Shown here piece after piece: positions 1 through 64,000 of a stretch of DNA of 64,000 bases (position 1 is the first letter of the stretch; every line of letters starts with the position of its first letter). The stretch lies in contig NZ_JPWI01000008.1 in NCBI RefSeq assembly GCF_003326795.1, positions 62,001 through 126,000 of the forward strand, in the 5' to 3' direction. This DNA comes from Thalassospira profundimaris (GTDB lineage: Bacteria > Pseudomonadota > Alphaproteobacteria > Rhodospirillales > Thalassospiraceae). The notes under the pieces were generated by a model. It was not told the DNA's origin. It made no database searches and saw only the letters and a program-made list of their open reading frames with translations. The position numbers and the translations under genes are program-made.

Positions 1-128
1 TTCTTCGCTGGCCAGCGTGATCCGGGTGATGACTTCTTCGGTGGCCGGATTGATGACATCCATTTTCTGGGACGAGATCGGATCAACCCATTTGCCATTG
101 ATGTAAAATTTGCCTGCGTTTTCCATTA
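1..128 (-). CDS. Aldehyde dehydrogenase, N-terminal fragment
   Basis: Partial gene: only the first 42 codons lie in the window and the rest runs off the left edge. The visible N-terminus (start MENAGKFYINGKWVDP, then INPATEE) matches the opening strand of the NAD(P)-dependent aldehyde dehydrogenase superfamily. It follows the MBL hydrolase gene in the same direction after 68 bases, so it is probably the last visible member of the ABC importer operon. It would oxidise an aldehyde derived from the imported compound; that role is inferred, and the substrate cannot be named from this fragment. Confidence 0.75.
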
Positions 129-196
129 AGGAAGCCTTCCTGATCATATGGTGGTGACTGGTCGGGTTATGTGTTCCCGACGCTGAGTGCCTGAAT

Positions 197-928
197 TCAG
201 GTCCGTTCCCTCAGCCAGTTTTTGATAATCTCGCGGTGGCGTTCGCCGCTGTAACTGGCAAAATGTCCGCCATGGACGATCCGGACCGGCAAATCATAAA
301 GCCGCTCCATTGATCGCACGTAATCCTTTGCATTTGCATGATAAGTGTCTTCGATCAAAGGTCCATCATAAACAATATCGCCAGAAAACAGAATGCCGGT
401 GGCCGCTTCCCAAAGGGCGATGCCACCCGGCGAGTGACCTGGTGTGTGGATCACCTCGAAATGCCGGTCGCCAAGATCAATCACATCGCCATCCTCGACA
501 ATCCGGGTTGCTGGGGCCGCCTTGACCGCATAGGTGGTTGACGAATATGGCAGCGGCGGGAGTTTGGTGAAAATCTCGTCAGTGACGTAGGGATCGGCCA
601 GCGTGTTTTTGCGGGTTGGTGCAGCCAAAAGGTCGGCCTCACAGCGGTGGCAAATCCGGTGATCAAATTCGTGGTGGCAACCGATATGGTCAAAATGGGT
701 GTGACTGGCAACCGCCTGAACCGGGCGTTCGGTTACCAGCGGGACCCACTCGGTCAGCGACACCACGCCCATACCGCTATCGACAAGCATGTCGCCGTCG
801 CGTCCGCGCACATGCCAGATATTGCAGCGATAAAACTCCTCGATAAACGGCTCGCTGATATAGGTGACATCATCGCCGACGGTTTTTGTGCTGTACCAGT
901 CTTCGGGTTTTGCATGATCAAGGGGCAT
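197..928 (-). CDS. MBL-fold metallo-hydrolase
   Basis: A 243-aa protein of the metallo-beta-lactamase superfamily. The metal-binding HTHFDH motif is at about residues 76-81. Further ligands expected for the fold are visible as HTPGHSPGG, FSGDIVYDG (bridging Asp) and a late GGHF. No signal peptide is seen, so it should be cytoplasmic. Family members hydrolyse thioesters, lactones and similar bonds, and the exact substrate cannot be read from sequence. Its start codon overlaps the stop of the upstream ABC ATPase gene (TAATG), so the two are translationally coupled and it belongs to the importer operon. It probably processes the imported compound or a metabolite of it. Confidence 0.85.
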   Translation of the reverse strand: MPLDHAKPEDWYSTKTVGDDVTYISEPFIEEFYRCNIWHVRGRDGDMLVDSGMGVVSLTEWVPLVTERPVQAVASHTHFDHIGCHHEFDHRICHRCEADLLAAPTRKNTLADPYVTDEIFTKLPPLPYSSTTYAVKAAPATRIVEDGDVIDLGDRHFEVIHTPGHSPGGIALWEAATGILFSGDIVYDGPLIEDTYHANAKDYVRSMERLYDLPVRIVHGGHFASYSGERHREIIKNWLRERT

Positions 929-2043
929 TATGCGGCGTCCTCTTGCGCTGTGGCGGCGGGATGACCGGGCAGGATTACCACCGATGCGGGATCAATGGTC
1001 AGATCAACCCATGCGCCCGGTTCGATGATGGCCGATTGCGGCATATGGGCGGTGATCACCATATCCGGATAATCCAGCGGACTCAGATGGGCACGATGAT
1101 GGGTGCCGAAAAACGATCCGTCTTCAACCTTGGCCTTGCCCAGCGTGATGCGCGGGCCGGTCCCCGTGCTGGCACGAAAATGTTCCGGGCGAATGGCAAG
1201 GGTGATCTTTTGCCCGGGCTTAAGGGCCTGATCACCAAGCGCCGCGTTCGGCAAGGTGACCGCACCAAGCACCGTCTTGACCGAAATGCTTTCATTGCTA
1301 AGGGCCTCAAGTGTGCCGGGGATAAAGTTGACTTCACCCATGAACCTTGCCGAAAACAGGGTTCTGGGCCGCATATAGATATCTTCCGGGCGACCGACAT
1401 CTTCGATCTTGCCAGCATTCATCACCACAATCCGGTCGGCAATCGCCATGGCTTCTTCCTGATCGTGGGTGACATGAACGAATGTGGTGCCAACACGTTT
1501 CTGGATCGCCTTGAGTTCATCCTGCATCTGACGGCGCAGTTTCAGATCAAGCGCACCAAGCGGTTCATCAAGCAACAAGACATCAGGTTCGACCGCAAGC
1601 GCGCGGGCAAGGGCAACACGCTGTCGCTGACCGCCGGAAAGTTCATGGGGTTTCTTGCCTGCTGATGCCTTAAGCCCGACCATATCAAGAAGTTCTTCGG
1701 CTTTTGTCTGGCGTTCGCGCTTTGCGACATTGCGCATCTTAAGGCCGAACGCGACATTGTCGCGCAGGGTCATGTGCGGAAACAGGGCATAATCCTGAAA
1801 CATCGTGGTGGTCGGGCGTCTGGCGGGCGGAACGTCGCCCATATCGCGCCCGGCGATTTCTATCACCCCCTTGGTTGGTGACAGGAACCCGCCCAGAAGG
1901 GACAGCAAAGTGGTCTTGCCACAGCCCGATGGGCCAAGCAGGACAATGAATTCACCAGCGGCGATGTCAAGGCTGACATCATCAAGGGCGGTAAAATCGC
2001 CAAAGGTTTTCGTTGCATTGCGAATGGATACAGGGGCGGTCAT
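928..2043 (-). CDS. ABC transporter ATP-binding protein (PotA/spermidine-putrescine type)
   Basis: A 371-aa ATPase that powers import by the two adjacent permeases. Walker A GPSGCGKT is at about 37-44, the LSGGQ signature at 135-139 and Walker B LLLDEP at 156-161. A C-terminal TOBE-like regulatory region follows (about 285-360). Length and layout match the PotA/FbpC group of polyamine, opine and iron importers. The start overlaps the end of the permease gene by four bases. Gene order (binding protein, permease, permease, ATPase) is that of a complete importer. Confidence 0.92.
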   Translation of the reverse strand: MTAPVSIRNATKTFGDFTALDDVSLDIAAGEFIVLLGPSGCGKTTLLSLLGGFLSPTKGVIEIAGRDMGDVPPARRPTTTMFQDYALFPHMTLRDNVAFGLKMRNVAKRERQTKAEELLDMVGLKASAGKKPHELSGGQRQRVALARALAVEPDVLLLDEPLGALDLKLRRQMQDELKAIQKRVGTTFVHVTHDQEEAMAIADRIVVMNAGKIEDVGRPEDIYMRPRTLFSARFMGEVNFIPGTLEALSNESISVKTVLGAVTLPNAALGDQALKPGQKITLAIRPEHFRASTGTGPRITLGKAKVEDGSFFGTHHRAHLSPLDYPDMVITAHMPQSAIIEPGAWVDLTIDPASVVILPGHPAATAQEDAA

Positions 2044-2831
2044 TTCTTTGCCGTCCTTCTAAAGACAATCAGTTCAAGAATAAGCAGCAGCGCAACCGAG
2101 ACCAGAAAGACAACGCTTCCGACCGCGTTGGTTTTCGGGTTCAGACCCGAACGCAGCATGCTCCAGATTTCGACAGGCAGGGTGACGTCAAAGCGCGACA
2201 GCAAAAATGCGATGATGAATTCATCCCAACTGAACGTGACCGACAGGAAGAATGCGGCAAGGATCGATGGCATCAGCATCGGGGCGGACACCTGTGTCAT
2301 GACCTGCCATTCGGCGGCACCAAGATCGCGCGCGGCGCGTTCGATGTTCTTTTGATGGTCGCCCATGGATGCATAAATGATCGCAAAGCATAGCGGCAAG
2401 TTGATCATCACATGCCCGATCCCCACCGTCCAGAGTGACAGGGAAATCCCCACCCAGTTAAAGGTCGAAAGCAGGCCAAGGGCAATGATCAGATAACTTA
2501 CCGTCATGGGCGCAACCAGAAGCCCGCGCTGCAAGCGCGATGCCGGAAGGACATAACGTGCAAGACCATAAGCCGCACAGAAACCAAGCACACAGGCAAC
2601 CAGCGACGATCCGATGGCAACCATCAATGAATTGCCAAGGGCAGACATCAGGCGACTATCGGCAAAGACCTCGCCATACCATTTAAGGGTCGCACCGTTA
2701 AAGGGCGGGACGGGCAGGCGGCCATCCTGAAAGGAAAACAGGACAAGCACGGCGACGGGTAAAAAGATAAAGCCGTAAAGTGTTGCCAGATAAACCCAGG
2801 AGGCGATTTTGGAAAAGCGTGAAGAGATCAT
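2040..2831 (-). CDS. ABC transporter permease (PotC type)
   Basis: A 263-aa inner-membrane permease with about six hydrophobic segments and an EAA-type cytoplasmic loop (ERAARDLGA...) that would contact the ATPase. I chose the ATG at 2831 (MISSRFSK). A GGAGAG ribosome-binding site precedes it and it lies one base beyond the stop of the upstream permease. The longer reading frame from 2870 would overlap that gene and lacks a good site. With the neighbouring permease it forms the heterodimeric channel of the importer. Relatives carry polyamines or related small cations and amines; the substrate is not determined here. Confidence 0.9.
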   Translation of the reverse strand: MISSRFSKIASWVYLATLYGFIFLPVAVLVLFSFQDGRLPVPPFNGATLKWYGEVFADSRLMSALGNSLMVAIGSSLVACVLGFCAAYGLARYVLPASRLQRGLLVAPMTVSYLIIALGLLSTFNWVGISLSLWTVGIGHVMINLPLCFAIIYASMGDHQKNIERAARDLGAAEWQVMTQVSAPMLMPSILAAFFLSVTFSWDEFIIAFLLSRFDVTLPVEIWSMLRSGLNPKTNAVGSVVFLVSVALLLILELIVFRRTAKK

Positions 2832-2832
2832 T

Positions 2833-3696
2833 TTATGTTCTCTCCATCTTGAGCCAGCGCGCGCAGGCAATATAGGCCAGTGTCACAACCGCCATCAGAA
2901 TGATCGAAAGCGTTGCTGCCATCGGGAAGTCGGCCCGGCGACCAAGTTGCAGCATGATGACCTGTGGCAGTGCCAGTTCGTTATTGCCGCCCAGAATTTG
3001 GGGCGTGATATAATCCCCGATGCACAGAACAAATGTCAGAAACGCCCCGACCATGATACCGGGCAGGGTCAGCGGCAAGACCACATGCCAGAACACCTGA
3101 AACCCGTTGGCACCAAGATCGGCTGCGGCACGGCGATAGTTTGGCGGCATCTGCACAAGATTGGCATAGATCGTCAGGGTCAAAAGCATGACAAAGAAAT
3201 GCACAAATCCAATCACGGTGGCGGTGCGTGTACTTGCCAGTTCAAGCGGCTCGGCAATCAGGCCGATATGAAGAAGCGTGTTATTGATCACGCCGTTCTT
3301 GGCCAGAACCAGAAGCCATGAATAGGACCGCACGACATAGCTGGTCCAGAATGGCAGGATCGCCATGATCAGTGCCATGCGCTGCCATTTTTGCGGGACA
3401 CGCTCGGCAATGATCCATGCCAGCGGATAGGCCAGAACGACCGAGATGATGGTGACGGTGAATGTGATCTCAAGCGAGACGAAAAGCCCCTTAAGCAGAT
3501 GGGCTTTTTCAAAAAACGTAATGTAATTGTCCAGATTGAACGCCATGACGATTTCGCGGCCCTTGCGGGTGGCAAGGCTGATCGCGGCCATGACGATGAA
3601 CGGAATCACGAAAAACGCGATGGTCCACAGCAAGGCAGGGGTCACAAATCCCCATGCGCGGCGGTTTTCGCGTGTTTCAAGGGTGGCTTGGGCCAT
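2833..3696 (-). CDS. ABC transporter permease (PotB type)
   Basis: A 287-aa inner-membrane permease with six predicted membrane spans and an EAA loop (RRAAADLGANGFQVF). The frame is open up to a TTG at 3729, but the ATG at 3696 (MAQATLETRENRR) has an AAAGGA site about eight bases upstream and gives a normal PotB-like N-terminus, so I prefer it. It is the second gene of the importer, separated from the binding-protein gene by a 158-base spacer that carries a strong hairpin. Confidence 0.9.
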   Translation of the reverse strand: MAQATLETRENRRAWGFVTPALLWTIAFFVIPFIVMAAISLATRKGREIVMAFNLDNYITFFEKAHLLKGLFVSLEITFTVTIISVVLAYPLAWIIAERVPQKWQRMALIMAILPFWTSYVVRSYSWLLVLAKNGVINNTLLHIGLIAEPLELASTRTATVIGFVHFFVMLLTLTIYANLVQMPPNYRRAAADLGANGFQVFWHVVLPLTLPGIMVGAFLTFVLCIGDYITPQILGGNNELALPQVIMLQLGRRADFPMAATLSIILMAVVTLAYIACARWLKMERT

Positions 3697-3801
3697 CACG
3701 GTGTCCTTTGCTAGCAACGTATCGGACAATGGATCCGGTTGCTATTTTGGGTGTCGTGGAGGGTTTGGTCGCCGTTGTGGCAAGCTTAGCGCAAGTCGGA
3801 A

Positions 3802-3830
3802 CCATTGCCCCGCAAAAAGCGGGGCAATGG
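3802..3830 (-). terminator. Intercistronic hairpin between binding-protein and permease genes
   Basis: A perfect 12-bp inverted repeat with a 5-base loop (CCATTGCCCCGC / GCGGGGCAATGG). There is no clear T-run after it on the minus strand. It therefore looks like an mRNA-stabilising or partial-termination hairpin, which would keep binding-protein expression above that of the permeases. This is a known arrangement in ABC operons. Confidence 0.65.
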
Positions 3831-3854
3831 CAGGTGGCAATAAGCAAGGGAAGC

Positions 3855-4943
3855 TTACTGCTGGAGCATCTCGACCCAGGCATCCTGCATCTGGGCATCC
3901 AGATCGGCATCCGGGATCGGATAAAGCTGCGAGTTTTGAAGATAGCCCGCCTGATCATCCCATCGCAGGGCAGCTTTTTGCGCATCGGTCAAATTTACCC
4001 CGGCCTTGGCATTGGCGGGCATTCCCCAGTAACAGGACGAGGTCGCAAGACGTGCCTGTCCTTCGGGGCTCAGGATGTATTGAACGAATTTAAGCGCAAG
4101 GTCGGGCTTGGCGGACTCTTTCATCACGCCAATCGACTGGGCCCAGCGCAGACCGCCCTGTTTGGGGATGACCCAATCAAGGTTCGGTTTGTCCTCGGAC
4201 AGAACCGCCGTGATCCATTCACCACCACCAACAAGAATATCGACCTCACCCGTGGCCAGAGCCGTTTGCGAGGAGACAACTTCACCAACCTGCTTGGAAA
4301 CCTTCTTCATCGCAAACAGCTTGTCCTTGATCGCGTCCATATCGTCCGCACCAAGATCAGCCGTATCGATACCAAGTCCCAGTCCGACAAGACCGATCAC
4401 CGGCAGGTAATAATCATAAATGGCAATGCGTCCGGCATATTTGTCTGACCAGATCACCGACATGTCTTCCATGTCCTTGGGATCAACCTTGGTCTTGTCG
4501 AACGAAATGGTGTTGTAGCCGAACTTTTCAGTGACGGCATAGATCTTGCCATCCACCACATTGTTTTCCGCCATCACGACTTCGGGGAAGATATCAGACG
4601 TCGGCAGGGCATCCGCCGGAATTTCCGCCAGAAGATCCATTTCAACAGCGCGATGAACATCAACGCCGTCAATCACAAACACGTCCCAGTCCCCCGGACG
4701 CGATTGTTCGATGATCGAAAGGCCCGCACCGGTCCCTTCATATTCCTTGAGATTGACTTTGACGTCGTATTTCTTTTCGAACGGCTCGATCAATGCCGGG
4801 TCGGTGTGATCACACCAGACAAGCGCGTTCAATTCTTCGGTCGCCTGTGCGCCCTGGCCAAATGCAACAGCAGTCAGCAAGAAGGTCGCAGCACCACCCA
4901 AAAGCTTATTGCGGGTCTTCCCCGTGGAAACGTGACGAAACAT
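3855..4943 (-). CDS. Extracellular substrate-binding protein (PotD/PotF type)
   Basis: A 362-aa periplasmic binding protein, first gene of the importer operon. A signal peptide spans about residues 1-34, with a basic start, a hydrophobic stretch (LLGGAATFLLTAVAFG) and an Ala-rich cleavage region ending AQA. The mature protein opens with LNALVWCDHTD and contains the PGDWDVFVIDG and VVSSQTALATGEVDI segments usual for the polyamine/opine binding family. It delivers substrate to the two permeases. The strong promoter-operator region immediately upstream suggests TetR control. The ligand is unknown. Confidence 0.9.
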   Translation of the reverse strand: MFRHVSTGKTRNKLLGGAATFLLTAVAFGQGAQATEELNALVWCDHTDPALIEPFEKKYDVKVNLKEYEGTGAGLSIIEQSRPGDWDVFVIDGVDVHRAVEMDLLAEIPADALPTSDIFPEVVMAENNVVDGKIYAVTEKFGYNTISFDKTKVDPKDMEDMSVIWSDKYAGRIAIYDYYLPVIGLVGLGLGIDTADLGADDMDAIKDKLFAMKKVSKQVGEVVSSQTALATGEVDILVGGGEWITAVLSEDKPNLDWVIPKQGGLRWAQSIGVMKESAKPDLALKFVQYILSPEGQARLATSSCYWGMPANAKAGVNLTDAQKAALRWDDQAGYLQNSQLYPIPDADLDAQMQDAWVEMLQQ

Positions 4944-5018
4944 AGGCTCTCCCTGATTTCATATTGAGGCCTCCCTTTTCTTGGGTAAATCGGCACTCAT
5001 TGCGGTGCCGTTGAAAAA

Positions 5019-5068
5019 ATATTGAACGCGTTCATTTTTTGAGTCAATGTAATTTTTGAACCCGTTCA
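5019..5068. promoter_or_regulatory. Paired TetR operators over the divergent promoter
   Basis: Two 12-bp palindromes, TGAACGCGTTCA at 5023-5034 and TGAACCCGTTCA at 5057-5068, start 34 bp apart (about three helical turns). A minus-strand promoter can be drawn with TTGACT (complement of 5042-5047), a 17-bp spacer and CAATAT (complement of 5019-5024). The first palindrome covers the spacer and touches the -10. The second lies just upstream of the TetR start. The layout fits autoregulation and repression of the importer operon by the divergent TetR protein; that assignment is inferred. Confidence 0.65.
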
Positions 5069-5085
5069 GTTTTATCGGAGTAACG

Positions 5086-5706
5086 ATGCCAAGTCTGCGC
5101 GCCCAGAAAAAAGCCGATAAAAACCGCCGAATTCTTGAGGCGGCGACAACCCTGTTTCGCAAGGTCGGTTATGACAGCGCACGCATAGAGGACATTGCCG
5201 AAATGGCCGGTGTGTCGGTCGGAACGTTCTATAATTACTATAAAAACAAGGGCGACATGCTGATGGCAACCGTCTCGATGGAGGTCGAGGAAGTGCTGGC
5301 AGCAGGTGACGTAATCATCGCCAAAAAGCATGATCAGGTTGCCAATGCCCTGTTTGAACTGATCGGAAAATATTACGACCATTCGCTGACATATCTGTCC
5401 AAGGAAATGTGGCGCACGGCGATGTCCCTGTCGATCGCGCAGCCCGAAACACCGTTTTCCAAACGCTATACGGCCCTTGATCACCGGCTTTCAAAACAGG
5501 TCTGCGATCTTTTCCGTGCGTTGCAGGATCGCGGGATTGTGCGCAAGGATGTCGATTGCAGCGCGATTGGCGAATTGGTCTTTAACAATGTGAACATGAT
5601 GTTCATCGAGTTCGTCAAGGACGAGGACATGGATATTGACGGCCTCAAGGATCAGGTCGCACGCCAGAATATCCCACTTGCCCATCTGGTGTCACAAACC
5701 GGCTAG
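5086..5706 (+). CDS. TetR/AcrR-family transcriptional regulator
   Basis: A 206-aa regulator. The N-terminal helix-turn-helix is clear: ADKNRRILEAATTLF, then RIEDIAEMAGVSVGTFYNYYKNK at about residues 32-54. The variable C-terminal ligand domain follows. I take the ATG at 5086 (MPSLRAQKK), preceded by GGAG, over a TTG at 5056 that would overlap an operator. It is divergent from the ABC importer operon with two palindromes between them, so it probably represses that operon and itself until the substrate binds. Confidence 0.9.
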   Translation: MPSLRAQKKADKNRRILEAATTLFRKVGYDSARIEDIAEMAGVSVGTFYNYYKNKGDMLMATVSMEVEEVLAAGDVIIAKKHDQVANALFELIGKYYDHSLTYLSKEMWRTAMSLSIAQPETPFSKRYTALDHRLSKQVCDLFRALQDRGIVRKDVDCSAIGELVFNNVNMMFIEFVKDEDMDIDGLKDQVARQNIPLAHLVSQTG

Positions 5707-5877
5707 GACCGGGGGCTTCCGCATCACAGACATAAGTCTGAATATGCCGATATTCTAAAGTCGTCAGCAGATTGGCAGGAGCCGTTTATGGCCTGCTATT
5801 ATTTATGGTTGTGTTCGCATCGTGATGTTATGACTTTTAATCCTTAGGGTTGAAACATGTGAACGGAGCCGAAAATA

Positions 5878-6453
5878 ATGAGCTCACCGGCAGATGGTTA
5901 TTTCAAGAAGGACGAAAACTGGCCGCTTGAGTCCGCCCGCCTTCGCGAAATCCTTTTGGGATGTGACCTTGAAGAAGACCTGAAATGGGCCAAGCCTTGC
6001 TATACCCATGATGGCAAGAACATCGCGATCATTCAGGGGATGAAGGATTTTCTGGCCCTGATGTTCTTCAAGGGGGCGATGATGGATGATCCGGCAAATA
6101 TTCTGGTTCCGCCCGGTCCCAATTCAAATTCCGGTCGTCAGATCCGCTTTACCAGTGTTGATGAAGTTTCCGGATGCGAGAACAGCATCAAATCTTATAT
6201 CGCAGCGGCCATCAAAATCGAGCAAGCAGGCCTGAAGGTCGAAAAAAGCAGCGAGATCGATTTGCCTGCTGAATTGCTTTCCCGGCTTGAGCAGGATAGC
6301 GCGTTAAAAGCAGCGTTCGAAGCTCTGACGCCGGGACGTCAACGCGGTTACGGTCTTTACATCGGTGGGGCCAAACAATCTGCGACACGTATGGCCCGGA
6401 TCGACAAATACCGTCCCAAAATCCTTGAAGGCAAGGGCATTCACGACCGCTAG
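5878..6453 (+). CDS. YdeI/OmpD-associated family protein (DUF1801-like)
   Basis: A 191-aa cytoplasmic protein. The N-terminal half (LREILLGCDLEEDLKWAKPCYTHDGKNI) matches the DUF1801/YdhG-like fold. The C-terminal half (LTPGRQRGYGLYIGGAKQSATRMARI) matches the YdeI/OmdA C-terminal helix pair. The two-domain arrangement and length are normal for this family, whose biochemical role is not established. It stands alone, with a GGAG site about 12 bases before the start. Confidence 0.8.
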   Translation: MSSPADGYFKKDENWPLESARLREILLGCDLEEDLKWAKPCYTHDGKNIAIIQGMKDFLALMFFKGAMMDDPANILVPPGPNSNSGRQIRFTSVDEVSGCENSIKSYIAAAIKIEQAGLKVEKSSEIDLPAELLSRLEQDSALKAAFEALTPGRQRGYGLYIGGAKQSATRMARIDKYRPKILEGKGIHDR

Positions 6454-6672
6454 GGCGAGGCCGTTGTCACCGGACAGCTTGGAAACGTCGTTCCAATGGC
6501 TTGCCCATTTACGGCCAAAGTCCTAGGCTGTCATGATTATAAGCCATTGTTACAAGGAACAAATAAGGGTTCAGGGTGTTGGGGCACCGATGAAGCCAAG
6601 GACACCTTACCGGCCATCAGTCAAAAAAATCGACGGTGGATAGTATGAGCAAACTGTCAGGAACAAGCAGCT

Positions 6673-7668
6673 ATGAGCGACCTTCGGAAAGGCGCGGGAG
6701 ATGCGTTTGATATTCTTTCAAACGATGACCGCGTAGAAGGCATTGGTGAGCTCAGGCTTGCCGACGGGGATTTGTTTGAATTGCCCGGTGTCAGCGGACG
6801 TCTTGAACGGATCGATTTTGGCAATGGCATCTGTTTGCACCGCGCAGAACTGAATGTCCGTGAAGATTCCATATTTGATGTGCAAAATGCCCTGACGCCG
6901 GGTTGGGTGGCAGGGTCGGTGAATATTCTTGGCAATCTTGATTTCAATAGTCCGGATGGTCGTCAACACATGATGTCACCCGAGATCGGTTTGATGATGC
7001 GGGTTGATGTGGCTGGGACGCGCTATTTTCTTCCGGCCGGGCAGTTGATCCGTCACGCTGGTGTAACCATCAAGCTCGATGCGCTTCGGCAACGGTTTGG
7101 TCATGAGTTACCGGATGCACTTGATCCGTTTCTGTCTGACGAACAGAGCGTGATCGAAATCCGGCCACTTGTCCTTAACAGCAAGATCAGAAGCATCGTA
7201 AGCGCCATGTTCTCGGCACAAATGACGGGGATCGGGCACAAGTTCAAACTGGAAGGGTTGTCGACCCTGTTTCTGGCCGAGATGATAGATGCCTATTGTC
7301 TTGTTTGTGAAGATGCCGAAAGGGCACCCGAACCAAGTGTTCTTGAGAAGACGGTGATTGAGGACGCAATCGCCAAAATCACCGACGATCTGGCTTCACC
7401 GCTGGCAGTAGCGCAGTTGGCAGATGTGGCTGGTATGGCCGAAAGTCGCCTGAACACCCTGTTCAAGCGTGAGACGGGCAAAAGCTGTGCCGACTTTATT
7501 CGATCCCAAAGGATGGAGCGCGCACAGGAACTGCTCGCATCTGGTGAATTCACCGTCAAGCAGGTTGCCGCAGCGGTTGGTTTTGGCCATGTCAGCAACT
7601 TTTCAAGATCATACCGGGACTGGTATGGGGAAAGCCCTGCACAGGCGCTTAGTCGCAATAGCGCGTGA
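6673..7668 (+). CDS. AraC-family transcriptional regulator
   Basis: A 331-aa regulator with an N-terminal sensing region and a C-terminal double helix-turn-helix (about residues 230-325: LAVAQLADVAGMAESRLNTL and FTVKQVAAAVGFGHVSNFSR). The middle KLEGLSTLFLAEMIDAY segment before the DNA-binding domain recalls siderophore-type PchR regulators, but no siderophore gene is nearby, so the target is open. It is transcribed alone. An AGGAAC site precedes the ATG. Confidence 0.85.
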   Translation: MSDLRKGAGDAFDILSNDDRVEGIGELRLADGDLFELPGVSGRLERIDFGNGICLHRAELNVREDSIFDVQNALTPGWVAGSVNILGNLDFNSPDGRQHMMSPEIGLMMRVDVAGTRYFLPAGQLIRHAGVTIKLDALRQRFGHELPDALDPFLSDEQSVIEIRPLVLNSKIRSIVSAMFSAQMTGIGHKFKLEGLSTLFLAEMIDAYCLVCEDAERAPEPSVLEKTVIEDAIAKITDDLASPLAVAQLADVAGMAESRLNTLFKRETGKSCADFIRSQRMERAQELLASGEFTVKQVAAAVGFGHVSNFSRSYRDWYGESPAQALSRNSA

Positions 7669-7811
7669 TCGCGACGGGCAAACAGTTGATGCGATTGCAT
7701 TCTTGGATGGTTGTTGCCTGTTGGTGCAAGGGAAGGTCGGTTTGGCCTCTTGCCCAAATTTCTTCAACGCCCTAGGTTAACGCAAACGTCAACTTATGTT
7801 GCAGGGCAAAA

Positions 7812-8660
7812 ATGAAGTTTCAGGGTACGGAGAATTACGTCGCAACCGAAGATCTGATGGTGGCCGTTAATGCCGCGATCACGTTGCAGCGTCCGCTTTT
7901 GGTCAAGGGGGAACCGGGAACCGGCAAAACCGTTCTGGCCGAAGAAATCGCCAAATCCCTTGGCAAAAAACTGATCACATGGTCGATCAAATCGACCACC
8001 CGCGCCCAGCAGGGGCTGTATGAATATGATGCGGTGTCGCGTCTGCGCGATAGTCAGCTGGGTGACGAGCGCGTCCATGACATTGGCAATTACATCGTCA
8101 AGGGCAAGCTGTGGGAAGCATTCGAGGCCGAAGAAGATGCGCCGGTTCTTCTGATTGACGAGATCGACAAGGCAGATATCGAATTCCCCAACGATCTGTT
8201 GCAGGAACTCGATCGCATGGAATTCTTTGTCTATGAGACGCAGGAAACCATCAAGGCAACCAACCGGCCGATCGTCATCATCACATCAAATAATGAAAAG
8301 GAATTGCCCGACGCGTTTTTGCGCCGCTGTTTCTTCCATTACATCCGTTTCCCCGATGCCGATACCATGGCCGAAATCATCGAGGTCCATTATCCCGGTA
8401 TCCAGAAACGTCTGGTCGCCGAGGCATTGAACCTTTTCTATGACATTCGCGATGTATCCGGGCTCAAGAAGAAGCCGTCAACGTCCGAGCTTCTCGATTG
8501 GTTGAAGCTTCTGATGGCCGAGGATCTTTCACCAGAGGCCCTTCGCGCCAAGGATGCCAAAACCGCCGTGCCGCCATTGCATGGTGCGTTGCTCAAGAAC
8601 GAGCAGGATGTGCACCTGTTTGAACGGCTTGCATTCATGGCGCGCCGCGAAGGGCGTTAA
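7812..8660 (+). CDS. MoxR-family AAA+ ATPase
   Basis: A 282-aa AAA+ ATPase. Walker A GEPGTGKT is at about residues 37-44, and Walker B LLIDEIDKAD at about 114-123. The arginine-finger segment PDAFLRRCFFHYIRFPD follows. MoxR proteins act as chaperones for metal-cofactor insertion or complex assembly together with a von Willebrand A protein. Here the partner is the next gene, five bases downstream. No CO dehydrogenase or methanol dehydrogenase genes lie in view, so the client enzyme is unknown. Confidence 0.9.
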   Translation: MKFQGTENYVATEDLMVAVNAAITLQRPLLVKGEPGTGKTVLAEEIAKSLGKKLITWSIKSTTRAQQGLYEYDAVSRLRDSQLGDERVHDIGNYIVKGKLWEAFEAEEDAPVLLIDEIDKADIEFPNDLLQELDRMEFFVYETQETIKATNRPIVIITSNNEKELPDAFLRRCFFHYIRFPDADTMAEIIEVHYPGIQKRLVAEALNLFYDIRDVSGLKKKPSTSELLDWLKLLMAEDLSPEALRAKDAKTAVPPLHGALLKNEQDVHLFERLAFMARREGR

Positions 8661-8665
8661 GCATT

Positions 8666-9853
8666 ATGTTCACCGGCTTTTTCTATAAGCTAAAGGATAT
8701 GCGCATTCCCGTTTCATTACGGGAATACCTGACGCTGCTTGAGGCGGTGGAAAAGGGGCTGGCGGGGTATTCGGTCGAGGATTTTTATTATCTGGCGCGA
8801 TCCGCACTGGTGAAGGACGAACGCCACCTTGATAAGTTCGACCGGGTGTTTTCCGAACATTTCAAGGGTGTGGTCAATCTGGCCGATGGCATGGACGAGG
8901 TTGCCGAAACCGAAATCCCCGAAGAATGGTTGCGCAAGCTTGCCGAGAAATTCCTGACGGACGAGGAAAAAGCCGAAATCGAAGCGCTTGGCGGCTGGGA
9001 AAAGCTGATGGAGACGCTCAAACAGCGTCTGGAAGAACAAAAGGGCCGTCATCAGGGCGGCAATAAATGGATCGGAACGGCGGGGACATCACCGTTCGGC
9101 GCCTATGGCTATAACCCGGAAGGCGTACGCATCGGGCAACATGAATCGCGTCATCGGCGCGCGGTCAAGGTCTGGGACAAACGCGAATTCAAGAATCTTG
9201 ATGACAATGTCGAGATCGGAACGCGCAACATCAAGGTCGCACTGCGTCGTTTGCGCAAATGGGCGCGCACCGGGGCCGCCGATGAGCTTGATCTACCCGG
9301 CACCATTACATCAACCGCGCGGCAAGGCTGGCTTGATGTGCAAATGCGCCCGGAACGCCATAACGCGGTCAAGGTCTTGATGCTGTTTGATGTTGGCGGA
9401 TCAATGGATGATCACATCAAGGTCTGCGAAGAACTGTTTTCGGCGGTCAAAACCGAGTTCAAGCATCTTGAATATTATTACTTCCACAATTGCCCGTACG
9501 AGGGATTGTGGAAGGACAATGCGCGGCGCTGGAACGAACAGGTTTCCACTTGGGATGTGATCAATACCTATGGGGCGGATTACAAGCTGGTGATTGTGGG
9601 CGATGCCACCATGAGCCCCTATGAAATCACCTATCCCGGTGGTGCGGTGGAGCACTGGAACCAGGAGGCCGGGGCTGTGTGGATGCAGCGCCTTGTCGAT
9701 CATTTCCATCATGCCGCCTGGATAAACCCGCAGCCGGAAAACTGGTGGCGGCATCACCAGTCAATCCAGATCATGCATAAACTGATGGAAGGCCGGATGT
9801 TTCCTTTGACGCTGGATGGTCTTGATCGCATGACCGGGGAACTTAACCGCTAG
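8666..9853 (+). CDS. CoxE-like VWA-domain protein
   Basis: A 395-aa protein of the CoxE-like von Willebrand A group. The C-terminal VWA domain starts at about residue 230 with VLMLFDVGGSMDDHI. This is the metal-ion-dependent adhesion site, in which the first Ser of the classical DxSxS motif is replaced by Gly. The helical N-terminal half has charged stretches (EEWLRKLAEKFLTDEEKAEIEALGGWEKL). It follows the MoxR ATPase by five bases, so the two form the usual MoxR-VWA chaperone pair. Their target is not evident from the neighbourhood. Confidence 0.85.
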   Translation: MFTGFFYKLKDMRIPVSLREYLTLLEAVEKGLAGYSVEDFYYLARSALVKDERHLDKFDRVFSEHFKGVVNLADGMDEVAETEIPEEWLRKLAEKFLTDEEKAEIEALGGWEKLMETLKQRLEEQKGRHQGGNKWIGTAGTSPFGAYGYNPEGVRIGQHESRHRRAVKVWDKREFKNLDDNVEIGTRNIKVALRRLRKWARTGAADELDLPGTITSTARQGWLDVQMRPERHNAVKVLMLFDVGGSMDDHIKVCEELFSAVKTEFKHLEYYYFHNCPYEGLWKDNARRWNEQVSTWDVINTYGADYKLVIVGDATMSPYEITYPGGAVEHWNQEAGAVWMQRLVDHFHHAAWINPQPENWWRHHQSIQIMHKLMEGRMFPLTLDGLDRMTGELNR

Positions 9854-9859
9854 GTCCGC

Positions 9860-9878
9860 GTTACCCAGACAGGGTAAC
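9860..9878 (+). terminator. Weak hairpin after the MoxR-VWA pair
   Basis: GTTACCC-AGACA-GGGTAAC followed by AGTTTC. The short stem and poor T-run make it a possible but weak terminator between the VWA gene and glpQ. Confidence 0.4.
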
Positions 9879-9990
9879 AGTTTCATGAAGATTGTTGTCA
9901 GGTGCCCTGCGGGCATTCCTGAACCATGAAACCGCGCCTATAGTCCTGAACCCCTGCCAAAGGGGCAGCGATAAAAAAAGGAATTCTGGG

Positions 9991-11040
9991 ATGCCGGTGA
10001 AAAAACTGATCAAGTCGGGCTTGCTTGTTGTCGGGTTGCTCGTCACAAGTGCCATAAACCCTGTCCAGGCACAGGATATTCAGGCCGAAATGGTTGTGAT
10101 TGCCCATCGCGGGGCATCGGGATATCTGCCTGAACATACATTGCCGGCCAAGGCGCTGGCCTATGGCATGGGCGCGGATTACATCGAACAGGATGTCGTG
10201 TTGTCCAAGGACGGGGTTCCGGTCATCCTGCATGACATTCATCTTGATACGACAACCGATGTCAGCACCAAATTTCCGGATCGCAAGCGCGAGGACGGGC
10301 GCTATTACGCAATTGATTTTACGCTTGATGAACTCAAAACCCTGACTGTTACCGAACGGTTCAAGGCCGATACAGGCAAACAGGTTTATGAAAACCGGTT
10401 TCCCGGTGATTTCGGAATATTCAAAATCCCGACCCTTGAAGAAGAAATCAAGCTTGTCCGCGGTCTGAACCATTCAACCGGGCGCGATGTCGGGATTTAT
10501 CCGGAAATCAAGGACCCCGCATTCCATCATGCCGAAGGTCAGGACATCTCCAAAACCGTGATCTCGGTTCTGGAAAAGTGGGGCTATAACAACCCGGATT
10601 CCAATTCCTTTGTCCAATGTTTTGACTGGGCAGAAACCAAACGTATCCGCAATGATCTCCGTTATCAGGGCAAACTGGTTCAGCTTCTGGGGGAAAACCG
10701 CTGGGGTCCGCCAGAAGGCACGGATTACGATTATCTGAAATCCGGTGATGGCATCCTTGAAATGGCCAAGATCGTTGATGGTATCGGTCCATGGTTGCCT
10801 CAGGTGATTTCAGGACTGGGTGAAAATGGCAAGGCGGTGATGACCCCGACACTGATTGCTGCCCAGCGCGCCCAGTTGCTGGTGCATCCATACACGCTGC
10901 GTGCCGATCAGTTGCCGAAATGGGCAGGGGACATGAATATTGCCCTCAAGGCGATTTTCGATGACGCGGGCATTGACGGCATCTTTACCGATTTCCCCGA
11001 TCAGGTTGTTCAGTTTCTGGCGCAAAACCCGGCGTCATAA
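9991..11040 (+). CDS. glpQ: Periplasmic glycerophosphodiester phosphodiesterase
   Basis: A 349-aa enzyme that hydrolyses glycerophosphodiesters to glycerol-3-phosphate and an alcohol (EC 3.1.4.46). A signal peptide covers about residues 1-25 (KKLIKSGLLVVGLLVTSAI, cleavage after VQA). The mature protein carries VIAHRGASGYLPEHT and ADYIEQDVVLSKDGVPVILHD, the GDPD catalytic segments with the paired His residues and acidic metal ligands, very like E. coli GlpQ in sequence and length. I chose the ATG at 9991, which has an AAGGA site; a TTG 99 bases earlier adds no signal-like sequence. It stands alone. Confidence 0.93.
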   Translation: MPVKKLIKSGLLVVGLLVTSAINPVQAQDIQAEMVVIAHRGASGYLPEHTLPAKALAYGMGADYIEQDVVLSKDGVPVILHDIHLDTTTDVSTKFPDRKREDGRYYAIDFTLDELKTLTVTERFKADTGKQVYENRFPGDFGIFKIPTLEEEIKLVRGLNHSTGRDVGIYPEIKDPAFHHAEGQDISKTVISVLEKWGYNNPDSNSFVQCFDWAETKRIRNDLRYQGKLVQLLGENRWGPPEGTDYDYLKSGDGILEMAKIVDGIGPWLPQVISGLGENGKAVMTPTLIAAQRAQLLVHPYTLRADQLPKWAGDMNIALKAIFDDAGIDGIFTDFPDQVVQFLAQNPAS

Positions 11041-11148
11041 GGGCGATCTTTTCGATTTTCGAAGCAGTCTGTTTCCAATCTGGTCATTATCAGGGGAACA
11101 GCAGCAAGTCATTATTGTGCTTCGTCAAATTCAACCAAGGAGGTAGAA

Positions 11149-11751
11149 ATGGCCAAGGTACTGGTTCTTTACTATTCGATGTATGGTCACATCGAAACCA
11201 TGGCAAATGCGGTCGCCGAAGGCGCGCGCGGCGTTGCGGGAACGCAGGTCGATATCAAACGCGTACCTGAAATCATGCCCGAAGATGTGGCAAAGGCAGC
11301 CGGTGCCAAACTTGATCAGGCTGCCCCGATTGCAGATGTCTCGGATCTTCCGGAATATGATGCGATCATCTTTGGTGTTCCGACCCGCTTTGGCAATATG
11401 TCCGCACAGATGCGCAACTTCTTTGATCAGACCGGTGGTCTGTGGGCCAAGGGTGCGCTGATTGGCAAGATCGGTTCGGTCTTTGCATCAACCGGCACCC
11501 AGCATGGTGGTCAGGAAACGACGATCACCTCAACCCACACCACGCTTTTGCATCATGGCATGGTAATTGTTGGTGTGCCTTATAGCTGCGCAGGCCTGAC
11601 CAATATGGACGAAATCACCGGTGGATCGCCTTATGGTGCTTCGACCCTTGCTGGTGCAGACGGTTCGCGTCAGCCATCCGAGAACGAGCTTGAGATTGCC
11701 CGTTTCCAGGGCAAGCATGTTGCCGAACTGGCTGCCAAGCTTGCCGGTTGA
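11149..11751 (+). CDS. wrbA: NAD(P)H:quinone oxidoreductase, WrbA type
   Basis: A 200-aa flavodoxin-like enzyme that reduces quinones by two electrons with FMN, protecting against redox cycling. The flavodoxin loop [13 protein letters not shown] binds the FMN phosphate. [24 protein letters not shown] and [12 protein letters not shown] are the hallmark WrbA segments, and length matches the family (about 198 aa). A consensus AAGGAGGT site lies just before the ATG, implying high translation. It is a single gene followed by a good terminator. Confidence 0.96.
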
Positions 11752-11778
11752 TCCGCAAGACATGTATCTGAATGAAGT

Positions 11779-11812
11779 GGCAGTATCGGGTCAAACCGGT
11801 ACTGCCCTTTTT
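11779..11812 (+). terminator. Rho-independent terminator of wrbA
   Basis: GGCAGTATCGGGT pairs with ACCGGTACTGCC with one imperfection and a short loop, and is followed by CTTTTT. Confidence 0.8.
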
Positions 11813-11933
11813 GTTGCATCTGGGTAAACAATCAGGTGCCTGATTGTGCCTTGTTTGGCGACAGTTTTATGCGAAAGTGTCAGTCATGAAATTGTATCCG
11901 GTGTAACACACCGGCAGGAAGAGGAGTTTTGAA

Positions 11934-12797
11934 ATGACTGATGCCATCAGTAATGCACGTTCCGTTGATCGCGTTTTACGCGCCATGGATACATCGGATG
12001 GTGCGGGTGTGTCGCTTAAGCGTTCAATTGGAACGCCACAGCTTGATATGCTTGATCCCTTCCTGATGCTTGACTCCATTTCGACCGATAATGCTGACGA
12101 TTACATTGCCGGTTTCCCCGAACATCCCCATCGTGGCTTTGAAACCGTGACCTATATGGTCGAGGGGGCGATGGGCCATGAAGACAGCATTGGCTCCAAG
12201 GGCGTTCTGCGATCTGGTGGCGTGCAGTGGATGACCGCAGGGTCGGGGATCATTCATTCCGAAACGCCGATGCAGGAAGACGGTCTTTTGCAGGGCTTTC
12301 AGCTCTGGATCAATTTGCCGGCCAAGGACAAGATGATTGATCCGCGCTATCAGAATATCGAAGCGCCTGATGTTCCCGAGATTGCAGTTTCCAAGGGGGC
12401 AGACCTTCGCCTTGTCGCAGGCGATATGTTTGGCAAGACCGGTCCGATCAACGGTATTTCAACCGATCCGGTCTTTGTTGATGCCAAACTTGATGCCGGT
12501 GCCGAAGTCAGCATTCCGGTTCCGCAGGGGCATGCCGCAGTGGTTTATGTTTTTATCGGCGATGCCGTGGTGAGCGGCAAAGATGTTCCGACCCATCATC
12601 TGGCCATTTTGAAAGATGGCGATGGTGTCACGCTTAAGGGTGGCAAGAATGGTGGCCGGATGCTGGTGATTGCCGCACGTCCGATTAACGAGCAGGTGGT
12701 TCGCTATGGTCCGTTTGTTATGAGCAGCAAACAGGAACTCATGCAGGCCTTTGACGACTATCAGCGCGGAAATTTCGTGCGCAAGGCGGCGTCCTGA
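11934..12797 (+). CDS. Pirin family protein
   Basis: A 287-aa bicupin protein. The N-terminal cupin contains the metal-binding region FPEHPHRGFETVTYMVEG, with His residues in the HPHRGFE motif, followed by GGVQWMTAGSGIIHSE. The C-terminal cupin is degenerate, as usual. Bacterial pirins bind iron, and some act as quercetin dioxygenases or modulators of metabolism. The start has an AGGAAGAGG-like site. It is a single gene with its own terminator. Confidence 0.9.
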   Translation: MTDAISNARSVDRVLRAMDTSDGAGVSLKRSIGTPQLDMLDPFLMLDSISTDNADDYIAGFPEHPHRGFETVTYMVEGAMGHEDSIGSKGVLRSGGVQWMTAGSGIIHSETPMQEDGLLQGFQLWINLPAKDKMIDPRYQNIEAPDVPEIAVSKGADLRLVAGDMFGKTGPINGISTDPVFVDAKLDAGAEVSIPVPQGHAAVVYVFIGDAVVSGKDVPTHHLAILKDGDGVTLKGGKNGGRMLVIAARPINEQVVRYGPFVMSSKQELMQAFDDYQRGNFVRKAAS

Positions 12798-12836
12798 CCA
12801 AATCGTATCAGCTATGCTTCTGGAGCATTTAAGAAG

Positions 12837-12870
12837 AAACACCCTGGTTCATGCGGATCAGGGTGTTTTT
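12837..12870 (+). terminator. Rho-independent terminator of the pirin gene
   Basis: AAACACCCTG pairs with CAGGGTGTTT around a 12-base loop and runs into a T-rich stretch. Confidence 0.85.
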
Positions 12871-12973
12871 GTAATGCTTCCAATAAGCAGTCAACCAAGA
12901 GGCTTGTCGCCTCGGGATGGCGGCCCTATTGTCCGGGCTTTTGAGGCAAGGCAATAGAAAGGTAGCCGTCAGA

Positions 12974-13732
12974 ATGATGAAGTCGCGGCAATGCGCGGTT
13001 ATGTGGTTTTTGGTGCTGGTGGCAGGTGTTTTTGCATCCCCGGCCCATGCCGGAAACCTGCGATTTGTAACGGGTGATGCGTTTCCGCCCTTTGCTGATC
13101 GTGAAATGGATCATGGCGGCGTTGTGACCGATATTGTTCGCAAGGTGTTTGAGCGTGATGGTCATGACAGTGTCGAGATCATCTGGCGATCCTGGCTTAA
13201 GGGTTTTGAAATGACCATCGACGGGGAAGTCGATGGAACATTTCCCTATGCCTATACACGGGCTCGAAGCAAAAGCGTTCTGTTCTCAGATCCGATTACC
13301 AACCTGACGGCCTATGGGTGGTATGCGGTAAAGCGCGGATCTTTTGATGCCAATAGCGATCTGATTGGTAAAAACCTGTGTCTGCCGCTGGGGCATGCCG
13401 AACTTGGATTTACCGGCAAATTGTTTGCCAATGGCCGGGCCAAGCGCGTTTCCCCACCGGACATGAAAACATGTTTCAAACTTCTGGCAGCAGGCCGGGT
13501 TGATTGTGTCATCAGTCCGCGTCCCGAAGCTTTAAGCTCCATTCAGGCTGCCGAACTTTCCACAGATGATTTTGCCCATATCGAAGAAGGGCTTTCAAAC
13601 GTGCCGCTGCATTTCATTGTCGGCAAAACCCATCCGGATGCCGAAACCATTATCAGCCTGTTCAATGCCGGTCTGAAGCAACTGCGGCAAAACGGGGAGC
13701 TCGACGCCATTCTTGATGCCGTCGAGTACTGA
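12974..13732 (+). CDS. Orphan solute-binding protein, family 3 type
   Basis: A 252-aa exported protein with a signal peptide (MKSRQ..., VMWFLVLVAGVFASPAHA). It has the two-lobe SBP family 3 pattern: RFVTGDAFPPFADREM at the mature start, then a mid-domain GKNLCLPLGH hinge and an LLAAGRVDCVIS segment. No permease or ATPase lies nearby, so it may serve a distant transporter or act as a periplasmic sensor. The ATG at 12974 follows an AAAGG site; upstream in-frame codons add only a non-signal extension. Similar orphan proteins occur at 47387-50277. Confidence 0.8.
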   Translation: MMKSRQCAVMWFLVLVAGVFASPAHAGNLRFVTGDAFPPFADREMDHGGVVTDIVRKVFERDGHDSVEIIWRSWLKGFEMTIDGEVDGTFPYAYTRARSKSVLFSDPITNLTAYGWYAVKRGSFDANSDLIGKNLCLPLGHAELGFTGKLFANGRAKRVSPPDMKTCFKLLAAGRVDCVISPRPEALSSIQAAELSTDDFAHIEEGLSNVPLHFIVGKTHPDAETIISLFNAGLKQLRQNGELDAILDAVEY

Positions 13733-13765
13733 TCCTCGGTCGGAAATGTTGCTTAAACCCGGATA

Positions 13766-13796
13766 AAAAGCCCCAACCCGTTAAGGATGGGGCTTT
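13766..13796. terminator. Bidirectional terminator between convergent genes
   Basis: AAAGCCCC and GGGGCTTT form the stem around a 14-base loop. On the minus strand it is followed by TTTTT, so it is stronger for the lipoprotein gene than for the solute-binding-protein gene. Confidence 0.75.
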
Positions 13797-13807
13797 GATA
13801 TTCAGGT

Positions 13808-14803
13808 TTATTTCGTGACTGCTGTCTTGTCGGCAACTTCGTCCTCGATCACCCAACCGTCATTGGTGCGACAGGCAGATTTGATTTGCTGGCTGGTGCG
13901 GTTGTGGGATGAAAGTTCCTGACGATAAGTCCGGCACCAGACCCCCTTGTCGGTCTGAACGGTTTTGAGCGGAGTGACGGCAATTGTGAGCTCTGCAACT
14001 TTGGTTCTTTCCTGATCGCCGGAATTATTGCTTTCAAGTGCGGTCTGAACCGTCATGGCAAGCTGATCGCGGGCCTTTTTCGGGATCTTGGCCGGTGCCG
14101 GGCCATAAGTCAGAAGTTCTTCGCTATGATCGGTTCCCGAATTCCAGGAACGGTCACGTTTGACGTAAAATCCGATTTCTGGCGCGTACCACCATTTTGT
14201 GGTCTGCATCCACCATTGTTTGTAATAGCGCGAACATTCGATGACATAGGTGTCAAAGGTGCCAGCAGGGACGTCAACCGTCTCGGTCGCGGGCACCTTG
14301 CAGGTCAGCCACTGGTCATAGCTGCTGGTTTTTCCTGTATCGGGATCAATGTTTTCCGAGACAGTCGAAATACGAACCATCTTGCCATATTCCAGCGGCC
14401 ACAGGCTTTCGGAGCCTTTCTTGATGGTGGCTGATCCGGACCGCTTGCGATCTTCCTTGTCGGTATAGGACCATTCAAGATTAGGACCGGTGAAATCGGC
14501 GCTGGTCTGGAACAGATAATCACCGCCGCCATTCCAGACAAAGTTTTCGCCCTTGATATCCTCGACATAGATTGCGCGTCCGCTGTCATAGACAAAGGCA
14601 TCCCCGATGCCGAAATCAGGAAGCGATGCAGGGGCAAGATCGGGGCCGGTATTCTCGGTCTTTTCGGCATACTGACCCATGCCGTCATTGAGTTCATTGA
14701 GCTTCGCGCCAAATTCATCAAGCGTTTGACACGCTCCGAGTGATGCGATGCCCAAAACGCAAGAAAGCGCCATAAGGTGGCGCTGAATAGTCGGCTTATT
14801 CAT
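13808..14803 (-). CDS. Predicted lipoprotein of the ECF sigma module
   Basis: A 331-aa protein with a lipoprotein signal peptide and lipobox (ASLGAC, Cys at about 25), so probably membrane anchored. I do not recognise a named family for the central region. The C-terminus (WCRTYRQEL ... SACRTNDGW, cysteines at about 290 and 311) closely resembles the C-terminus of the anti-sigma factor encoded just upstream and the end of 17-kDa surface antigens. It is codirectional with the sigma/anti-sigma genes, 109 bases downstream, with a long hairpin in the gap. A role in envelope sensing together with the anti-sigma factor is inferred. Confidence 0.7.
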   Translation of the reverse strand: MNKPTIQRHLMALSCVLGIASLGACQTLDEFGAKLNELNDGMGQYAEKTENTGPDLAPASLPDFGIGDAFVYDSGRAIYVEDIKGENFVWNGGGDYLFQTSADFTGPNLEWSYTDKEDRKRSGSATIKKGSESLWPLEYGKMVRISTVSENIDPDTGKTSSYDQWLTCKVPATETVDVPAGTFDTYVIECSRYYKQWWMQTTKWWYAPEIGFYVKRDRSWNSGTDHSEELLTYGPAPAKIPKKARDQLAMTVQTALESNNSGDQERTKVAELTIAVTPLKTVQTDKGVWCRTYRQELSSHNRTSQQIKSACRTNDGWVIEDEVADKTAVTK

Positions 14804-14871
14804 CTTCCTGATCCTGCATATTCTTTTGGTAGATTTTATGTCGCTTTTTTATCTGGTGTCTTGTGCCGCAA

Positions 14872-14907
14872 CCGACAACGACGAAACCCCTTCTTCGTCG
14901 TTGTCGG
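14872..14907 (-). terminator. Long perfect hairpin between anti-sigma and lipoprotein genes
   Basis: A perfect 14-bp stem (CCGACAACGACGAA / TTCGTCGTTGTCGG) with an 8-base loop lies six bases beyond the anti-sigma stop. No T-run follows on the minus strand, so it may attenuate or stabilise transcript instead of fully terminating. Confidence 0.6.
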
Positions 14908-14912
14908 CTGTC

Positions 14913-15698
14913 TTAGAGTTTGTGTTTCGAGGGGGTAGCTTCCTCAAGGTCGGGAAGTTCAACGCCGGGAATCAGGCGATAAACCGTTTCCCACTGTCCT
15001 TCGCCCGTGCGACAGGCACGGCCATAAAAACCGTCCTGGGTTGCGGTGGCCGCATCGACCGGGAAAGTCACCCGATATTCACGGCAGAAACGCCCGCCCT
15101 GACGGAAGGTCCGCAAGGGTTCGATCTGGATGTCGGATGCGCTGTCGCGGGTCTGGTTCTGCGCCAGTGCAACATGACGGATGTCACCGCTCAGGGTTTT
15201 TTCAAGGGTCAGGCTGATTTCGCGATCAAGAACCGGATTACCAATCTGCAAGAAGGACGCCAGATGGGTGTCGGTCTTTGGGGCCAATACCACCGGATCA
15301 TTGGTCAGGTTTTCATTGAACCAGTTGCCTCCAACAAAGGCCAGCAAGACAGCGGCAGCCGCACCGACGCCGGTCCAGATCGCGGTATTGTTGTTTGCAG
15401 CACGCGCCTTAAGCGGACTTTCGGTCTGCTCATGGGCGGGATTTCTTTTGGCAACCGGCTTCTGATCAAGGATGTCGGCGATGCTTTTGCTCAGTTCCGG
15501 ATAGACCCGGTCATTCAGCAAGCGGTCAGACTGGTTGCGCAAGACAATCGATTGCCCGGCCATGATGTTGAATTGCCGCGTCAGGACAGGACAATTTGCA
15601 ATCCGGTCTTCAAGCTTGCGGCATTCCGTCGGCGCAAGTTCACCGTCGATATAGGCTGACAACAGGACGTAATCCTGTTCCTTGAGTTCAGTGGTCAT
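14913..15698 (-). CDS. Membrane anti-sigma factor
   Basis: A 261-aa protein. The cytoplasmic N-terminal part (LSAYIDGELAPTECRKLEDRIANCP) has the anti-sigma helix pattern but lacks the full His-x3-Cys-x2-Cys zinc motif. One membrane span lies at about 107-126 (WTGVGAAAAVLLAFVGG). The periplasmic C-terminus carries FCREYR ... RACRTGEGQW with cysteines at about 205 and 229, the same motif seen in the downstream lipoprotein. Its start overlaps the end of the sigma gene by 11 bases, the typical coupled sigma/anti-sigma arrangement. It should hold the sigma factor inactive until an envelope signal arrives. Confidence 0.85.
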   Translation of the reverse strand: MTTELKEQDYVLLSAYIDGELAPTECRKLEDRIANCPVLTRQFNIMAGQSIVLRNQSDRLLNDRVYPELSKSIADILDQKPVAKRNPAHEQTESPLKARAANNNTAIWTGVGAAAAVLLAFVGGNWFNENLTNDPVVLAPKTDTHLASFLQIGNPVLDREISLTLEKTLSGDIRHVALAQNQTRDSASDIQIEPLRTFRQGGRFCREYRVTFPVDAATATQDGFYGRACRTGEGQWETVYRLIPGVELPDLEEATPSKHKL

Positions 15699-16218
15699 GG
15701 CGAACCTCGCTGGATGCCGTCATATTTGTCAAATTGCTATCGTCGTCATGCAGGGCGGCCAGTATCTTGCGGGCGCGTGCAACGCGGCTCATGACCGTGC
15801 CATCGGGAACGCCCAATATGTCGCCAGCTTCGCGATAGCTGTATCCTTCAATCAAAACCAGTGTCATTGCCGCACGCTGATCTTCAACCAGTGATGCCAT
15901 GGCTGCTTGCAGGAAAATCCGGTCGGTTCCGCCATGGTTTTGCATGGGAAGAGCCGTTTCACGCGCATCTTCAAACGAAATGACATTGCCACGTCGCTGG
16001 TCACGGCGCTTCTCGTCAATCCAGCTTGTCTGGATGATGCGATAAAGCCAGCTGTCAAGTCGCGTGCCCGGTTCGAATTGTTCGATCCGTTCGACCGCCT
16101 TTATATAAGCAGTCTGTACCAGATCCTCGGCAGCGACGGCGTCGCGCGTCAATGACCTGGCAAACCGCAAGGCACGTGGCAGAAGATCAGCCAATTCTGA
16201 GCGAAGTGCGGTGTCCAA
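15688..16218 (-). CDS. ECF RNA polymerase sigma factor
   Basis: A 176-aa sigma-70 family factor with only regions 2 and 4. Region 2 includes DAVAAEDLVQTAYIKAVER and TRLDSWLYRIIQTSWIDEKRR. Region 4 includes VLIEGYSYREAGDILGVPDGTVMSRVARARKIL. It is coupled to the anti-sigma gene and divergent from the Asn/Gly-repeat protein. A GGAAG-N17-CGTT sequence upstream suggests autoregulation. The lack of a C-terminal sensing extension means the signal must come through the anti-sigma factor. Confidence 0.93.
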   Translation of the reverse strand: MDTALRSELADLLPRALRFARSLTRDAVAAEDLVQTAYIKAVERIEQFEPGTRLDSWLYRIIQTSWIDEKRRDQRRGNVISFEDARETALPMQNHGGTDRIFLQAAMASLVEDQRAAMTLVLIEGYSYREAGDILGVPDGTVMSRVARARKILAALHDDDSNLTNMTASSEVRHDH

Positions 16219-16261
16219 ACCTGATGTCCCGTTTCGGTTTTCTGGGTTCTATTGTGCATAT

Positions 16262-16287
16262 AACGTTCGCGCGGGGCTGTTTCTTCC
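16262..16287 (-). promoter_or_regulatory. Candidate ECF-type promoter of the sigma gene
   Basis: On the minus strand GGAAG (complement of 16283-16287) is followed after 17 bases by CGTT (complement of 16262-16265). This is close to the GGAAC-N16/17-CGTT pattern of many alphaproteobacterial ECF promoters. It lies about 45 bases before the sigma start, which suggests the factor drives its own operon. Confidence 0.5.
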
Positions 16288-16404
16288 GTCACAGTTTAAA
16301 AAAAGTTTTGAAAATTATTTTCGAGGTTGGGGAAGAATATGTTCAACCGGTGCGTTGTCCCAGCAAAGAACGCGAAATCCTGGACAACGGACTGGAGCTT
16401 TAAG

Positions 16405-17160
16405 ATGGCAATCCAAATGAACAAATCACTTCGCAACAAGATGGTGACGGCTGGAATTCTGGGCTTTGGTGCCTTTGCACTGGTTGCAGCTCCGGTCTCC
16501 TTTGATTTCACGAAGTTTGACCTGTCGGGCAATACCGCCGTTGCGCAAGGCAATGGTAATGGCGGTGGCAATGGAAACGGCGGCGGTAACGGTGGCGGTA
16601 ACGGTAACGGTGGCGGTAACGGCAATTCCGGCGGCAATGGCGGTGGCAACGGTAATGGTGGCGGCAATGGCGGTGGCGCCAATGGCGACAGCGGTTCGGG
16701 CGGCCCCGATGGTCCGGGGAACAGCGGCAATGGCAATGGCAATGGTGGTGGCAACGGCAATGGAAACGGTGGTGGCAACGGTGCCGATGGTCCAGGAAAC
16801 AGTGCCGCAGCACGGTCAAGCGCACAGGGTCTTGGTCTCCAGTCCGGGGGCGTAGGACGGGGTGCGGCTTCGGCCGAAGGTGAAGAAGGCGAGGAAGGCG
16901 AAGTTGGTGGAAAAAGCATGCCGCGGGGTATTGCAAATGCGCCTGGACTTGCCGGCGCGTTGCCGCCTGGTATCCAGCGCGTCTTTGGCGCGGCGACTGG
17001 CCCTGACGTTGATCCTGATGTCGAGCAGGAAATTATCACCCATGGCTGGAAAGAGCTGACCCGCCCGGATTCCGGCGATACCGGGGACACCCCCGATGAT
17101 GGCGAGCCGGATACCGGTGACACGGGAGACACAGGTGATACCGGCGATACCGCAGCATAA
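16405..17160 (+). CDS. Asn/Gly-repeat exported protein
   Basis: A 251-aa low-complexity protein. Residues 1-47 look like an export signal (MNKSLRNK, hydrophobic AGILGFGAFALVAAP). Then comes a long run of GNG/GGN units (about 50-150), an acidic EGEEGEEGE patch, a short non-repetitive stretch (PPGIQRVFGAATGPDVDPDVEQEI) and a C-terminal GDTGDT repeat. I do not recognise a family. I chose the ATG at 16405 because of the GGAG site; an ATG at 16339 with GGGGAAG is a possible longer start. It is divergent from the ECF sigma operon and could be a target of that factor; a surface or matrix role is a guess. Confidence 0.6.
   Translation: MAIQMNKSLRNKMVTAGILGFGAFALVAAPVSFDFTKFDLSGNTAVAQGNGNGGGNGNGGGNGGGNGNGGGNGNSGGNGGGNGNGGGNGGGANGDSGSGGPDGPGNSGNGNGNGGGNGNGNGGGNGADGPGNSAAARSSAQGLGLQSGGVGRGAASAEGEEGEEGEVGGKSMPRGIANAPGLAGALPPGIQRVFGAATGPDVDPDVEQEIITHGWKELTRPDSGDTGDTPDDGEPDTGDTGDTGDTGDTAA
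16549..16800 (+). repeat. Degenerate GGCAAT/GGTAAC hexamer-type coding repeat
   Basis: Short units of the type GGCAATGGC, GGTGGC and GGTAACGGT repeat over about 250 bases and encode alternating Gly and Asn. Codon choice varies between copies, which suggests selection on the protein and not recent slippage alone. Confidence 0.8.
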
Positions 17161-17171
17161 TAGTTCCCACG

Positions 17172-17266
17172 CAAAGCAGCTGATCCTGCTTTGACCGCTG
17201 CGGTCTGCACCCAGACCGCAGGTAACTGGAAACCCCGCCTGGTCCCCCGCCGGCGGGGTTCTTTTT
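17172..17266 (+). terminator. Three successive hairpins ending in a terminator
   Basis: Hairpins: CAAAGCAG/CTGCTTTG (17172-17193), CTGCGGTCTG/CAGACCGCAG (17198-17221) and AACCCCGCC/GGCGGGGTT (17231-17260), the last followed by CTTTTT. The final one is a good Rho-independent terminator for the repeat-protein gene. The first two make an unusually structured 3' end. Confidence 0.8.
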
Positions 17267-17308
17267 ATCCGCAATCAACTGGCAGAAATGCAAACCAGGG
17301 TGACAAAG

Positions 17309-17339
17309 AAAAAGCCCTCGCCGAGTGATCGGCGAGGGC
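17309..17339 (-). terminator. Rho-independent terminator of icd
   Basis: An 11-bp GC-rich stem (GCCCTCGCCGA / TCGGCGAGGGC, 4-base loop) followed on the minus strand by TTTTT, 39 bases after the icd stop. Confidence 0.9.
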
Positions 17340-17377
17340 CTTGATATTTGGCAAAGCAGCCAGCGTGATCAGATTGA

Positions 17378-18592
17378 TCAGGCCATTGCAGCTTTCAGAC
17401 CTTCGTCCAGTTTGTCGAGGAACTGGGTGGTGGTCAGCCATTTCTGGTTCGGACCGATCAGCAGTGCCAGATCCTTGGTCATGAAGCCTGCTTCGACGGT
17501 ATCGACGCAAACTTTTTCAAGGGTTTCTGCAAACTTGACGACTTCCGGGGTACCATCGAACTCACCACGGTACTTGAGACCCTGGGTCCATGCAAAGATC
17601 GACGCAATCGGGTTGGTCGAGGTTTCTTTGCCCTGCTGGTGCTGGCGATAGTGGCGGGTAACGGTGCCGTGGGCCGCTTCTGCTTCAACGGTCTGCCCAT
17701 CCGGGGTCATCAGAACAGAGGTCATCAGACCAAGCGAGCCAAAGCCTTGCGCAACGGTGTCAGACTGAACGTCGCCGTCATAGTTCTTACAAGCCCAAAC
17801 GAAACCACCGTTCCATTTCATCGCACATGCAACCATGTCGTCGATCAGGCGGTGTTCGTAGGTGATGCCAGCGGCTTCGAACTTGTCTTTGAATTCAGTT
17901 TGGAAAACTTCTTCAAACAGGTCCTTGAAGCGACCGTCATAGGCTTTCATGATGGTGTTCTTGGTCGACAGGTAGACCGGCCAACCGAGCGACAGACCAT
18001 AGTTCATGCAAGCACGTGCAAAGCCCTTGATCGAATCATCAAGGTTATACATCGACATCGCAACGCCCGAAGACGGGAAGTCAAAGACTTCGTGTTCGAT
18101 GGCTTCGCCGCCGTCTGCCGGCTGGAACTTGATGGTCAGCTTGCCTGCGCCCGGAACCTTGAAGTCGGTCGCACGGTACTGGTCACCAAATGCGTGACGG
18201 CCGATAACGATCGGCTGGGTCCAACCCGGAACCAGACGCGGAACGTTGTTGCAGATGATCGGCTGGCGGAAAACGGTACCGCCGATGATGTTGCGGATGG
18301 TGCCGTTCGGCGACTTCCACATCTTTTTCAGGCCGAATTCTTCAACGCGCTGCTCATCAGGGGTGATGGTTGCGCATTTGACGCCAACGCGGTGTTCCTT
18401 GATGGCGTTTGCCGCATCAATGGTGATCTGGTCGTCGGTCTCGTCACGTTTCTGAACCGAAAGATCGTAGTATTTCAGGTCAACGTCGAGATACGGAAGG
18501 ATCAGCTTGTTTTTAATGAAGTCCCAGATGATCCGGGTCATTTCGTCGCCGTCAAGTTCGACGATCGGATTCTTAACTTGAATCTTGCTCAT
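17378..18592 (-). CDS. icd: NADP-dependent isocitrate dehydrogenase
   Basis: A 404-aa enzyme of the TCA cycle converting isocitrate to 2-oxoglutarate and CO2 with NADP (EC 1.1.1.42). The eukaryotic-like homodimeric type is recognised from [17 protein letters not shown] at the start, [17 protein letters not shown] (substrate loop) and [28 protein letters not shown] (metal-binding acids), with [13 protein letters not shown] near the cofactor site. I chose the ATG at 18592, preceded by AAGGGAG. A single gene with a strong terminator. Confidence 0.97.
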
Positions 18593-19014
18593 AGAATACT
18601 CCCTTGCTGGCCGCGGCCGGAATGCAGCGCGGCTGCCATTCAAGATGGTTAATCTTTGTCTTCCGGCGCGCGAGGGAGCGCCCTGGCCGCGTCGGGAGCC
18701 CGCAACATACAGGAACCCATCAGAAAATCAAAGAGGGCGACGCAACTTACCTGTAGTCATTCGTTCAATTGCGGATTCTTGTGTTGTAAGAAGGTGCGTT
18801 TGTGCGGGTTCGCGCGTTGGAAAAGCGCATGTTTGTCCGGCATTTACGGGCATGATTGCGCAAATTTCAAAGCAGGTGACAGATCAATTGTATTTTGCAG
18901 TGCGCATGATCCGGATCAAAGAAGGTCGAACCGAAATGGTTCTAAACTGCATGCATTGATGCAAGGCGGCGAAGACTCCGCCACGCATTAAGGTTTGGCA
19001 AAAAGGGGGCTGTC
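18593..19014. other. 422-bp intergenic region upstream of icd and of the small membrane-protein gene
   Basis: It should hold the icd promoter on the minus strand and the promoter of the 57-aa protein on the plus strand. Apart from an FNR-like box at 18906-18919 and a GC-rich stretch near 18665-18705 with self-complementary pieces, I see no gene here. Confidence 0.5.
18906..18919. promoter_or_regulatory. FNR/FixK-like box
   Basis: ATGATCCGGATCAA differs from the TTGAT-N4-ATCAA consensus at one position. It lies 96 bases before the start of the small membrane-protein gene, consistent with an activator site at about -40 of its promoter. The assignment rests on sequence alone. Confidence 0.4.
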
Positions 19015-19188
19015 ATGAACTTGGCGACCGAAAACATCATTGTTCTGATCATCTGCGTTATCGGCTTTTGCCTGCTTGGTTTCGGGTTTACCAATCGTGA
19101 TCGGAACTGGGGCGTCACTATGATGTGGGGCGGCGTCCTGACCATGCTTGGTCCGATAGCTTGGCGACTGCTGACCCTGTTTGCATAA
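19015..19188 (+). CDS. Small membrane protein, 57 aa
   Basis: A 57-aa reading frame, MNLATENIIVLIICVIGF at the start and ending RLLTLFA. It has two hydrophobic segments (about 7-24 and 38-56) separated by a polar turn with TNRDRNW, so it looks like a two-span inner-membrane hairpin. A GGGGG site lies a few bases before the ATG. I do not recognise the family. An FNR-like box upstream hints at oxygen-responsive expression. Confidence 0.6.
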   Translation: MNLATENIIVLIICVIGFCLLGFGFTNRDRNWGVTMMWGGVLTMLGPIAWRLLTLFA

Positions 19189-19339
19189 AAAGTGTCAGAT
19201 ACTTTTAGGCGCGGGCTGCTCGCAGATCGGGCAGTTCTTGAAGTCTTCTGATCCGGTTCTGTTCTGGATAAGGGGCTAATCGCGCAGAATTTTTCTCTTC
19301 GTGCGACCAATGGGGCACTCAACGCCGATTAGCGCAAGA

Positions 19340-19900
19340 TTACTTTTCGTGCTCAACACAAATTTTTTCAGCGTCCTTGTCTGACAACGGCACGTTCAAA
19401 AGCCCGCAACGATGTGACGCGCCAGCGTGTTCGGGGTTGTCCGTCCGCAGGAAAAAGCGGCAGCTTGCACAAATTCCAAAGCTTTTCGCATTGTTACGAA
19501 GGATTGCCTCATTCAGAACGTGTGAAAGGGCCTCTTGCAGGGACAAGCCGTTCCGGGTTGCTTCGATGCAGGAAGCGAGTTTTTGCCGCGGGTCATTTGT
19601 CAGGTGCTGTTGTCCCAGTGGGGTAAGGGCAATATCCACCGAGCGTTTGTCGCGAGCACTGGGCGTGCGCTTGATGCACTCTTTTTTCTCCAGTGAAATC
19701 AATGTTTGGGACACCGTCCCGCGCGTTGAGCCGAGATATTCTGCAAGTGCGGCTGGCGTTCTTGAAAAGCGGTTGGCTTTGGCAAGATAGCGTAATGCTT
19801 CCCATTGTGCCGGGTTTAGCTGGCCTTTTTGTTCTTCGGCCTGCATCAGGCGGGCGATCCGTTCGATCAGATCTGCCGCCTTATGTGCGTCGGTATTCAT
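19340..19900 (-). CDS. MarR-family regulator with C-terminal cysteine cluster
   Basis: A 186-aa protein. The winged helix-turn-helix covers about residues 28-100 (LNPAQWEALRYLAKA, ALAEYLGSTRGTVSQTLISLEKK, SARDKRSVDIALT wing). The C-terminus has Cys144, Cys147, Cys165 and Cys181 in a CxxC...C...C pattern that could bind zinc or another metal and sense redox or metal state. It is divergent from the secreted-protein/amidotransferase pair, and two matching 17-bp repeats flank the intervening promoter. It probably represses itself and the pair. Confidence 0.85.
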   Translation of the reverse strand: MNTDAHKAADLIERIARLMQAEEQKGQLNPAQWEALRYLAKANRFSRTPAALAEYLGSTRGTVSQTLISLEKKECIKRTPSARDKRSVDIALTPLGQQHLTNDPRQKLASCIEATRNGLSLQEALSHVLNEAILRNNAKSFGICASCRFFLRTDNPEHAGASHRCGLLNVPLSDKDAEKICVEHEK

Positions 19901-19904
19901 TTTG

Positions 19905-19974
19905 ATAGCTACTCGATACTAAATAATTGACCTTCTCGCGGTCTGCGAATATAGATAATAGCGACTCGATACTA
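19905..19974. promoter_or_regulatory. MarR operator pair and divergent promoter
   Basis: Direct repeats ATAGCTACTCGATACTA (19905-19921) and ATAGCGACTCGATACTA (19958-19974) are 53 bp apart, five helical turns. Between them lies a plus-strand promoter: TTGACC at 19927-19932, a 17-bp spacer and TATAGA at 19950-19955. The second repeat covers the expected transcription start. The first repeat sits on the MarR ribosome-binding region. These are good candidates for the MarR protein's own binding sites. Confidence 0.65.
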
Positions 19975-19993
19975 TTATCACAAGGATCGCAAA

Positions 19994-20722
19994 ATGACTG
20001 CACGTATTCTCCCCTTGGCTGGCGCCATCCTGATTTCAGGATTGATTGAAAGCTCAGCATATGCACACCAGATTGAAGCTCCCCTGACTGCGGATCACCC
20101 TGCATTTGACATTCATCATGCAGATATCGTTCGCAAACATACAAGCCTTGAATTCACCATGTATTTCAAGGGGCGTCCAGGAACCAAAACACCAGATGCA
20201 CACGGACAATTGGCAGGCGCTCCGGTGTGGTCATATGTGTGGCCAACCTCGATTGATACCTCTGTAATCGGTTTTGATGCAGATGCTGGTATTCTGTCGT
20301 TTGCGGTAACGTCTCATCCAGACTTTGATGACACACCTCTTTTTGATGAAGACGGTGATGGAGATCCGGAAAATGACGGCCGTCGCTGGCATTCGCATTG
20401 GGTGGTTCTTGTGCCGGATGACGCCTGTGGGCAGAACGGGTTGAAGGTGCGCGATATTCCCGAGGGCGCAACACCCAACCTACCCAAAACCTGGCCGGGC
20501 CTTCCTATTCTGATCGACAGTCCCGGTTGGCATCCGCGCTTTACCCAGGACAGTCTGGTCGTGACGGTCCCATTTGATGCACAAGCTGATCTTGAAGGGG
20601 CCAATTTTGATGCGGTGACGGCTGCCTTGCAGGTGAATGCCAGCGTTCATGATCCACTTTTGTGTGTGACCGATGTCTTTGAAGCTGCCGGTGGTTTGAA
20701 AATGCCCGGCACGATAAACTAA
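19994..20722 (+). CDS. Secreted protein of unknown function with acidic calcium-loop motif
   Basis: A 242-aa exported protein with a signal peptide of about 24 residues (LPLAGAILISGLIESSAYA). It contains DEDGDGDPEND at about 118-128, which resembles an EF-hand-like calcium loop, followed by RRWHSHWVVLVPDDACG. Two cysteines (about 145 and 225) could form a disulfide. I do not recognise a family. It is the first gene of a pair with the glutamine amidotransferase (11 bases apart) and lies under the MarR promoter. Confidence 0.6.
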   Translation: MTARILPLAGAILISGLIESSAYAHQIEAPLTADHPAFDIHHADIVRKHTSLEFTMYFKGRPGTKTPDAHGQLAGAPVWSYVWPTSIDTSVIGFDADAGILSFAVTSHPDFDDTPLFDEDGDGDPENDGRRWHSHWVVLVPDDACGQNGLKVRDIPEGATPNLPKTWPGLPILIDSPGWHPRFTQDSLVVTVPFDAQADLEGANFDAVTAALQVNASVHDPLLCVTDVFEAAGGLKMPGTIN

Positions 20723-20733
20723 GGGAGCCGCCG

Positions 20734-21438
20734 ATGGGGAAAACAGCAATCGCCATTCGTCATGTCGGGTTTGAGAGCCTTGGTGCTTTTGCCCCGGCGA
20801 TAAGGGCAGCGGGATATGAAATTCTCTATCATGATGTCGGTATCGATGACCGGGAACGATTGGCAACACTGGACCCCGATCTATTGATCGTCCTTGGGGG
20901 GCCCATCGGCGCGCATGATGAACGCAACTATCCCTTTCTTACGGATTATATCCGTTTTATTGCCAGTCGACTGGAACGTGGCTGGCCGACGATGGGAATC
21001 TGCCTTGGCGCACAACTGATTGCGCGGGCAGCCGGAAGCCGTGTGTATGCCGGGACAGTGAAGGAAATCGGTTTTTCTCCGATTACACTTACCGAAGCCG
21101 GGCAGAAATCATGTTTGGCGGTTTTTCATGAAAGCCCGACAACTTTGCACTGGCACGGTGATACTTTTGATTTGCCGCGAGGTGCGCAGCTTCTGGCAAG
21201 CAGTCAGCTATATGAAAACCAGGCCTTTTCCCTGGGTGAGAACATTATTGCGTTCCAATTCCATCCAGAGGCAACATCAACTGGTTTTGAGCAATGGCTG
21301 ATTGGTCACACAGCAGAACTGGCGGGTGCTGGTATAAATATCCCCCGGCTTCGCGCTGATGCGAAGATGCTTGGGGAGTCACTGGACAAAAAGGCCGGCA
21401 TTGTCTGCAGGTCCTGGCTCAATCAAATTCAGGTTTGA
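20734..21438 (+). CDS. Class I glutamine amidotransferase-like protein
   Basis: A 234-aa stand-alone glutaminase domain of the GMP-synthase-like group. The catalytic triad is visible: nucleophile Cys90 in MGICLGAQL, and His177/Glu179 in FQFHPEATS. The oxyanion strand LIVLGGPIGAHD is also present. No synthetase domain is attached. Relatives take part in gamma-glutamyl hydrolysis or unknown amidotransfer. A GGGAG site precedes the ATG. Its 3' end overlaps the convergent TetR gene by 20 bases. Confidence 0.88.
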   Translation: MGKTAIAIRHVGFESLGAFAPAIRAAGYEILYHDVGIDDRERLATLDPDLLIVLGGPIGAHDERNYPFLTDYIRFIASRLERGWPTMGICLGAQLIARAAGSRVYAGTVKEIGFSPITLTEAGQKSCLAVFHESPTTLHWHGDTFDLPRGAQLLASSQLYENQAFSLGENIIAFQFHPEATSTGFEQWLIGHTAELAGAGINIPRLRADAKMLGESLDKKAGIVCRSWLNQIQV

Positions 21439-22090
21439 TTGGCGAGCCATCTGCGTGGCTATTGCCAGGTTCAATGCCATAGCCGCGCAGAAACATATCG
21501 ACCGCAGCGATGACATGGGCATGCAAATCTTTGGCCTGAGGTTCCCATCCCACATAGGTCATTTGCCGGAAGTCATAGTCGGCCTTAAGCAGGCTGGTGA
21601 AAAAGACAGCGGCCTGTTTCGGATCGTTCTTGGGAAACTTGCCTTCTTCCATCTGGCGTTCGAAATAGGATGTAATGATCCGGCGACCGGTCATAAGGCC
21701 GCTTTCATAAAACACCTTCCCAAGGTGCGGGAAGCGGGGCACTTCGGCCAGAAACAGCCGCATATAGCGAATGGTGTCTGGCGTGGTCAAAAGCGTCATC
21801 AAGGTTTCGCCAAAATGAATAAGCGCCTGCCGCAACGGCAATTGCGACAGTTCAAGATCGGCCATGATTGATGTGATCCGGCCGGTGCAATCGCGAATGA
21901 CCGCCTCGAAGACACCATCCTTGTTGCCAAACAGCTCATAGATCGTTCGGCGTGATCCGCCAGCCTCGGCCGTGATCATTTCCAGTGTCGTGCCCGCAAG
22001 TCCATGTTCGCAAAACAGTTCTCTCGCCGCCTCGATCATGGCTTCGCGGCGTTTCAGTGTTCTGGGGTCGATCTTTTTTGCGTCAGACAA
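21419..22090 (-). CDS. TetR-family regulator of the EmrAB-type pump
   Basis: A 223-aa regulator. The helix-turn-helix is at about residues 11-60 (REAMIEAARELFCEHGLAG, EMITAEAGGSRRTIYELFGNKDG), with a helical ligand domain after it. I place the start at the TTG at 22090 (MSDAKKIDPRTLKRRE), preceded by GGAAC. A GTG at 22147 would put coding sequence over the operators. It is divergent from the efflux genes and probably represses them. Confidence 0.82.
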   Translation of the reverse strand: MSDAKKIDPRTLKRREAMIEAARELFCEHGLAGTTLEMITAEAGGSRRTIYELFGNKDGVFEAVIRDCTGRITSIMADLELSQLPLRQALIHFGETLMTLLTTPDTIRYMRLFLAEVPRFPHLGKVFYESGLMTGRRIITSYFERQMEEGKFPKNDPKQAAVFFTSLLKADYDFRQMTYVGWEPQAKDLHAHVIAAVDMFLRGYGIEPGNSHADGSPIKPEFD

Positions 22091-22112
22091 ATGATTTGTT
22101 CCAATTCGGTAC

Positions 22113-22168
22113 TTGACGGTTGGTACTGATTGGTACCATAAATGCACAAATGGTACTGATCAATACCA
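22113..22168. promoter_or_regulatory. Paired TetR operators and efflux promoter
   Basis: TGGTACTGATTGGTACCA (22121-22138) and TGGTACTGATCAATACCA (22151-22168) are imperfect 18-bp palindromes 30 bp apart. A plus-strand promoter can be drawn with TTGACG (22113-22118) and CATAAA (22137-22142), the first operator filling the spacer. This fits repression of the pump by the adjacent TetR protein. Confidence 0.65.
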
Positions 22169-22186
22169 AAAGGATTTAGCAGGACA

Positions 22187-23290
22187 ATGAGTGTGAAGAA
22201 AATCATCCTGCCCCTGATCGCTGTGGCGGTTATCGGTGGCGGTGGATATTACGGGTTCTACTGGGTGACCGAGGGTCAGTACTTTGAAAGTACCGACAAT
22301 GCCTATTTGCAGGCAGACGAGGTTGCCATCTCACCCAAGGTATCTGGCTATGTTGGCGAGCTTGCAGTTGAAGAAAACCAGTCGGTCCGCAAGGGGGATC
22401 TTCTGATGTCGATCAAGGACGAGGATTATCGTCTTGAAGTCGCGCAGGCGACCGCAACCCTTGAAGCGCGCCAGTCTGCTGTGACTACCATGGACGAACA
22501 GATCACCTTGCAGGAAGCCGCAATCGAGCAAGCTGGTGCCAATGTTCGCATTGCCAGGGTCGAACTGGATCGTACGACCGAGGATTTCCAGCGCTATCAG
22601 GATCTGGTCAAAAAGGGTGCGGCAAGCCGTCAGAAATTCGACTATGCCAAGGCCGACCGTCAGAAAGCGCAGGCACAGGTTGCTGCGGCCAATGCGACGC
22701 TGGCCGTTGAAAAGGGCCGTCTGGGTGTTTTGCGCGCCCAGAAGATCGAAGCCGAGCGTGCCGTAAGTCAGGCTCAGGCAGCCCGCAACCTGGCGATGCA
22801 GGCACTTGATGACACCAAAATCTATGCCCCGTTTGATGGCGTGGTCGGGAACCGTTCGGTTCAGACCGGCGCGCTGGTCCAGCCGGGCGAGCAGCTTCTG
22901 GTTCTGGTGCCGTTGCCGGGCGTTTATGTTGTGGCCAATTTCAAGGAAACCCAGATCGAACACATGGCCCATGGCCAGAAGGTCCGGATTGAAATAGATG
23001 CATTCCCGAATGCAGATATCACTGGTCAGGTCGAAAGCTTTGCCCCGGCAACCGGCGCACAATTCAGCCTGTTGCCGCCGGAGAATGCGACCGGCAATTT
23101 CACCAAAATCACCCAGCGTGTGCCGATCCGTATCTCGCTTGACGATAGTAAATGGGCGGCTGCCTTGCGTCCGGGGCTTTCGGTTGTGGTTGATGTCGAT
23201 ACCCGCGATGCTGACGGATCCCGGCATATTGCAGGATCGGGACTTGCCGAAAATATCATTCCGTCCACGGAAGTCTCGGAGCTTAACTGA
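22187..23290 (+). CDS. HlyD/EmrA-family efflux adaptor
   Basis: A 367-aa membrane-fusion protein. One N-terminal membrane span (LPLIAVAVIGGGGYYGFYW) is followed by a biotinyl-lipoyl-like half motif (ADEVAISPKVSGYVGELAVEENQSV). A long alpha-helical coiled coil (about 75-200) and a second lipoyl half (DDTKIYAPFDGVVGNRSVQTGALV) complete the fold. It links the inner-membrane transporter encoded next to an outer-membrane channel encoded elsewhere. The stop overlaps the next start by one base (TGATG). Confidence 0.92.
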   Translation: MSVKKIILPLIAVAVIGGGGYYGFYWVTEGQYFESTDNAYLQADEVAISPKVSGYVGELAVEENQSVRKGDLLMSIKDEDYRLEVAQATATLEARQSAVTTMDEQITLQEAAIEQAGANVRIARVELDRTTEDFQRYQDLVKKGAASRQKFDYAKADRQKAQAQVAAANATLAVEKGRLGVLRAQKIEAERAVSQAQAARNLAMQALDDTKIYAPFDGVVGNRSVQTGALVQPGEQLLVLVPLPGVYVVANFKETQIEHMAHGQKVRIEIDAFPNADITGQVESFAPATGAQFSLLPPENATGNFTKITQRVPIRISLDDSKWAAALRPGLSVVVDVDTRDADGSRHIAGSGLAENIIPSTEVSELN

Positions 23291-24891
23291 TGAGCGGTTC
23301 GGCAACCAGCGCAGGCCCGTCCGCACCGCAAGCCATTCCCGATGCAGGCCAGCACGTGGACAATGCCCAGTTCATTGGCTGGGTGGCGATGGTTGTGGGG
23401 ATGTTTCTGGCGATCCTGGATATTCAGATCGTGGCGAGCTCGCTTGAAAACATTCAGGCAGGCCTGTCTGCCAGCCCCGATGAAATCGGCTGGGTTCAGA
23501 CCAGTTACCTGATTGCCGAGGTCGTGATGATCCCGCTTTCAGGGTTCCTGTCGCGGCTGTTTTCTACACGCTGGCTGTTTGTGATGTCGGCAATCGGTTT
23601 CACCGTCATGTCGATTGCGTCGGCCTTTGCCTGGTCGATTGAAAGCATGATCTGGTTCCGTGCGGCCCAGGGGTTCCTTGGCGGGGCGATGATCCCGACC
23701 GTCTTTGCCACGACCTATATCATTTTCCCGCCCGAAAAGCGCAATGGCGCATCGGTGATGATCGGCCTGATTGCGACCATGGCACCGACCATTGGACCGA
23801 CGCTGGGCGGATTCCTGACGCAATCGATGTCCTGGCACTGGCTGTTTCTGATCAATGTTGTGCCGGGCCTTTTGATCGCAGCTGTGGTTGCCCTGACGCT
23901 CAGGATCGACAAGGGCGACAGATCGCTTCTCAAGGGGTTTGACGTTACCGGTCTTCTGGCGATGGCAGTGTTTCTTGGCAGCCTGGAATATGTTCTGGAC
24001 GAAGGACCCAAGGATGACTGGTTTGATGAAACCGCAATTATCTATGGCACGATTACCTGTGTGATTGCGGGCGTCTTTTTCTTTTGGCGCATGTTCAGTT
24101 ACGACAAGCCGATAGTTGATCTGAAGTCCTTTTCCGATCGCAATTTTACCATGGGCTGCATTTTCAGCTTTACGCTTGGCATAGGGCTTTATGGCAGTGT
24201 TTATATCATGCCGCTGATGCTTAGCCGCGTGCGAGGCTATGACAGTCTTGAGATCGGTATGATCATGGCCGTCACCGGTGTTGCCCAGTTCCTTTCGGCC
24301 CCGATTGCCGGTCGGTTGACCGCGAAATTCCCGCCGCGTGTGGTGCTGGGGATCGGGCTTGTGCTTTTTGCAACCGGTCTTGCCATGCACGGCTTCAATA
24401 CCAGCGAAGTTTCGTTCAACGAGCTGATTTTCCCGCAGATCGTGCGCGGTGCCGCCTTGATGTTTTGTATGCTGCCGATCACCAACCTTGCGCTCGGCAC
24501 CTTGCCGCCCGAAAAGATCAAGAATGCCAGCGGGCTTTATAACCTGATGCGCAACCTTGGCGGCGCGATCGGCATGGCGGCAATCAACACGCTTCTCGAT
24601 AAGCGCATTGACTATCATTTCTCGCTTCTGTCCGAGCATATCAATCCGGCAAGCAACGCCTTCAAGGAATATCTGGCAACCGTGATCGCACGCTATTCCG
24701 AGATGGGCATTGCCGATCCGCATGCCGCGGCTATGAAGTTCATTGTCAATCTGGTCAATCGCGAGGCATCGATCATTTCGTTTAATGATGTCTATCTTGC
24801 GATGGCCGTAACCTTCTTTATCGCCTTCTTGTTGCTACCATTTGCCAAACCACCGCGCGCGCAGGCCGCTGGTGGCGGTGGCGGACATTAA
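23290..24891 (+). CDS. DHA2-family multidrug MFS transporter (EmrB type)
   Basis: A 533-aa inner-membrane proton antiporter with about 14 membrane spans. The motif-A-like region LSRLFSTRWLF and the motif-C-like GLIATMAPTIGPTLGGFL are visible. It works with the adaptor encoded just upstream to expel drugs across both membranes. Expression should follow the TetR repressor upstream. The C-terminus ends in a short Gly/His tail (GGGGGH). Confidence 0.93.
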   Translation: MSGSATSAGPSAPQAIPDAGQHVDNAQFIGWVAMVVGMFLAILDIQIVASSLENIQAGLSASPDEIGWVQTSYLIAEVVMIPLSGFLSRLFSTRWLFVMSAIGFTVMSIASAFAWSIESMIWFRAAQGFLGGAMIPTVFATTYIIFPPEKRNGASVMIGLIATMAPTIGPTLGGFLTQSMSWHWLFLINVVPGLLIAAVVALTLRIDKGDRSLLKGFDVTGLLAMAVFLGSLEYVLDEGPKDDWFDETAIIYGTITCVIAGVFFFWRMFSYDKPIVDLKSFSDRNFTMGCIFSFTLGIGLYGSVYIMPLMLSRVRGYDSLEIGMIMAVTGVAQFLSAPIAGRLTAKFPPRVVLGIGLVLFATGLAMHGFNTSEVSFNELIFPQIVRGAALMFCMLPITNLALGTLPPEKIKNASGLYNLMRNLGGAIGMAAINTLLDKRIDYHFSLLSEHINPASNAFKEYLATVIARYSEMGIADPHAAAMKFIVNLVNREASIISFNDVYLAMAVTFFIAFLLLPFAKPPRAQAAGGGGGH

Positions 24892-25296
24892 CAAACAGGA
24901 ATACGCATCAGAAACGGGCCGCACATTTATTCCCCGACCCCGCGAGCTTTTCCCGCTCGAGTGCGGCCTGGCCGGCCCCCGTTTTACGGGGGTCGGCATT
25001 TTTTTATTTGTTGCGGATTTGTGTATTAGTTGGGTTTTTGGATTATCTTATTCAATTTCAGGTGGTTGTGCGGTATCATGGACGAAATATAAGAAAAGCC
25101 CCACCGGATACGGATACAACTCGGAGGCATCTGTTCCGTTGGCGACACATCGTCTTGGTCCCGCATCTACCAAAACCTGAACGTGATGGTCGTTCCTGTC
25201 CTGAAGGAAACACGTTGCCGCTCTCAATACCACCGACTGGTATGGATGCGGTCATTTGTGTGCACATCACACATGCCCTGTTTCAAGGAGCAGACG
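24892..25296. other. 405-bp gap between efflux operon and sulfatase
   Basis: The gap holds the efflux terminator (24971-25005) and then an AT-richer stretch (about 25010-25100) that is likely to contain the sulfatase promoter. I see no convincing gene. Confidence 0.5.
24971..25005 (+). terminator. Rho-independent terminator of the efflux operon
   Basis: GCCGGCCCCCG pairs with CGGGGGTCGGC around TTTTA and is followed by seven T residues after one A. Confidence 0.92.
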
Positions 25297-26892
25297 ATGA
25301 AGCGATTTCTATTTACAGCAATGCTGACATGTTCGGTTATCGGAACGACAAGTGTCGTATCCGCGCAAGATAACTCGGGACAGAACAAACCCAATATCCT
25401 TGTGATCTGGGGCGATGATATCGGCTGGCAGAACGTGTCCGCCTATGGTCTTGGTACCATGGGCTACACGACACCCAATATTGACCGTGTTGCCAATGAA
25501 GGTATCAAGTTTACCGACCATTATGCACAGCCCAGCTGTACTGCTGGGCGCGCTGCCTTTATCACCGGTCAATATCCGATCCGTTCGGGCATGACAACGG
25601 TTGGGCAGCCCGGTGCAACACTTGGTCTGCAAAAAGAATCTCCGACGCTTGCCGAACTTCTCAAGGAAGAAGGCTATCGCACCGGTCAGTTCGGCAAGAA
25701 CCATCTTGGTGATCGCAATGAACATTTGCCGACGGTTCACGGATTTGACGAATTCTTTGGCAATCTTTATCACCTGAACACGCAGGAAGAGTCCGAACAG
25801 CGTGACTACCAGCGTTTCGCCAAGGACTTTGCAGGTTCGGTCGAAGAATATGACAAGCGTTTTGGCACGCGCGGCGTTCTTCACAGCTTTGCCACCGACG
25901 AAGATAACAGCACCGTTGATCCACGTTTTGGCCGTGTCGGCAAACAGATGATTCAGGATACCGGCCCGCTGACACAGGAACGCATGAAGGAATTTGACAG
26001 CGCCGAGGTGATCCCGGCTGCCCTGAGCTTCATGACCGCTGCGAAGGACGCCAATGAACCGTTCTTTGTCTGGCTTAATACCAGCCGCATGCATCTATAC
26101 ACCCGCCTTGATGACAAGTGGCGTTATGCCGCCGAGGAATACACGTCCGAGGCCGATTATCACGGCAGTGGCATGCTTCAGCATGACCACGATATCGGCA
26201 CTGTACTGGACTGGCTGGAACAGCAGGGTCTGGCTGACAATACCATCATCTGGTATTCGACCGATAACGGTCCGGAACATGCATCATGGCCCCACGGGGC
26301 AACCACGCCGTTCCGCGGTGAAAAAATGACGACCTACGAAGGCGGTGTGCGCGTTCCTTCCATGATCCGCTGGCCGGGTAACCTGCAACCGGGCCGGACC
26401 CTGAATGGTATTCAGGGCCATCAGGACATGTTCACATCCCTTGCCGCGGCGGCAGGCATCGACGATGCAGCCAAAAAGGTGATGGATGAACAGAGCCAGT
26501 ATATCGATGGTGTGAACAACCTGCCGTACTGGCAAGGTGAAACGGACAAATCAGCCCGTGATCACATCTTCTATTACTTTGAAAGTCAGCTGACGGCTGT
26601 GCGCATGGGGCCATGGAAATGGCACTTTGCCACCAAGGAAGACTATTACGACAACATGACACCGCGTAACTTCCCCATGGTGTTCAACCTTCGGATGGAT
26701 CCGTTCGAAAGTTATGACAGCATCGATTCCTATGGGCATCTCGCCCAAAAGGTATCCTGGCAGGTCCAGCCGATGAATGTCCTGATTGCCGATCACCTGC
26801 AAACATTGGCGAAATATCCGCCGGTACAGGGCGGGGCCACATTTGACATGTCGCGTCTTGTGGAAGATTTCCTTGCCAAAGGACGACAGTAA
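25297..26892 (+). CDS. Arylsulfatase, exported
   Basis: A 531-aa sulfatase. A signal peptide covers about residues 1-23 ([20 protein letters not shown]). Metal ligands Asp40-Asp41 lie in VIWGDDIGW. The active-site cysteine Cys81 is in SCTAGRAAF, which fits the C-x-(P/A)-x-R motif that is oxidised to formylglycine. The enzyme hydrolyses sulfate esters in the periplasm or outside. A CAAGGAG site precedes the ATG. The next gene is a formylglycine-generating enzyme, its expected activator, and an outer-membrane barrel follows. Confidence 0.93.
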
Positions 26893-26893
26893 C

Positions 26894-27904
26894 GTGGGAA
26901 TGCGTTTGATACCTGATCAGCCCGGCCGTTTGGGCCGGGCTGTCCCGATCTTGCTGGCAGTGCTTTTTTCTTCTGCTGGCGCACTGGCCGAAGAAAAGCC
27001 GATGCCCGAATTTGTCGAAATCAAAGGCGGGACTTTCATGATGGGGGATACCCGTCATTACCGCGAGGAAACGCCGGTGCATCGGGTGACTGTTTCATCC
27101 TTTACCATCAGTCGAACTGAAATTACCAATGCCCAGTTTGCCGCCTTTGTTGCGGAAACCGGATATGTGACCTCGGTCGAACGGCCGCTCGACCCGGCTA
27201 AATATCCGGGCGTTCCAGACGAACTCCTTAAGGCGGGGTCCATGGTTTTTGCCCAGCCGACCGATGATGTGGATATGGGCGATCTGCGCAACTGGTGGCG
27301 CTATATCGCCGGGGCAGACTGGCGTCATCCGGCCGGACCGGGAAGCACGATCGAAGGACTGGAAGATCATCCGGTGGTGCAGGTCTCCGTCGAAGATGCC
27401 CGTGCCTATGCCAAGTGGGCTGGCGGGCGACTTCCGACCGAGGCCGAATGGGAATTCGCCGCGCGCGGTGGTCTTGATGGTATGGATTACAGCTGGGGTG
27501 ACAGCTATAGCCCGCTTGAAGGATGGAAAGCAAACAGCTGGCAGGGAACCTTTCCGAAAACCGATCTGGCAGATGACGGACATCACGGCACGGCCCCGGT
27601 CGGCAGTTTTGACCCGAACGGGTACGGGCTTTCGGATATGGCGGGCAATGTCTGGGAACATGTGTCGGACTGGTGGGTGCCCGGGCATCCCCAAACCGAT
27701 CAAACCGATCCCGATGGCCCACCTTTAAAGCTTGCGGCGCGCTTTGCCAGTCCTGCGGTCGGTCCGATGACCGTGGTCAAGGGCGGATCGTGGCTTTGTG
27801 CACCGAATTTTTGTCTGCGCTATCGTCCGGCTGCCCGACAGCCCGCCGAAAGCCATATCGGGTCAAACCATATCGGATTCCGGATTGCACGTGATGTGAA
27901 TTGA
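26894..27904 (+). CDS. Formylglycine-generating enzyme with signal peptide
   Basis: A 336-aa SUMF1/FGE-family protein that oxidises the sulfatase cysteine to formylglycine. The fold signatures FVEIKGGTFMMGD, LPTEAEWEFAARGG and NVWEHVSDWW are present. The catalytic pair Cys302 and Cys307 in SWLCAPNFCLRYR is intact, which separates true FGEs from inactive relatives. An N-terminal hydrophobic stretch ending SSAGALA looks like a signal peptide, so modification may occur in the periplasm. I start at the GTG at 26894, about ten bases after AAAGGA; the ATG two codons later is an alternative. It follows the sulfatase stop by one base. Confidence 0.9.
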   Translation: MGMRLIPDQPGRLGRAVPILLAVLFSSAGALAEEKPMPEFVEIKGGTFMMGDTRHYREETPVHRVTVSSFTISRTEITNAQFAAFVAETGYVTSVERPLDPAKYPGVPDELLKAGSMVFAQPTDDVDMGDLRNWWRYIAGADWRHPAGPGSTIEGLEDHPVVQVSVEDARAYAKWAGGRLPTEAEWEFAARGGLDGMDYSWGDSYSPLEGWKANSWQGTFPKTDLADDGHHGTAPVGSFDPNGYGLSDMAGNVWEHVSDWWVPGHPQTDQTDPDGPPLKLAARFASPAVGPMTVVKGGSWLCAPNFCLRYRPAARQPAESHIGSNHIGFRIARDVN

Positions 27905-27955
27905 AACAGGGATCGAAGAGGTTTCTGCCGCTTGTGAAGAACGAAGGAGACAGTG

Positions 27956-28774
27956 ATGTCCAATCTGTTGAGAAGACTGTCGATCACTTTTCTGGGCGCA
28001 TTGACCTGTGTTTGCGGGTTCTCGTCCCTGACATTGGCGCAGGAAGGCGATGCCGATCTTGCCAAGAAACTGTCAAATCCGGTGGCCAATCTGATCAGTT
28101 TGCCATTTCAGGCCAACTATGATCATGGCTATGGTTCCGAAGACGGCAGCAAGTTCTATGTCAATGTGCAGCCGGTCATGCCTGTCAGTCTTAATGAAGA
28201 CTGGAACCTGATTTCGCGGACGATTTTGCCGGTCGTTTATCAGAATGACATCAATGGCAATAGCGGTACGGATACCGGCATCGGCGATACGGTACAAAGT
28301 TTGTTTTTATCGCCAACTGAACCGGGCCCCGGCGGGCTGGTTTGGGGGCTTGGGCCTGTTTTCCTGTTGCCCACTGCATCGGAAAGCAGCCTTGGTCTTG
28401 ATCAATGGGGCGCAGGACCGACGGCGGTCGGATTGTTCATCAAGGATGCCTGGACGGTTGGTGTTTTGAGCAATCATATCTGGGGCACCGATGACGGATC
28501 GGCAGCATCGGCAACGAATGCCACATTCCTGCAGCCTTTCATCAATTACACGACGCCCGATGCATGGACCTTCGCACTTAATACCGAAAGTACCTATGAC
28601 TGGAACGCCGAGAAATGGTCGGTTCCGGTCAACGGTATTGTGTCGAAACTGGTCGATGTTGGCGGGCAGAAAATCAGTCTGGGTGCTGGCGTTCGCTATT
28701 GGGTCGATAGCCCGGATGCCGGTCCTGACGGATGGGGGGCACGGTTCATCCTGACGTTCCTGTTCCCGAAATAG
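27956..28774 (+). CDS. Outer-membrane beta-barrel protein (transporter-like)
   Basis: A 272-aa exported protein with a signal peptide (ITFLGALTCVCGFSSLTLA). The mature part alternates polar and hydrophobic residues with many aromatic girdle positions and ends in FILTFLFPK, typical of a small outer-membrane barrel. Segments such as LISLPFQANYDHG and LGPVFLLPTAS recall proteins often labelled transporter or neuromedin U. An AAGGAG site lies before the ATG. Placed 51 bases after the FGE gene, it may admit sulfated substrates for the sulfatase; this is inferred. Confidence 0.75.
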   Translation: MSNLLRRLSITFLGALTCVCGFSSLTLAQEGDADLAKKLSNPVANLISLPFQANYDHGYGSEDGSKFYVNVQPVMPVSLNEDWNLISRTILPVVYQNDINGNSGTDTGIGDTVQSLFLSPTEPGPGGLVWGLGPVFLLPTASESSLGLDQWGAGPTAVGLFIKDAWTVGVLSNHIWGTDDGSAASATNATFLQPFINYTTPDAWTFALNTESTYDWNAEKWSVPVNGIVSKLVDVGGQKISLGAGVRYWVDSPDAGPDGWGARFILTFLFPK

Positions 28775-28819
28775 CTGCCATTCAGGGGCAGGAAGCGGCC
28801 GAACGGGGCTTGGTCGATG

Positions 28820-28851
28820 AACCCTGAACGAACAGAAACTCGTTCGGGGTT
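28820..28851 (+). terminator. Hairpin after the barrel-protein gene
   Basis: AACCCTGAACGA and TCGTTCGGGGTT pair over 12 positions with one mismatch around an 8-base loop. The T-run is poor, so termination may be partial. Confidence 0.55.
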
Positions 28852-29056
28852 CTGATTGTCACTGTAAATTGTCTGCATGCAGATGCTTTTCCTGACGCAA
28901 ATTTGCGCTAGACTGAACAATAAAAGAACCGGGTGGTTGGGGTTGGTTAAAAGTAGACGGCGTTCCGTTATCGGGGCGTGAGAAGGATTGCGATCAAAAT
29001 AGTGCCATGGTGAGAAGCCGGTAAATGGCCATTGCAATCAAAGCGGGGAGCTGGGC

Positions 29057-30910
29057 GTGCGGCGATCAAAAGTGTATCAGTATGCGATGTGCGGGGTGGG
29101 CGCATTGCTGGTAAGTGCATCAATGTCCGCGGCGCGCGCAGCCAGTTGCTCGGCCGAAGGCGGGTTGATTTTCCTTGGCAAGACCTCGGATAAGGCAAAT
29201 TCCTTGTGGTTGTCAGGCACAAGTTCAGGCGCTTTTCGTCTTGATGCCGCCGGGACAACCAAGGATACCTGGAGCCAGACACGTGGCGGATTGCATCTGA
29301 CGCTTTCGGACGTTGTTTCGCCGGGAAATGGTGGTGTTCATCACCTTTATGACAATAGTGGTTCGGGCTGTTTGCTTGACAGTCAGAACCAGCGTGGCGG
29401 ATTTAACCTGCCGCCGATCGGCAAGCTGTTTCCCGATTTCCTGACACCCGAAATTCCCGTGGCGACCAAACCGCCAATCTGGATCGTACCGCCGGTCGGG
29501 ATTACCCCGGAAATTCCGGTCATAAGACCGCCGGGGATCGGGATTACTCCGGAAATTCCGGTCATAAGACCGCCCGGGATCGGTATCACGCCGGAACTCC
29601 CGATTATCGTCGCGCCACCGGTTGATGTCATTCCGCCAATCGGTGTATTGCCCCCGACGGGGATTACCCCGGAAATTCCGGTGATCACTCCGCCGCCGGT
29701 TGGTATTACGCCGGAAGTGCCGGTTGCTACCAGACCACCGATTGGGGTGTTACCCCCGACAGGGATCACGCCGGAAATTCCGGTGATCACCCCGCCACCG
29801 GTCGGTATTACGCCGGAAGTGCCGGTGATTACATCCCCGGACCCCGAAATACCAACGGTTCCGCCGACGATCAGTGTTCCCCAAACCGTTGCCAATGCCG
29901 AACTTTCAAAGCGGCCGGAGGACTTCCTTGCCGGTGATACCTGCGCCATTCTTGAAGGTGGCGGGCAGCTTTATCGTAACGAAGACGGTCTTGTTTTTAC
30001 CGCCCCCTGTACGCTTGTCCGGCAGGGCGGATATCAGGGAATTACGGTTGCCTCCTTGCTTGAGCAATCAGATGTGCCTTTGACATCCGGGCGGCAGTTC
30101 GTGGCCGAACCCCTTTGGAATTTCTGGACAGAAACGCGCGGCGTCTATGCCCGGGACCGGCGTCACAATCTGGATATCGAAGGATATAGCGGATCAGTTA
30201 TTGCGGGATTTGATCGCAATTTTGATAACGAAACGGTTGTTGGCGTTTCCGGATCGTTTGAAAGCAGTGGCTCTGACGGTTATGACGGCGGGCTTGTCAA
30301 CGAGGCCTATGGTATTTCCGTCGGGCCCTATTTTGCCCATCGTCTGTCACGGGAATGGGCGGTTCAGGGATCGCTTGGCTATATGCTGCGCCATAACGAT
30401 CTTGATGTTGTGGTGCTTGAGGGCGACTATTTTTCCCATCAGCTGTCGGCTGCCACCGCCCTTCACGGGCAGTATAATTATAAGGACTGGACGCTGCGTC
30501 CGCGCGTCGGCCTTTCCTATGCCGAGACCTTTACCGAGGCCTATGATCTCAGTGGTACTGTGTCCAATACCCCGGTCAAGGTCGATATCGGTTCGGATCA
30601 TTTCAGCTTTGGCGAGGCCGAAATTGCCGGTGAGGCCAGCACCTATGTCGAGCTTGAGGGCAATCTTCTGGGCATACCCTATGGCGAGCTCGGCCTGCGT
30701 TATGCCTTTGACCGGCCCAATGACGGCAAGATCCTTTCGGGGAACCTGACGCTTGAGGAAACATCAGACGTGACCGGTACATTGCGCGGCGGGATGCGGT
30801 TTATTTATGATGACCGGATCTATTTTGATGTCGGGGCGGGCTATCTCAGTCTCGGGCAGAACGGCCTTGATATCTGGGAAGCCAAGGCACGTGTCTCATT
30901 TGCCTTCTGA
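29057..30910 (+). CDS. Autotransporter-like protein with proline-rich repeats
   Basis: A 617-aa exported protein starting at a GTG behind GGGGAG. A signal peptide covers about residues 1-29. A short domain with two cysteines (about 30-115) is followed by a proline-rich region (about 120-280) made of GITPEIPVI-type units. The C-terminal part (about 350-617) is an autotransporter beta-barrel: it starts near PLWNFWTETRGVYARD, has alternating strands, and ends ARVSFAF with the terminal Phe needed for outer-membrane insertion. The passenger is much shorter than in classical autotransporters, and the repeat may be a stalk. Its job on the surface is unknown. Confidence 0.8.
   Translation: MRRSKVYQYAMCGVGALLVSASMSAARAASCSAEGGLIFLGKTSDKANSLWLSGTSSGAFRLDAAGTTKDTWSQTRGGLHLTLSDVVSPGNGGVHHLYDNSGSGCLLDSQNQRGGFNLPPIGKLFPDFLTPEIPVATKPPIWIVPPVGITPEIPVIRPPGIGITPEIPVIRPPGIGITPELPIIVAPPVDVIPPIGVLPPTGITPEIPVITPPPVGITPEVPVATRPPIGVLPPTGITPEIPVITPPPVGITPEVPVITSPDPEIPTVPPTISVPQTVANAELSKRPEDFLAGDTCAILEGGGQLYRNEDGLVFTAPCTLVRQGGYQGITVASLLEQSDVPLTSGRQFVAEPLWNFWTETRGVYARDRRHNLDIEGYSGSVIAGFDRNFDNETVVGVSGSFESSGSDGYDGGLVNEAYGISVGPYFAHRLSREWAVQGSLGYMLRHNDLDVVVLEGDYFSHQLSAATALHGQYNYKDWTLRPRVGLSYAETFTEAYDLSGTVSNTPVKVDIGSDHFSFGEAEIAGEASTYVELEGNLLGIPYGELGLRYAFDRPNDGKILSGNLTLEETSDVTGTLRGGMRFIYDDRIYFDVGAGYLSLGQNGLDIWEAKARVSFAF
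29633..29836 (+). repeat. 102-bp tandem coding repeat, two copies
   Basis: Two copies (29633-29734 and 29735-29836) each encode 34 residues of the PPIGVLPPTGITPEIPVI type. A 42-bp variant of the same unit repeats just before it. The near-identity of the copies points to recent duplication or slippage. Confidence 0.85.
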
Positions 30911-30936
30911 TCGCTTGCCCGGACAGTTGCACGCCC

Positions 30937-30970
30937 AAAAAAAACGCCCGGGTGGGGACCCGGGCGTTTT
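30937..30970 (-). terminator. Strong GC hairpin terminator in convergent gap
   Basis: AAAACGCCCGGGT pairs perfectly with ACCCGGGCGTTTT. On the minus strand the stem is followed by a run of eight T residues (complement of 30937-30944), and on the plus strand by only four. It is thus strongest for minus-strand transcripts. Confidence 0.88.
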
Positions 30971-30972
30971 GA

Positions 30973-31072
30973 CCTTTCGGGGGAGACTCCGAAAGGGGCA
31001 AGATGCAATGGGAACATAACGACCGGGGAAGTCGTACGGTATCTCCTTGGGACAAGGGGATACGCATCTTGC
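30973..31072 (-). ncRNA. Candidate structured RNA or structured 3' UTR
   Basis: The 100 bases contain four nested or successive perfect stems. CCTTTCGG/CCGAAAGG (30973-30996) comes first. An outer 9-bp stem GCAAGATGC/GCATCTTGC (30998-31006 and 31064-31072) encloses ACGAC/GTCGT (31019-31035) and an 11-bp hairpin with one G-U pair (31039-31049 and 31053-31063). The layout is a three-way junction. The strong U8 terminator lies just beyond on the minus strand, so I prefer that strand, either as a free small RNA or as the 3' UTR of the EamA gene. No family is recognised and strand is uncertain. Confidence 0.45.
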
Positions 31073-31139
31073 AGGGATCGACATTACGCCGGTTACTGGT
31101 CGAATACCGGGACGGGGTCAAAGGCGCCCGGTAGTCCAA

Positions 31140-32120
31140 TCAGGTGGCCTTGCCCGGTGTCGGGGCAGGTGCCGCGATTTTTGCCAGTGCCTTGAGTTTC
31201 GCAGCATGGCGGTGTTTCGATACTGTTATCTGAATAATCCCGATCATCACCAAAAGGGAAGAGATCCAGAACACACTGTCATGGGTCGGTGGTGGCGTGA
31301 GGTCGAACCGCGATGCCAGCATCTCAAGCGCCAGAAGGACAAAGGGCAGGATCGTGGTCGACAGGATGTATTTCTCGATCCCTGCGACCTTGACAGAACG
31401 AAGTGACAAAACCATCGCAGGCCCGCGAAACAGAACCCCGATCAAAAGCCCTGCCAACAATGTTTCGGTGCCAAACAATCCGGCGGTGGAAATGTACGGG
31501 ATCGGAACCGGACTGATCCGTTCGATAAAGGACGGCACGATCAGGAAGACTGACGCGGTAATCAGCAACAGGACGCCGGTGAAGCGCAGATGTGCCCATG
31601 TATCCTTGATCTGGTTATCAGGATGAAGTTCGGCCAGAACAGTTGATGCAATGGCGGTGACTTCGGATGCCAGCATCAGCAACACGGCTGGGTTGGAAAA
31701 GCCACCGGGTAAATGCCATGCCATCCACACAGCTCCCGAAATCAGGATCGCATGGCCCAGCCATTCCGACCGTCCCGGCGTGCGCCCAAGGATAAAGGTC
31801 GCGGCAAGGGCGGCCATCGGCATGCCGGTCTGCGACAGAATGCCGCTTTCCGGTGCGCTGATGTAAAGAAGCGACGCTGTCCAGGTTACGCCGGTCAGAA
31901 CCCGCAAAACCCCATAGGCCCAGTTGATCGGAAGGGTGAATTGCCGCCAGGGGATCCTGCGACCGGGCGCAAGAAGCACCAGCGATACCCCGCCAAACAC
32001 CAGTTGCCAGCATGTCATGGCATAAGGATCAATATCAAAGCTGGTCAATGCAATCCGGTTGCTCACCAAAAGCAGCGACCAGATCAGTGTGGTGCTGAAA
32101 AGCAAGATCATGACGGACAT
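31140..32120 (-). CDS. EamA/DMT-family transporter
   Basis: A 326-aa inner-membrane protein with about ten hydrophobic spans in two EamA-like halves, typical of drug/metabolite exporters (RhaT/YdcZ superfamily). Visible segments include LIWSLLLVSNRIALTSFDID at the start and SGILSQTGMPMAALAATFILG at the end of the first half. The substrate cannot be inferred. It is transcribed alone, with a 3' region that may form the structured RNA described at 30973-31072. Confidence 0.82.
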   Translation of the reverse strand: MSVMILLFSTTLIWSLLLVSNRIALTSFDIDPYAMTCWQLVFGGVSLVLLAPGRRIPWRQFTLPINWAYGVLRVLTGVTWTASLLYISAPESGILSQTGMPMAALAATFILGRTPGRSEWLGHAILISGAVWMAWHLPGGFSNPAVLLMLASEVTAIASTVLAELHPDNQIKDTWAHLRFTGVLLLITASVFLIVPSFIERISPVPIPYISTAGLFGTETLLAGLLIGVLFRGPAMVLSLRSVKVAGIEKYILSTTILPFVLLALEMLASRFDLTPPPTHDSVFWISSLLVMIGIIQITVSKHRHAAKLKALAKIAAPAPTPGKAT

Positions 32121-32298
32121 ATGAAGAATTAAAAAAAGTTATGAAAATGATTTCGTATGCTGCACCATATAAGGAAAAATATCGACAGAAATATTTGGCT
32201 AAATTACTGAATTTAATCCATGAAGAGTCAGGTCTGCTACTTTCGGAATTTGGCCGACCTGATCTCAAATTCGCAGAGACATTGGCGATTGACGATTA

Positions 32299-33339
32299 CT
32301 AGTCGAATGCCGGTTCGTCCAGAAAGTGATTGGCATAGGCAAAGATGCCCGGAGATCCGCCTGTCATTAAAAACAGGATTCTTTCGCCGCTTTGATAGTG
32401 ACCGGAAGAGAGGTCCGAAAGCAGTCCGGCGAAGGCTTTCCCACCATATACGGGATCAAGAAAGAGCCCTTCTGTTCTTGCCATCTGGTGAACAGCGGCT
32501 TTCATGGCGTCTGTCGGGATTCCATAACCGTCCCCCAACTGTTCGTCAGATATCTCGATATCCATTGGATTGGCTTCAACAGAGGAACCAAGCAACTTCA
32601 ACACAGCCTGTGTTTTCTCAACCGTCGCAGCATGAGCAATTTCTTTTGGCGCGAGGACAGAAAATGCTTTGATCAAAGCGGGATTTTTACCTGCCAGGTA
32701 CATCCCTGCGGCAAGGCCTGCATGGGTGCCGGAACTTCCGTTTGGCAAGACAATTGAACTGACACTTTGCCCAAGTGCACGCATCTGATTCTCTATCTCG
32801 AACGCACATAGGGCATAACCGAGGGCGCCGATCGGCGATGAACCGCCCAGTTCGACGAGATAGGGATTGCATCCGCGCCGTGACAGTTTGGCAGCAATCT
32901 CGTGGGCAAATTCTCGGCCGGTTATCCCGGTTGGGACAATGTGGATGTGCGCACCCAATATACGATCAAGCACCATGTTGCCGTTACGTGCGAAGTCATT
33001 GGGCATTGAACTTGTCGGCGATGTCAAAACCAGATCACATTGCAAACCAAGCTTCGCGCAAACGGCTGCTGTCAGTCTGGCAAAATTTGATTGTAAACCG
33101 CCAACGGCAACCACGGTATCTGCACCCCTGTGCAGGGCATCACCCACAATAAATTCAAGTTTTCGCAGTTTGTTACCGCCACCACCCAGTGAATTGAAGT
33201 CATCGCGTTTCACAAATAACTGGATGTCTTTGGCTGGCAGTCCCAACGTTTGTTCAAGGCGTTCCAGACGCTGAATTGGTGTGGCGTCGTCCAGCAGGCT
33301 GACCTTCGGAAAGTGATCAAGGGTATCGTGCGAGAACAT
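32299..33339 (-). CDS. PLP-dependent ACC deaminase / D-cysteine desulfhydrase family enzyme
   Basis: A 346-aa fold-type II PLP enzyme. The Schiff-base lysine lies in SLGGGGNKLRKLE (about residue 55). GGLQSNFARLTAA and the phosphate-binding loop LPNGSSGTHAG are further family marks. Members deaminate 1-aminocyclopropane-1-carboxylate or break D-cysteine; the sequence alone does not decide which. I start at the ATG at 33339, with an AAGG site; longer frames include an unlikely N-terminal extension. It is divergent from a LysR regulator. Confidence 0.88.
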   Translation of the reverse strand: MFSHDTLDHFPKVSLLDDATPIQRLERLEQTLGLPAKDIQLFVKRDDFNSLGGGGNKLRKLEFIVGDALHRGADTVVAVGGLQSNFARLTAAVCAKLGLQCDLVLTSPTSSMPNDFARNGNMVLDRILGAHIHIVPTGITGREFAHEIAAKLSRRGCNPYLVELGGSSPIGALGYALCAFEIENQMRALGQSVSSIVLPNGSSGTHAGLAAGMYLAGKNPALIKAFSVLAPKEIAHAATVEKTQAVLKLLGSSVEANPMDIEISDEQLGDGYGIPTDAMKAAVHQMARTEGLFLDPVYGGKAFAGLLSDLSSGHYQSGERILFLMTGGSPGIFAYANHFLDEPAFD

Positions 33340-33512
33340 TGTCATCCCTTCTTTGCGGCAGTGAATAAGAATGTGATCGCGCGAACATTCTGAAAATATG
33401 ATAGTTTTCATATGCGGGATTATCGGTGCTGATCACTGAGCGGATAAACGTCCCATAGATATTTACTTGCTGCAGTTTTGTTGTGAATATCTATCAATCA
33501 GCACTCAGCATC

Positions 33513-33523
33513 CCGAAAATCGG
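33513..33523. promoter_or_regulatory. CCGA-N3-TCGG box before the LysR gene
   Basis: CCGAAAATCGG followed by TGTAAT lies eight bases before the LysR start. A near-identical box occurs at 36906-36916 before the SDR gene. It may be the operator of this LysR protein. Confidence 0.4.
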
Positions 33524-33530
33524 TGTAATC

Positions 33531-34466
33531 ATGGACCAAATTGACTCAATCAAGGTATTCTTGGCTGCGATAGATGAAGGCAGTCTTGCCGGTGCAGCAC
33601 GCCGTCTGAACAGGTCGCCAACGGCTGTTAGCCGTGCTTTGAATGCGCTTGAAAGTCATGTCGGTGCGGACCTGCTTTATCGAACAACAAGGTCGCTTCG
33701 TCTCAGTGAAACCGGCGAACATTATGCTGCTGCCTGTCGGCGCATTCTTGCCGATCTTGAAGAGGCAGAAATGGTGGCTGGAGGTGAGCGCTCCGCCCCA
33801 AGGGGAACGGTTACAATATCTGCGCCACCATTCCTGGGCGAAGAAGTTTTAAGGCCAATCATCGATGAGTTCCTAAAGGAGTTTCCGACGGTTTCTGTCC
33901 AGTTCCTGATGCTCGACAGGTTCGTTAATCTGGTAGAGGAGGGCGTGGATCTGGCGCTTCGGATTGGTGAGCTATCAGATTCTTCGAACGTCGCCACAAA
34001 GGTCGGCACCGCTGTTCGACGCGTTGTTACGGCTTCGCCCGACTATCTGCAACGCAATCCTCGCATCCATGAGCCAAAAGATCTGGAGAAACATCAAATC
34101 ATCGCATTCTCCCATTTTGGACTCAATGCCTGGACCTTTTCGCCCGGACAAACAGGAAAAATCCCCAAGACCATAAGTTTTACGCCGCGCATCATCGTCA
34201 ACAGCATTCGCGCCGCAGTTGGTTCAGCTGTTGCTGGTTTGGGGCTGACGAGATTGTATTCGTACCATGTTGCCCGGCAGGTATCCGCCGGGCAGCTCAA
34301 GATTGTTCTGGTTGACGCCGAAGCACCACCTTTGCCCGTACATTTGATTGCGCCGCATGGGAGAATGGCGGTTCCAAAGGTGCGTGCCTTTGTTGACTTT
34401 GCAGCACCGCGCTTGCGTGCTTCGCTTGCCAAGCTCGAAAAAGATGCCCGCTCGCTGGATATATAG
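33531..34466 (+). CDS. LysR-family transcriptional regulator
   Basis: A 311-aa regulator with the N-terminal winged helix-turn-helix (IDSIKVFLAAIDEGSLAGAARRLNRSPTAVSRALNALE) at about residues 4-42 and a substrate-binding-like C-terminal domain (VTISAPPFLGEEVLRPII onward). I use the ATG at 33531 to give the usual short LysR lead; a GTG 48 bases upstream is less likely. It lies between the divergent PLP enzyme and the convergent nitronate monooxygenase cluster, either of which it could control. Confidence 0.9.
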   Translation: MDQIDSIKVFLAAIDEGSLAGAARRLNRSPTAVSRALNALESHVGADLLYRTTRSLRLSETGEHYAAACRRILADLEEAEMVAGGERSAPRGTVTISAPPFLGEEVLRPIIDEFLKEFPTVSVQFLMLDRFVNLVEEGVDLALRIGELSDSSNVATKVGTAVRRVVTASPDYLQRNPRIHEPKDLEKHQIIAFSHFGLNAWTFSPGQTGKIPKTISFTPRIIVNSIRAAVGSAVAGLGLTRLYSYHVARQVSAGQLKIVLVDAEAPPLPVHLIAPHGRMAVPKVRAFVDFAAPRLRASLAKLEKDARSLDI

Positions 34467-34497
34467 GGACGCACGACACCGCTATGGTGAAAGTGGA

Positions 34498-35559
34498 TTA
34501 CCCCGCCAGTTCGGTTGCAAGTGTCTGCATCAGCTTTGCTGTCGTCATTGGCCGCGCAAGCGGGGCACCTTGACCAGCCCATTGCGCGCCGAAACCGTGC
34601 TCGTTTTGCGCCTTGGCTGCGCTGTTTAACGCCTTGCCCGCATCATAGGTCACCGGATAGTCGGGGACTTCCCCGTCAGATCTGCTTTCCGCCCAAGCGG
34701 TAAATTTGTTGGCAAGGCAGCGCGCAGGTCGACCAGATATTGCCCGCGTCATTACAGTACTGCTTGCAGATTCTCCGGTGAACCTTGCACGATAAGTAGC
34801 GTCGGCTTTACTTTCGTCACAGGTCACAAATGCTGTGCCCAACTGCGCGGCAACAGCGCCAAGACCAAGTGCAGCCCGTATGCCCGATCCATCCATAATG
34901 CCACCTGCGGCTATGACCGGAATGGAAACTGATTGAGTCAGAATCCGGGTCAGTGCCAGGGTTCCCAGTTTGCTGTCAAAGCTGTTTTCATCGAAGCATC
35001 CCCGATGCCCTCCGGCTTCCCAGCCTTGTGCAACAATCACGTCAATGCCCGCGGCTTCAATTTCCAGCGCTTCTTTCGGATTGGTCGCAGTTGCAAATGT
35101 CATAATGCCCCTGTTTTTGATTGCATCGAGTTGATCGGGACGGGGCAATCCAAAATGAAAACTTATGACGCGCGGGCATTCTTCAAGCAGCATCGTGTGC
35201 ATCGCATCGTTTGTCAGAAATGTTTGGTAAATCTCTGATAGGTCGTTGGGTGCCGATGCGCCGAACCGCGCGAATTCGGGTTTCAGGGTATCCAGCCATT
35301 TTTGTTCTTTTATCGGATCACGAAGTGCTGGTTTGTGGCAGAACACATTTACGTTGAATACACCGGAGGAGAGCGCCTTTACCCGCTGGATTTGCGCGCG
35401 TGCGTCATCCACAGTGCTTGCGCCAACCGCGATTGAGCCCAAACCGCCAGCGTTTGTGACGGCGGCTGCCATCTCCGGCGTCGAGACACCTGCCATTGGT
35501 GCCTGAACCACCGGAATTCCGAGATCGAGCTGTTGAAAGGAATTTCCAATCCTGGTCAT
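34498..35559 (-). CDS. Nitronate monooxygenase (2-nitropropane dioxygenase family)
   Basis: A 353-aa FMN-dependent enzyme of the NMO/2-nitropropane dioxygenase family, which oxidises alkyl nitronates such as propionate-3-nitronate to aldehydes and nitrite. It opens with LGIPVVQAPMAGVSTPEMAAAV. The FMN phosphate region AAGGIMDGSGIRAALGLGA and ALEIEAAGIDVIVAQGWEAGGH, with the catalytic-base His at its end, are clear. It is the third gene of the SDR-tautomerase cluster, 183 bases after the tautomerase with a hairpin in between. A role in detoxifying nitronates is the default inference. Confidence 0.9.
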   Translation of the reverse strand: MTRIGNSFQQLDLGIPVVQAPMAGVSTPEMAAAVTNAGGLGSIAVGASTVDDARAQIQRVKALSSGVFNVNVFCHKPALRDPIKEQKWLDTLKPEFARFGASAPNDLSEIYQTFLTNDAMHTMLLEECPRVISFHFGLPRPDQLDAIKNRGIMTFATATNPKEALEIEAAGIDVIVAQGWEAGGHRGCFDENSFDSKLGTLALTRILTQSVSIPVIAAGGIMDGSGIRAALGLGAVAAQLGTAFVTCDESKADATYRARFTGESASSTVMTRAISGRPARCLANKFTAWAESRSDGEVPDYPVTYDAGKALNSAAKAQNEHGFGAQWAGQGAPLARPMTTAKLMQTLATELAG

Positions 35560-35693
35560 CGTTCTGTCCCCGTTTTCGATGTGCCAAAGCAGCGCGCTGA
35601 TATTTGGTGCCGAAGGCGCTCAGCAATCAGGTTTTGCTGACAAAACCAGCTTGAATTTGCTCCGGTGTGCTGAATTTTCACCATGAACAATAT

Positions 35694-35733
35694 GCCTTGC
35701 CCGTTGTAACCAGGCAGGCGCGACGGGCAAGGC
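35694..35733 (-). terminator. Intercistronic hairpin between tautomerase and NMO genes
   Basis: A perfect 11-bp stem, GCCTTGCCCGT / ACGGGCAAGGC, with an 18-base loop. No strong T-run follows on the minus strand, so it may attenuate or stabilise the polycistronic message. Confidence 0.55.
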
Positions 35734-35742
35734 TTTCTGAAT

Positions 35743-35988
35743 TCAGATAGTGGAAGATTTTCTCTGCGCCAGTAACTGACGATAATGCTGGGTCGGCATA
35801 CCGCCCCATCCCCAGTTTTCCAGATCAACTTCCTCGATAATCACATATGTGGATTCAAGCGGTTTATTCAGGACGTCGCGCAAGACTTCGCTCACGCCCT
35901 GAATGATTGCGGCTTTTTCTTCTGCGGTCACTTTGTCGGAACCGGGTTGGGTACCTTCGCGTGTAACCTGAACTGTTACGATCGGCAT
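35743..35988 (-). CDS. 4-oxalocrotonate tautomerase-like protein
   Basis: An 81-aa protein of the tautomerase superfamily. The mature Pro at position 2 (MPIVTVQVTREG), the general base once Met is removed, is present. The rest (AIIQGVSEVLRDVLNKPLESTYVIIEEVDLENWGWGG) matches the beta-alpha-beta fold. The start at 35988 is decided by that essential proline and an AGGG site; a longer frame is not credible. It sits between the SDR and NMO genes, so it probably acts on a keto-enol intermediate. Confidence 0.9.
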   Translation of the reverse strand: MPIVTVQVTREGTQPGSDKVTAEEKAAIIQGVSEVLRDVLNKPLESTYVIIEEVDLENWGWGGMPTQHYRQLLAQRKSSTI

Positions 35989-36070
35989 GTTGATTACCCT
36001 TTGTAAAATGTGATCGGGGGGGCAGGATCGATCCCGAAAGTCGATCCTGCGTTTGTGATCGCGTGAACGA

Positions 36071-36784
36071 TTACCAGCGACCTGCGGCTTGACCGCCGTC
36101 AACATGAAGGATTTCACCCGTGACGAAGTTGGCGTTTTCAAGGTAAAGCACGGCATCAGTGATGTCGCTGATATTACCCATCCGTCCAACAGGGTGGAGT
36201 TTCGAAAGGAATTCGTGGGATTCCTCGGGGTGCATCGGTGTTTTGATAATGCCTGGCGACACTGCATTCACTCGGATGCCGTTCTGCGCAAATTCGATCG
36301 CAAGGGATTTGGTAACGGCATTCAACCCGCCTTTCGTCAGAGACGCCAGAGCAGACGGCATGCCGGCAATCGGCTGATCGACCAGACTGGTGGTGATGCT
36401 GACGATGTGGCCGGAACCCTGCTTGAACATTTCGGCAGCAGCAAGGCGGGTGATGTTAAAGAAACCGGCAACGTTGACGCCCAGATTATGGTCGTAGTCT
36501 TCCTGCGTCATTTCAATGAACGGTTTCGCCAGAAACACGCCTGCATTGTTGACGAGCGTGTCGATACGGCCAAAGCGTTCGAGGCCTTCACGAACGACTT
36601 GTTCGGCAGTTGCAGGATTGCTGATGTCGCCTGCAACAGTCGCCACATCAATCTCGTTACCTGGCTTGATTGATCGGGAAGTTGCGACAACGTTGTAATT
36701 GCGGTCACGATAGGCTTGAACAAGTGCCGCACCCATACCCTGGGATGCGCCGGTGATGATGACTGTTTTTTTCTGCGTGGTCAT
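36071..36784 (-). CDS. Short-chain dehydrogenase/reductase
   Basis: A 237-aa classical SDR. The NAD(P)-binding TGASQGMG is at about residues 12-19, NNAG follows, and the catalytic Ser lies in VSITTSL. The usual Tyr-x-x-x-Lys is not obvious in this protein: the expected YxxxK position reads SALASLTKGGLNAVTKSLAIEFAQNGIRVNAVSPG. The Lys of TKGG is retained but the Tyr appears replaced by Ser or Ala. The start at ATG 36784 follows AAAGGA. It leads the tautomerase/NMO cluster. Confidence 0.85.
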   Translation of the reverse strand: MTTQKKTVIITGASQGMGAALVQAYRDRNYNVVATSRSIKPGNEIDVATVAGDISNPATAEQVVREGLERFGRIDTLVNNAGVFLAKPFIEMTQEDYDHNLGVNVAGFFNITRLAAAEMFKQGSGHIVSITTSLVDQPIAGMPSALASLTKGGLNAVTKSLAIEFAQNGIRVNAVSPGIIKTPMHPEESHEFLSKLHPVGRMGNISDITDAVLYLENANFVTGEILHVDGGQAAGRW

Positions 36785-36905
36785 AGCTAGTCCTTTCACA
36801 AAAGCGAGAGCCGCTAGTTGGCTCGTCTGCGCGATCTGCGCTGTTGTGAACAGGATAGATATGCCGGTTAATAAGGTGAATTATCGAAAAAAGCTTTTCA
36901 CTATG

Positions 36906-36916
36906 CCGATTTTCGG
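36906..36916. promoter_or_regulatory. CCGA-N3-TCGG box before the SDR operon
   Basis: CCGATTTTCGG followed by TGGAAT, about 122 bases upstream of the SDR start. It matches the box before the LysR gene at 33513-33523 and may be the site by which that LysR protein controls the operon. Confidence 0.4.
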
Positions 36917-36956
36917 TGGAATAGTTGTGTATTTTGGTTTCAGTTTAAACGATCCG

Positions 36957-37805
36957 TTATCGGATGCCGGCGCGCAGGAAGGCCTGAATGAATTGGCGCT
37001 GGAAAATCAGGAACGCGATCAGAAGGGGCGCTACGGTCATGATGGTTGCGGCACTGATGACTGAAATATCCACCCCGGTTTCCGGTGCTCCGAACAGCGA
37101 CAATCCGACGGTTAGCGGGCGGGTATCAGGCGAGTTGGTGACAATCAGCGGCCACAGGAAATTGTTCCAGTGGGTCGCAATCGACACCAGGGCATAGGCC
37201 AGATAGACCGGCTTGGCCGCGGGCACATAGACCTTCCATAAAACGCCCATCCAGCTGCATCCCTCAATCCGGGCGGCTTCTTCAAGTTCGACCGGCACCG
37301 ATTTGAAGGCCTGACGCAACAGGAAAATGCCAAACGCGCTGGCCATATAGGGAAGCCCGATGCCAAGCGCGGTGTCAAACAGGCCAAGCTTGGAAACGAT
37401 GGCATAGTTTTCGACAATCAGAACTTCGGGCAGGATGAAGAGCTGCAGCAGAACAAGGATAAAGATCGTATCGCGGCCCCTGAATTCAAACCGGGCAAAG
37501 GCAAACCCTGCCAGCGTGCAAAGAACCAACTGACCGGCAAGGATCAGGGTGACAAGAACCACCGTATTGGCAAAATACCCTGCCCATGGCACCGCGTTCC
37601 AGACATAGACGAAATTCTCGATTGTCAGCGGGCTTGAAAAATCAAGACCAAGGGCGGTGCCCGATGGCTGCAATGCGGCCCATGTTGCAAACAGAAGCGG
37701 CGATATCCAGACAATCGCCAGAGCCCATGCGCCGATGGTATCAAGGATCTTGTCGAAATCAGGCAGGGTGCGTTTGGCCGGATGCGAGGCAAATGCAGTA
37801 TTCAT
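36957..37805 (-). CDS. Sugar-type ABC transporter permease (MalG/UgpE type)
   Basis: A 282-aa permease with six membrane spans and the EAA loop (LEEAARIEGCSWMGVLWKVYVP). It belongs to the CUT1 family of carbohydrate and glycerol-phosphate importers. It overlaps the preceding permease gene by four bases and is the last gene of the DeoR-ATPase-binding protein-permease-permease operon. Confidence 0.92.
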   Translation of the reverse strand: MNTAFASHPAKRTLPDFDKILDTIGAWALAIVWISPLLFATWAALQPSGTALGLDFSSPLTIENFVYVWNAVPWAGYFANTVVLVTLILAGQLVLCTLAGFAFARFEFRGRDTIFILVLLQLFILPEVLIVENYAIVSKLGLFDTALGIGLPYMASAFGIFLLRQAFKSVPVELEEAARIEGCSWMGVLWKVYVPAAKPVYLAYALVSIATHWNNFLWPLIVTNSPDTRPLTVGLSLFGAPETGVDISVISAATIMTVAPLLIAFLIFQRQFIQAFLRAGIR

Positions 37806-38695
37806 CTGTAATGGGTCCGTTTTTCAACCAGTCGGAACTGAATGACCGCAACAAGGCCAAGCGTCAGAAGAACAAGAATGGTCATGGCGGCGGCATGCGG
37901 GCTGTCGAAATAGGAAAATGCCATTTCCCAAATCCAGTACAGGATCAGCTTTGACGCGTTATTCGGCCCGCCCTTGGTCAGGATGAACAGATGGTCGATC
38001 AGTTTGACCGAATTGATCATCGCATTCACAAAGACAAAGATCGTGGTTGGCATCAAAAGCGGTAGCAATACCCGGCGCGTATAGGTCCATCGACCTGCCC
38101 CCTCGATCCGGGCGGCTTCGCGCAGGTCAGGCGGAATTGTCTGAAGGGCAGCAAGGTAGAAGATCATGAAAAATCCGGCTTCTTTCCAGATTGTCACCAT
38201 GATGACGGATGCCAGTGCTGTTTCAGGTTGTCCCAGCCAGTTGGTCGGGGACGCGCCAAAGAACCCGGTGATCTGGTCAATCACGCCAAGGTCGGGTGTA
38301 TAGAAAAACAGCCACAAATTGGCCGCAGCAATCATCGGCAGGATCGTCGGCGTGAAATAGGCGCTGCGCACGAATGACCGTGCCGGAATATGGGCATTGG
38401 CCCAAAGCGCCATGATCAGGGCAAAGATGATCGAAACCGGAATGGTGATTCCGGCATAAATGATGTTGTTCCAGGCCACGGTCCAGAATGTCGGGTCGGC
38501 AAACAGGTCGCCGTAATTGTCAAATCCGGCAAAGACCGACGGGCGGCGCGTGGTGCCGCGGGTAAACAGGCTGTGCCACAAGGTTGCAATGGCCGGGTAA
38601 AAGGCAAACAGGCTCATCAGCGCCAAAGCCGGTGCCACAAGCATCCAGCCATAAAGTGCCAGCCTTTGTTTCTGAAGTCGGGCCATGTCATTCAT
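37802..38695 (-). CDS. Sugar-type ABC transporter permease (MalF/UgpA type)
   Basis: A 297-aa partner permease with six spans and the EAA loop (LREAARIEGAGRWTYTRRVLLP). I take the ATG at 38695 (MNDMARLQKQR), which has only a weak GGA-type site; a TTG 36 bases earlier lacks any site. It lies between the binding-protein gene and the second permease, the standard CUT1 order. Confidence 0.9.
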   Translation of the reverse strand: MNDMARLQKQRLALYGWMLVAPALALMSLFAFYPAIATLWHSLFTRGTTRRPSVFAGFDNYGDLFADPTFWTVAWNNIIYAGITIPVSIIFALIMALWANAHIPARSFVRSAYFTPTILPMIAAANLWLFFYTPDLGVIDQITGFFGASPTNWLGQPETALASVIMVTIWKEAGFFMIFYLAALQTIPPDLREAARIEGAGRWTYTRRVLLPLLMPTTIFVFVNAMINSVKLIDHLFILTKGGPNNASKLILYWIWEMAFSYFDSPHAAAMTILVLLTLGLVAVIQFRLVEKRTHYR

Positions 38696-38787
38696 GGTCG
38701 GCACGTCCGTATAAGATAATGGATTAAACAAGTCACAAACAAGGGTGCCGAAGCGGGCGTGAAACCCGCTTCGGCGTGCAGATCGGG

Positions 38788-40053
38788 TTAGTGGAACGCC
38801 CGAAGAAGACGGGTTGCTTCGGCCTGTGCACCTTCAAGGGCTTCTTTCGGTGACTTTTCACCGGTCAGAGCAGCCTGAATGGCGTTGTTCAGACCTTCGC
38901 GGACACGCGCAGTGTCATAGGTGGAGAATTCCGGGATCGCGACTTCAAGCTGATCACGGGCAACAACCGCCTGCGGGAATTCAGCCGCATAGGATTTCAG
39001 CGCGTCGGTTTCATAGGCTTCTGGCGTGACGCCAACATAACCGGTCGCAATCGACCATTCAGCAGCACGTTCCGGTGCGGTCATGTATTTGATCAGCGCA
39101 AGCGATGCTGCTTTCTGTTCGTCACTGGAGTTTTTGAACAGATAGAAGTTCCCGCCACCGGTCGGTGAGCCCGGCTTTTTATGTTTCGGCAGCATGGCGA
39201 CGCCGAAATCAAACTTGGCTTCGCGTTTGACAGCCGACAGGTTGCCAGTCGAATGCCACATCATGGCCGTCTGACCCTGAACGAAGGCCTGACGAAGCGT
39301 GCCCCATTCAATCGTGCCTTCGGGCATGATCTTTTCGTCGGTGGCAAGGCCACGCCAGAATTCAAGCGCCTCGACAACAGCCGGATCATCGAAATAGGTT
39401 TCGGTACCATCCTTGCTCATCAGTTCCTTGCCATTCTGGATGGCAAAGCACTGGAACATCCAGTACGGGTAACCGGTCGACGGAACCATCAGGCCCCATT
39501 TGCCGTCCTTGGCAAGGGCCTTGCCAGCCGAAACCAGTTCTTCCCAGGTGGCCGGTGCGTGTTCCGGATCAAGACCGGCTTCGCGGAACATGTCCTTGTT
39601 ATAGTACATGACAATGGTTGAACGCTGGAACGGGATGCCCCAGGTTTTGCCATCGACTTCGCCATTGGCCATCAGCGCCGGATAGAAGCCCTTGAGCCAT
39701 TCCTTGTCTTCTGCGGTTTTGACGACATCATCAAACGGAACAATCAGGTCCTGTTCGATCAGGTCATAAACATCGATAGAGAACATGACAGACAGCTGTG
39801 CCGGATCGCCGCTTTTAAGCGCGGATACGGCACGCAGACGGGTATCGTCATAATTGCCAGCATAGATGGCATTGACTTTGACATCGGGGTGTTCGGCTTC
39901 AAAACCTTCGATCATGCCGTCAATCACGTTGGTCAGCGGGCCGCCAACAGCAATCGGATAATACATGGTCAACTCGGTCGCAGCAAAAGCAGGTGATGCT
40001 GCCGTTGCCATCAGTCCGGCCGCAAAGGCGGCACTGGTTACGATATTCCGCAT
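38788..40053 (-). CDS. Extracellular substrate-binding protein, family 1 (UgpB-like)
   Basis: A 421-aa periplasmic binding protein with a signal peptide (SAAFAAGLMATAASPAFA, cleavage before ATEL). The mature start LTMYYPIAVGGPLTNVIDG and the IYAGNYDDTRLRAVSALKSG segment match family 1 binding proteins for sugars or glycerol-phosphate compounds. An AGGGA site precedes the ATG at 40053. The ligand is not known. The gene lies between the ATPase and the permeases. Confidence 0.9.
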   Translation of the reverse strand: MRNIVTSAAFAAGLMATAASPAFAATELTMYYPIAVGGPLTNVIDGMIEGFEAEHPDVKVNAIYAGNYDDTRLRAVSALKSGDPAQLSVMFSIDVYDLIEQDLIVPFDDVVKTAEDKEWLKGFYPALMANGEVDGKTWGIPFQRSTIVMYYNKDMFREAGLDPEHAPATWEELVSAGKALAKDGKWGLMVPSTGYPYWMFQCFAIQNGKELMSKDGTETYFDDPAVVEALEFWRGLATDEKIMPEGTIEWGTLRQAFVQGQTAMMWHSTGNLSAVKREAKFDFGVAMLPKHKKPGSPTGGGNFYLFKNSSDEQKAASLALIKYMTAPERAAEWSIATGYVGVTPEAYETDALKSYAAEFPQAVVARDQLEVAIPEFSTYDTARVREGLNNAIQAALTGEKSPKEALEGAQAEATRLLRAFH

Positions 40054-40069
40054 GGATTTGTTTTCCCTG

Positions 40070-41194
40070 TTACAAACTCGGAATTGCAGTGTCAGTTTCG
40101 ATAGAGGTATTTGGTTCCTGCGCTGTTTGACGGGGCATCGCCGGTTCAAGACGATGGCCGTCCTCGCCATCAAACCAGTGGGCCGCAGCGCCAGCCCAAC
40201 TGAGCGAAACTTTTGTCCCCGGCGCGATATGGACCTGACCGGGCAGGCGGGCGGTTGCGCCCTCTGTTCCCGGGATCGCAACAGAAACAAAGGTTTCCGC
40301 GCCAAGGAACTCACTTCCGGTGACCGTGGCGGCAATGCTCCATGCCGATTGATCTGCACTGGTGGTCAAAACCAGATCTTCGGGGCGAATGCCAAAGGTC
40401 AGTTTGGTCATATCCAAACCAGCCGGGATCACGTCACCCGGCAAGGCCGATGCCGGTATCAGTGCCATGGGCGGGCTTCCGACAAATCCGGCAGCAAAGG
40501 ATGTCGCGGGTTTGAGATAAAGATCGGCCGGGTTGCCCGCCTGCTCGATGCGGCCATCCTTCATCAGGATGACGATATCGGCCATGCTCATGGCTTCGGT
40601 CTGGTCATGGGTGACATAGACAACCGTGATACCAAGGCGCTGTTGCAGTTCGCGGATATCGCGGCGGACGGAATGGCGCAATTTGGCATCAAGGTTCGAG
40701 AGCGGCTCGTCCATCAGACACAGCGGATGACCGGCGACAATGGCACGCGCAAGGGCAACGCGCTGACGCTGACCGCCTGAAAGTTCGGCAGGTTTGCGAT
40801 CTTCATATCCGGCAAGTCCTGTGACACTGAGCGCATCATCAAGGCGGGTTCTGATTTCTTCCTTGCCGGTTTTGCGGACCTTAAGGCCAAAGATGATGTT
40901 TTCGGCAACGCTGAGATGCGGGAACAGGGCATAGGACTGAAACACCATCGACAGGCCGCGTCTGGAGGGCGGCATATTGGTTACATCCTTGCCGTCTATG
41001 GCAATTGTGCCCTGATCGGCGGTTTCAAGACCGGCAATCAGTCGAAGAGTTGTTGACTTGCCACAGCCCGATGGCCCCAGAAGGACGACAAAGCTTCCAC
41101 GTGGAATGTCGATGGACAGATCATGCACGCCATTGCAGCCGTTAAAGACGCGCGATACCGCTTTGATCTGGATGAAAGGCGATTGGGCACTCAT
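40070..41194 (-). CDS. Sugar-type ABC transporter ATP-binding protein (MalK/UgpC type)
   Basis: A 374-aa ATPase. Walker A GPSGCGKS is at about 40-47, the signature LSGGQRQR at about 138-145, and Walker B segment CLMDEPLSNLDAKLR follows. A TOBE-like regulatory domain forms the C-terminal third. It overlaps the upstream DeoR gene by four bases. Its placement before the binding protein is less common than at the operon end. Confidence 0.93.
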   Translation of the reverse strand: MSAQSPFIQIKAVSRVFNGCNGVHDLSIDIPRGSFVVLLGPSGCGKSTTLRLIAGLETADQGTIAIDGKDVTNMPPSRRGLSMVFQSYALFPHLSVAENIIFGLKVRKTGKEEIRTRLDDALSVTGLAGYEDRKPAELSGGQRQRVALARAIVAGHPLCLMDEPLSNLDAKLRHSVRRDIRELQQRLGITVVYVTHDQTEAMSMADIVILMKDGRIEQAGNPADLYLKPATSFAAGFVGSPPMALIPASALPGDVIPAGLDMTKLTFGIRPEDLVLTTSADQSAWSIAATVTGSEFLGAETFVSVAIPGTEGATARLPGQVHIAPGTKVSLSWAGAAAHWFDGEDGHRLEPAMPRQTAQEPNTSIETDTAIPSL

Positions 41195-41976
41195 TTGGAA
41201 TTTTCGCTTTTTGCAATTTGCAGACGTGCGCGGACGTCCTGACGATTAAACAGCGGGGCGAACGATCCGCCGGGCACGCCATCCACCACAATCAGGTCAG
41301 GGGCCGTGATATGACCGCCCTTGGCCGGGGCCGGGCGGCCGAATTTGGATTGATCGGCCACAAGGATCGAATTGCGGCAATTGGCGGCAATCGCCTGACG
41401 CAATGACACTTCACGATGATCAAAGTCGGTAAGCGTGCCGTCGGGCTCGATCCCGCCAACCCCGAACAGGCCGTAATCAACCTTGTAATTGTTAAACATC
41501 GCCTCGGCATCGGGGCTGATGACATCGCGATCAGGCAGGCGCAAGGTGCCACCGGGAATGACGATCCGGTTGCTGGTATTGTTGCCAAGAGCCATGGCGG
41601 CATTGAGATTGTTGGTCACCACCGTCAGATGCCGGTGTTCGACAAGGTTCAGCGCAATCAGTTCCAGCGTGCTGCCGATCCCGATCAGGATTGATGCCCC
41701 GTCCGGGATCAGGTTTGCGACATGCAATGAAATGGCGTGCTTGGCGGCAATATTGGTGACCTGCCGACTTTCATAGGACAGGTTCATGCCCGGTTCGCCA
41801 GCATATTCAACGCCGCCGTGACGCCGACGCACAAGATTGGCGTCGCTTAGCATATTGACGTCGCGCCGCACGGTTTGCGGGGTAACGTCAAAATGTTCGG
41901 CCAGTTTGTCAATCGAGGCAAAGCTGTCGCGGCGCAGAATGTCGATGATGTCGCGTTGTCGTGTCGAAATATTCAT
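41191..41976 (-). CDS. DeoR/GlpR-family regulator
   Basis: A 261-aa regulator. The N-terminal helix-turn-helix (RQRDIIDILRRDSFASIDKLAEHFDVTPQTVRRDVNML) is followed by RRRHGG, and the C-terminal sugar-phosphate sensor domain carries IGIGSTLELIALNL and FGVGGIEPDGTLTDFD. I use the ATG at 41976; a TTG 12 bases earlier is possible. It leads the sugar-type importer operon (four-base overlap with the ATPase gene) and probably represses it until a phosphorylated sugar or glycerol derivative accumulates. Confidence 0.9.
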   Translation of the reverse strand: MNISTRQRDIIDILRRDSFASIDKLAEHFDVTPQTVRRDVNMLSDANLVRRRHGGVEYAGEPGMNLSYESRQVTNIAAKHAISLHVANLIPDGASILIGIGSTLELIALNLVEHRHLTVVTNNLNAAMALGNNTSNRIVIPGGTLRLPDRDVISPDAEAMFNNYKVDYGLFGVGGIEPDGTLTDFDHREVSLRQAIAANCRNSILVADQSKFGRPAPAKGGHITAPDLIVVDGVPGGSFAPLFNRQDVRARLQIAKSENSK

Positions 41977-41978
41977 TT

Positions 41979-42014
41979 GATCGTTCAATTTGTTGCTTTG
42001 AACATGAAACGATC
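41979..42014. promoter_or_regulatory. Candidate DeoR operator
   Basis: Inverted half-sites GATCGTT (41979-41985) and AACGATC (42008-42014) flank the DeoR start region. A perfect 12-bp palindrome ATTCATATGAAT lies further upstream at 42055-42066. Either could be the regulator's own binding site. Confidence 0.35.
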
Positions 42015-42166
42015 ATACGCGGCTTCGTTGTCACTAAGATTTCAGAAGCATGACATTCATATGAATATTCAGGCGGTTATAAGAGCCGCGGAAAACCTTG
42101 GTTTCGTGGAAATGATCAAATGAAAGTCCGGTGATCAGAGATTGCGGGCGGTCACATTGTGACAAA

Positions 42167-42194
42167 AACGCCGCCCGAAAAATCGGGCGGCGTT
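42167..42194 (-). terminator. Rho-independent terminator of the LOG-family gene
   Basis: A perfect 12-bp stem AACGCCGCCCGA / TCGGGCGGCGTT with an AAAA loop. On the minus strand it ends in TTTTT. Confidence 0.9.
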
Positions 42195-42275
42195 CGGGCC
42201 ATCAGACAAGATGACAATGTCAATTTTGATCGATTAATGCAGACAAATCATAAGGTTGTCTGTTTCGCAGCGCGA

Positions 42276-42860
42276 TCAGAAAAGCTTTTCGCGCGGGTCG
42301 AATTTCGGTGCCGGTTCTGCCGCAAGCTGTTCGAATACTTCTTCAAGCGTATCGGCAACCGTATAGAGGTTCTTGTGGCTTTCGCGTGCAAAGCCTTCCT
42401 CGATAATACCGTCGATCATGTCAAAGCACTTGTCCCAATAACCAAGCGCATTGAGGAATACCATCGGCTTGTCATGAATGCCCAGCTGACGCAGTGTCAT
42501 GGCTTCAAAGGCTTCATCCAGACTGCCAAGGCCACCGGCAAGGGTAACGAAGGCGTCGGATCTCTTGAACATCTCGACCTTGCGCTGATGCATGGATTTG
42601 CAGACGATCAGCTCGGAAAGGCCTTTATGGCCAACTTCGATATCATGCAGGTGTTCGGGGATGATTCCGATAACTTCGCCGCCATTCTGCATGACGCCAT
42701 CGGCGACCGCGCCCATCAGGCCAATGCGACCCCCGCCATAAACCAGTGCGATGCCCCGTTCGGCCATCATTTTGCCAAACGCGACGGCATTTTCCATATG
42801 CTGTGGATTTTTGCCGTTCGAAGCGCCGCAGAATACACAGATTGATTTTACTTTTGTCAT
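42276..42860 (-). CDS. LOG-family protein (TIGR00730 type)
   Basis: A 194-aa Rossmann-like protein of the LOG family, whose members are nucleoside 5'-monophosphate phosphoribohydrolases acting on cytokinin-type or purine nucleotides. It opens with SICVFCGAS, then GGGRIGLMG. The canonical PGGxGTxxE motif is here AGGLGSLDE, with Pro to Ala and Thr to Ser, while the catalytic Glu is kept. Length is normal for the short bacterial form. A single gene with its own terminator. Confidence 0.85.
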   Translation of the reverse strand: MTKVKSICVFCGASNGKNPQHMENAVAFGKMMAERGIALVYGGGRIGLMGAVADGVMQNGGEVIGIIPEHLHDIEVGHKGLSELIVCKSMHQRKVEMFKRSDAFVTLAGGLGSLDEAFEAMTLRQLGIHDKPMVFLNALGYWDKCFDMIDGIIEEGFARESHKNLYTVADTLEEVFEQLAAEPAPKFDPREKLF

Positions 42861-43219
42861 GGCGACCTGCCTTTTGTTTCTTGTTTCGCAGGTAGCGGTG
42901 CAACATTTTTCAATGATGCCCCGTACTCGAAACGAACATAGCCGATCAAATCAGCGATGGGGCAGGAATTTGTGCATGGCAGCAGTTTAAATTTAAATGA
43001 CGTGTTTGCGCCGCATTTTCGTTGCTTTTATTTGCCAGAACGGTGATGCCCACGGACAGTCACCGCGAAGGGCTCCTGTTCTGATTAATCCGTGCTGCTG
43101 TGGCGCAGGGTTAACAAGTTATGAACCTGATTGTGGGATGGGTAATGCTGCGCACGGATTTGTGCCTGGCATAAAGAAGTACATCGCGAAGCAACGAAAA
43201 GAAGGCAGGACCGCCCAAC
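42861..43219. other. 359-bp divergent gap without a recognised gene
   Basis: The gap holds the promoters of the divergent LOG-family and membrane-protein genes. It includes a 12-bp AT palindrome TTTAAATTTAAA at 42986-42997. I see no further gene in it. Confidence 0.45.
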
Positions 43220-44200
43220 GTGTTTGTCGACAATCCCTTTATACTCGCCCTTCTGGTATCGGGCATCATCGCTGCGGTTTTGATGCTGGCGCTTTGGCTG
43301 GGACTTGAACGTGCCCTGGCCCGGCGTCTGGTGCTGGCAGCGATCATTCCCGCTGTGGCCGTTGCGGTTCCGGCAGCCATCGGCTTGCCTGATACGGCGC
43401 GCGGTGGTGTTGGTGCGGCATTATTGATGCTGGTGCTGGGCGGTGTTTGCGGGGCGATCCTTGATTTTGCAAGGCTGTCTGAACGTGTTTGCCTGATTGT
43501 CTCGGGCGTTCTTTTGTTGCTTGGCGGCTGGCTTGTTCTGGCGGCGCCGGTCAACGGATTGTCCTATCATCCGGGCGGGATCAAGTTTCTGGCCTGGCTC
43601 GCATTTCTGGTGATTGGCGGCTGTTTCCTGTGGGTGACGCGTCCCGACTTTACCGAGGATGACGCACCTGATGGCAAAGCAGCCAAAGGCAAAAAGACCA
43701 AGATCGCCAAAACCAGATCGTCTAAATCGACGACCACTGAAAGTGGGGGCGATGTGGCAAATGCGGCAAAGCCCGGCCCGGTTGCCGTTCTGATGACACT
43801 GGCACTGGGGCAGGGGATCATTGCCCATCAGTTCGCCCTTGATCAGCATGTTGTCTTTCAGGCCGCACTTTGGATCGCGCTGATGGTGGCGCTGGTCTCG
43901 GAAAAGGCAGCCCCGCAATATCGTGCGGCGGTATGGCTGGGTGTGGTCGGGGCCCTGATGGCAAGTGCAGCGGTGATGATGATTGCCATACCCGCATCGG
44001 CCGTTTCATTTGCGGTATTGCTGCTGGTGGTGTCTTCGGGGCGTGGGGCGGCAAAGCTTGGCGCGCTTGTCCCCGAAGCCAATCCGGCACAGGCGGTTGT
44101 GATTGGCAGCGTGATCCGGTTCGGAGTTTTGGCACTACCATTGATCATGGCGGCATTGGTCGCCTATGTCGGTGCTCAGATGGCAGGGACGGTTTCGTAA
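43220..44200 (+). CDS. Multi-pass membrane protein of unknown function
   Basis: A 326-aa hydrophobic protein starting at GTG 43220, with an AGGA site about ten bases before. It has roughly nine predicted spans arranged as four to five in the N-terminal half and four to five in the C-terminal half. A basic, Lys- and Ser-rich cytoplasmic linker (about 150-185, GKKTKIAKTRSSKS) separates them. I do not recognise a family. It lies alone. Confidence 0.6.
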   Translation: MFVDNPFILALLVSGIIAAVLMLALWLGLERALARRLVLAAIIPAVAVAVPAAIGLPDTARGGVGAALLMLVLGGVCGAILDFARLSERVCLIVSGVLLLLGGWLVLAAPVNGLSYHPGGIKFLAWLAFLVIGGCFLWVTRPDFTEDDAPDGKAAKGKKTKIAKTRSSKSTTTESGGDVANAAKPGPVAVLMTLALGQGIIAHQFALDQHVVFQAALWIALMVALVSEKAAPQYRAAVWLGVVGALMASAAVMMIAIPASAVSFAVLLLVVSSGRGAAKLGALVPEANPAQAVVIGSVIRFGVLALPLIMAALVAYVGAQMAGTVS

Positions 44201-44375
44201 CATCGCGCTTCTGATGGATAGATGAGCTTCCTGTTAATTAAGCAAAGAGACTGATTCTATTCATCTTTACCTAACGGTTCCGCGGTATCGTTTGTTCGTT
44301 ACGTTATGGAAACTGTGATCTGAAAGTAGTACAAGTTTCTAATTAACGTGCCCAAAGGAATTGGTTGAGGGGAAT

Positions 44376-44459
44376 ATGGCAAGCAATTCCAGTGTTTTGG
44401 GTGCGACCATGGGGGCAAACCCCGATAACATAAACATCGTTCAAGGATATTTCCGGTGA
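44376..44459 (+). CDS. 27-aa leader micro-ORF coupled to the LysM gene
   Basis: A 28-codon frame (MASNSSVLGATMGANPDN at the start, ending GYFR) with a strong GAGGGG site three bases before its ATG. Its TGA stop overlaps the GTG start of the downstream LysM gene (GTGA), so ribosomes finishing it could re-initiate there. No homology is recognised. It could be a regulatory leader or a short functional peptide. Confidence 0.5.
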   Translation: MASNSSVLGATMGANPDNINIVQGYFR

Positions 44460-45571
44460 AACGACCCTATATCCTCGTCATTGTCGGCGTTGTACTGATC
44501 ATTGCGGCGATTGCGCTGAATTACATGTTGACCAAAAGTGCGGATGAAGAGACTGCACCGGTCACTCAGGCGCCCGCGGTTACGACCACTGATACCTCCG
44601 AGGTCAAAACCCCCGAGCCGGCGACAACGCCGGAATCCGACGCCCCGGAAATCACCAATCCAAGCTTTGATGTCGTGCGCATCGGACCGGACGGTAATGC
44701 CGTGATTGCCGGTCGTGCAGCCCCCAACAGCAAGGTTCGCATTCGCGAAGGTGAAGAAGTTATCGGCGAGGCAACCGCAGACGAGCGCGGCGAGTGGGTG
44801 GTCCTTCCGGGCAAGCCGCTGGCAAGTGGTGATCGCGAATTGTCGCTTGAATCCGAAGACGCAACCGGTGCTGTGGCCAAGGCCGAAGACAAGGTTGTCG
44901 TTCTGATCCCCGATGCCAAGCCGGAAGACCGCGCCGCATCCGAGGCAACGGAAAATGGCGAAGCCACGGAAAGCAAAGAAGAATCCCAACCGATCATCGC
45001 CCTTAAGGTCCCGACCGAAGGCGAGGGTGCCGCAACCGTCCTGCAGGGACCGGCCAAGATGGACGATGCGGGGGATGCCGATGATGCCGCCTCCGACGAA
45101 ACCGCACCGGGTCTGCCGCGTCTTTCCATCGATGTTGTCGATTATGACCAGCAGGGTCGTGTCGCGATGTCGGGCAAGGCGGATATGGACCACACCGTTC
45201 AGGTCTATCTTGATAACAAACATGTCGGAACTGCCCCGGCCGATGAAAATGGCAACTGGGCGCTGACGATTGGCGAACCGATCGAACCGGGCAATTACAC
45301 CATGCGCGCCGATCAGCTTGATGATGGCGGCAAGGTAACCGCGCGTGTTGAAATTCCGTTTGAGCGTGCAAAGCCGGATGAAATTCTGGAACCGGGTTCG
45401 CGCTATGTGGTTCAGCCGGGCAACAGCCTGTGGCGGATTGCGCGCCGGACCTATGGTGACGGCCTGAAATACTGGGTCATTTACAACCAGAACCGTAAAC
45501 AGATCCGTGATCCGGACCTGATTTATCCGGGGCAGATCTTTGCACTGCCCAACGAAGAAAAAGCGCAGTAA
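44456..45571 (+). CDS. LysM-domain envelope protein with Ig-like repeats
   Basis: A 371-aa protein. One N-terminal membrane span (YILVIVGVVLIIAAIALNYML) anchors it, followed by a Thr/Pro/Glu-rich linker. Two related Ig-like modules (about 66-140 and 220-300) share the pattern AxISGxA...V...V..A.AD..G.W....EPL..G. The C-terminal LysM domain (about 316-371, YVVQPGNSLWRIARRTYGDG) binds peptidoglycan. It is preceded by an AAGGAT site and by a coupled 27-aa ORF. A cell-wall-tethered scaffold is the likely role. Confidence 0.88.
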   Translation: MKRPYILVIVGVVLIIAAIALNYMLTKSADEETAPVTQAPAVTTTDTSEVKTPEPATTPESDAPEITNPSFDVVRIGPDGNAVIAGRAAPNSKVRIREGEEVIGEATADERGEWVVLPGKPLASGDRELSLESEDATGAVAKAEDKVVVLIPDAKPEDRAASEATENGEATESKEESQPIIALKVPTEGEGAATVLQGPAKMDDAGDADDAASDETAPGLPRLSIDVVDYDQQGRVAMSGKADMDHTVQVYLDNKHVGTAPADENGNWALTIGEPIEPGNYTMRADQLDDGGKVTARVEIPFERAKPDEILEPGSRYVVQPGNSLWRIARRTYGDGLKYWVIYNQNRKQIRDPDLIYPGQIFALPNEEKAQ

Positions 45572-45590
45572 GCACTGCTTTTCTTTCCCG

Positions 45591-45627
45591 GGGGCAAAAC
45601 ACATGGTAAGTGTGTTTTGCCCCTTTT
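45591..45627 (+). terminator. Rho-independent terminator of the LysM gene
   Basis: A perfect 13-bp stem GGGGCAAAACACA / TGTGTTTTGCCCC with a 7-base loop, followed by TTTT. Confidence 0.9.
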
Positions 45628-45758
45628 GAATTTTGGGTGAACAGTTTTACACGGGTTGCGTTGCCCTTTGTCATCACTAGATGCTAAGAACGCCCCCGCA
45701 TGGTACCAATCGTACCAATTTGATATGCCCAATCGATGGCAACCAGGGAATTAAGACT

Positions 45759-46448
45759 TTGAAATCCGTTCTTGTACCGATCAATCCTGAAGGCTGGAAA
45801 TTCGTTGCGATCTTCGCGGCGATCACTGTGGGTTTGTTCCTGATTGCGGAACCGCTGGGCTGGATCGGTGTGATCCTGACACTTTGGTGCGCGTATTTCT
45901 TCCGCGACCCGGACCGTATCACCCCGACCGATGAAAATCTGGTGATTTCGCCGGCAGATGGCCGCGTATGCATGATTTCGCAGGCGCCGCTGCCCAAGGA
46001 ACTGGAACTTGACGACAAGACCCCGCGCACCCGCGTTTCGATCTTCATGAACGTTTTCAACGTCCATGTGAACCGTTGCCCGGTCAATGGCGAGATCGTT
46101 GGCGAAGCCTATGTTCCGGGCAAGTTTGTTAATGCCGAGCTTGATAAGGCATCGGAAAACAACGAACGTCAGATCCTTCTGGTCCGCGACAAGGAAGGCC
46201 GTGAATTTGGTGTGGTCCAGATTGCCGGTCTGGTTGCGCGTCGTATTCTGTGTGATGTCGGTACCGGTTCGCAGCTTAAGGCAGGTGAACGTTTCGGTCT
46301 GATCCGCTTTGGTTCGCGTGTTGATGTGTATCTGCCCGAAGGCGTGTCACCCAATGTGATTGTCGGTCAGACCACGATTGCCGGTGAAACTGTTCTTGCC
46401 GATGTTTCGGTCAAGGGCAAGGAAGCCGCAGTTGGGGAGATCCGCTAA
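45759..46448 (+). CDS. psd: Phosphatidylserine decarboxylase
   Basis: A 229-aa proenzyme that makes phosphatidylethanolamine from phosphatidylserine (EC 4.1.1.65). The N-terminal membrane-associated helix ([25 protein letters not shown]), [16 protein letters not shown] and the self-cleavage site in [12 protein letters not shown] (Gly-Ser giving the pyruvoyl group) are typical of the short alphaproteobacterial type. I start at the TTG at 45759 because it matches family length and has an AGGGAA site; the ATG at 45681 would add 26 residues and has no site. It is coupled to pssA by TAATG. Confidence 0.9.
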
Positions 46449-47308
46449 TGAGTGGCGGCATCGATCCCATTCGTCGTCCGCGTCGCTTCAAGGCGATGTC
46501 GCTTACGCGGCTGGTGCCTAATGTCGCAACGATAATGGGCATGTGTGCCGGTCTGACCTCGATCCGCTTTGCAATGCAGGATCGTTGGGAAGCCGCCGTT
46601 GCCGCCATTCTGATTGCCGGGATTATTGACGGTCTTGATGGCCGTCTGGCCCGTATGCTGAACGCATCCAGCCGCTTTGGCGGCGAGCTTGACAGTCTGT
46701 CGGACTTTGTCTGCTTTGGCGTTGCACCGGCGATGATGCTGTATTTCTGGTCGCTCCATGAATTTGGGGGCATTGGCTGGGCATTGTCATTGCTGTTTGC
46801 GGTTTGCATGATGCTGCGTCTTGCACGCTTTAACACCCAGATGCTGGGCGAACCGGAATTGCCAACCTGGGCATACCGGTTCTTTACCGGGGTCCCGGCC
46901 CCGGCGGCAGCGGCCCTTGCGATGTGGCCGATTGTTCTGACCTTCCAGTTTGGCGAAGGCATTTTTGACAGCCCCTATATCGTTGCGCCCTATGGCGTGA
47001 TTATCGCGGGTTTGATGGTGTCGCGGTTGCCGACATTCAGCTTCAAGAAGGTCAAGGTGCCGCGTGCCTGGGTGCTGCCATTGATGTTGGCATTCGGGGC
47101 GTCGGTGGCGTTTCTGGTATCCTCGCCCTGGCTGACGCTGTCTGCCATCGCTGCGATCTATTTCATCACCTTCCCGCTGTCTTATCGGTCCTATCGTCGT
47201 ATGGGGGTCGAGCACCAGCAGGAAGAGGACACAGCCGATGAAGAAGATGATGATGGCGAACCCGATGACGACCCCGAAGAGGGACTGAACCGCGTCCATC
47301 AGAACTGA
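46448..47308 (+). CDS. pssA: CDP-diacylglycerol-serine phosphatidyltransferase
   Basis: A 286-aa integral membrane enzyme that condenses CDP-diacylglycerol with serine (EC 2.7.8.8). The CDP-alcohol phosphotransferase motif is visible as DGLDGRLARMLNASSRFGGELDSLSD, with about seven further membrane spans. The C-terminal tail is very acidic (EEDTADEEDDDGEPDDDPEEG). It follows psd with a one-base overlap, forming the PE synthesis operon. Confidence 0.95.
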   Translation: MSGGIDPIRRPRRFKAMSLTRLVPNVATIMGMCAGLTSIRFAMQDRWEAAVAAILIAGIIDGLDGRLARMLNASSRFGGELDSLSDFVCFGVAPAMMLYFWSLHEFGGIGWALSLLFAVCMMLRLARFNTQMLGEPELPTWAYRFFTGVPAPAAAALAMWPIVLTFQFGEGIFDSPYIVAPYGVIIAGLMVSRLPTFSFKKVKVPRAWVLPLMLAFGASVAFLVSSPWLTLSAIAAIYFITFPLSYRSYRRMGVEHQQEEDTADEEDDDGEPDDDPEEGLNRVHQN

Positions 47309-47330
47309 TCTGATTTCCGGTCTGAATTGA

Positions 47331-47358
47331 AAAAGCCGACGCATGCGTCGGCTTTTTT
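47331..47358. terminator. Terminator between pssA and the solute-binding-protein gene
   Basis: AAAAGCCGACGC pairs with GCGTCGGCTTTT around a two-base centre, with T-runs on both strands, so it can serve both convergent genes. Confidence 0.9.
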
Positions 47359-47386
47359 GTTGTTTTCGCAGATGACTGAAACCGGC

Positions 47387-48316
47387 CTACTGATCAACCG
47401 CCAAATTCAGTACGGGTGGGCCATTACGGATATAGGCTTGCAGTTTTTGTTCGTAATGCTGCTTGTCCTGACGGGACAGGGCGGATGCATAAAACCTTGT
47501 CCAGGGCATGTCAGGATTGTCTTTGGCAAGCCTGTTGATCGCAGCAACGATGGCATCGCCGGTTGCTGTCTTGCTACATGAAATCGATGCAGGCATTAAG
47601 TGGTCGTTCCCGGCAATATGCCAGCTTGCAAACATTTCTTCGGGAAGTTTGGCGCGCCGATAAAATTCGGCCTCTGCGGGCAGATAAAGCGTCCAGTCCA
47701 GACGCCCCAGAGAAATCAGTTGCAGGAAATTGGCGTCATTGCCAATAAAACTCAGTCCCGGATTATTGATGTTGCGTCGAAGAATGGCGTCAATGACCGG
47801 GCCATAGGAACGCTGTGAACGCAGGGCACCATTCATTTTGCCAAAGGCAATCATGCGTTCAAGATCGACTTCACCATCCTTGTTGATGAATGGCTTGAAC
47901 TGCTCATTGCGTTCGGCTTTGGTTATCAGGCTGACGGGCAAATGGGGAAGAACCGCGTTGGAAAAATGCAGGAATTCCCTGCGTTCCGGCGTGGCGTTCA
48001 TGCCGATATTGCAAAAGGTCCCCGGTCCGGTAATGGTTTTAAGCAACCGTGGAAGCGGTACGATTTCCCTGATGTGATTGTATTGTGGCAGGCGACTGGA
48101 AAACCAGTTGAGGATATCAACCCCGTAACCAACAATCTGCCCGTCCTTTTCAAGCATTGCTGGCGGCAAAGGGGTAAGCGTCCATGTCACAGACTGCTTT
48201 TCACCCGTTTGCGCAGAGGCAGTCGAGGTCAAGGGGATCAGGCATCCCAGCCCGATCAGAAAAGCAAACATGCTGCGCGCCAATAGGCGACGGGAACAGT
48301 GGCCTGCAGGCCGCAT
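47387..48316 (-). CDS. Orphan periplasmic solute-binding-like protein A
   Basis: A 309-aa exported protein with a signal peptide (SMFAFLIGLGCLIPLTSTASA). The mature part (VTWTLTPLPPAMLEKDGQIVGYGVDILNWFSSRLPQYNH) resembles SBP family 3 / TIGR02285 proteins with two lobes. The start at ATG 48316 has GGGGAG nine bases upstream. The next gene encodes a clear paralogue (shared LPQYxH, RREFLHF/RREYITF, DWTLYxP.EAEFYRR and PWTxFYA). No transporter lies nearby, so a sensor or delivery role elsewhere is possible. Confidence 0.8.
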   Translation of the reverse strand: MRPAGHCSRRLLARSMFAFLIGLGCLIPLTSTASAQTGEKQSVTWTLTPLPPAMLEKDGQIVGYGVDILNWFSSRLPQYNHIREIVPLPRLLKTITGPGTFCNIGMNATPERREFLHFSNAVLPHLPVSLITKAERNEQFKPFINKDGEVDLERMIAFGKMNGALRSQRSYGPVIDAILRRNINNPGLSFIGNDANFLQLISLGRLDWTLYLPAEAEFYRRAKLPEEMFASWHIAGNDHLMPASISCSKTATGDAIVAAINRLAKDNPDMPWTRFYASALSRQDKQHYEQKLQAYIRNGPPVLNLAVDQ

Positions 48317-48408
48317 CCGGATCATCTCCCCATTCAGGCAGGCTATAAGAGCTGCCTACTTAATAAGGGTATTTGTATCCATAAATGCAAATAAATCGTT
48401 ATGTAATT

Positions 48409-49326
48409 CTATTTTGGGGTGTCTTGTCGATATTGCAGGCGTGCTTCGAACTGGTCGGAATTGATGAATTGCTCGCGGGCGGCCTTGAACCATTCCCGGT
48501 CTTGCGGGCTCAGCCAGTCGGCATAGAAATCTGTCCAGGGCATGGACGGATATTCATCGACAATCTTGCTGATTTCAGCAACCGCCTGTTTCCCTTCCGG
48601 GGTGTCGGCACAGCCGATCGTTGCTGTCAGCAAGGAGGTGTTTCCGGCAATCGGGATGGCCATGATATCAAGATCGGGCGCATGGCGACGGCGGTAAAAT
48701 TCCGCCTCGGACGGGAAATAAAGGGTCCAGTCAATCCGGTTGAGTTCAAGCATGCGCAAAAACTTGGTGTCATCGGCGACCTGCATGACATTGGCGTCTT
48801 CGCGATGCGTGTCGAGATATTTGTCAACCTGTGTACCATAGGCCCGCCCGATGCGAATGGCGGTTGTCATGTCCTTGTTTGCGATCAGCTGTGCAAGATC
48901 GATGTGGCCCGCTTGGTTCACATAGGGGGCAAACATCGCCTTGTCCTTGACGCGAATGACAACCGAGATCGGCAGATGCAAAAGGATTGTCTTGGCAAAG
49001 GTAATATATTCGCGACGTTCTTCTGTCGGGATCAGGGTTGTCGAGCAGCGTAATTCGCTGTTTCCGTTTTTCATCTCGGCCAGAAGTCTGGCCAGCGGAA
49101 CCTGAAGGATTTCGTGCTGATATTGCGGAAGTTTTTCAACAAACCAGTTCTGGGTGTCGGCGGCATAACCACGGAGTTCATCACCATCCGTAATAAAGGC
49201 TGGTGCAAATGGCGGAACTGCCCAGCTCAACGTGGTTTGCGAAGATTGTGCATTCGCATTTTCACCGGCAAGTGACGCAAAAAGCCATGCGGCGATATAC
49301 AAGCCCGACCTTGCAGAACATTTCAT
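48409..49326 (-). CDS. Orphan periplasmic solute-binding-like protein B
   Basis: A 305-aa exported paralogue of the neighbouring protein A. A signal peptide (GLYIAAWLFASLAGENANA) and a two-lobe domain (LSWAVPPFAPAFITDGDELRGYAADTQNWFVEKLPQYQH, then RIDWTLYFPSEAEFYRRRHAP) are seen. I start at ATG 49326 because a typical signal peptide follows; the frame runs further upstream without a plausible start. It is divergent from the third binding-like protein, sharing a 171-base promoter gap. Confidence 0.78.
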   Translation of the reverse strand: MKCSARSGLYIAAWLFASLAGENANAQSSQTTLSWAVPPFAPAFITDGDELRGYAADTQNWFVEKLPQYQHEILQVPLARLLAEMKNGNSELRCSTTLIPTEERREYITFAKTILLHLPISVVIRVKDKAMFAPYVNQAGHIDLAQLIANKDMTTAIRIGRAYGTQVDKYLDTHREDANVMQVADDTKFLRMLELNRIDWTLYFPSEAEFYRRRHAPDLDIMAIPIAGNTSLLTATIGCADTPEGKQAVAEISKIVDEYPSMPWTDFYADWLSPQDREWFKAAREQFINSDQFEARLQYRQDTPK

Positions 49327-49497
49327 GCGCAACACCACTCCATTCCGCTGCTCCTCGCATTCACTTTTTTTGTTTTGCTTTATCGCAAGGATACAGGTCA
49401 GCTTGTTAGTAAAGTATGTATTTGAGTGCCGCGACGTCTTGATCCGAACAATATAAGCAATATCTACCTTAAAAGAGTATTTTAGCGAGGTTGGGTG

Positions 49498-50277
49498 ATG
49501 TCGGTTAATCAATCAAGGGTAGTGGCCGGAAGATGGCTTGGCTGGTTTGTCGGCGGTCTTGCGGCTGTTTTCCCTGTCCTGACCTTTGCGGCCGACCTGC
49601 GCGTGATGACAACATCCTTTCCGCCTTATGTGATTTTTGATGAAGCAACCAACGAGGCGCACGGCCCAGCAGTGGATGTGATCAACAGGATCTGCGTGCT
49701 GAGCCAGACCAAATGTGAAATCCATGTCGAACCCTGGGCGCGGGCCTATGCGACGGCGCTTGAACAGCCGAATACCCTGATTTTCAGTATCGCCCGCCGA
49801 CCGGATCGTGAAACAAAATTCAAATGGATTGGTACCGTGGCCCCCTATCAGGTGCGTTTGTTTGCGCTAGACAGAAACGGCGTGCAGGCTACGGACAACT
49901 GGCGGGAACTAAGCGATTTTCACGTGGCCGGACAGCTGGGCGACGTAAAGGCGCAATATTTGCAAAAGTCGGGCTTCGATGTGGAAATGGTCCCGTCCGC
50001 AGAAGCCACCATTCGCATGTTATATGCCGGAAGGGCCGATCTGATTGCTGGTGATGCCCTGTCATTGCCCTATCGGGTGCGCATGCTTGATGTCGATAGC
50101 AATCGGCTTAAGGTTGTTGCCCGGATACCCGAACTTTCAAGCGATCTTTATCTGGCGGCCAGCCTTGCGACCGATGATGATGCGGTAGAAGTTCTGCGTG
50201 CAGCACTTGATCAGCTCAAAAACAGCGGCAGCTATGATCAGATCTGGGCGATGACGACATCTTCCCCATCCAACTGA
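49498..50277 (+). CDS. Orphan family 3 solute-binding protein C
   Basis: A 259-aa exported protein. A signal peptide (WLGWFVGGLAAVFPVLTFAA) is followed by RVMTTSFPPYVIFDE at the mature start and a shorter SBP family 3 domain (VDVINRICVLSQTKCEIHVEPWARAY). It is more distant from the two neighbours than they are from each other. It begins at the ATG at 49498, with AGG before it. No permease or ATPase is close, so it too looks orphan. Confidence 0.78.
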   Translation: MSVNQSRVVAGRWLGWFVGGLAAVFPVLTFAADLRVMTTSFPPYVIFDEATNEAHGPAVDVINRICVLSQTKCEIHVEPWARAYATALEQPNTLIFSIARRPDRETKFKWIGTVAPYQVRLFALDRNGVQATDNWRELSDFHVAGQLGDVKAQYLQKSGFDVEMVPSAEATIRMLYAGRADLIAGDALSLPYRVRMLDVDSNRLKVVARIPELSSDLYLAASLATDDDAVEVLRAALDQLKNSGSYDQIWAMTTSSPSN

Positions 50278-50302
50278 TCAATACAATTTCCCGGAAATAA
50301 AT

Positions 50303-50332
50303 CACCGGCCCCCTCGGGGGAGGGGGCCGGTG
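50303..50332. terminator. GC hairpin between convergent genes
   Basis: CACCGGCCCCCT pairs perfectly with AGGGGGCCGGTG around CGGGGG. It lacks a T-run but lies between the ends of the binding-protein and RND genes. Confidence 0.6.
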
Positions 50333-50378
50333 TAACCGCGCGGCGGGGTCGGGGGAAAAGTCGCGCGGCTATTCTGTT

Positions 50379-53300
50379 CTAGGCGTTCGGATCATGCTGG
50401 GTCTTGTTGGCACGTCCCGTCCAGACGCTGACAAGCGACCTGATCCATGGGCCAAAGCCGCGGAACTTGCCGCCAAGCTTGTGACGCATCATCAAGGCGC
50501 AGGGCGTAAAGATCAGTGTCAGTGCCGTGGCAAAGGCCAGACCGAATGCGATGGATGTCGAAAGCTGTACCCACCACTGGGTCGATGGTGCGCCAACCGA
50601 AACCGCACGGGCGGCGAAGTCGATATTGATCTGAAGCACCATCGGCACCAGACCAAGAATGGTCGTCACCGTCGTCAGCATCACCGGGCGCAAACGTTGT
50701 GCGCCGGTTTGAAGAATGGCGGCTTCGATGCTGCCTGCTGTGTGTTTAAGCCGGTCAAAGGTATCGATCAGAACGATATTGTTGTTCACAACGATACCGG
50801 CCAGCGCAACCACCCCGATCCCGTTCATCACAATCGAGAAAGCTTGTCCTGTAATCATCAGACCAAGGAACACGCCCGCCGTTGACATGATAATCGCGAT
50901 CATGATCAGAAGCGAACTTGTGATGCTGTTGAACTGGGTGACCAGAATGATGAACATGATGAAAAGTGCGACAGTAAAGGCATTCACAAGGAATTCTGCC
51001 GACTTCTTCTGTTCTTCATCCTGACCCTTGAATTCGACCGACACGCGCGGATCAATTTCAAGGGTGCTCATCCATGCCTTGACCTCGCCAAGCTTGGTAT
51101 CGACCAGAATCCCATCCTGAACGTCTGCCTTGACGGTGAGCGCACGGCGGCTGTCAACGCGGGTCAGTGTTCCGGTTTTGGGTTTCGGGGTCCGCGAGAT
51201 GAAGTTTGCAAGCGGCACCAGACCCTTTTCGGTAACGATCTGAAGGTTTTCAAGCTCGTCAAGCGACCGGTAACGCGCCGGATAACGGCCGACAATATCG
51301 ATTTCCTCGGTCGAATCATCCGGGCGATAGGTCGAGAAATTGATCCCATTGGTCACCAGTTTGACGACGTTGCCGATCTGGTTGATATCAGCCCCGAATT
51401 TAAGCGCCTGGGCACGGTCGACTGTGTATTCCCAGTCAATGCCCGGGGGCGACTTGCCGTCTTCGAAGTTATACATACCCCCCATGTCCTGCAGACCGGT
51501 CAACAGCATGGTTGCTGTTTGATCAAGCAGTTCGGGATAGAAGGATCGCAGCTGGATCTGGATATCCTTGCCTTGTGGCGGACCTGCTTCCTGGGCGCGT
51601 ACTTCGATCTGAATACCGGCAAGATCGGCCGTATCTTCGAGAATGCGTTTTTCAATCTCGGTTGCCTTCGGGCGGGTCTGCCAGTCAGCATATTCAAGTT
51701 GAACCACCCCGATGACATCCTCGGGGGCTTCGTTGCCACCGGCACTTTTGCCCGACCGGGCATAGACCGTGTCAAACCAGTTCTCGCCTTCATGATGGGT
51801 ATCAAGGGCAAGAATACGGTCTTCGACTTCCTTAAGCAGCGCATCCTGTTCGTAATAGGACAGGTTGCCGCGTGCGCGGACCTGAACAACAGCGACTTCA
51901 GGTTCTACTGCCGGGAAGAATTCAACACCCTTGCCAAGTTTGCCAAAGGCACCCCAGACAACGATCAGTACGACAAAGGCCAGTGGTACAATCAGCCAAT
52001 AGAAACGAAGCGACCCCTTAAGGATGCGAACATAAAGGCCCGTGCCGCCCGTGACCTTGTCAATGTCATCGGCATGATCTGCGGCGATGGCTTCAAGGCT
52101 TGCATTGTTTTCGCTGCCCGGTTTGCCAAACCATGCACCCACAGTCGGTACAAAGATCAGGGCCATGGCAAGCGACGCACTAAGCGTAAACAGTACCGTA
52201 ATCGGCAGAAATTTCATGAATTCGCCGACGATATCGGGCCAGAAGGCCAGTGGCAGGAAGGCCGCAAGGGTGGTTGCGGTTGAGGCAATGATCGGCAAAG
52301 CCATGCGTTTGGCCGCCAGCGGATAGGCTTTCTTGCGGTGCATGCCCTCGATCATTTTGCGATCGGCATATTCGGTGACAACAATCGCGCCATCAACCAG
52401 CATCCCGACTGCAAGGATCAGACTGAACAGAACAACGATATTGACCGTCATGCCCAGCGCCCAAAGGATCAGGATCGCTGTCAGGAAGGAGCCCGGAATG
52501 GACAAACCAACCAGCAGTCCCGACCGCCATCCAAGCGACCAGATGACAACCACCATCACCAGAAGGATCGCAAGGATCACGCTGTTCTGAAGATCAGACA
52601 GCATGGTGCGGATATCAGATGATTTATCCTGCGAATAACTGATTGTCAGGTTCGGCGGGAAAGCCTGCTGAGCCTCGGCTGTGGTGGCCTTGATTGCATC
52701 AATCACCTCGATGATGTTTTCGCCAACACGTTTTGAAACCTCGATCGCAATCGCCGGTTCGCCATTAAGGCGCGCAAAGCTTGTTGCATCCTTGAATGTC
52801 CGGCGGACATCGCCGATATCGCGGAACCGGATGACAGAATCCCCGTCCACAATCAGCGGCATATCAAGAATGTCATTCACGCTTTCAAAAAGGCCGGGGA
52901 CCTTGATGTTAAAGCGCCCGGTACCGGTATCAACCGCACCTGCTGCAACCAGCGAGTTTGAGCTGCGCACCAGTGATACAATATCGATCCCGTTCAGGCG
53001 ATAGGTCTCGACCTTCATCGGATCAATGACGAATTCGACAAGCTCCTCGCGGTCACCGGCCAGTTTGGCTTCCAGAACCGCCGGGATACCTTCGATTGAA
53101 TCCTTAAGATCACGCGCCATACGCAAGAGCGCACGTTCGGGCACGTCCCCTGACAGGGTGACAACCAGAACCGGGAACAGCGACAGGTTGACTTCGTGAA
53201 CTTCGGGATCGTCGGTTTCTTCGGGCAGTTCGGACTTGGCAATGTCAACGCGTTCGCGAACATCAGCCAATGCCTCGTCGATCTCGACATCTGAATAGAA

Positions 53301-53582
53301 TTCAAGCGTTACCGATGCCCCGTCCTGATAGGACTGCGAGCTCATTTCCTTGACACCCTCGATGGAGCGCAATTCCTGTTCCATCGGACGCAAAAGAAGG
53401 CGTTCAGCGTCTTCGGGCGATATGCCATCATGATGCATGGTGACATACAGCACCGGGATCTGAACATCCGGATCGGCTTCCTTGGGGATGGTGTTATAAC
53501 CTACCCAGCCAGCTGCAAGCAGCAGGACCAGAACCAGAATGACGGTGCGCGACCTGTGTAACGCGTGATCAATCAGGGACAT
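50379..53582 (-). CDS. RND-family efflux transporter, inner-membrane subunit
   Basis: A 1067-aa AcrB/MdtB-like proton antiporter. An N-terminal span (TVILVLVLLLAAGWVGYNTI) is followed by a large periplasmic domain and a central membrane block (about 335-480). A second periplasmic domain and a C-terminal membrane block (about 870-1045) complete the duplicated plan. The segment LILAVGMLVDGAIVVTEYADR is the TM4 proton-relay region, though it has one Asp where AcrB has two. It follows its adaptor by 23 bases and is the last gene of the PadR-adaptor-RND operon. No outer-membrane channel gene lies here. Confidence 0.93.
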   Translation of the reverse strand: MSLIDHALHRSRTVILVLVLLLAAGWVGYNTIPKEADPDVQIPVLYVTMHHDGISPEDAERLLLRPMEQELRSIEGVKEMSSQSYQDGASVTLEFYSDVEIDEALADVRERVDIAKSELPEETDDPEVHEVNLSLFPVLVVTLSGDVPERALLRMARDLKDSIEGIPAVLEAKLAGDREELVEFVIDPMKVETYRLNGIDIVSLVRSSNSLVAAGAVDTGTGRFNIKVPGLFESVNDILDMPLIVDGDSVIRFRDIGDVRRTFKDATSFARLNGEPAIAIEVSKRVGENIIEVIDAIKATTAEAQQAFPPNLTISYSQDKSSDIRTMLSDLQNSVILAILLVMVVVIWSLGWRSGLLVGLSIPGSFLTAILILWALGMTVNIVVLFSLILAVGMLVDGAIVVTEYADRKMIEGMHRKKAYPLAAKRMALPIIASTATTLAAFLPLAFWPDIVGEFMKFLPITVLFTLSASLAMALIFVPTVGAWFGKPGSENNASLEAIAADHADDIDKVTGGTGLYVRILKGSLRFYWLIVPLAFVVLIVVWGAFGKLGKGVEFFPAVEPEVAVVQVRARGNLSYYEQDALLKEVEDRILALDTHHEGENWFDTVYARSGKSAGGNEAPEDVIGVVQLEYADWQTRPKATEIEKRILEDTADLAGIQIEVRAQEAGPPQGKDIQIQLRSFYPELLDQTATMLLTGLQDMGGMYNFEDGKSPPGIDWEYTVDRAQALKFGADINQIGNVVKLVTNGINFSTYRPDDSTEEIDIVGRYPARYRSLDELENLQIVTEKGLVPLANFISRTPKPKTGTLTRVDSRRALTVKADVQDGILVDTKLGEVKAWMSTLEIDPRVSVEFKGQDEEQKKSAEFLVNAFTVALFIMFIILVTQFNSITSSLLIMIAIIMSTAGVFLGLMITGQAFSIVMNGIGVVALAGIVVNNNIVLIDTFDRLKHTAGSIEAAILQTGAQRLRPVMLTTVTTILGLVPMVLQINIDFAARAVSVGAPSTQWWVQLSTSIAFGLAFATALTLIFTPCALMMRHKLGGKFRGFGPWIRSLVSVWTGRANKTQHDPNA

Positions 53583-53605
53583 TTTCTATCTCCTCATGCA
53601 CGCGC

Positions 53606-54775
53606 TTATTGCGCGGTCCGTTCCGAAATTGTCGTACCGTTTTCCCCATCGATTGATGCGGGATCGGGTGCTATCGGAAGACCGGCCTCGTCGGTTTCAA
53701 GATGGACAACATTCACAAGTGCCCCTTCCTTGACCCAGTCATGACCGACCACGATCAGTTCGAATTCCTGTGGCAGGCCGCCAATCCAGACGCGTTCACG
53801 CGAGCCGCCCTGAAGTTCGACCGGAAGGAAGTCAACCTTGTTGCCATCGGTGATGGCGCGCACGCCCAGCTCACCGTCATCATTAAGGGTCAGAACAGAT
53901 GGCAGAACCTGATGGGCACGCTTGGTACCAACCGGAATTTCAAGTTCGGCCGTCATGCCATCGGGGATTTTCAGATCGGCATTGTTGATTTCGACCTCAA
54001 CCCGGAAGGTACGGGTATTGTTGTCAGATACCCGCGCGGTGTAACGCACAATCCCGTCATAGCGGGTGCCGTCATAAAGCGATACGGATGCCAGCTGACC
54101 AAGTTCGATGGCGCTGATCGAATGTTCGGGGACCTGGGCTACAACCAGCATCGGGTCAGCCTGGATCATGGTTGCAACCGGATCACCAATCGACAGAAGA
54201 TCACCGATCTCGGCCGGGCGATTTTCGACAATGCCATCAAACGGAGCGCGAATTTCGGTATTGTTCAGTTCGGTCCGGGCAATGGTCAGATCAGCCTTGG
54301 CTTCTTCAAGCAGCGCAAGTGTCTGGGCAACGCCGGTTTTGGAACGGTAATTTTTCGCGGCCAGACTTTTGGCTGCCGAATGTTCAAGTTCACGCTGGGC
54401 AACAAGGGCACGGGCCTTTTCCACACGTGCCTGACGATCATCGACGGACAGCTTGGCAATCAGATCGCCTTTCTTGACGGTCTGCCCCTTGGTCGCGCCG
54501 ATTTCGGTTACGCGGGCCTCTGTCTCGGCGCGGATTTCAACAGAAATCACCGCTTCGGTACGGCCCGAAATGCGCAGATAATCAACGTGATCAACCGCCT
54601 TGCTGGTGATGGTGCGGACACTCGCACGCGGCTTGGCTGTCTGTTCGTCAGCTTGCGCTGCCTGTTGTTCGGACGTGTTCGCGGCCTCTGCGGGATCATC
54701 CCCGAGATAGGCGCTGCCGACCCAAACAACGGTCCCCAAGACCAGAAGGATTGCGATCAGGCGTGAAGCGTTCAT
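53606..54775 (-). CDS. RND efflux periplasmic adaptor
   Basis: A 389-aa membrane-fusion protein. An N-terminal anchor (LIAILLVLGTVVWVGSAYLG) is followed by an Ala/Glu-rich linker, a lipoyl-like half (VISVEIRAETEARVTEIGATKGQTV) and a coiled-coil hairpin (about 135-180). The second lipoyl half (NTEIRAPFDGIVENRPAEIGDLL) and a beta-barrel domain follow. The ATG at 54775 has a GGGAAAG site; an upstream start would add an unlikely polar tail. It joins the RND pump to an outer-membrane channel. Confidence 0.92.
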   Translation of the reverse strand: MNASRLIAILLVLGTVVWVGSAYLGDDPAEAANTSEQQAAQADEQTAKPRASVRTITSKAVDHVDYLRISGRTEAVISVEIRAETEARVTEIGATKGQTVKKGDLIAKLSVDDRQARVEKARALVAQRELEHSAAKSLAAKNYRSKTGVAQTLALLEEAKADLTIARTELNNTEIRAPFDGIVENRPAEIGDLLSIGDPVATMIQADPMLVVAQVPEHSISAIELGQLASVSLYDGTRYDGIVRYTARVSDNNTRTFRVEVEINNADLKIPDGMTAELEIPVGTKRAHQVLPSVLTLNDDGELGVRAITDGNKVDFLPVELQGGSRERVWIGGLPQEFELIVVGHDWVKEGALVNVVHLETDEAGLPIAPDPASIDGENGTTISERTAQ

Positions 54776-54874
54776 GTTCTTTCCCTCAAATATTCCGTCG
54801 GCGGAATGTGTTTTTGGCGCTTTTGCAGGCACGTCTTTTTGCGTGTTTATTCAAGACAATTCAGGGCTTCCCGA

Positions 54875-55459
54875 TCATGGTTTGCGTGCCTTGAAATCTC
54901 GCAGTTCATCAAGCAGACCCTGTTTGTTTTCACGGATGAATTTCAGGGTTGCCTCGCACATGGCCTGTCCCAGACCGGCGACAAAACAACATCCCGGTTT
55001 CGGGGCCCCGTTTTCATCGCGGCCATAGGTCGACATGGTTCCGGGCTTGTCGTCATTTTCCGGGTCGATCTGATGGCTCATCAATTCATGACGGGCGGCA
55101 AATTCATCAATCAGGGCTTCGGTCAGTTCTATCGGCATTTCTTCGGCGAAGGTCAGCATGAACAGAATGTCGGAACGGTAACGGTCCTCGGCCGGGCGCG
55201 TTTGCAAAAGCGTGCGCAGGAATGTGCGCCGTCCCTCGGAGGTCAGTTGATAGACCTTTTTATCGGGACGGTTTTCCTGCTCATGCTCGACAAAGGTCAC
55301 AAGACCGTCTTGCGTCAGTTTGGTCAGTGCCGGGTAAATCGAGCCAAGCGATGCAATCTGAAAATGGCTGAAGGTGCCATCTTCGAACATCTTCCGGATT
55401 TCATATCCCGTTGCCTCGCCGCCCATTAGAGCGCCCAGACAAAGTGTGCGTACGTCCAT
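54875..55459 (-). CDS. PadR-family regulator of the RND operon
   Basis: A 194-aa regulator. The PadR winged helix is at about 1-85 (LGALMGGEATGYEIRKMFED, SLGSIYPALTKLTQDGLVT, KKVYQLTSEGRR). A helical C-terminal domain (about 95-190) contains a CC pair in KPGCCFVAG. It is the first gene of the operon with the adaptor (99 bases after) and RND pump. Two TATATC-N5-GATATA-type palindromes upstream are likely its sites, so it would repress itself and the pump. Confidence 0.88.
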   Translation of the reverse strand: MDVRTLCLGALMGGEATGYEIRKMFEDGTFSHFQIASLGSIYPALTKLTQDGLVTFVEHEQENRPDKKVYQLTSEGRRTFLRTLLQTRPAEDRYRSDILFMLTFAEEMPIELTEALIDEFAARHELMSHQIDPENDDKPGTMSTYGRDENGAPKPGCCFVAGLGQAMCEATLKFIRENKQGLLDELRDFKARKP

Positions 55460-55836
55460 CTTCTGTTCTGTGTCCTTGTTTCTTCCCCCGAACTGAATGC
55501 GAACTGGCGGGGGAAGCTGCCAGTTTCGCTATATCAGTTCGATATATGTCGGAATATCATATATCAATTCGATACAGTCAATCGATTATGATAGAAATTT
55601 TTATGACGCTGCCTCTACCGGGACGATTATGGAAACCGATTTGTTACGGATCGGATCATCCAGTTTCGGTGACAGGCGTCTGGTAACCAATCTGGCGAAA
55701 AGTGCGGATGGTTGCGTCCGTTTGTGCATAGTCGGACGCCTTTTATGACCGACTGTGTCTATTGAAACGGTATAGTTGGTTCGGACAGGCAAAGTCCGGG
55801 CAAGATGTAGCCAGAAAAAGCAGGTGGTGATTTAAG
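55460..55836. other. 377-bp divergent gap with PadR operators
   Basis: It contains the PadR operator/promoter block near 55530-55581 and the upstream region of the membrane AraC regulator. The stretch 55582-55836 shows no gene I can support. Confidence 0.5.
55530..55581 (-). promoter_or_regulatory. Paired PadR operators with promoter
   Basis: TATATCAGTTCGATATA (55530-55546) and TATATCAATTCGATACA (55560-55576) are TATATC-N5-GATAYA palindromes 30 bp apart. The complement of 55576-55581 reads TTGACT, a good -35 for the PadR operon, placing the second palindrome in the spacer and the first near the expected start site. Confidence 0.6.
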
Positions 55837-57219
55837 ATGGTGGTCGGGTTTCCCGAAATTTTTGACATGACGATTTCCGTGATCGGCGTGATGCAGGGCA
55901 TTTTCCTGTGCCTGTTGCTACGGTCCGAAGGCGTAGGGGCCTTCGCGGCAAACCGCTGGATGATGCTTTTTCTGGCCGCAGTCATGGTCAATCTGCTCGA
56001 AGATATCGGTGAAGTTTTCCTGAACGGTGCAAGCAAGGATGTGTTGCTGGTATTCTTTTTTCCCGCCAATTTCCTGATTGCTCCGGCGATTTATCTGTAT
56101 TTCCGGGAAATTTCGGGCACGCCATCGCAGCGGCCATGGGGGCATTTCCTGTTGGCCGGGCTGATCTTCAATCTGATGTTATGGTTGCTGACGGTCGGGG
56201 GGCTGGACAGTCTTGAAGACGCAGATGCGGCGGCAGGACAGTTGTCGACAGGTTATCTGAGTATTCTGATTGCCGGGATCAGGGTGTTTTGCTGGCTTGC
56301 GATTCTGACGCAGTCATCGCTCTATATCTGGCTGATCTGGCGTGTGTCGCGGCGTTATTTCCGGAAGACCCAGGAACAGCTGGGCGCAGACCGGCAGGCA
56401 ATGCAACGCTGGATCACGGTGATCCTTGGCGGGGTGAGCCTGATGTTCGTTACCGTGTTGATCGGCAAGATCGCGGGTCTTTATCTGCCCGACAGGATGG
56501 AAATGACCGGTGTCGGGATTGCAATTGTGCTGGTGCTGTTTGCGATGAGTTATGTGATCGCGACGCAGCCCACACTATTTGTCCTGCCGGACTGGCCGGG
56601 CGATATGGCTGATGCTGACTCCGATGCCATTGCGACGGGAACATCAACCCCGGTATCGAACAGAAGTTCGGATAGTCTGTCGAACAGCATGTCGGGCGAA
56701 GAAAATACGCTATCTGATCGGGAAAACCCGGGCGACATGCGCGGGAATGTCGCACGCCCGCTTCTGGATGAAGACGGGGTGAGGGCGGCTGTCGCGCGGC
56801 TTTCGGCCATATACAAGCAGCGGGAAATATTGCTCGACCCGCTGGTCTCGCTTCCGAAACTGGCAAAGGCGGTTGGAATTACCCCCAACCAGCTATCCTA
56901 TGTCCTCAACCGGCATGTTGGGCAAAGTTTCTTTGATTTCGTCAATAGTGCCCGGATCGAGGAGGCCCATGCGGTACTGTTGCTTGAGCCTGATCGGACG
57001 ATCCTTGATATCGCACTCAGTGTCGGCTTCAATTCGAAATCGACCTTTAATCTGGCTTTCAAAAAGATCACGGGCGAAACGCCCAGTGCCGTGCGCGAAG
57101 CCGCCAGAGACAAGTATCTGTCAAATCGGGAAAGCAACAGGGGCGATGCATCGGGCACTGCGTCCGAAGCTGCATCCGAACGACCGGATGCGCAGCACAG
57201 GACGTCAGACGCGGTCTGA
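55837..57219 (+). CDS. Membrane-anchored AraC-family regulator
   Basis: A 460-aa protein. The N-terminal half (about 1-250) has six to seven membrane spans (ISVIGVMQGIFLCLLLRS, FLLAGLIFNLMLWLLTVGG and others). A polar Ser-rich linker (about 255-310) joins it to a C-terminal AraC double helix-turn-helix (about 325-430: LPKLAKAVGITPNQLSYVLNRHVG and TILDIALSVGFNSKSTFNLAFKKITGETP). The C-terminal tail is Ala/Ser/Glu-rich. It would sense a membrane or periplasmic cue and regulate genes directly. The adjacent methyltransferase-like gene is codirectional and may be a target. Confidence 0.87.
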   Translation: MVVGFPEIFDMTISVIGVMQGIFLCLLLRSEGVGAFAANRWMMLFLAAVMVNLLEDIGEVFLNGASKDVLLVFFFPANFLIAPAIYLYFREISGTPSQRPWGHFLLAGLIFNLMLWLLTVGGLDSLEDADAAAGQLSTGYLSILIAGIRVFCWLAILTQSSLYIWLIWRVSRRYFRKTQEQLGADRQAMQRWITVILGGVSLMFVTVLIGKIAGLYLPDRMEMTGVGIAIVLVLFAMSYVIATQPTLFVLPDWPGDMADADSDAIATGTSTPVSNRSSDSLSNSMSGEENTLSDRENPGDMRGNVARPLLDEDGVRAAVARLSAIYKQREILLDPLVSLPKLAKAVGITPNQLSYVLNRHVGQSFFDFVNSARIEEAHAVLLLEPDRTILDIALSVGFNSKSTFNLAFKKITGETPSAVREAARDKYLSNRESNRGDASGTASEAASERPDAQHRTSDAV

Positions 57220-57264
57220 CAGGAATAGGGTTCCTGTATCACAACCAGATACAGGGTGCCCTGA

Positions 57265-57936
57265 ATGTCCGAACCGAATATCTCCCGTCTTCCTGACAGT
57301 TCCGAACCGGCTATCAGGATTGGTTACGACGATCTGCAAAATGTCCAGCGCCGCCGAAAGCGGGTCATTCGTCTTGGCGTGCTGGTACTTTTGGTTGTGG
57401 TCGGTGGAAGCGGCTCTGTTCTGGCACCTGACAGCCCGCTTCATGATTTGATCGAGGGGGCTGGCGTCGGGGCAATTGCCATTTGCATTTTCGGTCGCGG
57501 CTGGTGTTCGCTTTATATTGGCGGGCGCAAGAAAGCCGAACTGGTAACAAGCGGACCCTATTCCCTGTGCCGCAACCCGCTTTATGTCTTTAGCATCATC
57601 GGGGCGTTTGGTGCCGGTTTGCAAACCGGAAGCCTGAGTATCGGGGTGATCTTTGCCGTGGCAGGCTGGCTTGTGTTTCGCGGTGTTGTCATCCGCGAAG
57701 AAAGACTTCTGGCTGAACGGTTCGGTGTTATGTACGCGCGCTATCGCAACTATACGCCGCGTTTCCGCCCCGCATGGTATCGCTGGCGTGATGAGGCTGA
57801 CCTTGTCTGCAAACCGGCCCTGTTTTTAACGACCACACGCGATGCATTGTGGTTTTTGATGGCAATACCGGTGTTTGAAGCGGTGAAAATGATGCAGTCC
57901 ATGGGGTGGCTGACACCGGTGATCCGGCTGCCATGA
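57265..57936 (+). CDS. Isoprenylcysteine methyltransferase-like membrane protein
   Basis: A 223-aa membrane protein of the ICMT/PEMT-like group. The conserved SGPYSLCRNPLY and VIREERLLAERFGVMYARYRNYTPRFRP segments form the SAM-binding region at the membrane face, and about four to five spans surround it. Bacterial substrates are mostly unknown. An AGGG site precedes the ATG. It follows the membrane AraC gene by 45 bases. Confidence 0.83.
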   Translation: MSEPNISRLPDSSEPAIRIGYDDLQNVQRRRKRVIRLGVLVLLVVVGGSGSVLAPDSPLHDLIEGAGVGAIAICIFGRGWCSLYIGGRKKAELVTSGPYSLCRNPLYVFSIIGAFGAGLQTGSLSIGVIFAVAGWLVFRGVVIREERLLAERFGVMYARYRNYTPRFRPAWYRWRDEADLVCKPALFLTTTRDALWFLMAIPVFEAVKMMQSMGWLTPVIRLP

Positions 57937-57991
57937 ATGCCGGAAACACCCGATCAGGCGGAAGGGATGCGCTGGGACGCTTACCTGTTGT

Positions 57992-58321
57992 TCAGGCGGC
58001 AGTGTCTTCTGATACGCCGCCAAAGGATTTGATCATCCGGTTACGTTCATCTTCGCGTAGTGGATCGGAATCAAGGGCAAGGGCTGCTTCGAGTTCCTGG
58101 GGCATGACTGTCAGGCTTTTGATCCCCTGTGCCAGATCTTCCTCGGACCAGAGATGAAGCTGGCATTCCAGTTTGATATAGCTGCGCGTTGCGGCTTCGA
58201 TATCAAGCTTTTCAAGTGTATCGACTTCATATTCACCCGCGCGAAGCAGTCCGTCGTGGCAAGACAGGTGGAACGGATGAAAGAACGTCACCGTGCGATG
58301 GGTTGTACGGGTAATGCTCAT
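57992..58321 (-). CDS. Small conserved-pattern protein, paralogue 1
   Basis: A 109-aa protein starting MSITRTTHRT at ATG 58321, where AAGGAG lies nine bases upstream. The segment TVTFFHPFHL near the start, the EYEVDTLEKLDIE stretch and the pattern of the rest match the next gene's product (TVTFDHPFHL, SYVVETTEELVEG). No signal peptide or membrane span is seen. I do not recognise a characterised family; the pair looks like a duplicated small beta-rich protein. Confidence 0.65.
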   Translation of the reverse strand: MSITRTTHRTVTFFHPFHLSCHDGLLRAGEYEVDTLEKLDIEAATRSYIKLECQLHLWSEEDLAQGIKSLTVMPQELEAALALDSDPLREDERNRMIKSFGGVSEDTAA

Positions 58322-58610
58322 GATCATGGCTCCTTCGAGCATCCGGAAGATGATCGTTCTCGGGGCTGATCTGGTTTTTATTGTGATATCGCACCCGTCG
58401 GGCGATCAATCCGGCCATGGGCCGAACTTTCCGGCTGTTAAACCAGGCGCTTCTGCCCCGGATTTGCTCATCACCACGGGGGTATATGGCGAAGCGCCAT
58501 AGCCGTTTTGCGATCCTTCGTTGAAACGGCTGATGTCTTATATATGGGATGGTTGCAGGCAAAGGGCAAATTGCCCCCGAAAAGCGGCCTGTATGCAGGT
58601 CGATGACGGA

Positions 58611-58895
58611 TTAGTGGATATCAGGACCCGCTTCCTGTTCACCATCCTTTGAAAGTGCCAGATCAAGATCAATCGGATTGACGTTCAGGATACGGTCAAC
58701 CAGCATCCCGTTCAGCTTTGCCTTAAGGTGAAGTTCCGTCGATACCCGGCGATAGACGGTAAATGAAATGCCTTCGACCAGTTCTTCGGTGGTTTCAACA
58801 ACATAGCTGCCGGACGGGAACAGATCGTTAAACCCCTTGAGATGAAACGGATGGTCAAAGGTTACTGTTTTTTGTGAGGTGCGCTCATGGGACAT
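58611..58895 (-). CDS. Small conserved-pattern protein, paralogue 2
   Basis: A 94-aa protein with the same plan as its neighbour: TVTFDHPFHLKGFNDLFPSGSY, VETTEELVEGISFTVYRR and a short hydrophilic tail. It is codirectional with paralogue 1, 289 bases upstream of it. It has no membrane span or signal peptide. Function unknown. Confidence 0.65.
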   Translation of the reverse strand: MSHERTSQKTVTFDHPFHLKGFNDLFPSGSYVVETTEELVEGISFTVYRRVSTELHLKAKLNGMLVDRILNVNPIDLDLALSKDGEQEAGPDIH

Positions 58896-59021
58896 CGGAC
58901 AGGCTCTTTTTGATGGTGGAATATGCCCTGCGATGGTGTCTTGCCCCTGGCAAGGTCAGCGTAACAATGCCGCTGCACGAAACAGGGCAGGACGGAGGGT
59001 ATGACCCCTCCGCGATGCAGG

Positions 59022-59195
59022 TCAGTCGTTCGCGCCCTGATGGGGGACTGCTGCCGGGGCTTCTGGCCCGGCCGGCTCGGTATCAGGTGCTGGCTCGGCG
59101 GTTTTGGCCGGGGATGTCGGGGCGGCTGTAGCAGATAGGGCTTCGGTCTTGTTAGCCGCGTTCGCATGGTCTTTAGAGAAACTGCGAAATGACAT
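59022..59195 (-). CDS. Possible small Ala/Pro-rich protein, 57 aa
   Basis: A frame beginning MSFRSFSKDHANAANK and continuing as an Ala-, Pro- and Thr-rich tail (AAPTSPAKTAEPAPDTEP). A GGAAAG site lies about nine bases before the ATG at 59195. The low-complexity tail gives no family. It may be a real small gene but could be chance. Confidence 0.4.
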   Translation of the reverse strand: MSFRSFSKDHANAANKTEALSATAAPTSPAKTAEPAPDTEPAGPEAPAAVPHQGAND

Positions 59196-59393
59196 GATAA
59201 ATACTTTCCATATGGCGGCGCAAAATACGCCCGCTTCTTGGAAGTGGTTGTTTTCACGGCAATAGCAAATGCAGGGACACGCATCCATGGATGGCAAAAC
59301 CCTGATGCCCATGAAAAGGATCAGCTATTTCGCATAAAATATATTTTTCCCGATCCCGCTTTAAATCCCGACATTTGGCGGATTTGAACGCTG

Positions 59394-59416
59394 CCCGGAT
59401 CTGGAGCTGATCCGGG
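59394..59416 (-). terminator. Hairpin after queE
   Basis: CCCGGATC and GATCCGGG form an 8-bp stem with a 7-base loop, 38 bases beyond the queE stop. There is no T-run, so it is a weak terminator candidate. Confidence 0.45.
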
Positions 59417-59453
59417 GTGCGGCATTATCGGTATTGCCGGGAATGGACGGGGA

Positions 59454-60236
59454 TCAAACCCCGCGCAAATTGCCCCAGACATGGACATGCCACTGCGGCA
59501 GGACGCGCACGTCAAACCATTTGCGTTTGGCAACCTCATCCACCAGCCAGCGATAACGGGCAGTCAGGCCATCGATATCAACACCGTTCACACCATCGGG
59601 ATGAGGTTCGGCGGGGGTAGTATTGACCGGCTGCAAACAGACCGGAATGCTAATGTGAAGGTTCCTCACATAATCGGCAAACATCAGATCGGCCTCGTCA
59701 CGGACCGGGAATTTAAGGGTGATGGCCGGGCCATCCAGCATTCCGCGCGCCTGTGCGGCATCAATGCAGGCGCGAAGGGCGTCGGCCTCAAAGCTGGTCG
59801 ATGAGCTTGGCGGTTTTGGACTGAGTGTCAGGTAGTCAAGGTCCGCAAACCAGTCCCTGGCGATGCTGCCCTGGGTTTCAATCGCAAAGGTGAACCCTTC
59901 CTGTTTGCCCATGGCAATCAGGGTGCCCAGCGGCTGGATCGCCGGATTGCCGCCCGAAAGCGTGATCAGGATCGGCTTGCCACCCGAAAGCCTTTTGACC
60001 TCGTCCAGAACCTCGGTCGCAGACATTGGCTTCCAGTCGGCCCGAAAGGCCGGATCGACCGCATAAAGCGTATCGCACCAGGAACAGCGAAAATCACAAC
60101 CACCGGTGCGCACAAACACGGTCGGCACCCCGATCAGCGCGCCTTCGCCCTGAACGGTGGGACCGAAAATCTCGGAAATGCGGATTTTGCCCCGCTGTTC
60201 GGAGATTTCGGCAATCTGGGGATCAAGGACGGTCAT
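59454..60236 (-). CDS. queE: 7-carboxy-7-deazaguanine synthase
   Basis: A 260-aa radical SAM enzyme that converts carboxytetrahydropterin to 7-carboxy-7-deazaguanine in queuosine synthesis (EC 4.3.99.3). The iron-sulfur cluster cysteines are Cys47, Cys51 and Cys54 in GGCDFRCSWCD, followed by the GKPILITLSGGNPA region. I start at ATG 60236, which overlaps the queD stop by four bases; the longer frame reads through queD. Last gene of the queC-queD-queE group. Confidence 0.95.
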   Translation of the reverse strand: MTVLDPQIAEISEQRGKIRISEIFGPTVQGEGALIGVPTVFVRTGGCDFRCSWCDTLYAVDPAFRADWKPMSATEVLDEVKRLSGGKPILITLSGGNPAIQPLGTLIAMGKQEGFTFAIETQGSIARDWFADLDYLTLSPKPPSSSTSFEADALRACIDAAQARGMLDGPAITLKFPVRDEADLMFADYVRNLHISIPVCLQPVNTTPAEPHPDGVNGVDIDGLTARYRWLVDEVAKRKWFDVRVLPQWHVHVWGNLRGV

Positions 60237-60589
60237 GGACGATATTCCGCCCAGGTTTTCGGCGTTTCGGACACGCGCACCGCCGATACTTCTTCCCAGC
60301 GATCGTGCGCCCATTCGTAAAAGAACAGGGCAAGCTGTTCTGCGGTCGGATGATCATGGCCCAGAACATCATTGAGGTGGCGGTGATCAAATTCGTCATC
60401 AATCAGGCGTTTAAGCGGGCCAAGTTCGCGGTAATCGCGCACAAAACCGCGCGCATCAAGGTTGGCCCCCTTAAGTTCGACCTCGACGATATAGTTGTGG
60501 CCATGCAGGCGCGAACAGGGATGGTCTTCTTCAAGACCGGCCAGCTGATGGCTGGCGGAAAAGGCGAATTGTTTGGTGATGGTAAACAT
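60233..60589 (-). CDS. queD: 6-carboxytetrahydropterin synthase
   Basis: A 118-aa enzyme that makes 6-carboxytetrahydropterin from dihydroneopterin triphosphate. Zinc-binding histidines are visible in FSASHQL and RLHGHNY, with catalytic Asp/His downstream (LGHDHPTAEQLA). Length is normal for QueD. It lies between queC and queE. Confidence 0.95.
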   Translation of the reverse strand: MFTITKQFAFSASHQLAGLEEDHPCSRLHGHNYIVEVELKGANLDARGFVRDYRELGPLKRLIDDEFDHRHLNDVLGHDHPTAEQLALFFYEWAHDRWEEVSAVRVSETPKTWAEYRP

Positions 60590-60640
60590 CGGTTTTCTTT
60601 CGGTGTAGTCATGCCTTGCAGTATGAGCACGCGGATCGAG

Positions 60641-60723
60641 GTCCCCGCTTTTGCGGGGATGACGGTGCCAGACCAGACAGGTTCAACTCTTATCCGTCAC
60701 GCCCGCAAAGGCAGGCATCCATG
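60641..60723. repeat. REP-like inverted pair in the queC-queD spacer
   Basis: GTCCCCGCTTTTGCGGGGATGAC (60641-60663) and, inverted, CGTCACGCCCGCAAAGGCAGGCATCCATG (60695-60723) resemble dispersed bacterial REP sequences whose translations read PAFAGMT or PAFAGVT. The two form a REPIN-like unit. The first copy is itself a perfect hairpin. Confidence 0.6.
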
Positions 60724-60743
60724 CTGCAAGGAAGTTATAGGGA

Positions 60744-61496
60744 TTACTCGGCCGCGCTGGTAACGCTGGTGGCGCTTTCGCTATTTGCCAGCTGACGTGC
60801 ACGATGTTCGGCACGGGCCTGTTTCCAGTAATCGCGATCGACATAAACGGTCGGGTCCTTGACGCGCGCCAGTTCAAGCGCCTCGCGCCGCTCGACACAG
60901 GTGCCGCACCGTCCGCAATGGGTTTCCCCGCCCTTGTAGCATGACCAGGTCAGATCAACCGGCACGCCAAGGCGACCGGCCTCAAGCGCGATGTCGGCCT
61001 TGGAGACATTCACAAACGGGGTATAAAGCTTGACGTCCCTGACCCCTTCAAGCGCATGGTCCTGCATGGCCTGAAACGATTTGATGAAATCGGGGCGGCA
61101 ATCGGGATAGATGAAATGATCCCCGCCATGAACGGCTGCTGCAACCGCGTCGGCACCGGCACTGGCGGCCGCACCAAAGGCAACCGCAAGCATGATGGCA
61201 TTGCGGTTGGGCACCACAGTCACGCGCATGGTTTCTTCGGCGTAATGGCCATCGGGCACATCGACATCATCAGAAGTCAGCGACGATCCGGTCAAAAGCG
61301 CCCCCACCGGGGTCAGATCAACAATGTGATGTTTGACGCCAAGATCGCGTGCCGTGCGCGCAGCGAAATCGAGTTCCTTTTTATGGCGCTGGCCATAATC
61401 GAACGAAATCAGGGAATGGAGCTTGTGCTCGGCTGCAACCTTATAGGCCAGCGTGACGGAATCGAGCCCGCCAGAGCAGACGACAATCGTCTTCAT
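60744..61496 (-). CDS. queC: 7-cyano-7-deazaguanine synthase
   Basis: A 250-aa ATP-dependent enzyme that forms preQ0 from 7-carboxy-7-deazaguanine (EC 6.3.4.20). The PP-loop CSGGLDSVTLAYK is at the N-terminus and the zinc site CYKGGETHCGRCGTC near the C-terminus. I use the ATG at 61496 (MKTIVVCSGG); an ATG two codons earlier is possible. A preQ1-like RNA element lies just upstream. A REP-like repeat separates it from queD. Confidence 0.96.
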   Translation of the reverse strand: MKTIVVCSGGLDSVTLAYKVAAEHKLHSLISFDYGQRHKKELDFAARTARDLGVKHHIVDLTPVGALLTGSSLTSDDVDVPDGHYAEETMRVTVVPNRNAIMLAVAFGAAASAGADAVAAAVHGGDHFIYPDCRPDFIKSFQAMQDHALEGVRDVKLYTPFVNVSKADIALEAGRLGVPVDLTWSCYKGGETHCGRCGTCVERREALELARVKDPTVYVDRDYWKQARAEHRARQLANSESATSVTSAAE

Positions 61497-61509
61497 AATC
61501 ATATGTCTT

Positions 61510-61539
61510 TCGTGTTTTTAACCTGGTGCTACGACAGGG
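61510..61539 (-). promoter_or_regulatory. Candidate preQ1-I-type riboswitch
   Basis: The minus-strand leader reads CCCTGTCGTAGCAC then CAGGTTAAAAACACGA. CCTG/CAGG form stem P1. The loop UCGU can pair with the tail ACGA as the pseudoknot P2, across an A-rich linker. A loop C lies just before the 3' strand of P1, where the preQ1-pairing C sits in known class I aptamers. The tail merges with GAAAG before queC, so ligand binding could hide the ribosome-binding site. The fit is close but P1 has only four pairs. Confidence 0.5.
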
Positions 61540-61676
61540 AAGCGAACATCGCTTCAGGGCGGGCATTTGCCACGCTGTGCTTCAAAAGGCAAGCAAAAAT
61601 CCACGCATGCAACCATGCGTTACGCGCAGGAATGCTGTGATTTTTATACAATCAGGCGGTAACGGGAATGCGCATC

Positions 61677-62525
61677 TTAGGCCCGCTTGGCGCTAAGCAC
61701 ATGAAAACAAATCGGAACCTGAAAATGACCGTTTTCGATATAGGGTGAAAGTGTTTCAAACATCGCCGCATCAATCGCCCCGCGATCCATATCCGATGCG
61801 GTGCGCAACACATTGCCAAACAGCATATCCATCTGCGGCTTCCAGAAGGCCACCTTTTCGGGGATGCGCCCGGCCGGGCTATGGGTGGTGGCAGCAATAT
61901 CGGTAAAGCCCGCATCCTCAAGACGCATCATCGATTTATCCGGATGGCCAAAGGCAAAGGGATCAAGCCCGGCGCTTTCAAACCCGACGCCAAGGATGTT
62001 GCCCAGAACCGCATCCATGGCGGCAAAAAGCGGGTTATCAACCATCGGTGCCCAGACCATATAAACCGCCCGCCCGCCAGAGCGCAAAACCCGGTGGGCC
62101 TCGCACAATGCCTGATCCGGATCCGTGCAAAACATCACGCCAAACCGGCACGACACCACATCAAAGCTTTGGTCGGAAAATGGAAGCTTTTCCATATCCG
62201 CCGGGATCACCGAAATATTGGTAATGCTTTCCTCGACCGCGCGGGCCGACAGGCCATCACACATTTCCGGCACGATATCGGATGCGGTGACATGACCGCC
62301 CGCGTCGCCCAATGCACGGGCAAAGGAAAAGGCCGGCTCGCCAACCCCGGATGCCAGATCAAGCACATCAAGCGGCGCAGCAGCGCGCAATCGCGCCAGA
62401 CCTTCCAGATCAGCCGCCTCAATCATGTGACGGTTGATCTTCTCGGCTGCCGGGGCCAGCCGGTCTGCCCAGTTGATCCAGTCTGAGGAGAGGTGGTGCC
62501 AGGTGGTTTGTGTCTGTGCGGTCAT
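61677..62525 (-). CDS. Class I SAM-dependent methyltransferase
   Basis: A 282-aa protein. SAM-binding motif I appears as LDLASGVGEPAF (about 55-66), then VTASDIVPEM and the FDVVSCRFGVMFCTDPDQAL segment. The fold is that of the UbiE/COQ5-like methyltransferase group. The substrate is unknown. It is divergent from the truncated membrane-protein gene. Confidence 0.85.
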   Translation of the reverse strand: MTAQTQTTWHHLSSDWINWADRLAPAAEKINRHMIEAADLEGLARLRAAAPLDVLDLASGVGEPAFSFARALGDAGGHVTASDIVPEMCDGLSARAVEESITNISVIPADMEKLPFSDQSFDVVSCRFGVMFCTDPDQALCEAHRVLRSGGRAVYMVWAPMVDNPLFAAMDAVLGNILGVGFESAGLDPFAFGHPDKSMMRLEDAGFTDIAATTHSPAGRIPEKVAFWKPQMDMLFGNVLRTASDMDRGAIDAAMFETLSPYIENGHFQVPICFHVLSAKRA

Positions 62526-62663
62526 GGTGTCTCGTTTCTTTGATCTGCTGGCTTTGACAATAGGAGAAATGTCATTTGAAACAAAGGCAGAGTTGATCCT
62601 TTGTTGCCCTCACATGCGCAGAACTTGTCCGTCGATATAAAGTGTCGATGGAGAACATGATGC

Positions 62664-64000
62664 ATGGTCGAAGCACCTGAACAACGCATTACCTTACGGA
62701 AAGCTGCCGGATCAGGCATTCTGGTTGCCCTGACCTGTGTTCTCTATGTCGGGTTCGTGGCGATCCTGTTCGCCGGATTTACCGCCGATATCCAGCGCGA
62801 TTTTCTGGGGCGGGAGCTTGGGGCGTCAACGCCCGGCAAGCTCGAGCGGATTGTTCTTCAAAGTTATCTTGAGGCCGAGTTGCGCCAGGATTTGCGGCGC
62901 TCAAAGCGTGATTTGCGCATGCTTGAGGCCGGTTCGGCCGAGGATATGCGGGTCGGGCTTCTGGCGCGCAAGGAGGCGATTGCGGGCTGGTGGGCGGCCT
63001 ATGACAAATATGCCGGTTTGCGCGATATCGTGATGCGTAACCGCGCGGCCTTTGATCCGGGATTTGTCGCGGGTTTAAGTGATGCGGTCAACCGGGCCTT
63101 TGCACTTGTCACGGATCTGGAGGCCTCGGGCCTTGTCAGCGAGGCGGGCGGCGATCCGTGGGAAAATACGGTTCCGCTGGGATTGCTTGATGTGCCGGTC
63201 GGCGAGGCAGGCGATGATGCGGAACGCCGGGCGGCTGGTGTTCAGGTCATGGTCGAGTTGCGCAGGGTTCTGGAAGGCCTGCAATTTGGTGCTGATGCCG
63301 ACCCGGCCTTTGAGGAACAGATCGCGCGTGAGGTCGAAGCTGTGCGTGCGGCGGCCAAGGCGTTTGATGCCAAAAGCGTGCGGGCGCAGATCGAATGGGC
63401 CAATATCCGGTCCGGGCAGGACCATGAGGACCGGTTGCGATCCAACCTGACAGCCGAAATTGCCGAGACCAGTCGCGAGATCGAACGCCTTGAGCGCGAA
63501 GGCGGGCCGGAATATAGGGCGCTGGTCGCACTTTTTGCCCATCCGGTCGGCAATGCGCTTTTTTACCTTATTCAGTTGCCGACCATCATGTTGACCCTTT
63601 TGGTCACAATCGCCGCAGGTGGGCTTGGCGCAGTGGTGGCCTTTACCCGCGATAATTTCGCAGCACGTACACAGCCGATTGCCAAGGCCAGCCGCGAGGG
63701 CCATGCGAATGAGGATGCGGATCTGGATGTTATTGCACCGGCAGCGATCAGGGACGGGCGGCAGGCACCGGCAAATGGCTGGGCGGCGGTGGCAAGGTTG
63801 CTGGTTTTGACCGGCGAGGGGATAGCGGCTGCCATGGCGATATTCCTGTTTACCGAGGCCGGGATGCTGATGTTAACCCAAGGCGGGCCCGATGGCACGG
63901 GGCAGGTCGATATCAGCCCTTATCTTGTGACCTTCATGGCCTTTGTTTCGGGCTTTATGGCCGAGGATGCCTTTGCCCGTATCCAGTTTGCCGGAAAGAA
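62664..64000 (+). CDS. Membrane protein with coiled-coil middle, 3' end cut by window
   Basis: The frame is open from ATG 62664 (GGAGAA eight bases before) to the window edge, 445 codons so far. An N-terminal span (SGILVALTCVLYVGFVAILF) is followed by a helical, charge-rich region with coiled-coil character (about 60-290: LRQDLRRSKRDLRML, IAETSREIERLEREGG). Then come three further hydrophobic segments (FYLIQLPTIMLTLLVTIAAGG, LLVLTGEGIAAAMAIFLF, YLVTFMAFVSGFMAEDAF). I do not recognise the family. Confidence 0.65.
   Translation, partial: MVEAPEQRITLRKAAGSGILVALTCVLYVGFVAILFAGFTADIQRDFLGRELGASTPGKLERIVLQSYLEAELRQDLRRSKRDLRMLEAGSAEDMRVGLLARKEAIAGWWAAYDKYAGLRDIVMRNRAAFDPGFVAGLSDAVNRAFALVTDLEASGLVSEAGGDPWENTVPLGLLDVPVGEAGDDAERRAAGVQVMVELRRVLEGLQFGADADPAFEEQIAREVEAVRAAAKAFDAKSVRAQIEWANIRSGQDHEDRLRSNLTAEIAETSREIERLEREGGPEYRALVALFAHPVGNALFYLIQLPTIMLTLLVTIAAGGLGAVVAFTRDNFAARTQPIAKASREGHANEDADLDVIAPAAIRDGRQAPANGWAAVARLLVLTGEGIAAAMAIFLFTEAGMLMLTQGGPDGTGQVDISPYLVTFMAFVSGFMAEDAFARIQFAGK

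Follow-up and report, generated by a model that had tools for sequence, protein, structure and literature searches.

In the type II preQ1 aptamer of Tte, CUGGGUCGCAGUAACCCCAGUUAACAAAACAAGG(G) in the accessible text of PMC10639078, the G5-C16 pair forms the floor of the ligand pocket and the C7-G11-C30 triple its ceiling, and an AC directly before the 3′ strand of P1 is the recognition mark of type II (PMC11625349). According to the accessible portions of the latter source, known class I members favor preQ1, and Tte prefers preQ1 over preQ0 only 17-fold. The structure of a type III member, the yhhQ leader of E. coli, has been solved (PMC10622847, accessible text). Pathways of 7-deazaguanine DNA modification in phages, involving FolE, QueD, QueE, QueC, and DpdA, have been described in PMC6884629, whose main text does not mention Cellulophaga and whose accessible passages contain no riboswitch on these genes. 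A literature search, on the text accessible to it, found no report of phage copies of the element described here.

The window, that is, the whole 64,000-nt stretch of Thalassospira DNA that was analyzed, carries queC, queD, and queE on its minus strand. A preliminary description of this DNA had proposed that the queC leader can fold as a short H-type pseudoknot, and all the parts named there, a 4-bp P1, a loop, an A-rich linker, and a tail able to pair back, were indeed found in the leader. The features are listed below; the bit score of the element refers to model R2, which was built from the wider family of elements.

61511..61538, minus strand: complete aptamer-like element, from P1 and its loop through the A-rich L3 to the tail CACG; R2 match of 40.0 bits
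61535..61538, minus strand: P1 5′ strand CCUG, partner of 61522-61525
61526..61534, minus strand: loop UCGUAGCAC, 9 nt, sequence as read
61522..61525, minus strand: P1 3′ strand CAGG with AC just before it, AC being a mark of types II and III (PMC11625349, accessible text)
61515..61521, minus strand: L3 UUAAAAA, 7 nt, a length also found in 98 of 115 viral matches before pathway genes
61511..61514, minus strand: tail CACG, candidate P2 3′ strand with possible pairing to the loop
61539..61555, minus strand: extra hairpin GAAGCGA-UGU-UCGCUUC abutting P1 (evaluated on 15 leaders out of 29, of which 13 are distinct)
60744..61502, minus strand: queC, TIGR00364 at 184.7 bits, above cut-off; PF06508
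60233..60589, minus strand: queD, TIGR03367 above cut-off; PF01242
59454..60314, minus strand: queE, open reading frame as listed, the true start probably lying further in; TIGR03365 above cut-off

Read along the minus strand from 61538 to 61511, the element is CCUG UCGUAGCAC CAGG UUAAAAA CACG, followed by AAAGACAUAUGAUUAUG. Candidate pairs between tail and loop are G61529-C61514 and CGU 61533-61531 with ACG 61513-61511. Because several relatives lack the ATG at 61502 in the leader comparison, the conserved queC start is probably ATG 61496, and the ACG end of the window's element lies 14 nt from it. A clear Shine-Dalgarno sequence was absent, only a weak Shine-Dalgarno-like GAAAGA being seen by eye, so that the earlier statement that the tail runs into the ribosome-binding region held mainly by position. 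The predicted fold of the window element alone was unremarkable (-3.1 kcal/mol, z +0.86), with 161 of 200 shuffles folding equally well or better, and the element pattern, allowing up to three mismatches, matched the window once versus 0.02 matches expected.

The extra hairpin at 61555-61539 is a feature of the clade of the window. Evaluated on 15 of the 29 genus leaders, 13 of them distinct, it showed 92.3% pairing, and three of its seven pairs had two-sided changes; inspection by eye found it absent from the same place in the divergent genus leaders L023-L028. Its role is perhaps coaxial stacking or mRNA protection. Between the upstream methyltransferase-like open reading frame and the queC leader, a terminator-like hairpin followed by a T-rich stretch occurs at 61603-61620 on the minus strand; it probably terminates the gene upstream, but terminator-like sites in the window were no commoner than in shuffles (2 found versus 1.7 expected).

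Within Thalassospira, the genus of the window, QueC was present in all 29 genomes, the element stood directly before queC in each of them, and model R2 found exactly one copy per genome (29/29), the genome G004 with a split queC being represented by leader L030 with L029 left aside. The linkage of the element to queC in the genus has its counterpart in phages, where the linked genes are folE, queD, and queE. In the alignment of the 29 genus leaders, 27 of the 28 element positions were invariant (mean conservation 0.994); the flanks were less conserved, the three blocks upstream averaging 0.718, 0.709, and 0.571 and the 14 nt that follow 0.739, and positions 1, 2, and 3 of the first 30 codons of queC in the same genomes gave 0.94, 0.97, and 0.84. 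All 29 queC leaders had the same P1, the same C in the loop, and the same combination of loop G and tail C, as predicted for a genuine element; equally invariant was the C directly 5′ of the P1 3′ strand; every leader further had an A-rich L3 and then a tail C able to pair with the loop G. This conservation within the genus places the element above a chance fold. As P1 never varies in the genus, covariation was sought outside it. Two irregularities of the queC genes themselves were observed: queC of G004 (L029, L030) is split into two overlapping-frame pieces by a frameshift or a sequencing error, with the element intact, and for L024 and L026 (genomes G019 and G011) the genome search reported one internal stop each (TGA and TAA, respectively) in the frame around the queC match.

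Rfam searched at the gathering score gave no match over the window, and RF00522, whose gathering score is 39 bits, had none in the window or in the whole genome. A search of 351 bases at E≤10 returned two unrelated weak matches, with RF00522 absent. The covariance-model check suggested at the outset thus turned out negative at all these levels, and RF00522 found no match in the phage leaders L064 and L208 either. The model did match the B. subtilis element, but at thresholds as lenient as E≤10 RF00522 (Rfam 15) did not find the type III leader of yhhQ in E. coli. When aligned to a genome match, the RF00522 consensus has UC before P1; since UC at this place is the type I mark, the consensus looks type I. 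Given the missed yhhQ leader and this type I appearance, the silence of RF00522 constitutes weak evidence against the element.

Compared with type I (RF00522), the element has the same short H-type pseudoknot layout, and some phage variants carry UUCG-A in the loop; in type I, however, UC takes the place of AC ahead of the P1 3′ strand and the loop is longer, and RF00522 does not match the element. The type III yhhQ leader shares with the element a 9-nt loop (UUCCCUCAC by eye), the AC before the P1 3′ strand, and its being missed by Rfam, but its loop is pyrimidine-rich, UU follows P1, and it pairs with AAGG, whereas here the loop is UCGUAGCAC, the tail is ACACG, and AAGG is absent. With type II (Tte and Bsu), the likeness comprises the loop letters UCG-N-AG, the AC before the P1 3′ strand, the closing G-C, the A-rich L3, and two members of the ceiling triple, the G in the loop and the C in the tail; the window element has each of the Tte letters, namely the G-C floor, the C/G/C ceiling, and the AC. 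By our alignment with the Tte sequence as given in the accessible text, U61534, C61533, G61529, and C61526 would correspond to Tte U6, C7, G11, and C15. The element, set apart from type II here by the Tte and Bsu sequences rather than by a full type II alignment, differs in having a loop of 9 nt versus 10 (Tte) and 12 (Bsu), a P1 of 4 instead of 5 bp, and an L3 of usually 7 nt, in that the Tte P2 pairs are not conserved, and in lacking a clear Shine-Dalgarno sequence. A natural loop variant in phage leader L208, UCGCAGUAC, lacks only a single A relative to UCGCAGUAAC, the loop of Tte. Taken across its members, the compact variant combines a P1 of four pairs, with G-C as the closing one, with a 9-nt loop U-C-G-N-A-G-N-A-C, an A-rich L3 usually of 7 nt, and a tail C-A. 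The preliminary description had correctly counted four pairs in P1, but its view of them as one pair short is not upheld as a defect, four pairs being usual for the variant.

We consider it likely that the element is a compact class I preQ1-type riboswitch, closest to type II, with a 9-nt loop, a 4-bp P1, and a minimal P2. The AC before the P1 3′ strand, the UCG-AG loop letters, and the G/C ceiling, all as in Tte in the accessible sources, together with the UC in the RF00522 consensus, would also suit an ordinary type II riboswitch that falls within the published consensus (521 sequences) and is hidden only since the Rfam model looks type I; with a loop one nucleotide short of Tte and three short of Bsu, a 4-bp P1, and a P2 that is not conserved, we judge this reading possible but on the doubtful side.

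P1 was evaluated on 27 distinct elements, of which 25 came from phages and two from the genus. Standard pairs made up 98.1% of P1 in these elements; shuffles averaged 70.7% (sd 3.2), and sliding the strands gave no more than 59.3%. Two-sided changes occurred in 3 of the 4 pairs, that at the second pair coming from the two genus rows alone, and the outermost pair was A-U, U-A, G-C, or C-G. The closing G-C was present in 27/27 elements, its letters having been fixed beforehand in two viral scans, and the specificity C before the P1 3′ strand in 27/27 rows, of which the viral part is not independent because this letter had been specified both in the regex and in the patterns of the viral scans; some letters of L3 and of the tail had been specified there as well. 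P1 is a genuine helix. For P2, up to three further pairs are possible beside the G-C in the genus, where they are invariant, and in the folE leaders of phages CA was mostly followed by AA or AT, without ACG. No covariation in support of P2 was found, and loop position 9 changed without a partner change in phage leaders. Beyond one G-C pair, P2 is not conserved in the wider family. The covariation anticipated for both helices was accordingly seen for P1, across the phage relatives, and not for P2.

The phage copies came from several scans of IMG/VR, the counts of which take in near-identical contigs. The pattern TCGTAGCACNNNNTNAAAAACACG, in which P1 was left unspecified, matched 19 stretches; P1 was AGUG/CACU in all of them, and an ATG lay 2-4 nt past the ACG. 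A gene for a protein of 61-92 amino acids with a hydrophobic C-terminal half was present in 18 of these, the 19th being cut by the locus end, and two of the 19 loci had weaker second matches upstream of folE. The folE version of the pattern gave 50 stretches, 48 with four P1 pairs, placed before folE in 46 cases, before queD and before a small membrane protein in one case each, and before neither kind of gene in two; the same pattern reversed gave 5 viral stretches. In the third scan, 91 stretches with 92 matches were obtained (86 with four P1 pairs), of which 67 preceded a small membrane protein, 10 folE, 3 queE, and 2 queD, and 10 none of these. A relaxed-gap pattern returned 33 viral stretches, 14 of them new; L080-L082 were clear members, L083 was weak (E 0.015, P1 formed partly via G-U) and was left aside, and the 10 others, which look like chance, were rejected. 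A two-nucleotide loop pattern found 11 viral stretches, covered by the regex scan alone.

The regex script was run over 2.27 Mb of fetched viral loci and yielded 140 distinct motif matches, 117 of them P1-paired. Pairing was found in 112 of the 115 matches that preceded a gene for FolE, QueD, QueE, or the small membrane protein (the three exceptions include the second register of L272) and in 5 of 25 elsewhere, a difference for which Fisher's test gave p ~1.6e-17, only indicative because the phages are related. Motif copies before other phage genes were seen in L184 at about 9653-9678 (+), P1-paired with loop UCGGAGCAC, and in L126 at about 8333-8358 (+), with P1 incompletely paired; the genes encode 197 and 192 amino acids, respectively.

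Loci were also chosen by protein, 80 for folE and 80 for queD, each set being the best 80 of about 550 relatives and hence biased to phages resembling the source of the query. The element was found in 32 of 79 readable phage folE leaders, or 25 of 60 distinct leaders, among these best 80, and immediately before queD in 3 of the best 80 queD loci. Of 78 queD loci with at least 400 nt upstream, 27 had a paired copy within 600 nt, and 24 of those 27 copies sat before the small membrane-protein gene. The loop variants UUGAAGCAC, UCGAAGCAC, and UUCGAAGCAC occurred in these folE and queD loci, and the CA of the tail ended 3-12 nt before the ATG in phages. Many protein-chosen queD loci had no element, and neither did many of the folE loci, among them the close relatives L238 and L240. 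On the reversed sequences of the protein-chosen loci, 8 motif matches with none paired were obtained, versus 90 matches with 86 paired on the real ones.

The ordinary single-sequence folding energy and the silence of Rfam are what a chance hairpin would give. Conservation, covariation, and linkage to particular genes speak against it, as do the reversed pattern (5 viral stretches versus 50) and the reversed sequences without paired matches; a chance fold, which we hold to be extremely improbable, was therefore rejected. The element in the queC leader is real. A conserved hairpin with an A-rich tail by start codons could also be an operator, bound by a regulatory protein at the RNA or the DNA level with no riboswitch involved, and a DNA dyad would show compensating changes too. 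In the family, however, the letters of P1 vary freely while loop and tail stay constant, which would be unusual for a DNA dyad, and a bacterium shares the element with phages unrelated to one another, in every case pointing toward the gene. We regard a protein site as quite improbable. The reading as a preQ1-I-like riboswitch with which the preliminary description began is thus supported by conservation, P1 covariation, and gene linkage, ligand binding being predicted from these.

The best named relatives of the phage folE protein were those of Flavobacterium phage immuto and the Cellulophaga phages phiST, phi13:1, and phi19:2. Immuto (NC_055915, Baltic Sea mesocosm) is an isolate that carries the element, which ends 7 nt upstream of the annotated folE start. 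Its annotation names QueD, QueE, FolE, DpdA, and QueF; Pfam matched its proteins above cut-offs for QueD, radical SAM, FolE, and QueF, and NCBIfam named its QueD, radical SAM, FolE, and QueF proteins below its cut-offs, while the DpdA-annotated protein had no family match in Pfam or NCBIfam. Cellulophaga phage phi13:1 has queD, queE, and folE, and no convincing element was found in 24.6 kb of it (best E 0.5). In 12 long phage records, picked for having the element and bearing one or two copies each, all 12 encoded a DpdA-like protein (73-100% identical to immuto DpdA) together with a QueC-family protein. The element-bearing phages thus have the same pathway genes as those described for 7-deazaguanine DNA modification. 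Judging by the named isolates, the IMG/VR phages apparently have hosts of the Bacteroidota type.

The protein of 61-92 amino acids was seen under the same element in L061-L082 and others, for example in L071 just after 9068 (+). Its gene is often followed directly by queD. The protein belonged to no clear Pfam or PHROG family, one variant giving weak sub-threshold matches (best E 0.057), and it had no match among named phages. It is a candidate membrane protein of 7-deazaguanine metabolism.

Outside the genus, an order-level scan with up to two mismatches matched 37 of 317 genomes, the 29 of the genus and 8 others. Seven of these eight, leaving out G294, were rejected, as P1 was unpaired (0-2 pairs from the closing end). 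An exact pattern was run over 84,980 species and gave 2 matches, neither with P1; since it does not allow G at one position of P1, the genus's own elements fall outside it. Model R1 matched 9 of 385 genomes of the class, two of the genus and seven weakly; the weak ones were discarded, six matching mainly by the A-rich tail and one (L103) being a partial look-alike. In the same 385 genomes, model R2 matched the genus alone. In the phylum to which L095, a Prevotellaceae MAG, belongs, it matched none of 395 genomes, a search that had no positive control, and RF00522 matched 1 of 198 genomes. Among plasmids, the best named matches to QueC were from Sinorhizobium (69.6% identity), and a DNA search with the end of the window yielded short matches only. 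The element is common to one genus and to phages of apparently other hosts, and there may have been exchange between them; convergence of the genus and phage elements is a conceivable alternative. Our tentative reading, which we find plausible and would not press further, is that the element is a distinct minimal subtype, with a 4-bp P1, a 9-nt loop, and a P2 of hardly more than one G-C pair, used mainly by phages of Bacteroidota-type hosts to adjust their supply of 7-deazaguanine for DNA modification, exchanged with an ancestor of the genus, and now controlling queC.

As to mechanism, the linkage to queC, folE, queD, and queE supports a sensor of preQ1 or preQ0, and the element is probably a translational OFF switch for one of these. 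By analogy with Tte, preQ1 (or preQ0) would stack on P1, where the C that closes the loop (61526) and the first loop U (61534) would recognize it, beneath a ceiling formed, like C7-G11-C30, by 61533, 61529, and 61514. Once the ligand is bound, the tail would be held in a pseudoknot whose end lies 14 nt from the conserved start of queC, within the ribosome footprint, so that plentiful product would lower the translation of queC, and perhaps of queD and queE. Phages with 7-deazaguanine genes would use the same element on folE, queD, queE, and the small membrane-protein gene. We infer the ligand, the pseudoknot, the OFF direction, and the translational level, and the OFF reading follows from the position near the start, in the phages and in the window, and from known class I behavior. 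The fold may be right and the ligand preQ0 or another 7-deazaguanine rather than preQ1, as the controlled genes queC, folE, queD, and queE lead to preQ0 and Tte prefers preQ1 by just 17-fold (PMC11625349, accessible text). Considering that known class I members favor preQ1 in the same text and that phage immuto encodes a QueF-family protein, we think this unlikely.

The element, if a riboswitch as preferred here, is among the smallest candidate aptamers and is invisible to the current Rfam model. That preQ1-I annotation by Rfam alone is incomplete follows from the missed yhhQ leader. The element also offers a concrete test set, with an isolate known by name, controlled genes of four kinds, and loops that vary naturally. 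The gene of the small membrane protein, being under the same switch, would be a candidate member of the 7-deazaguanine pathway. If the reading is true, phages with apparent 7-deazaguanine DNA modification would control the supply of the modified base via a metabolite-sensing RNA, and a DNA-camouflage pathway would be tied to riboswitch control.
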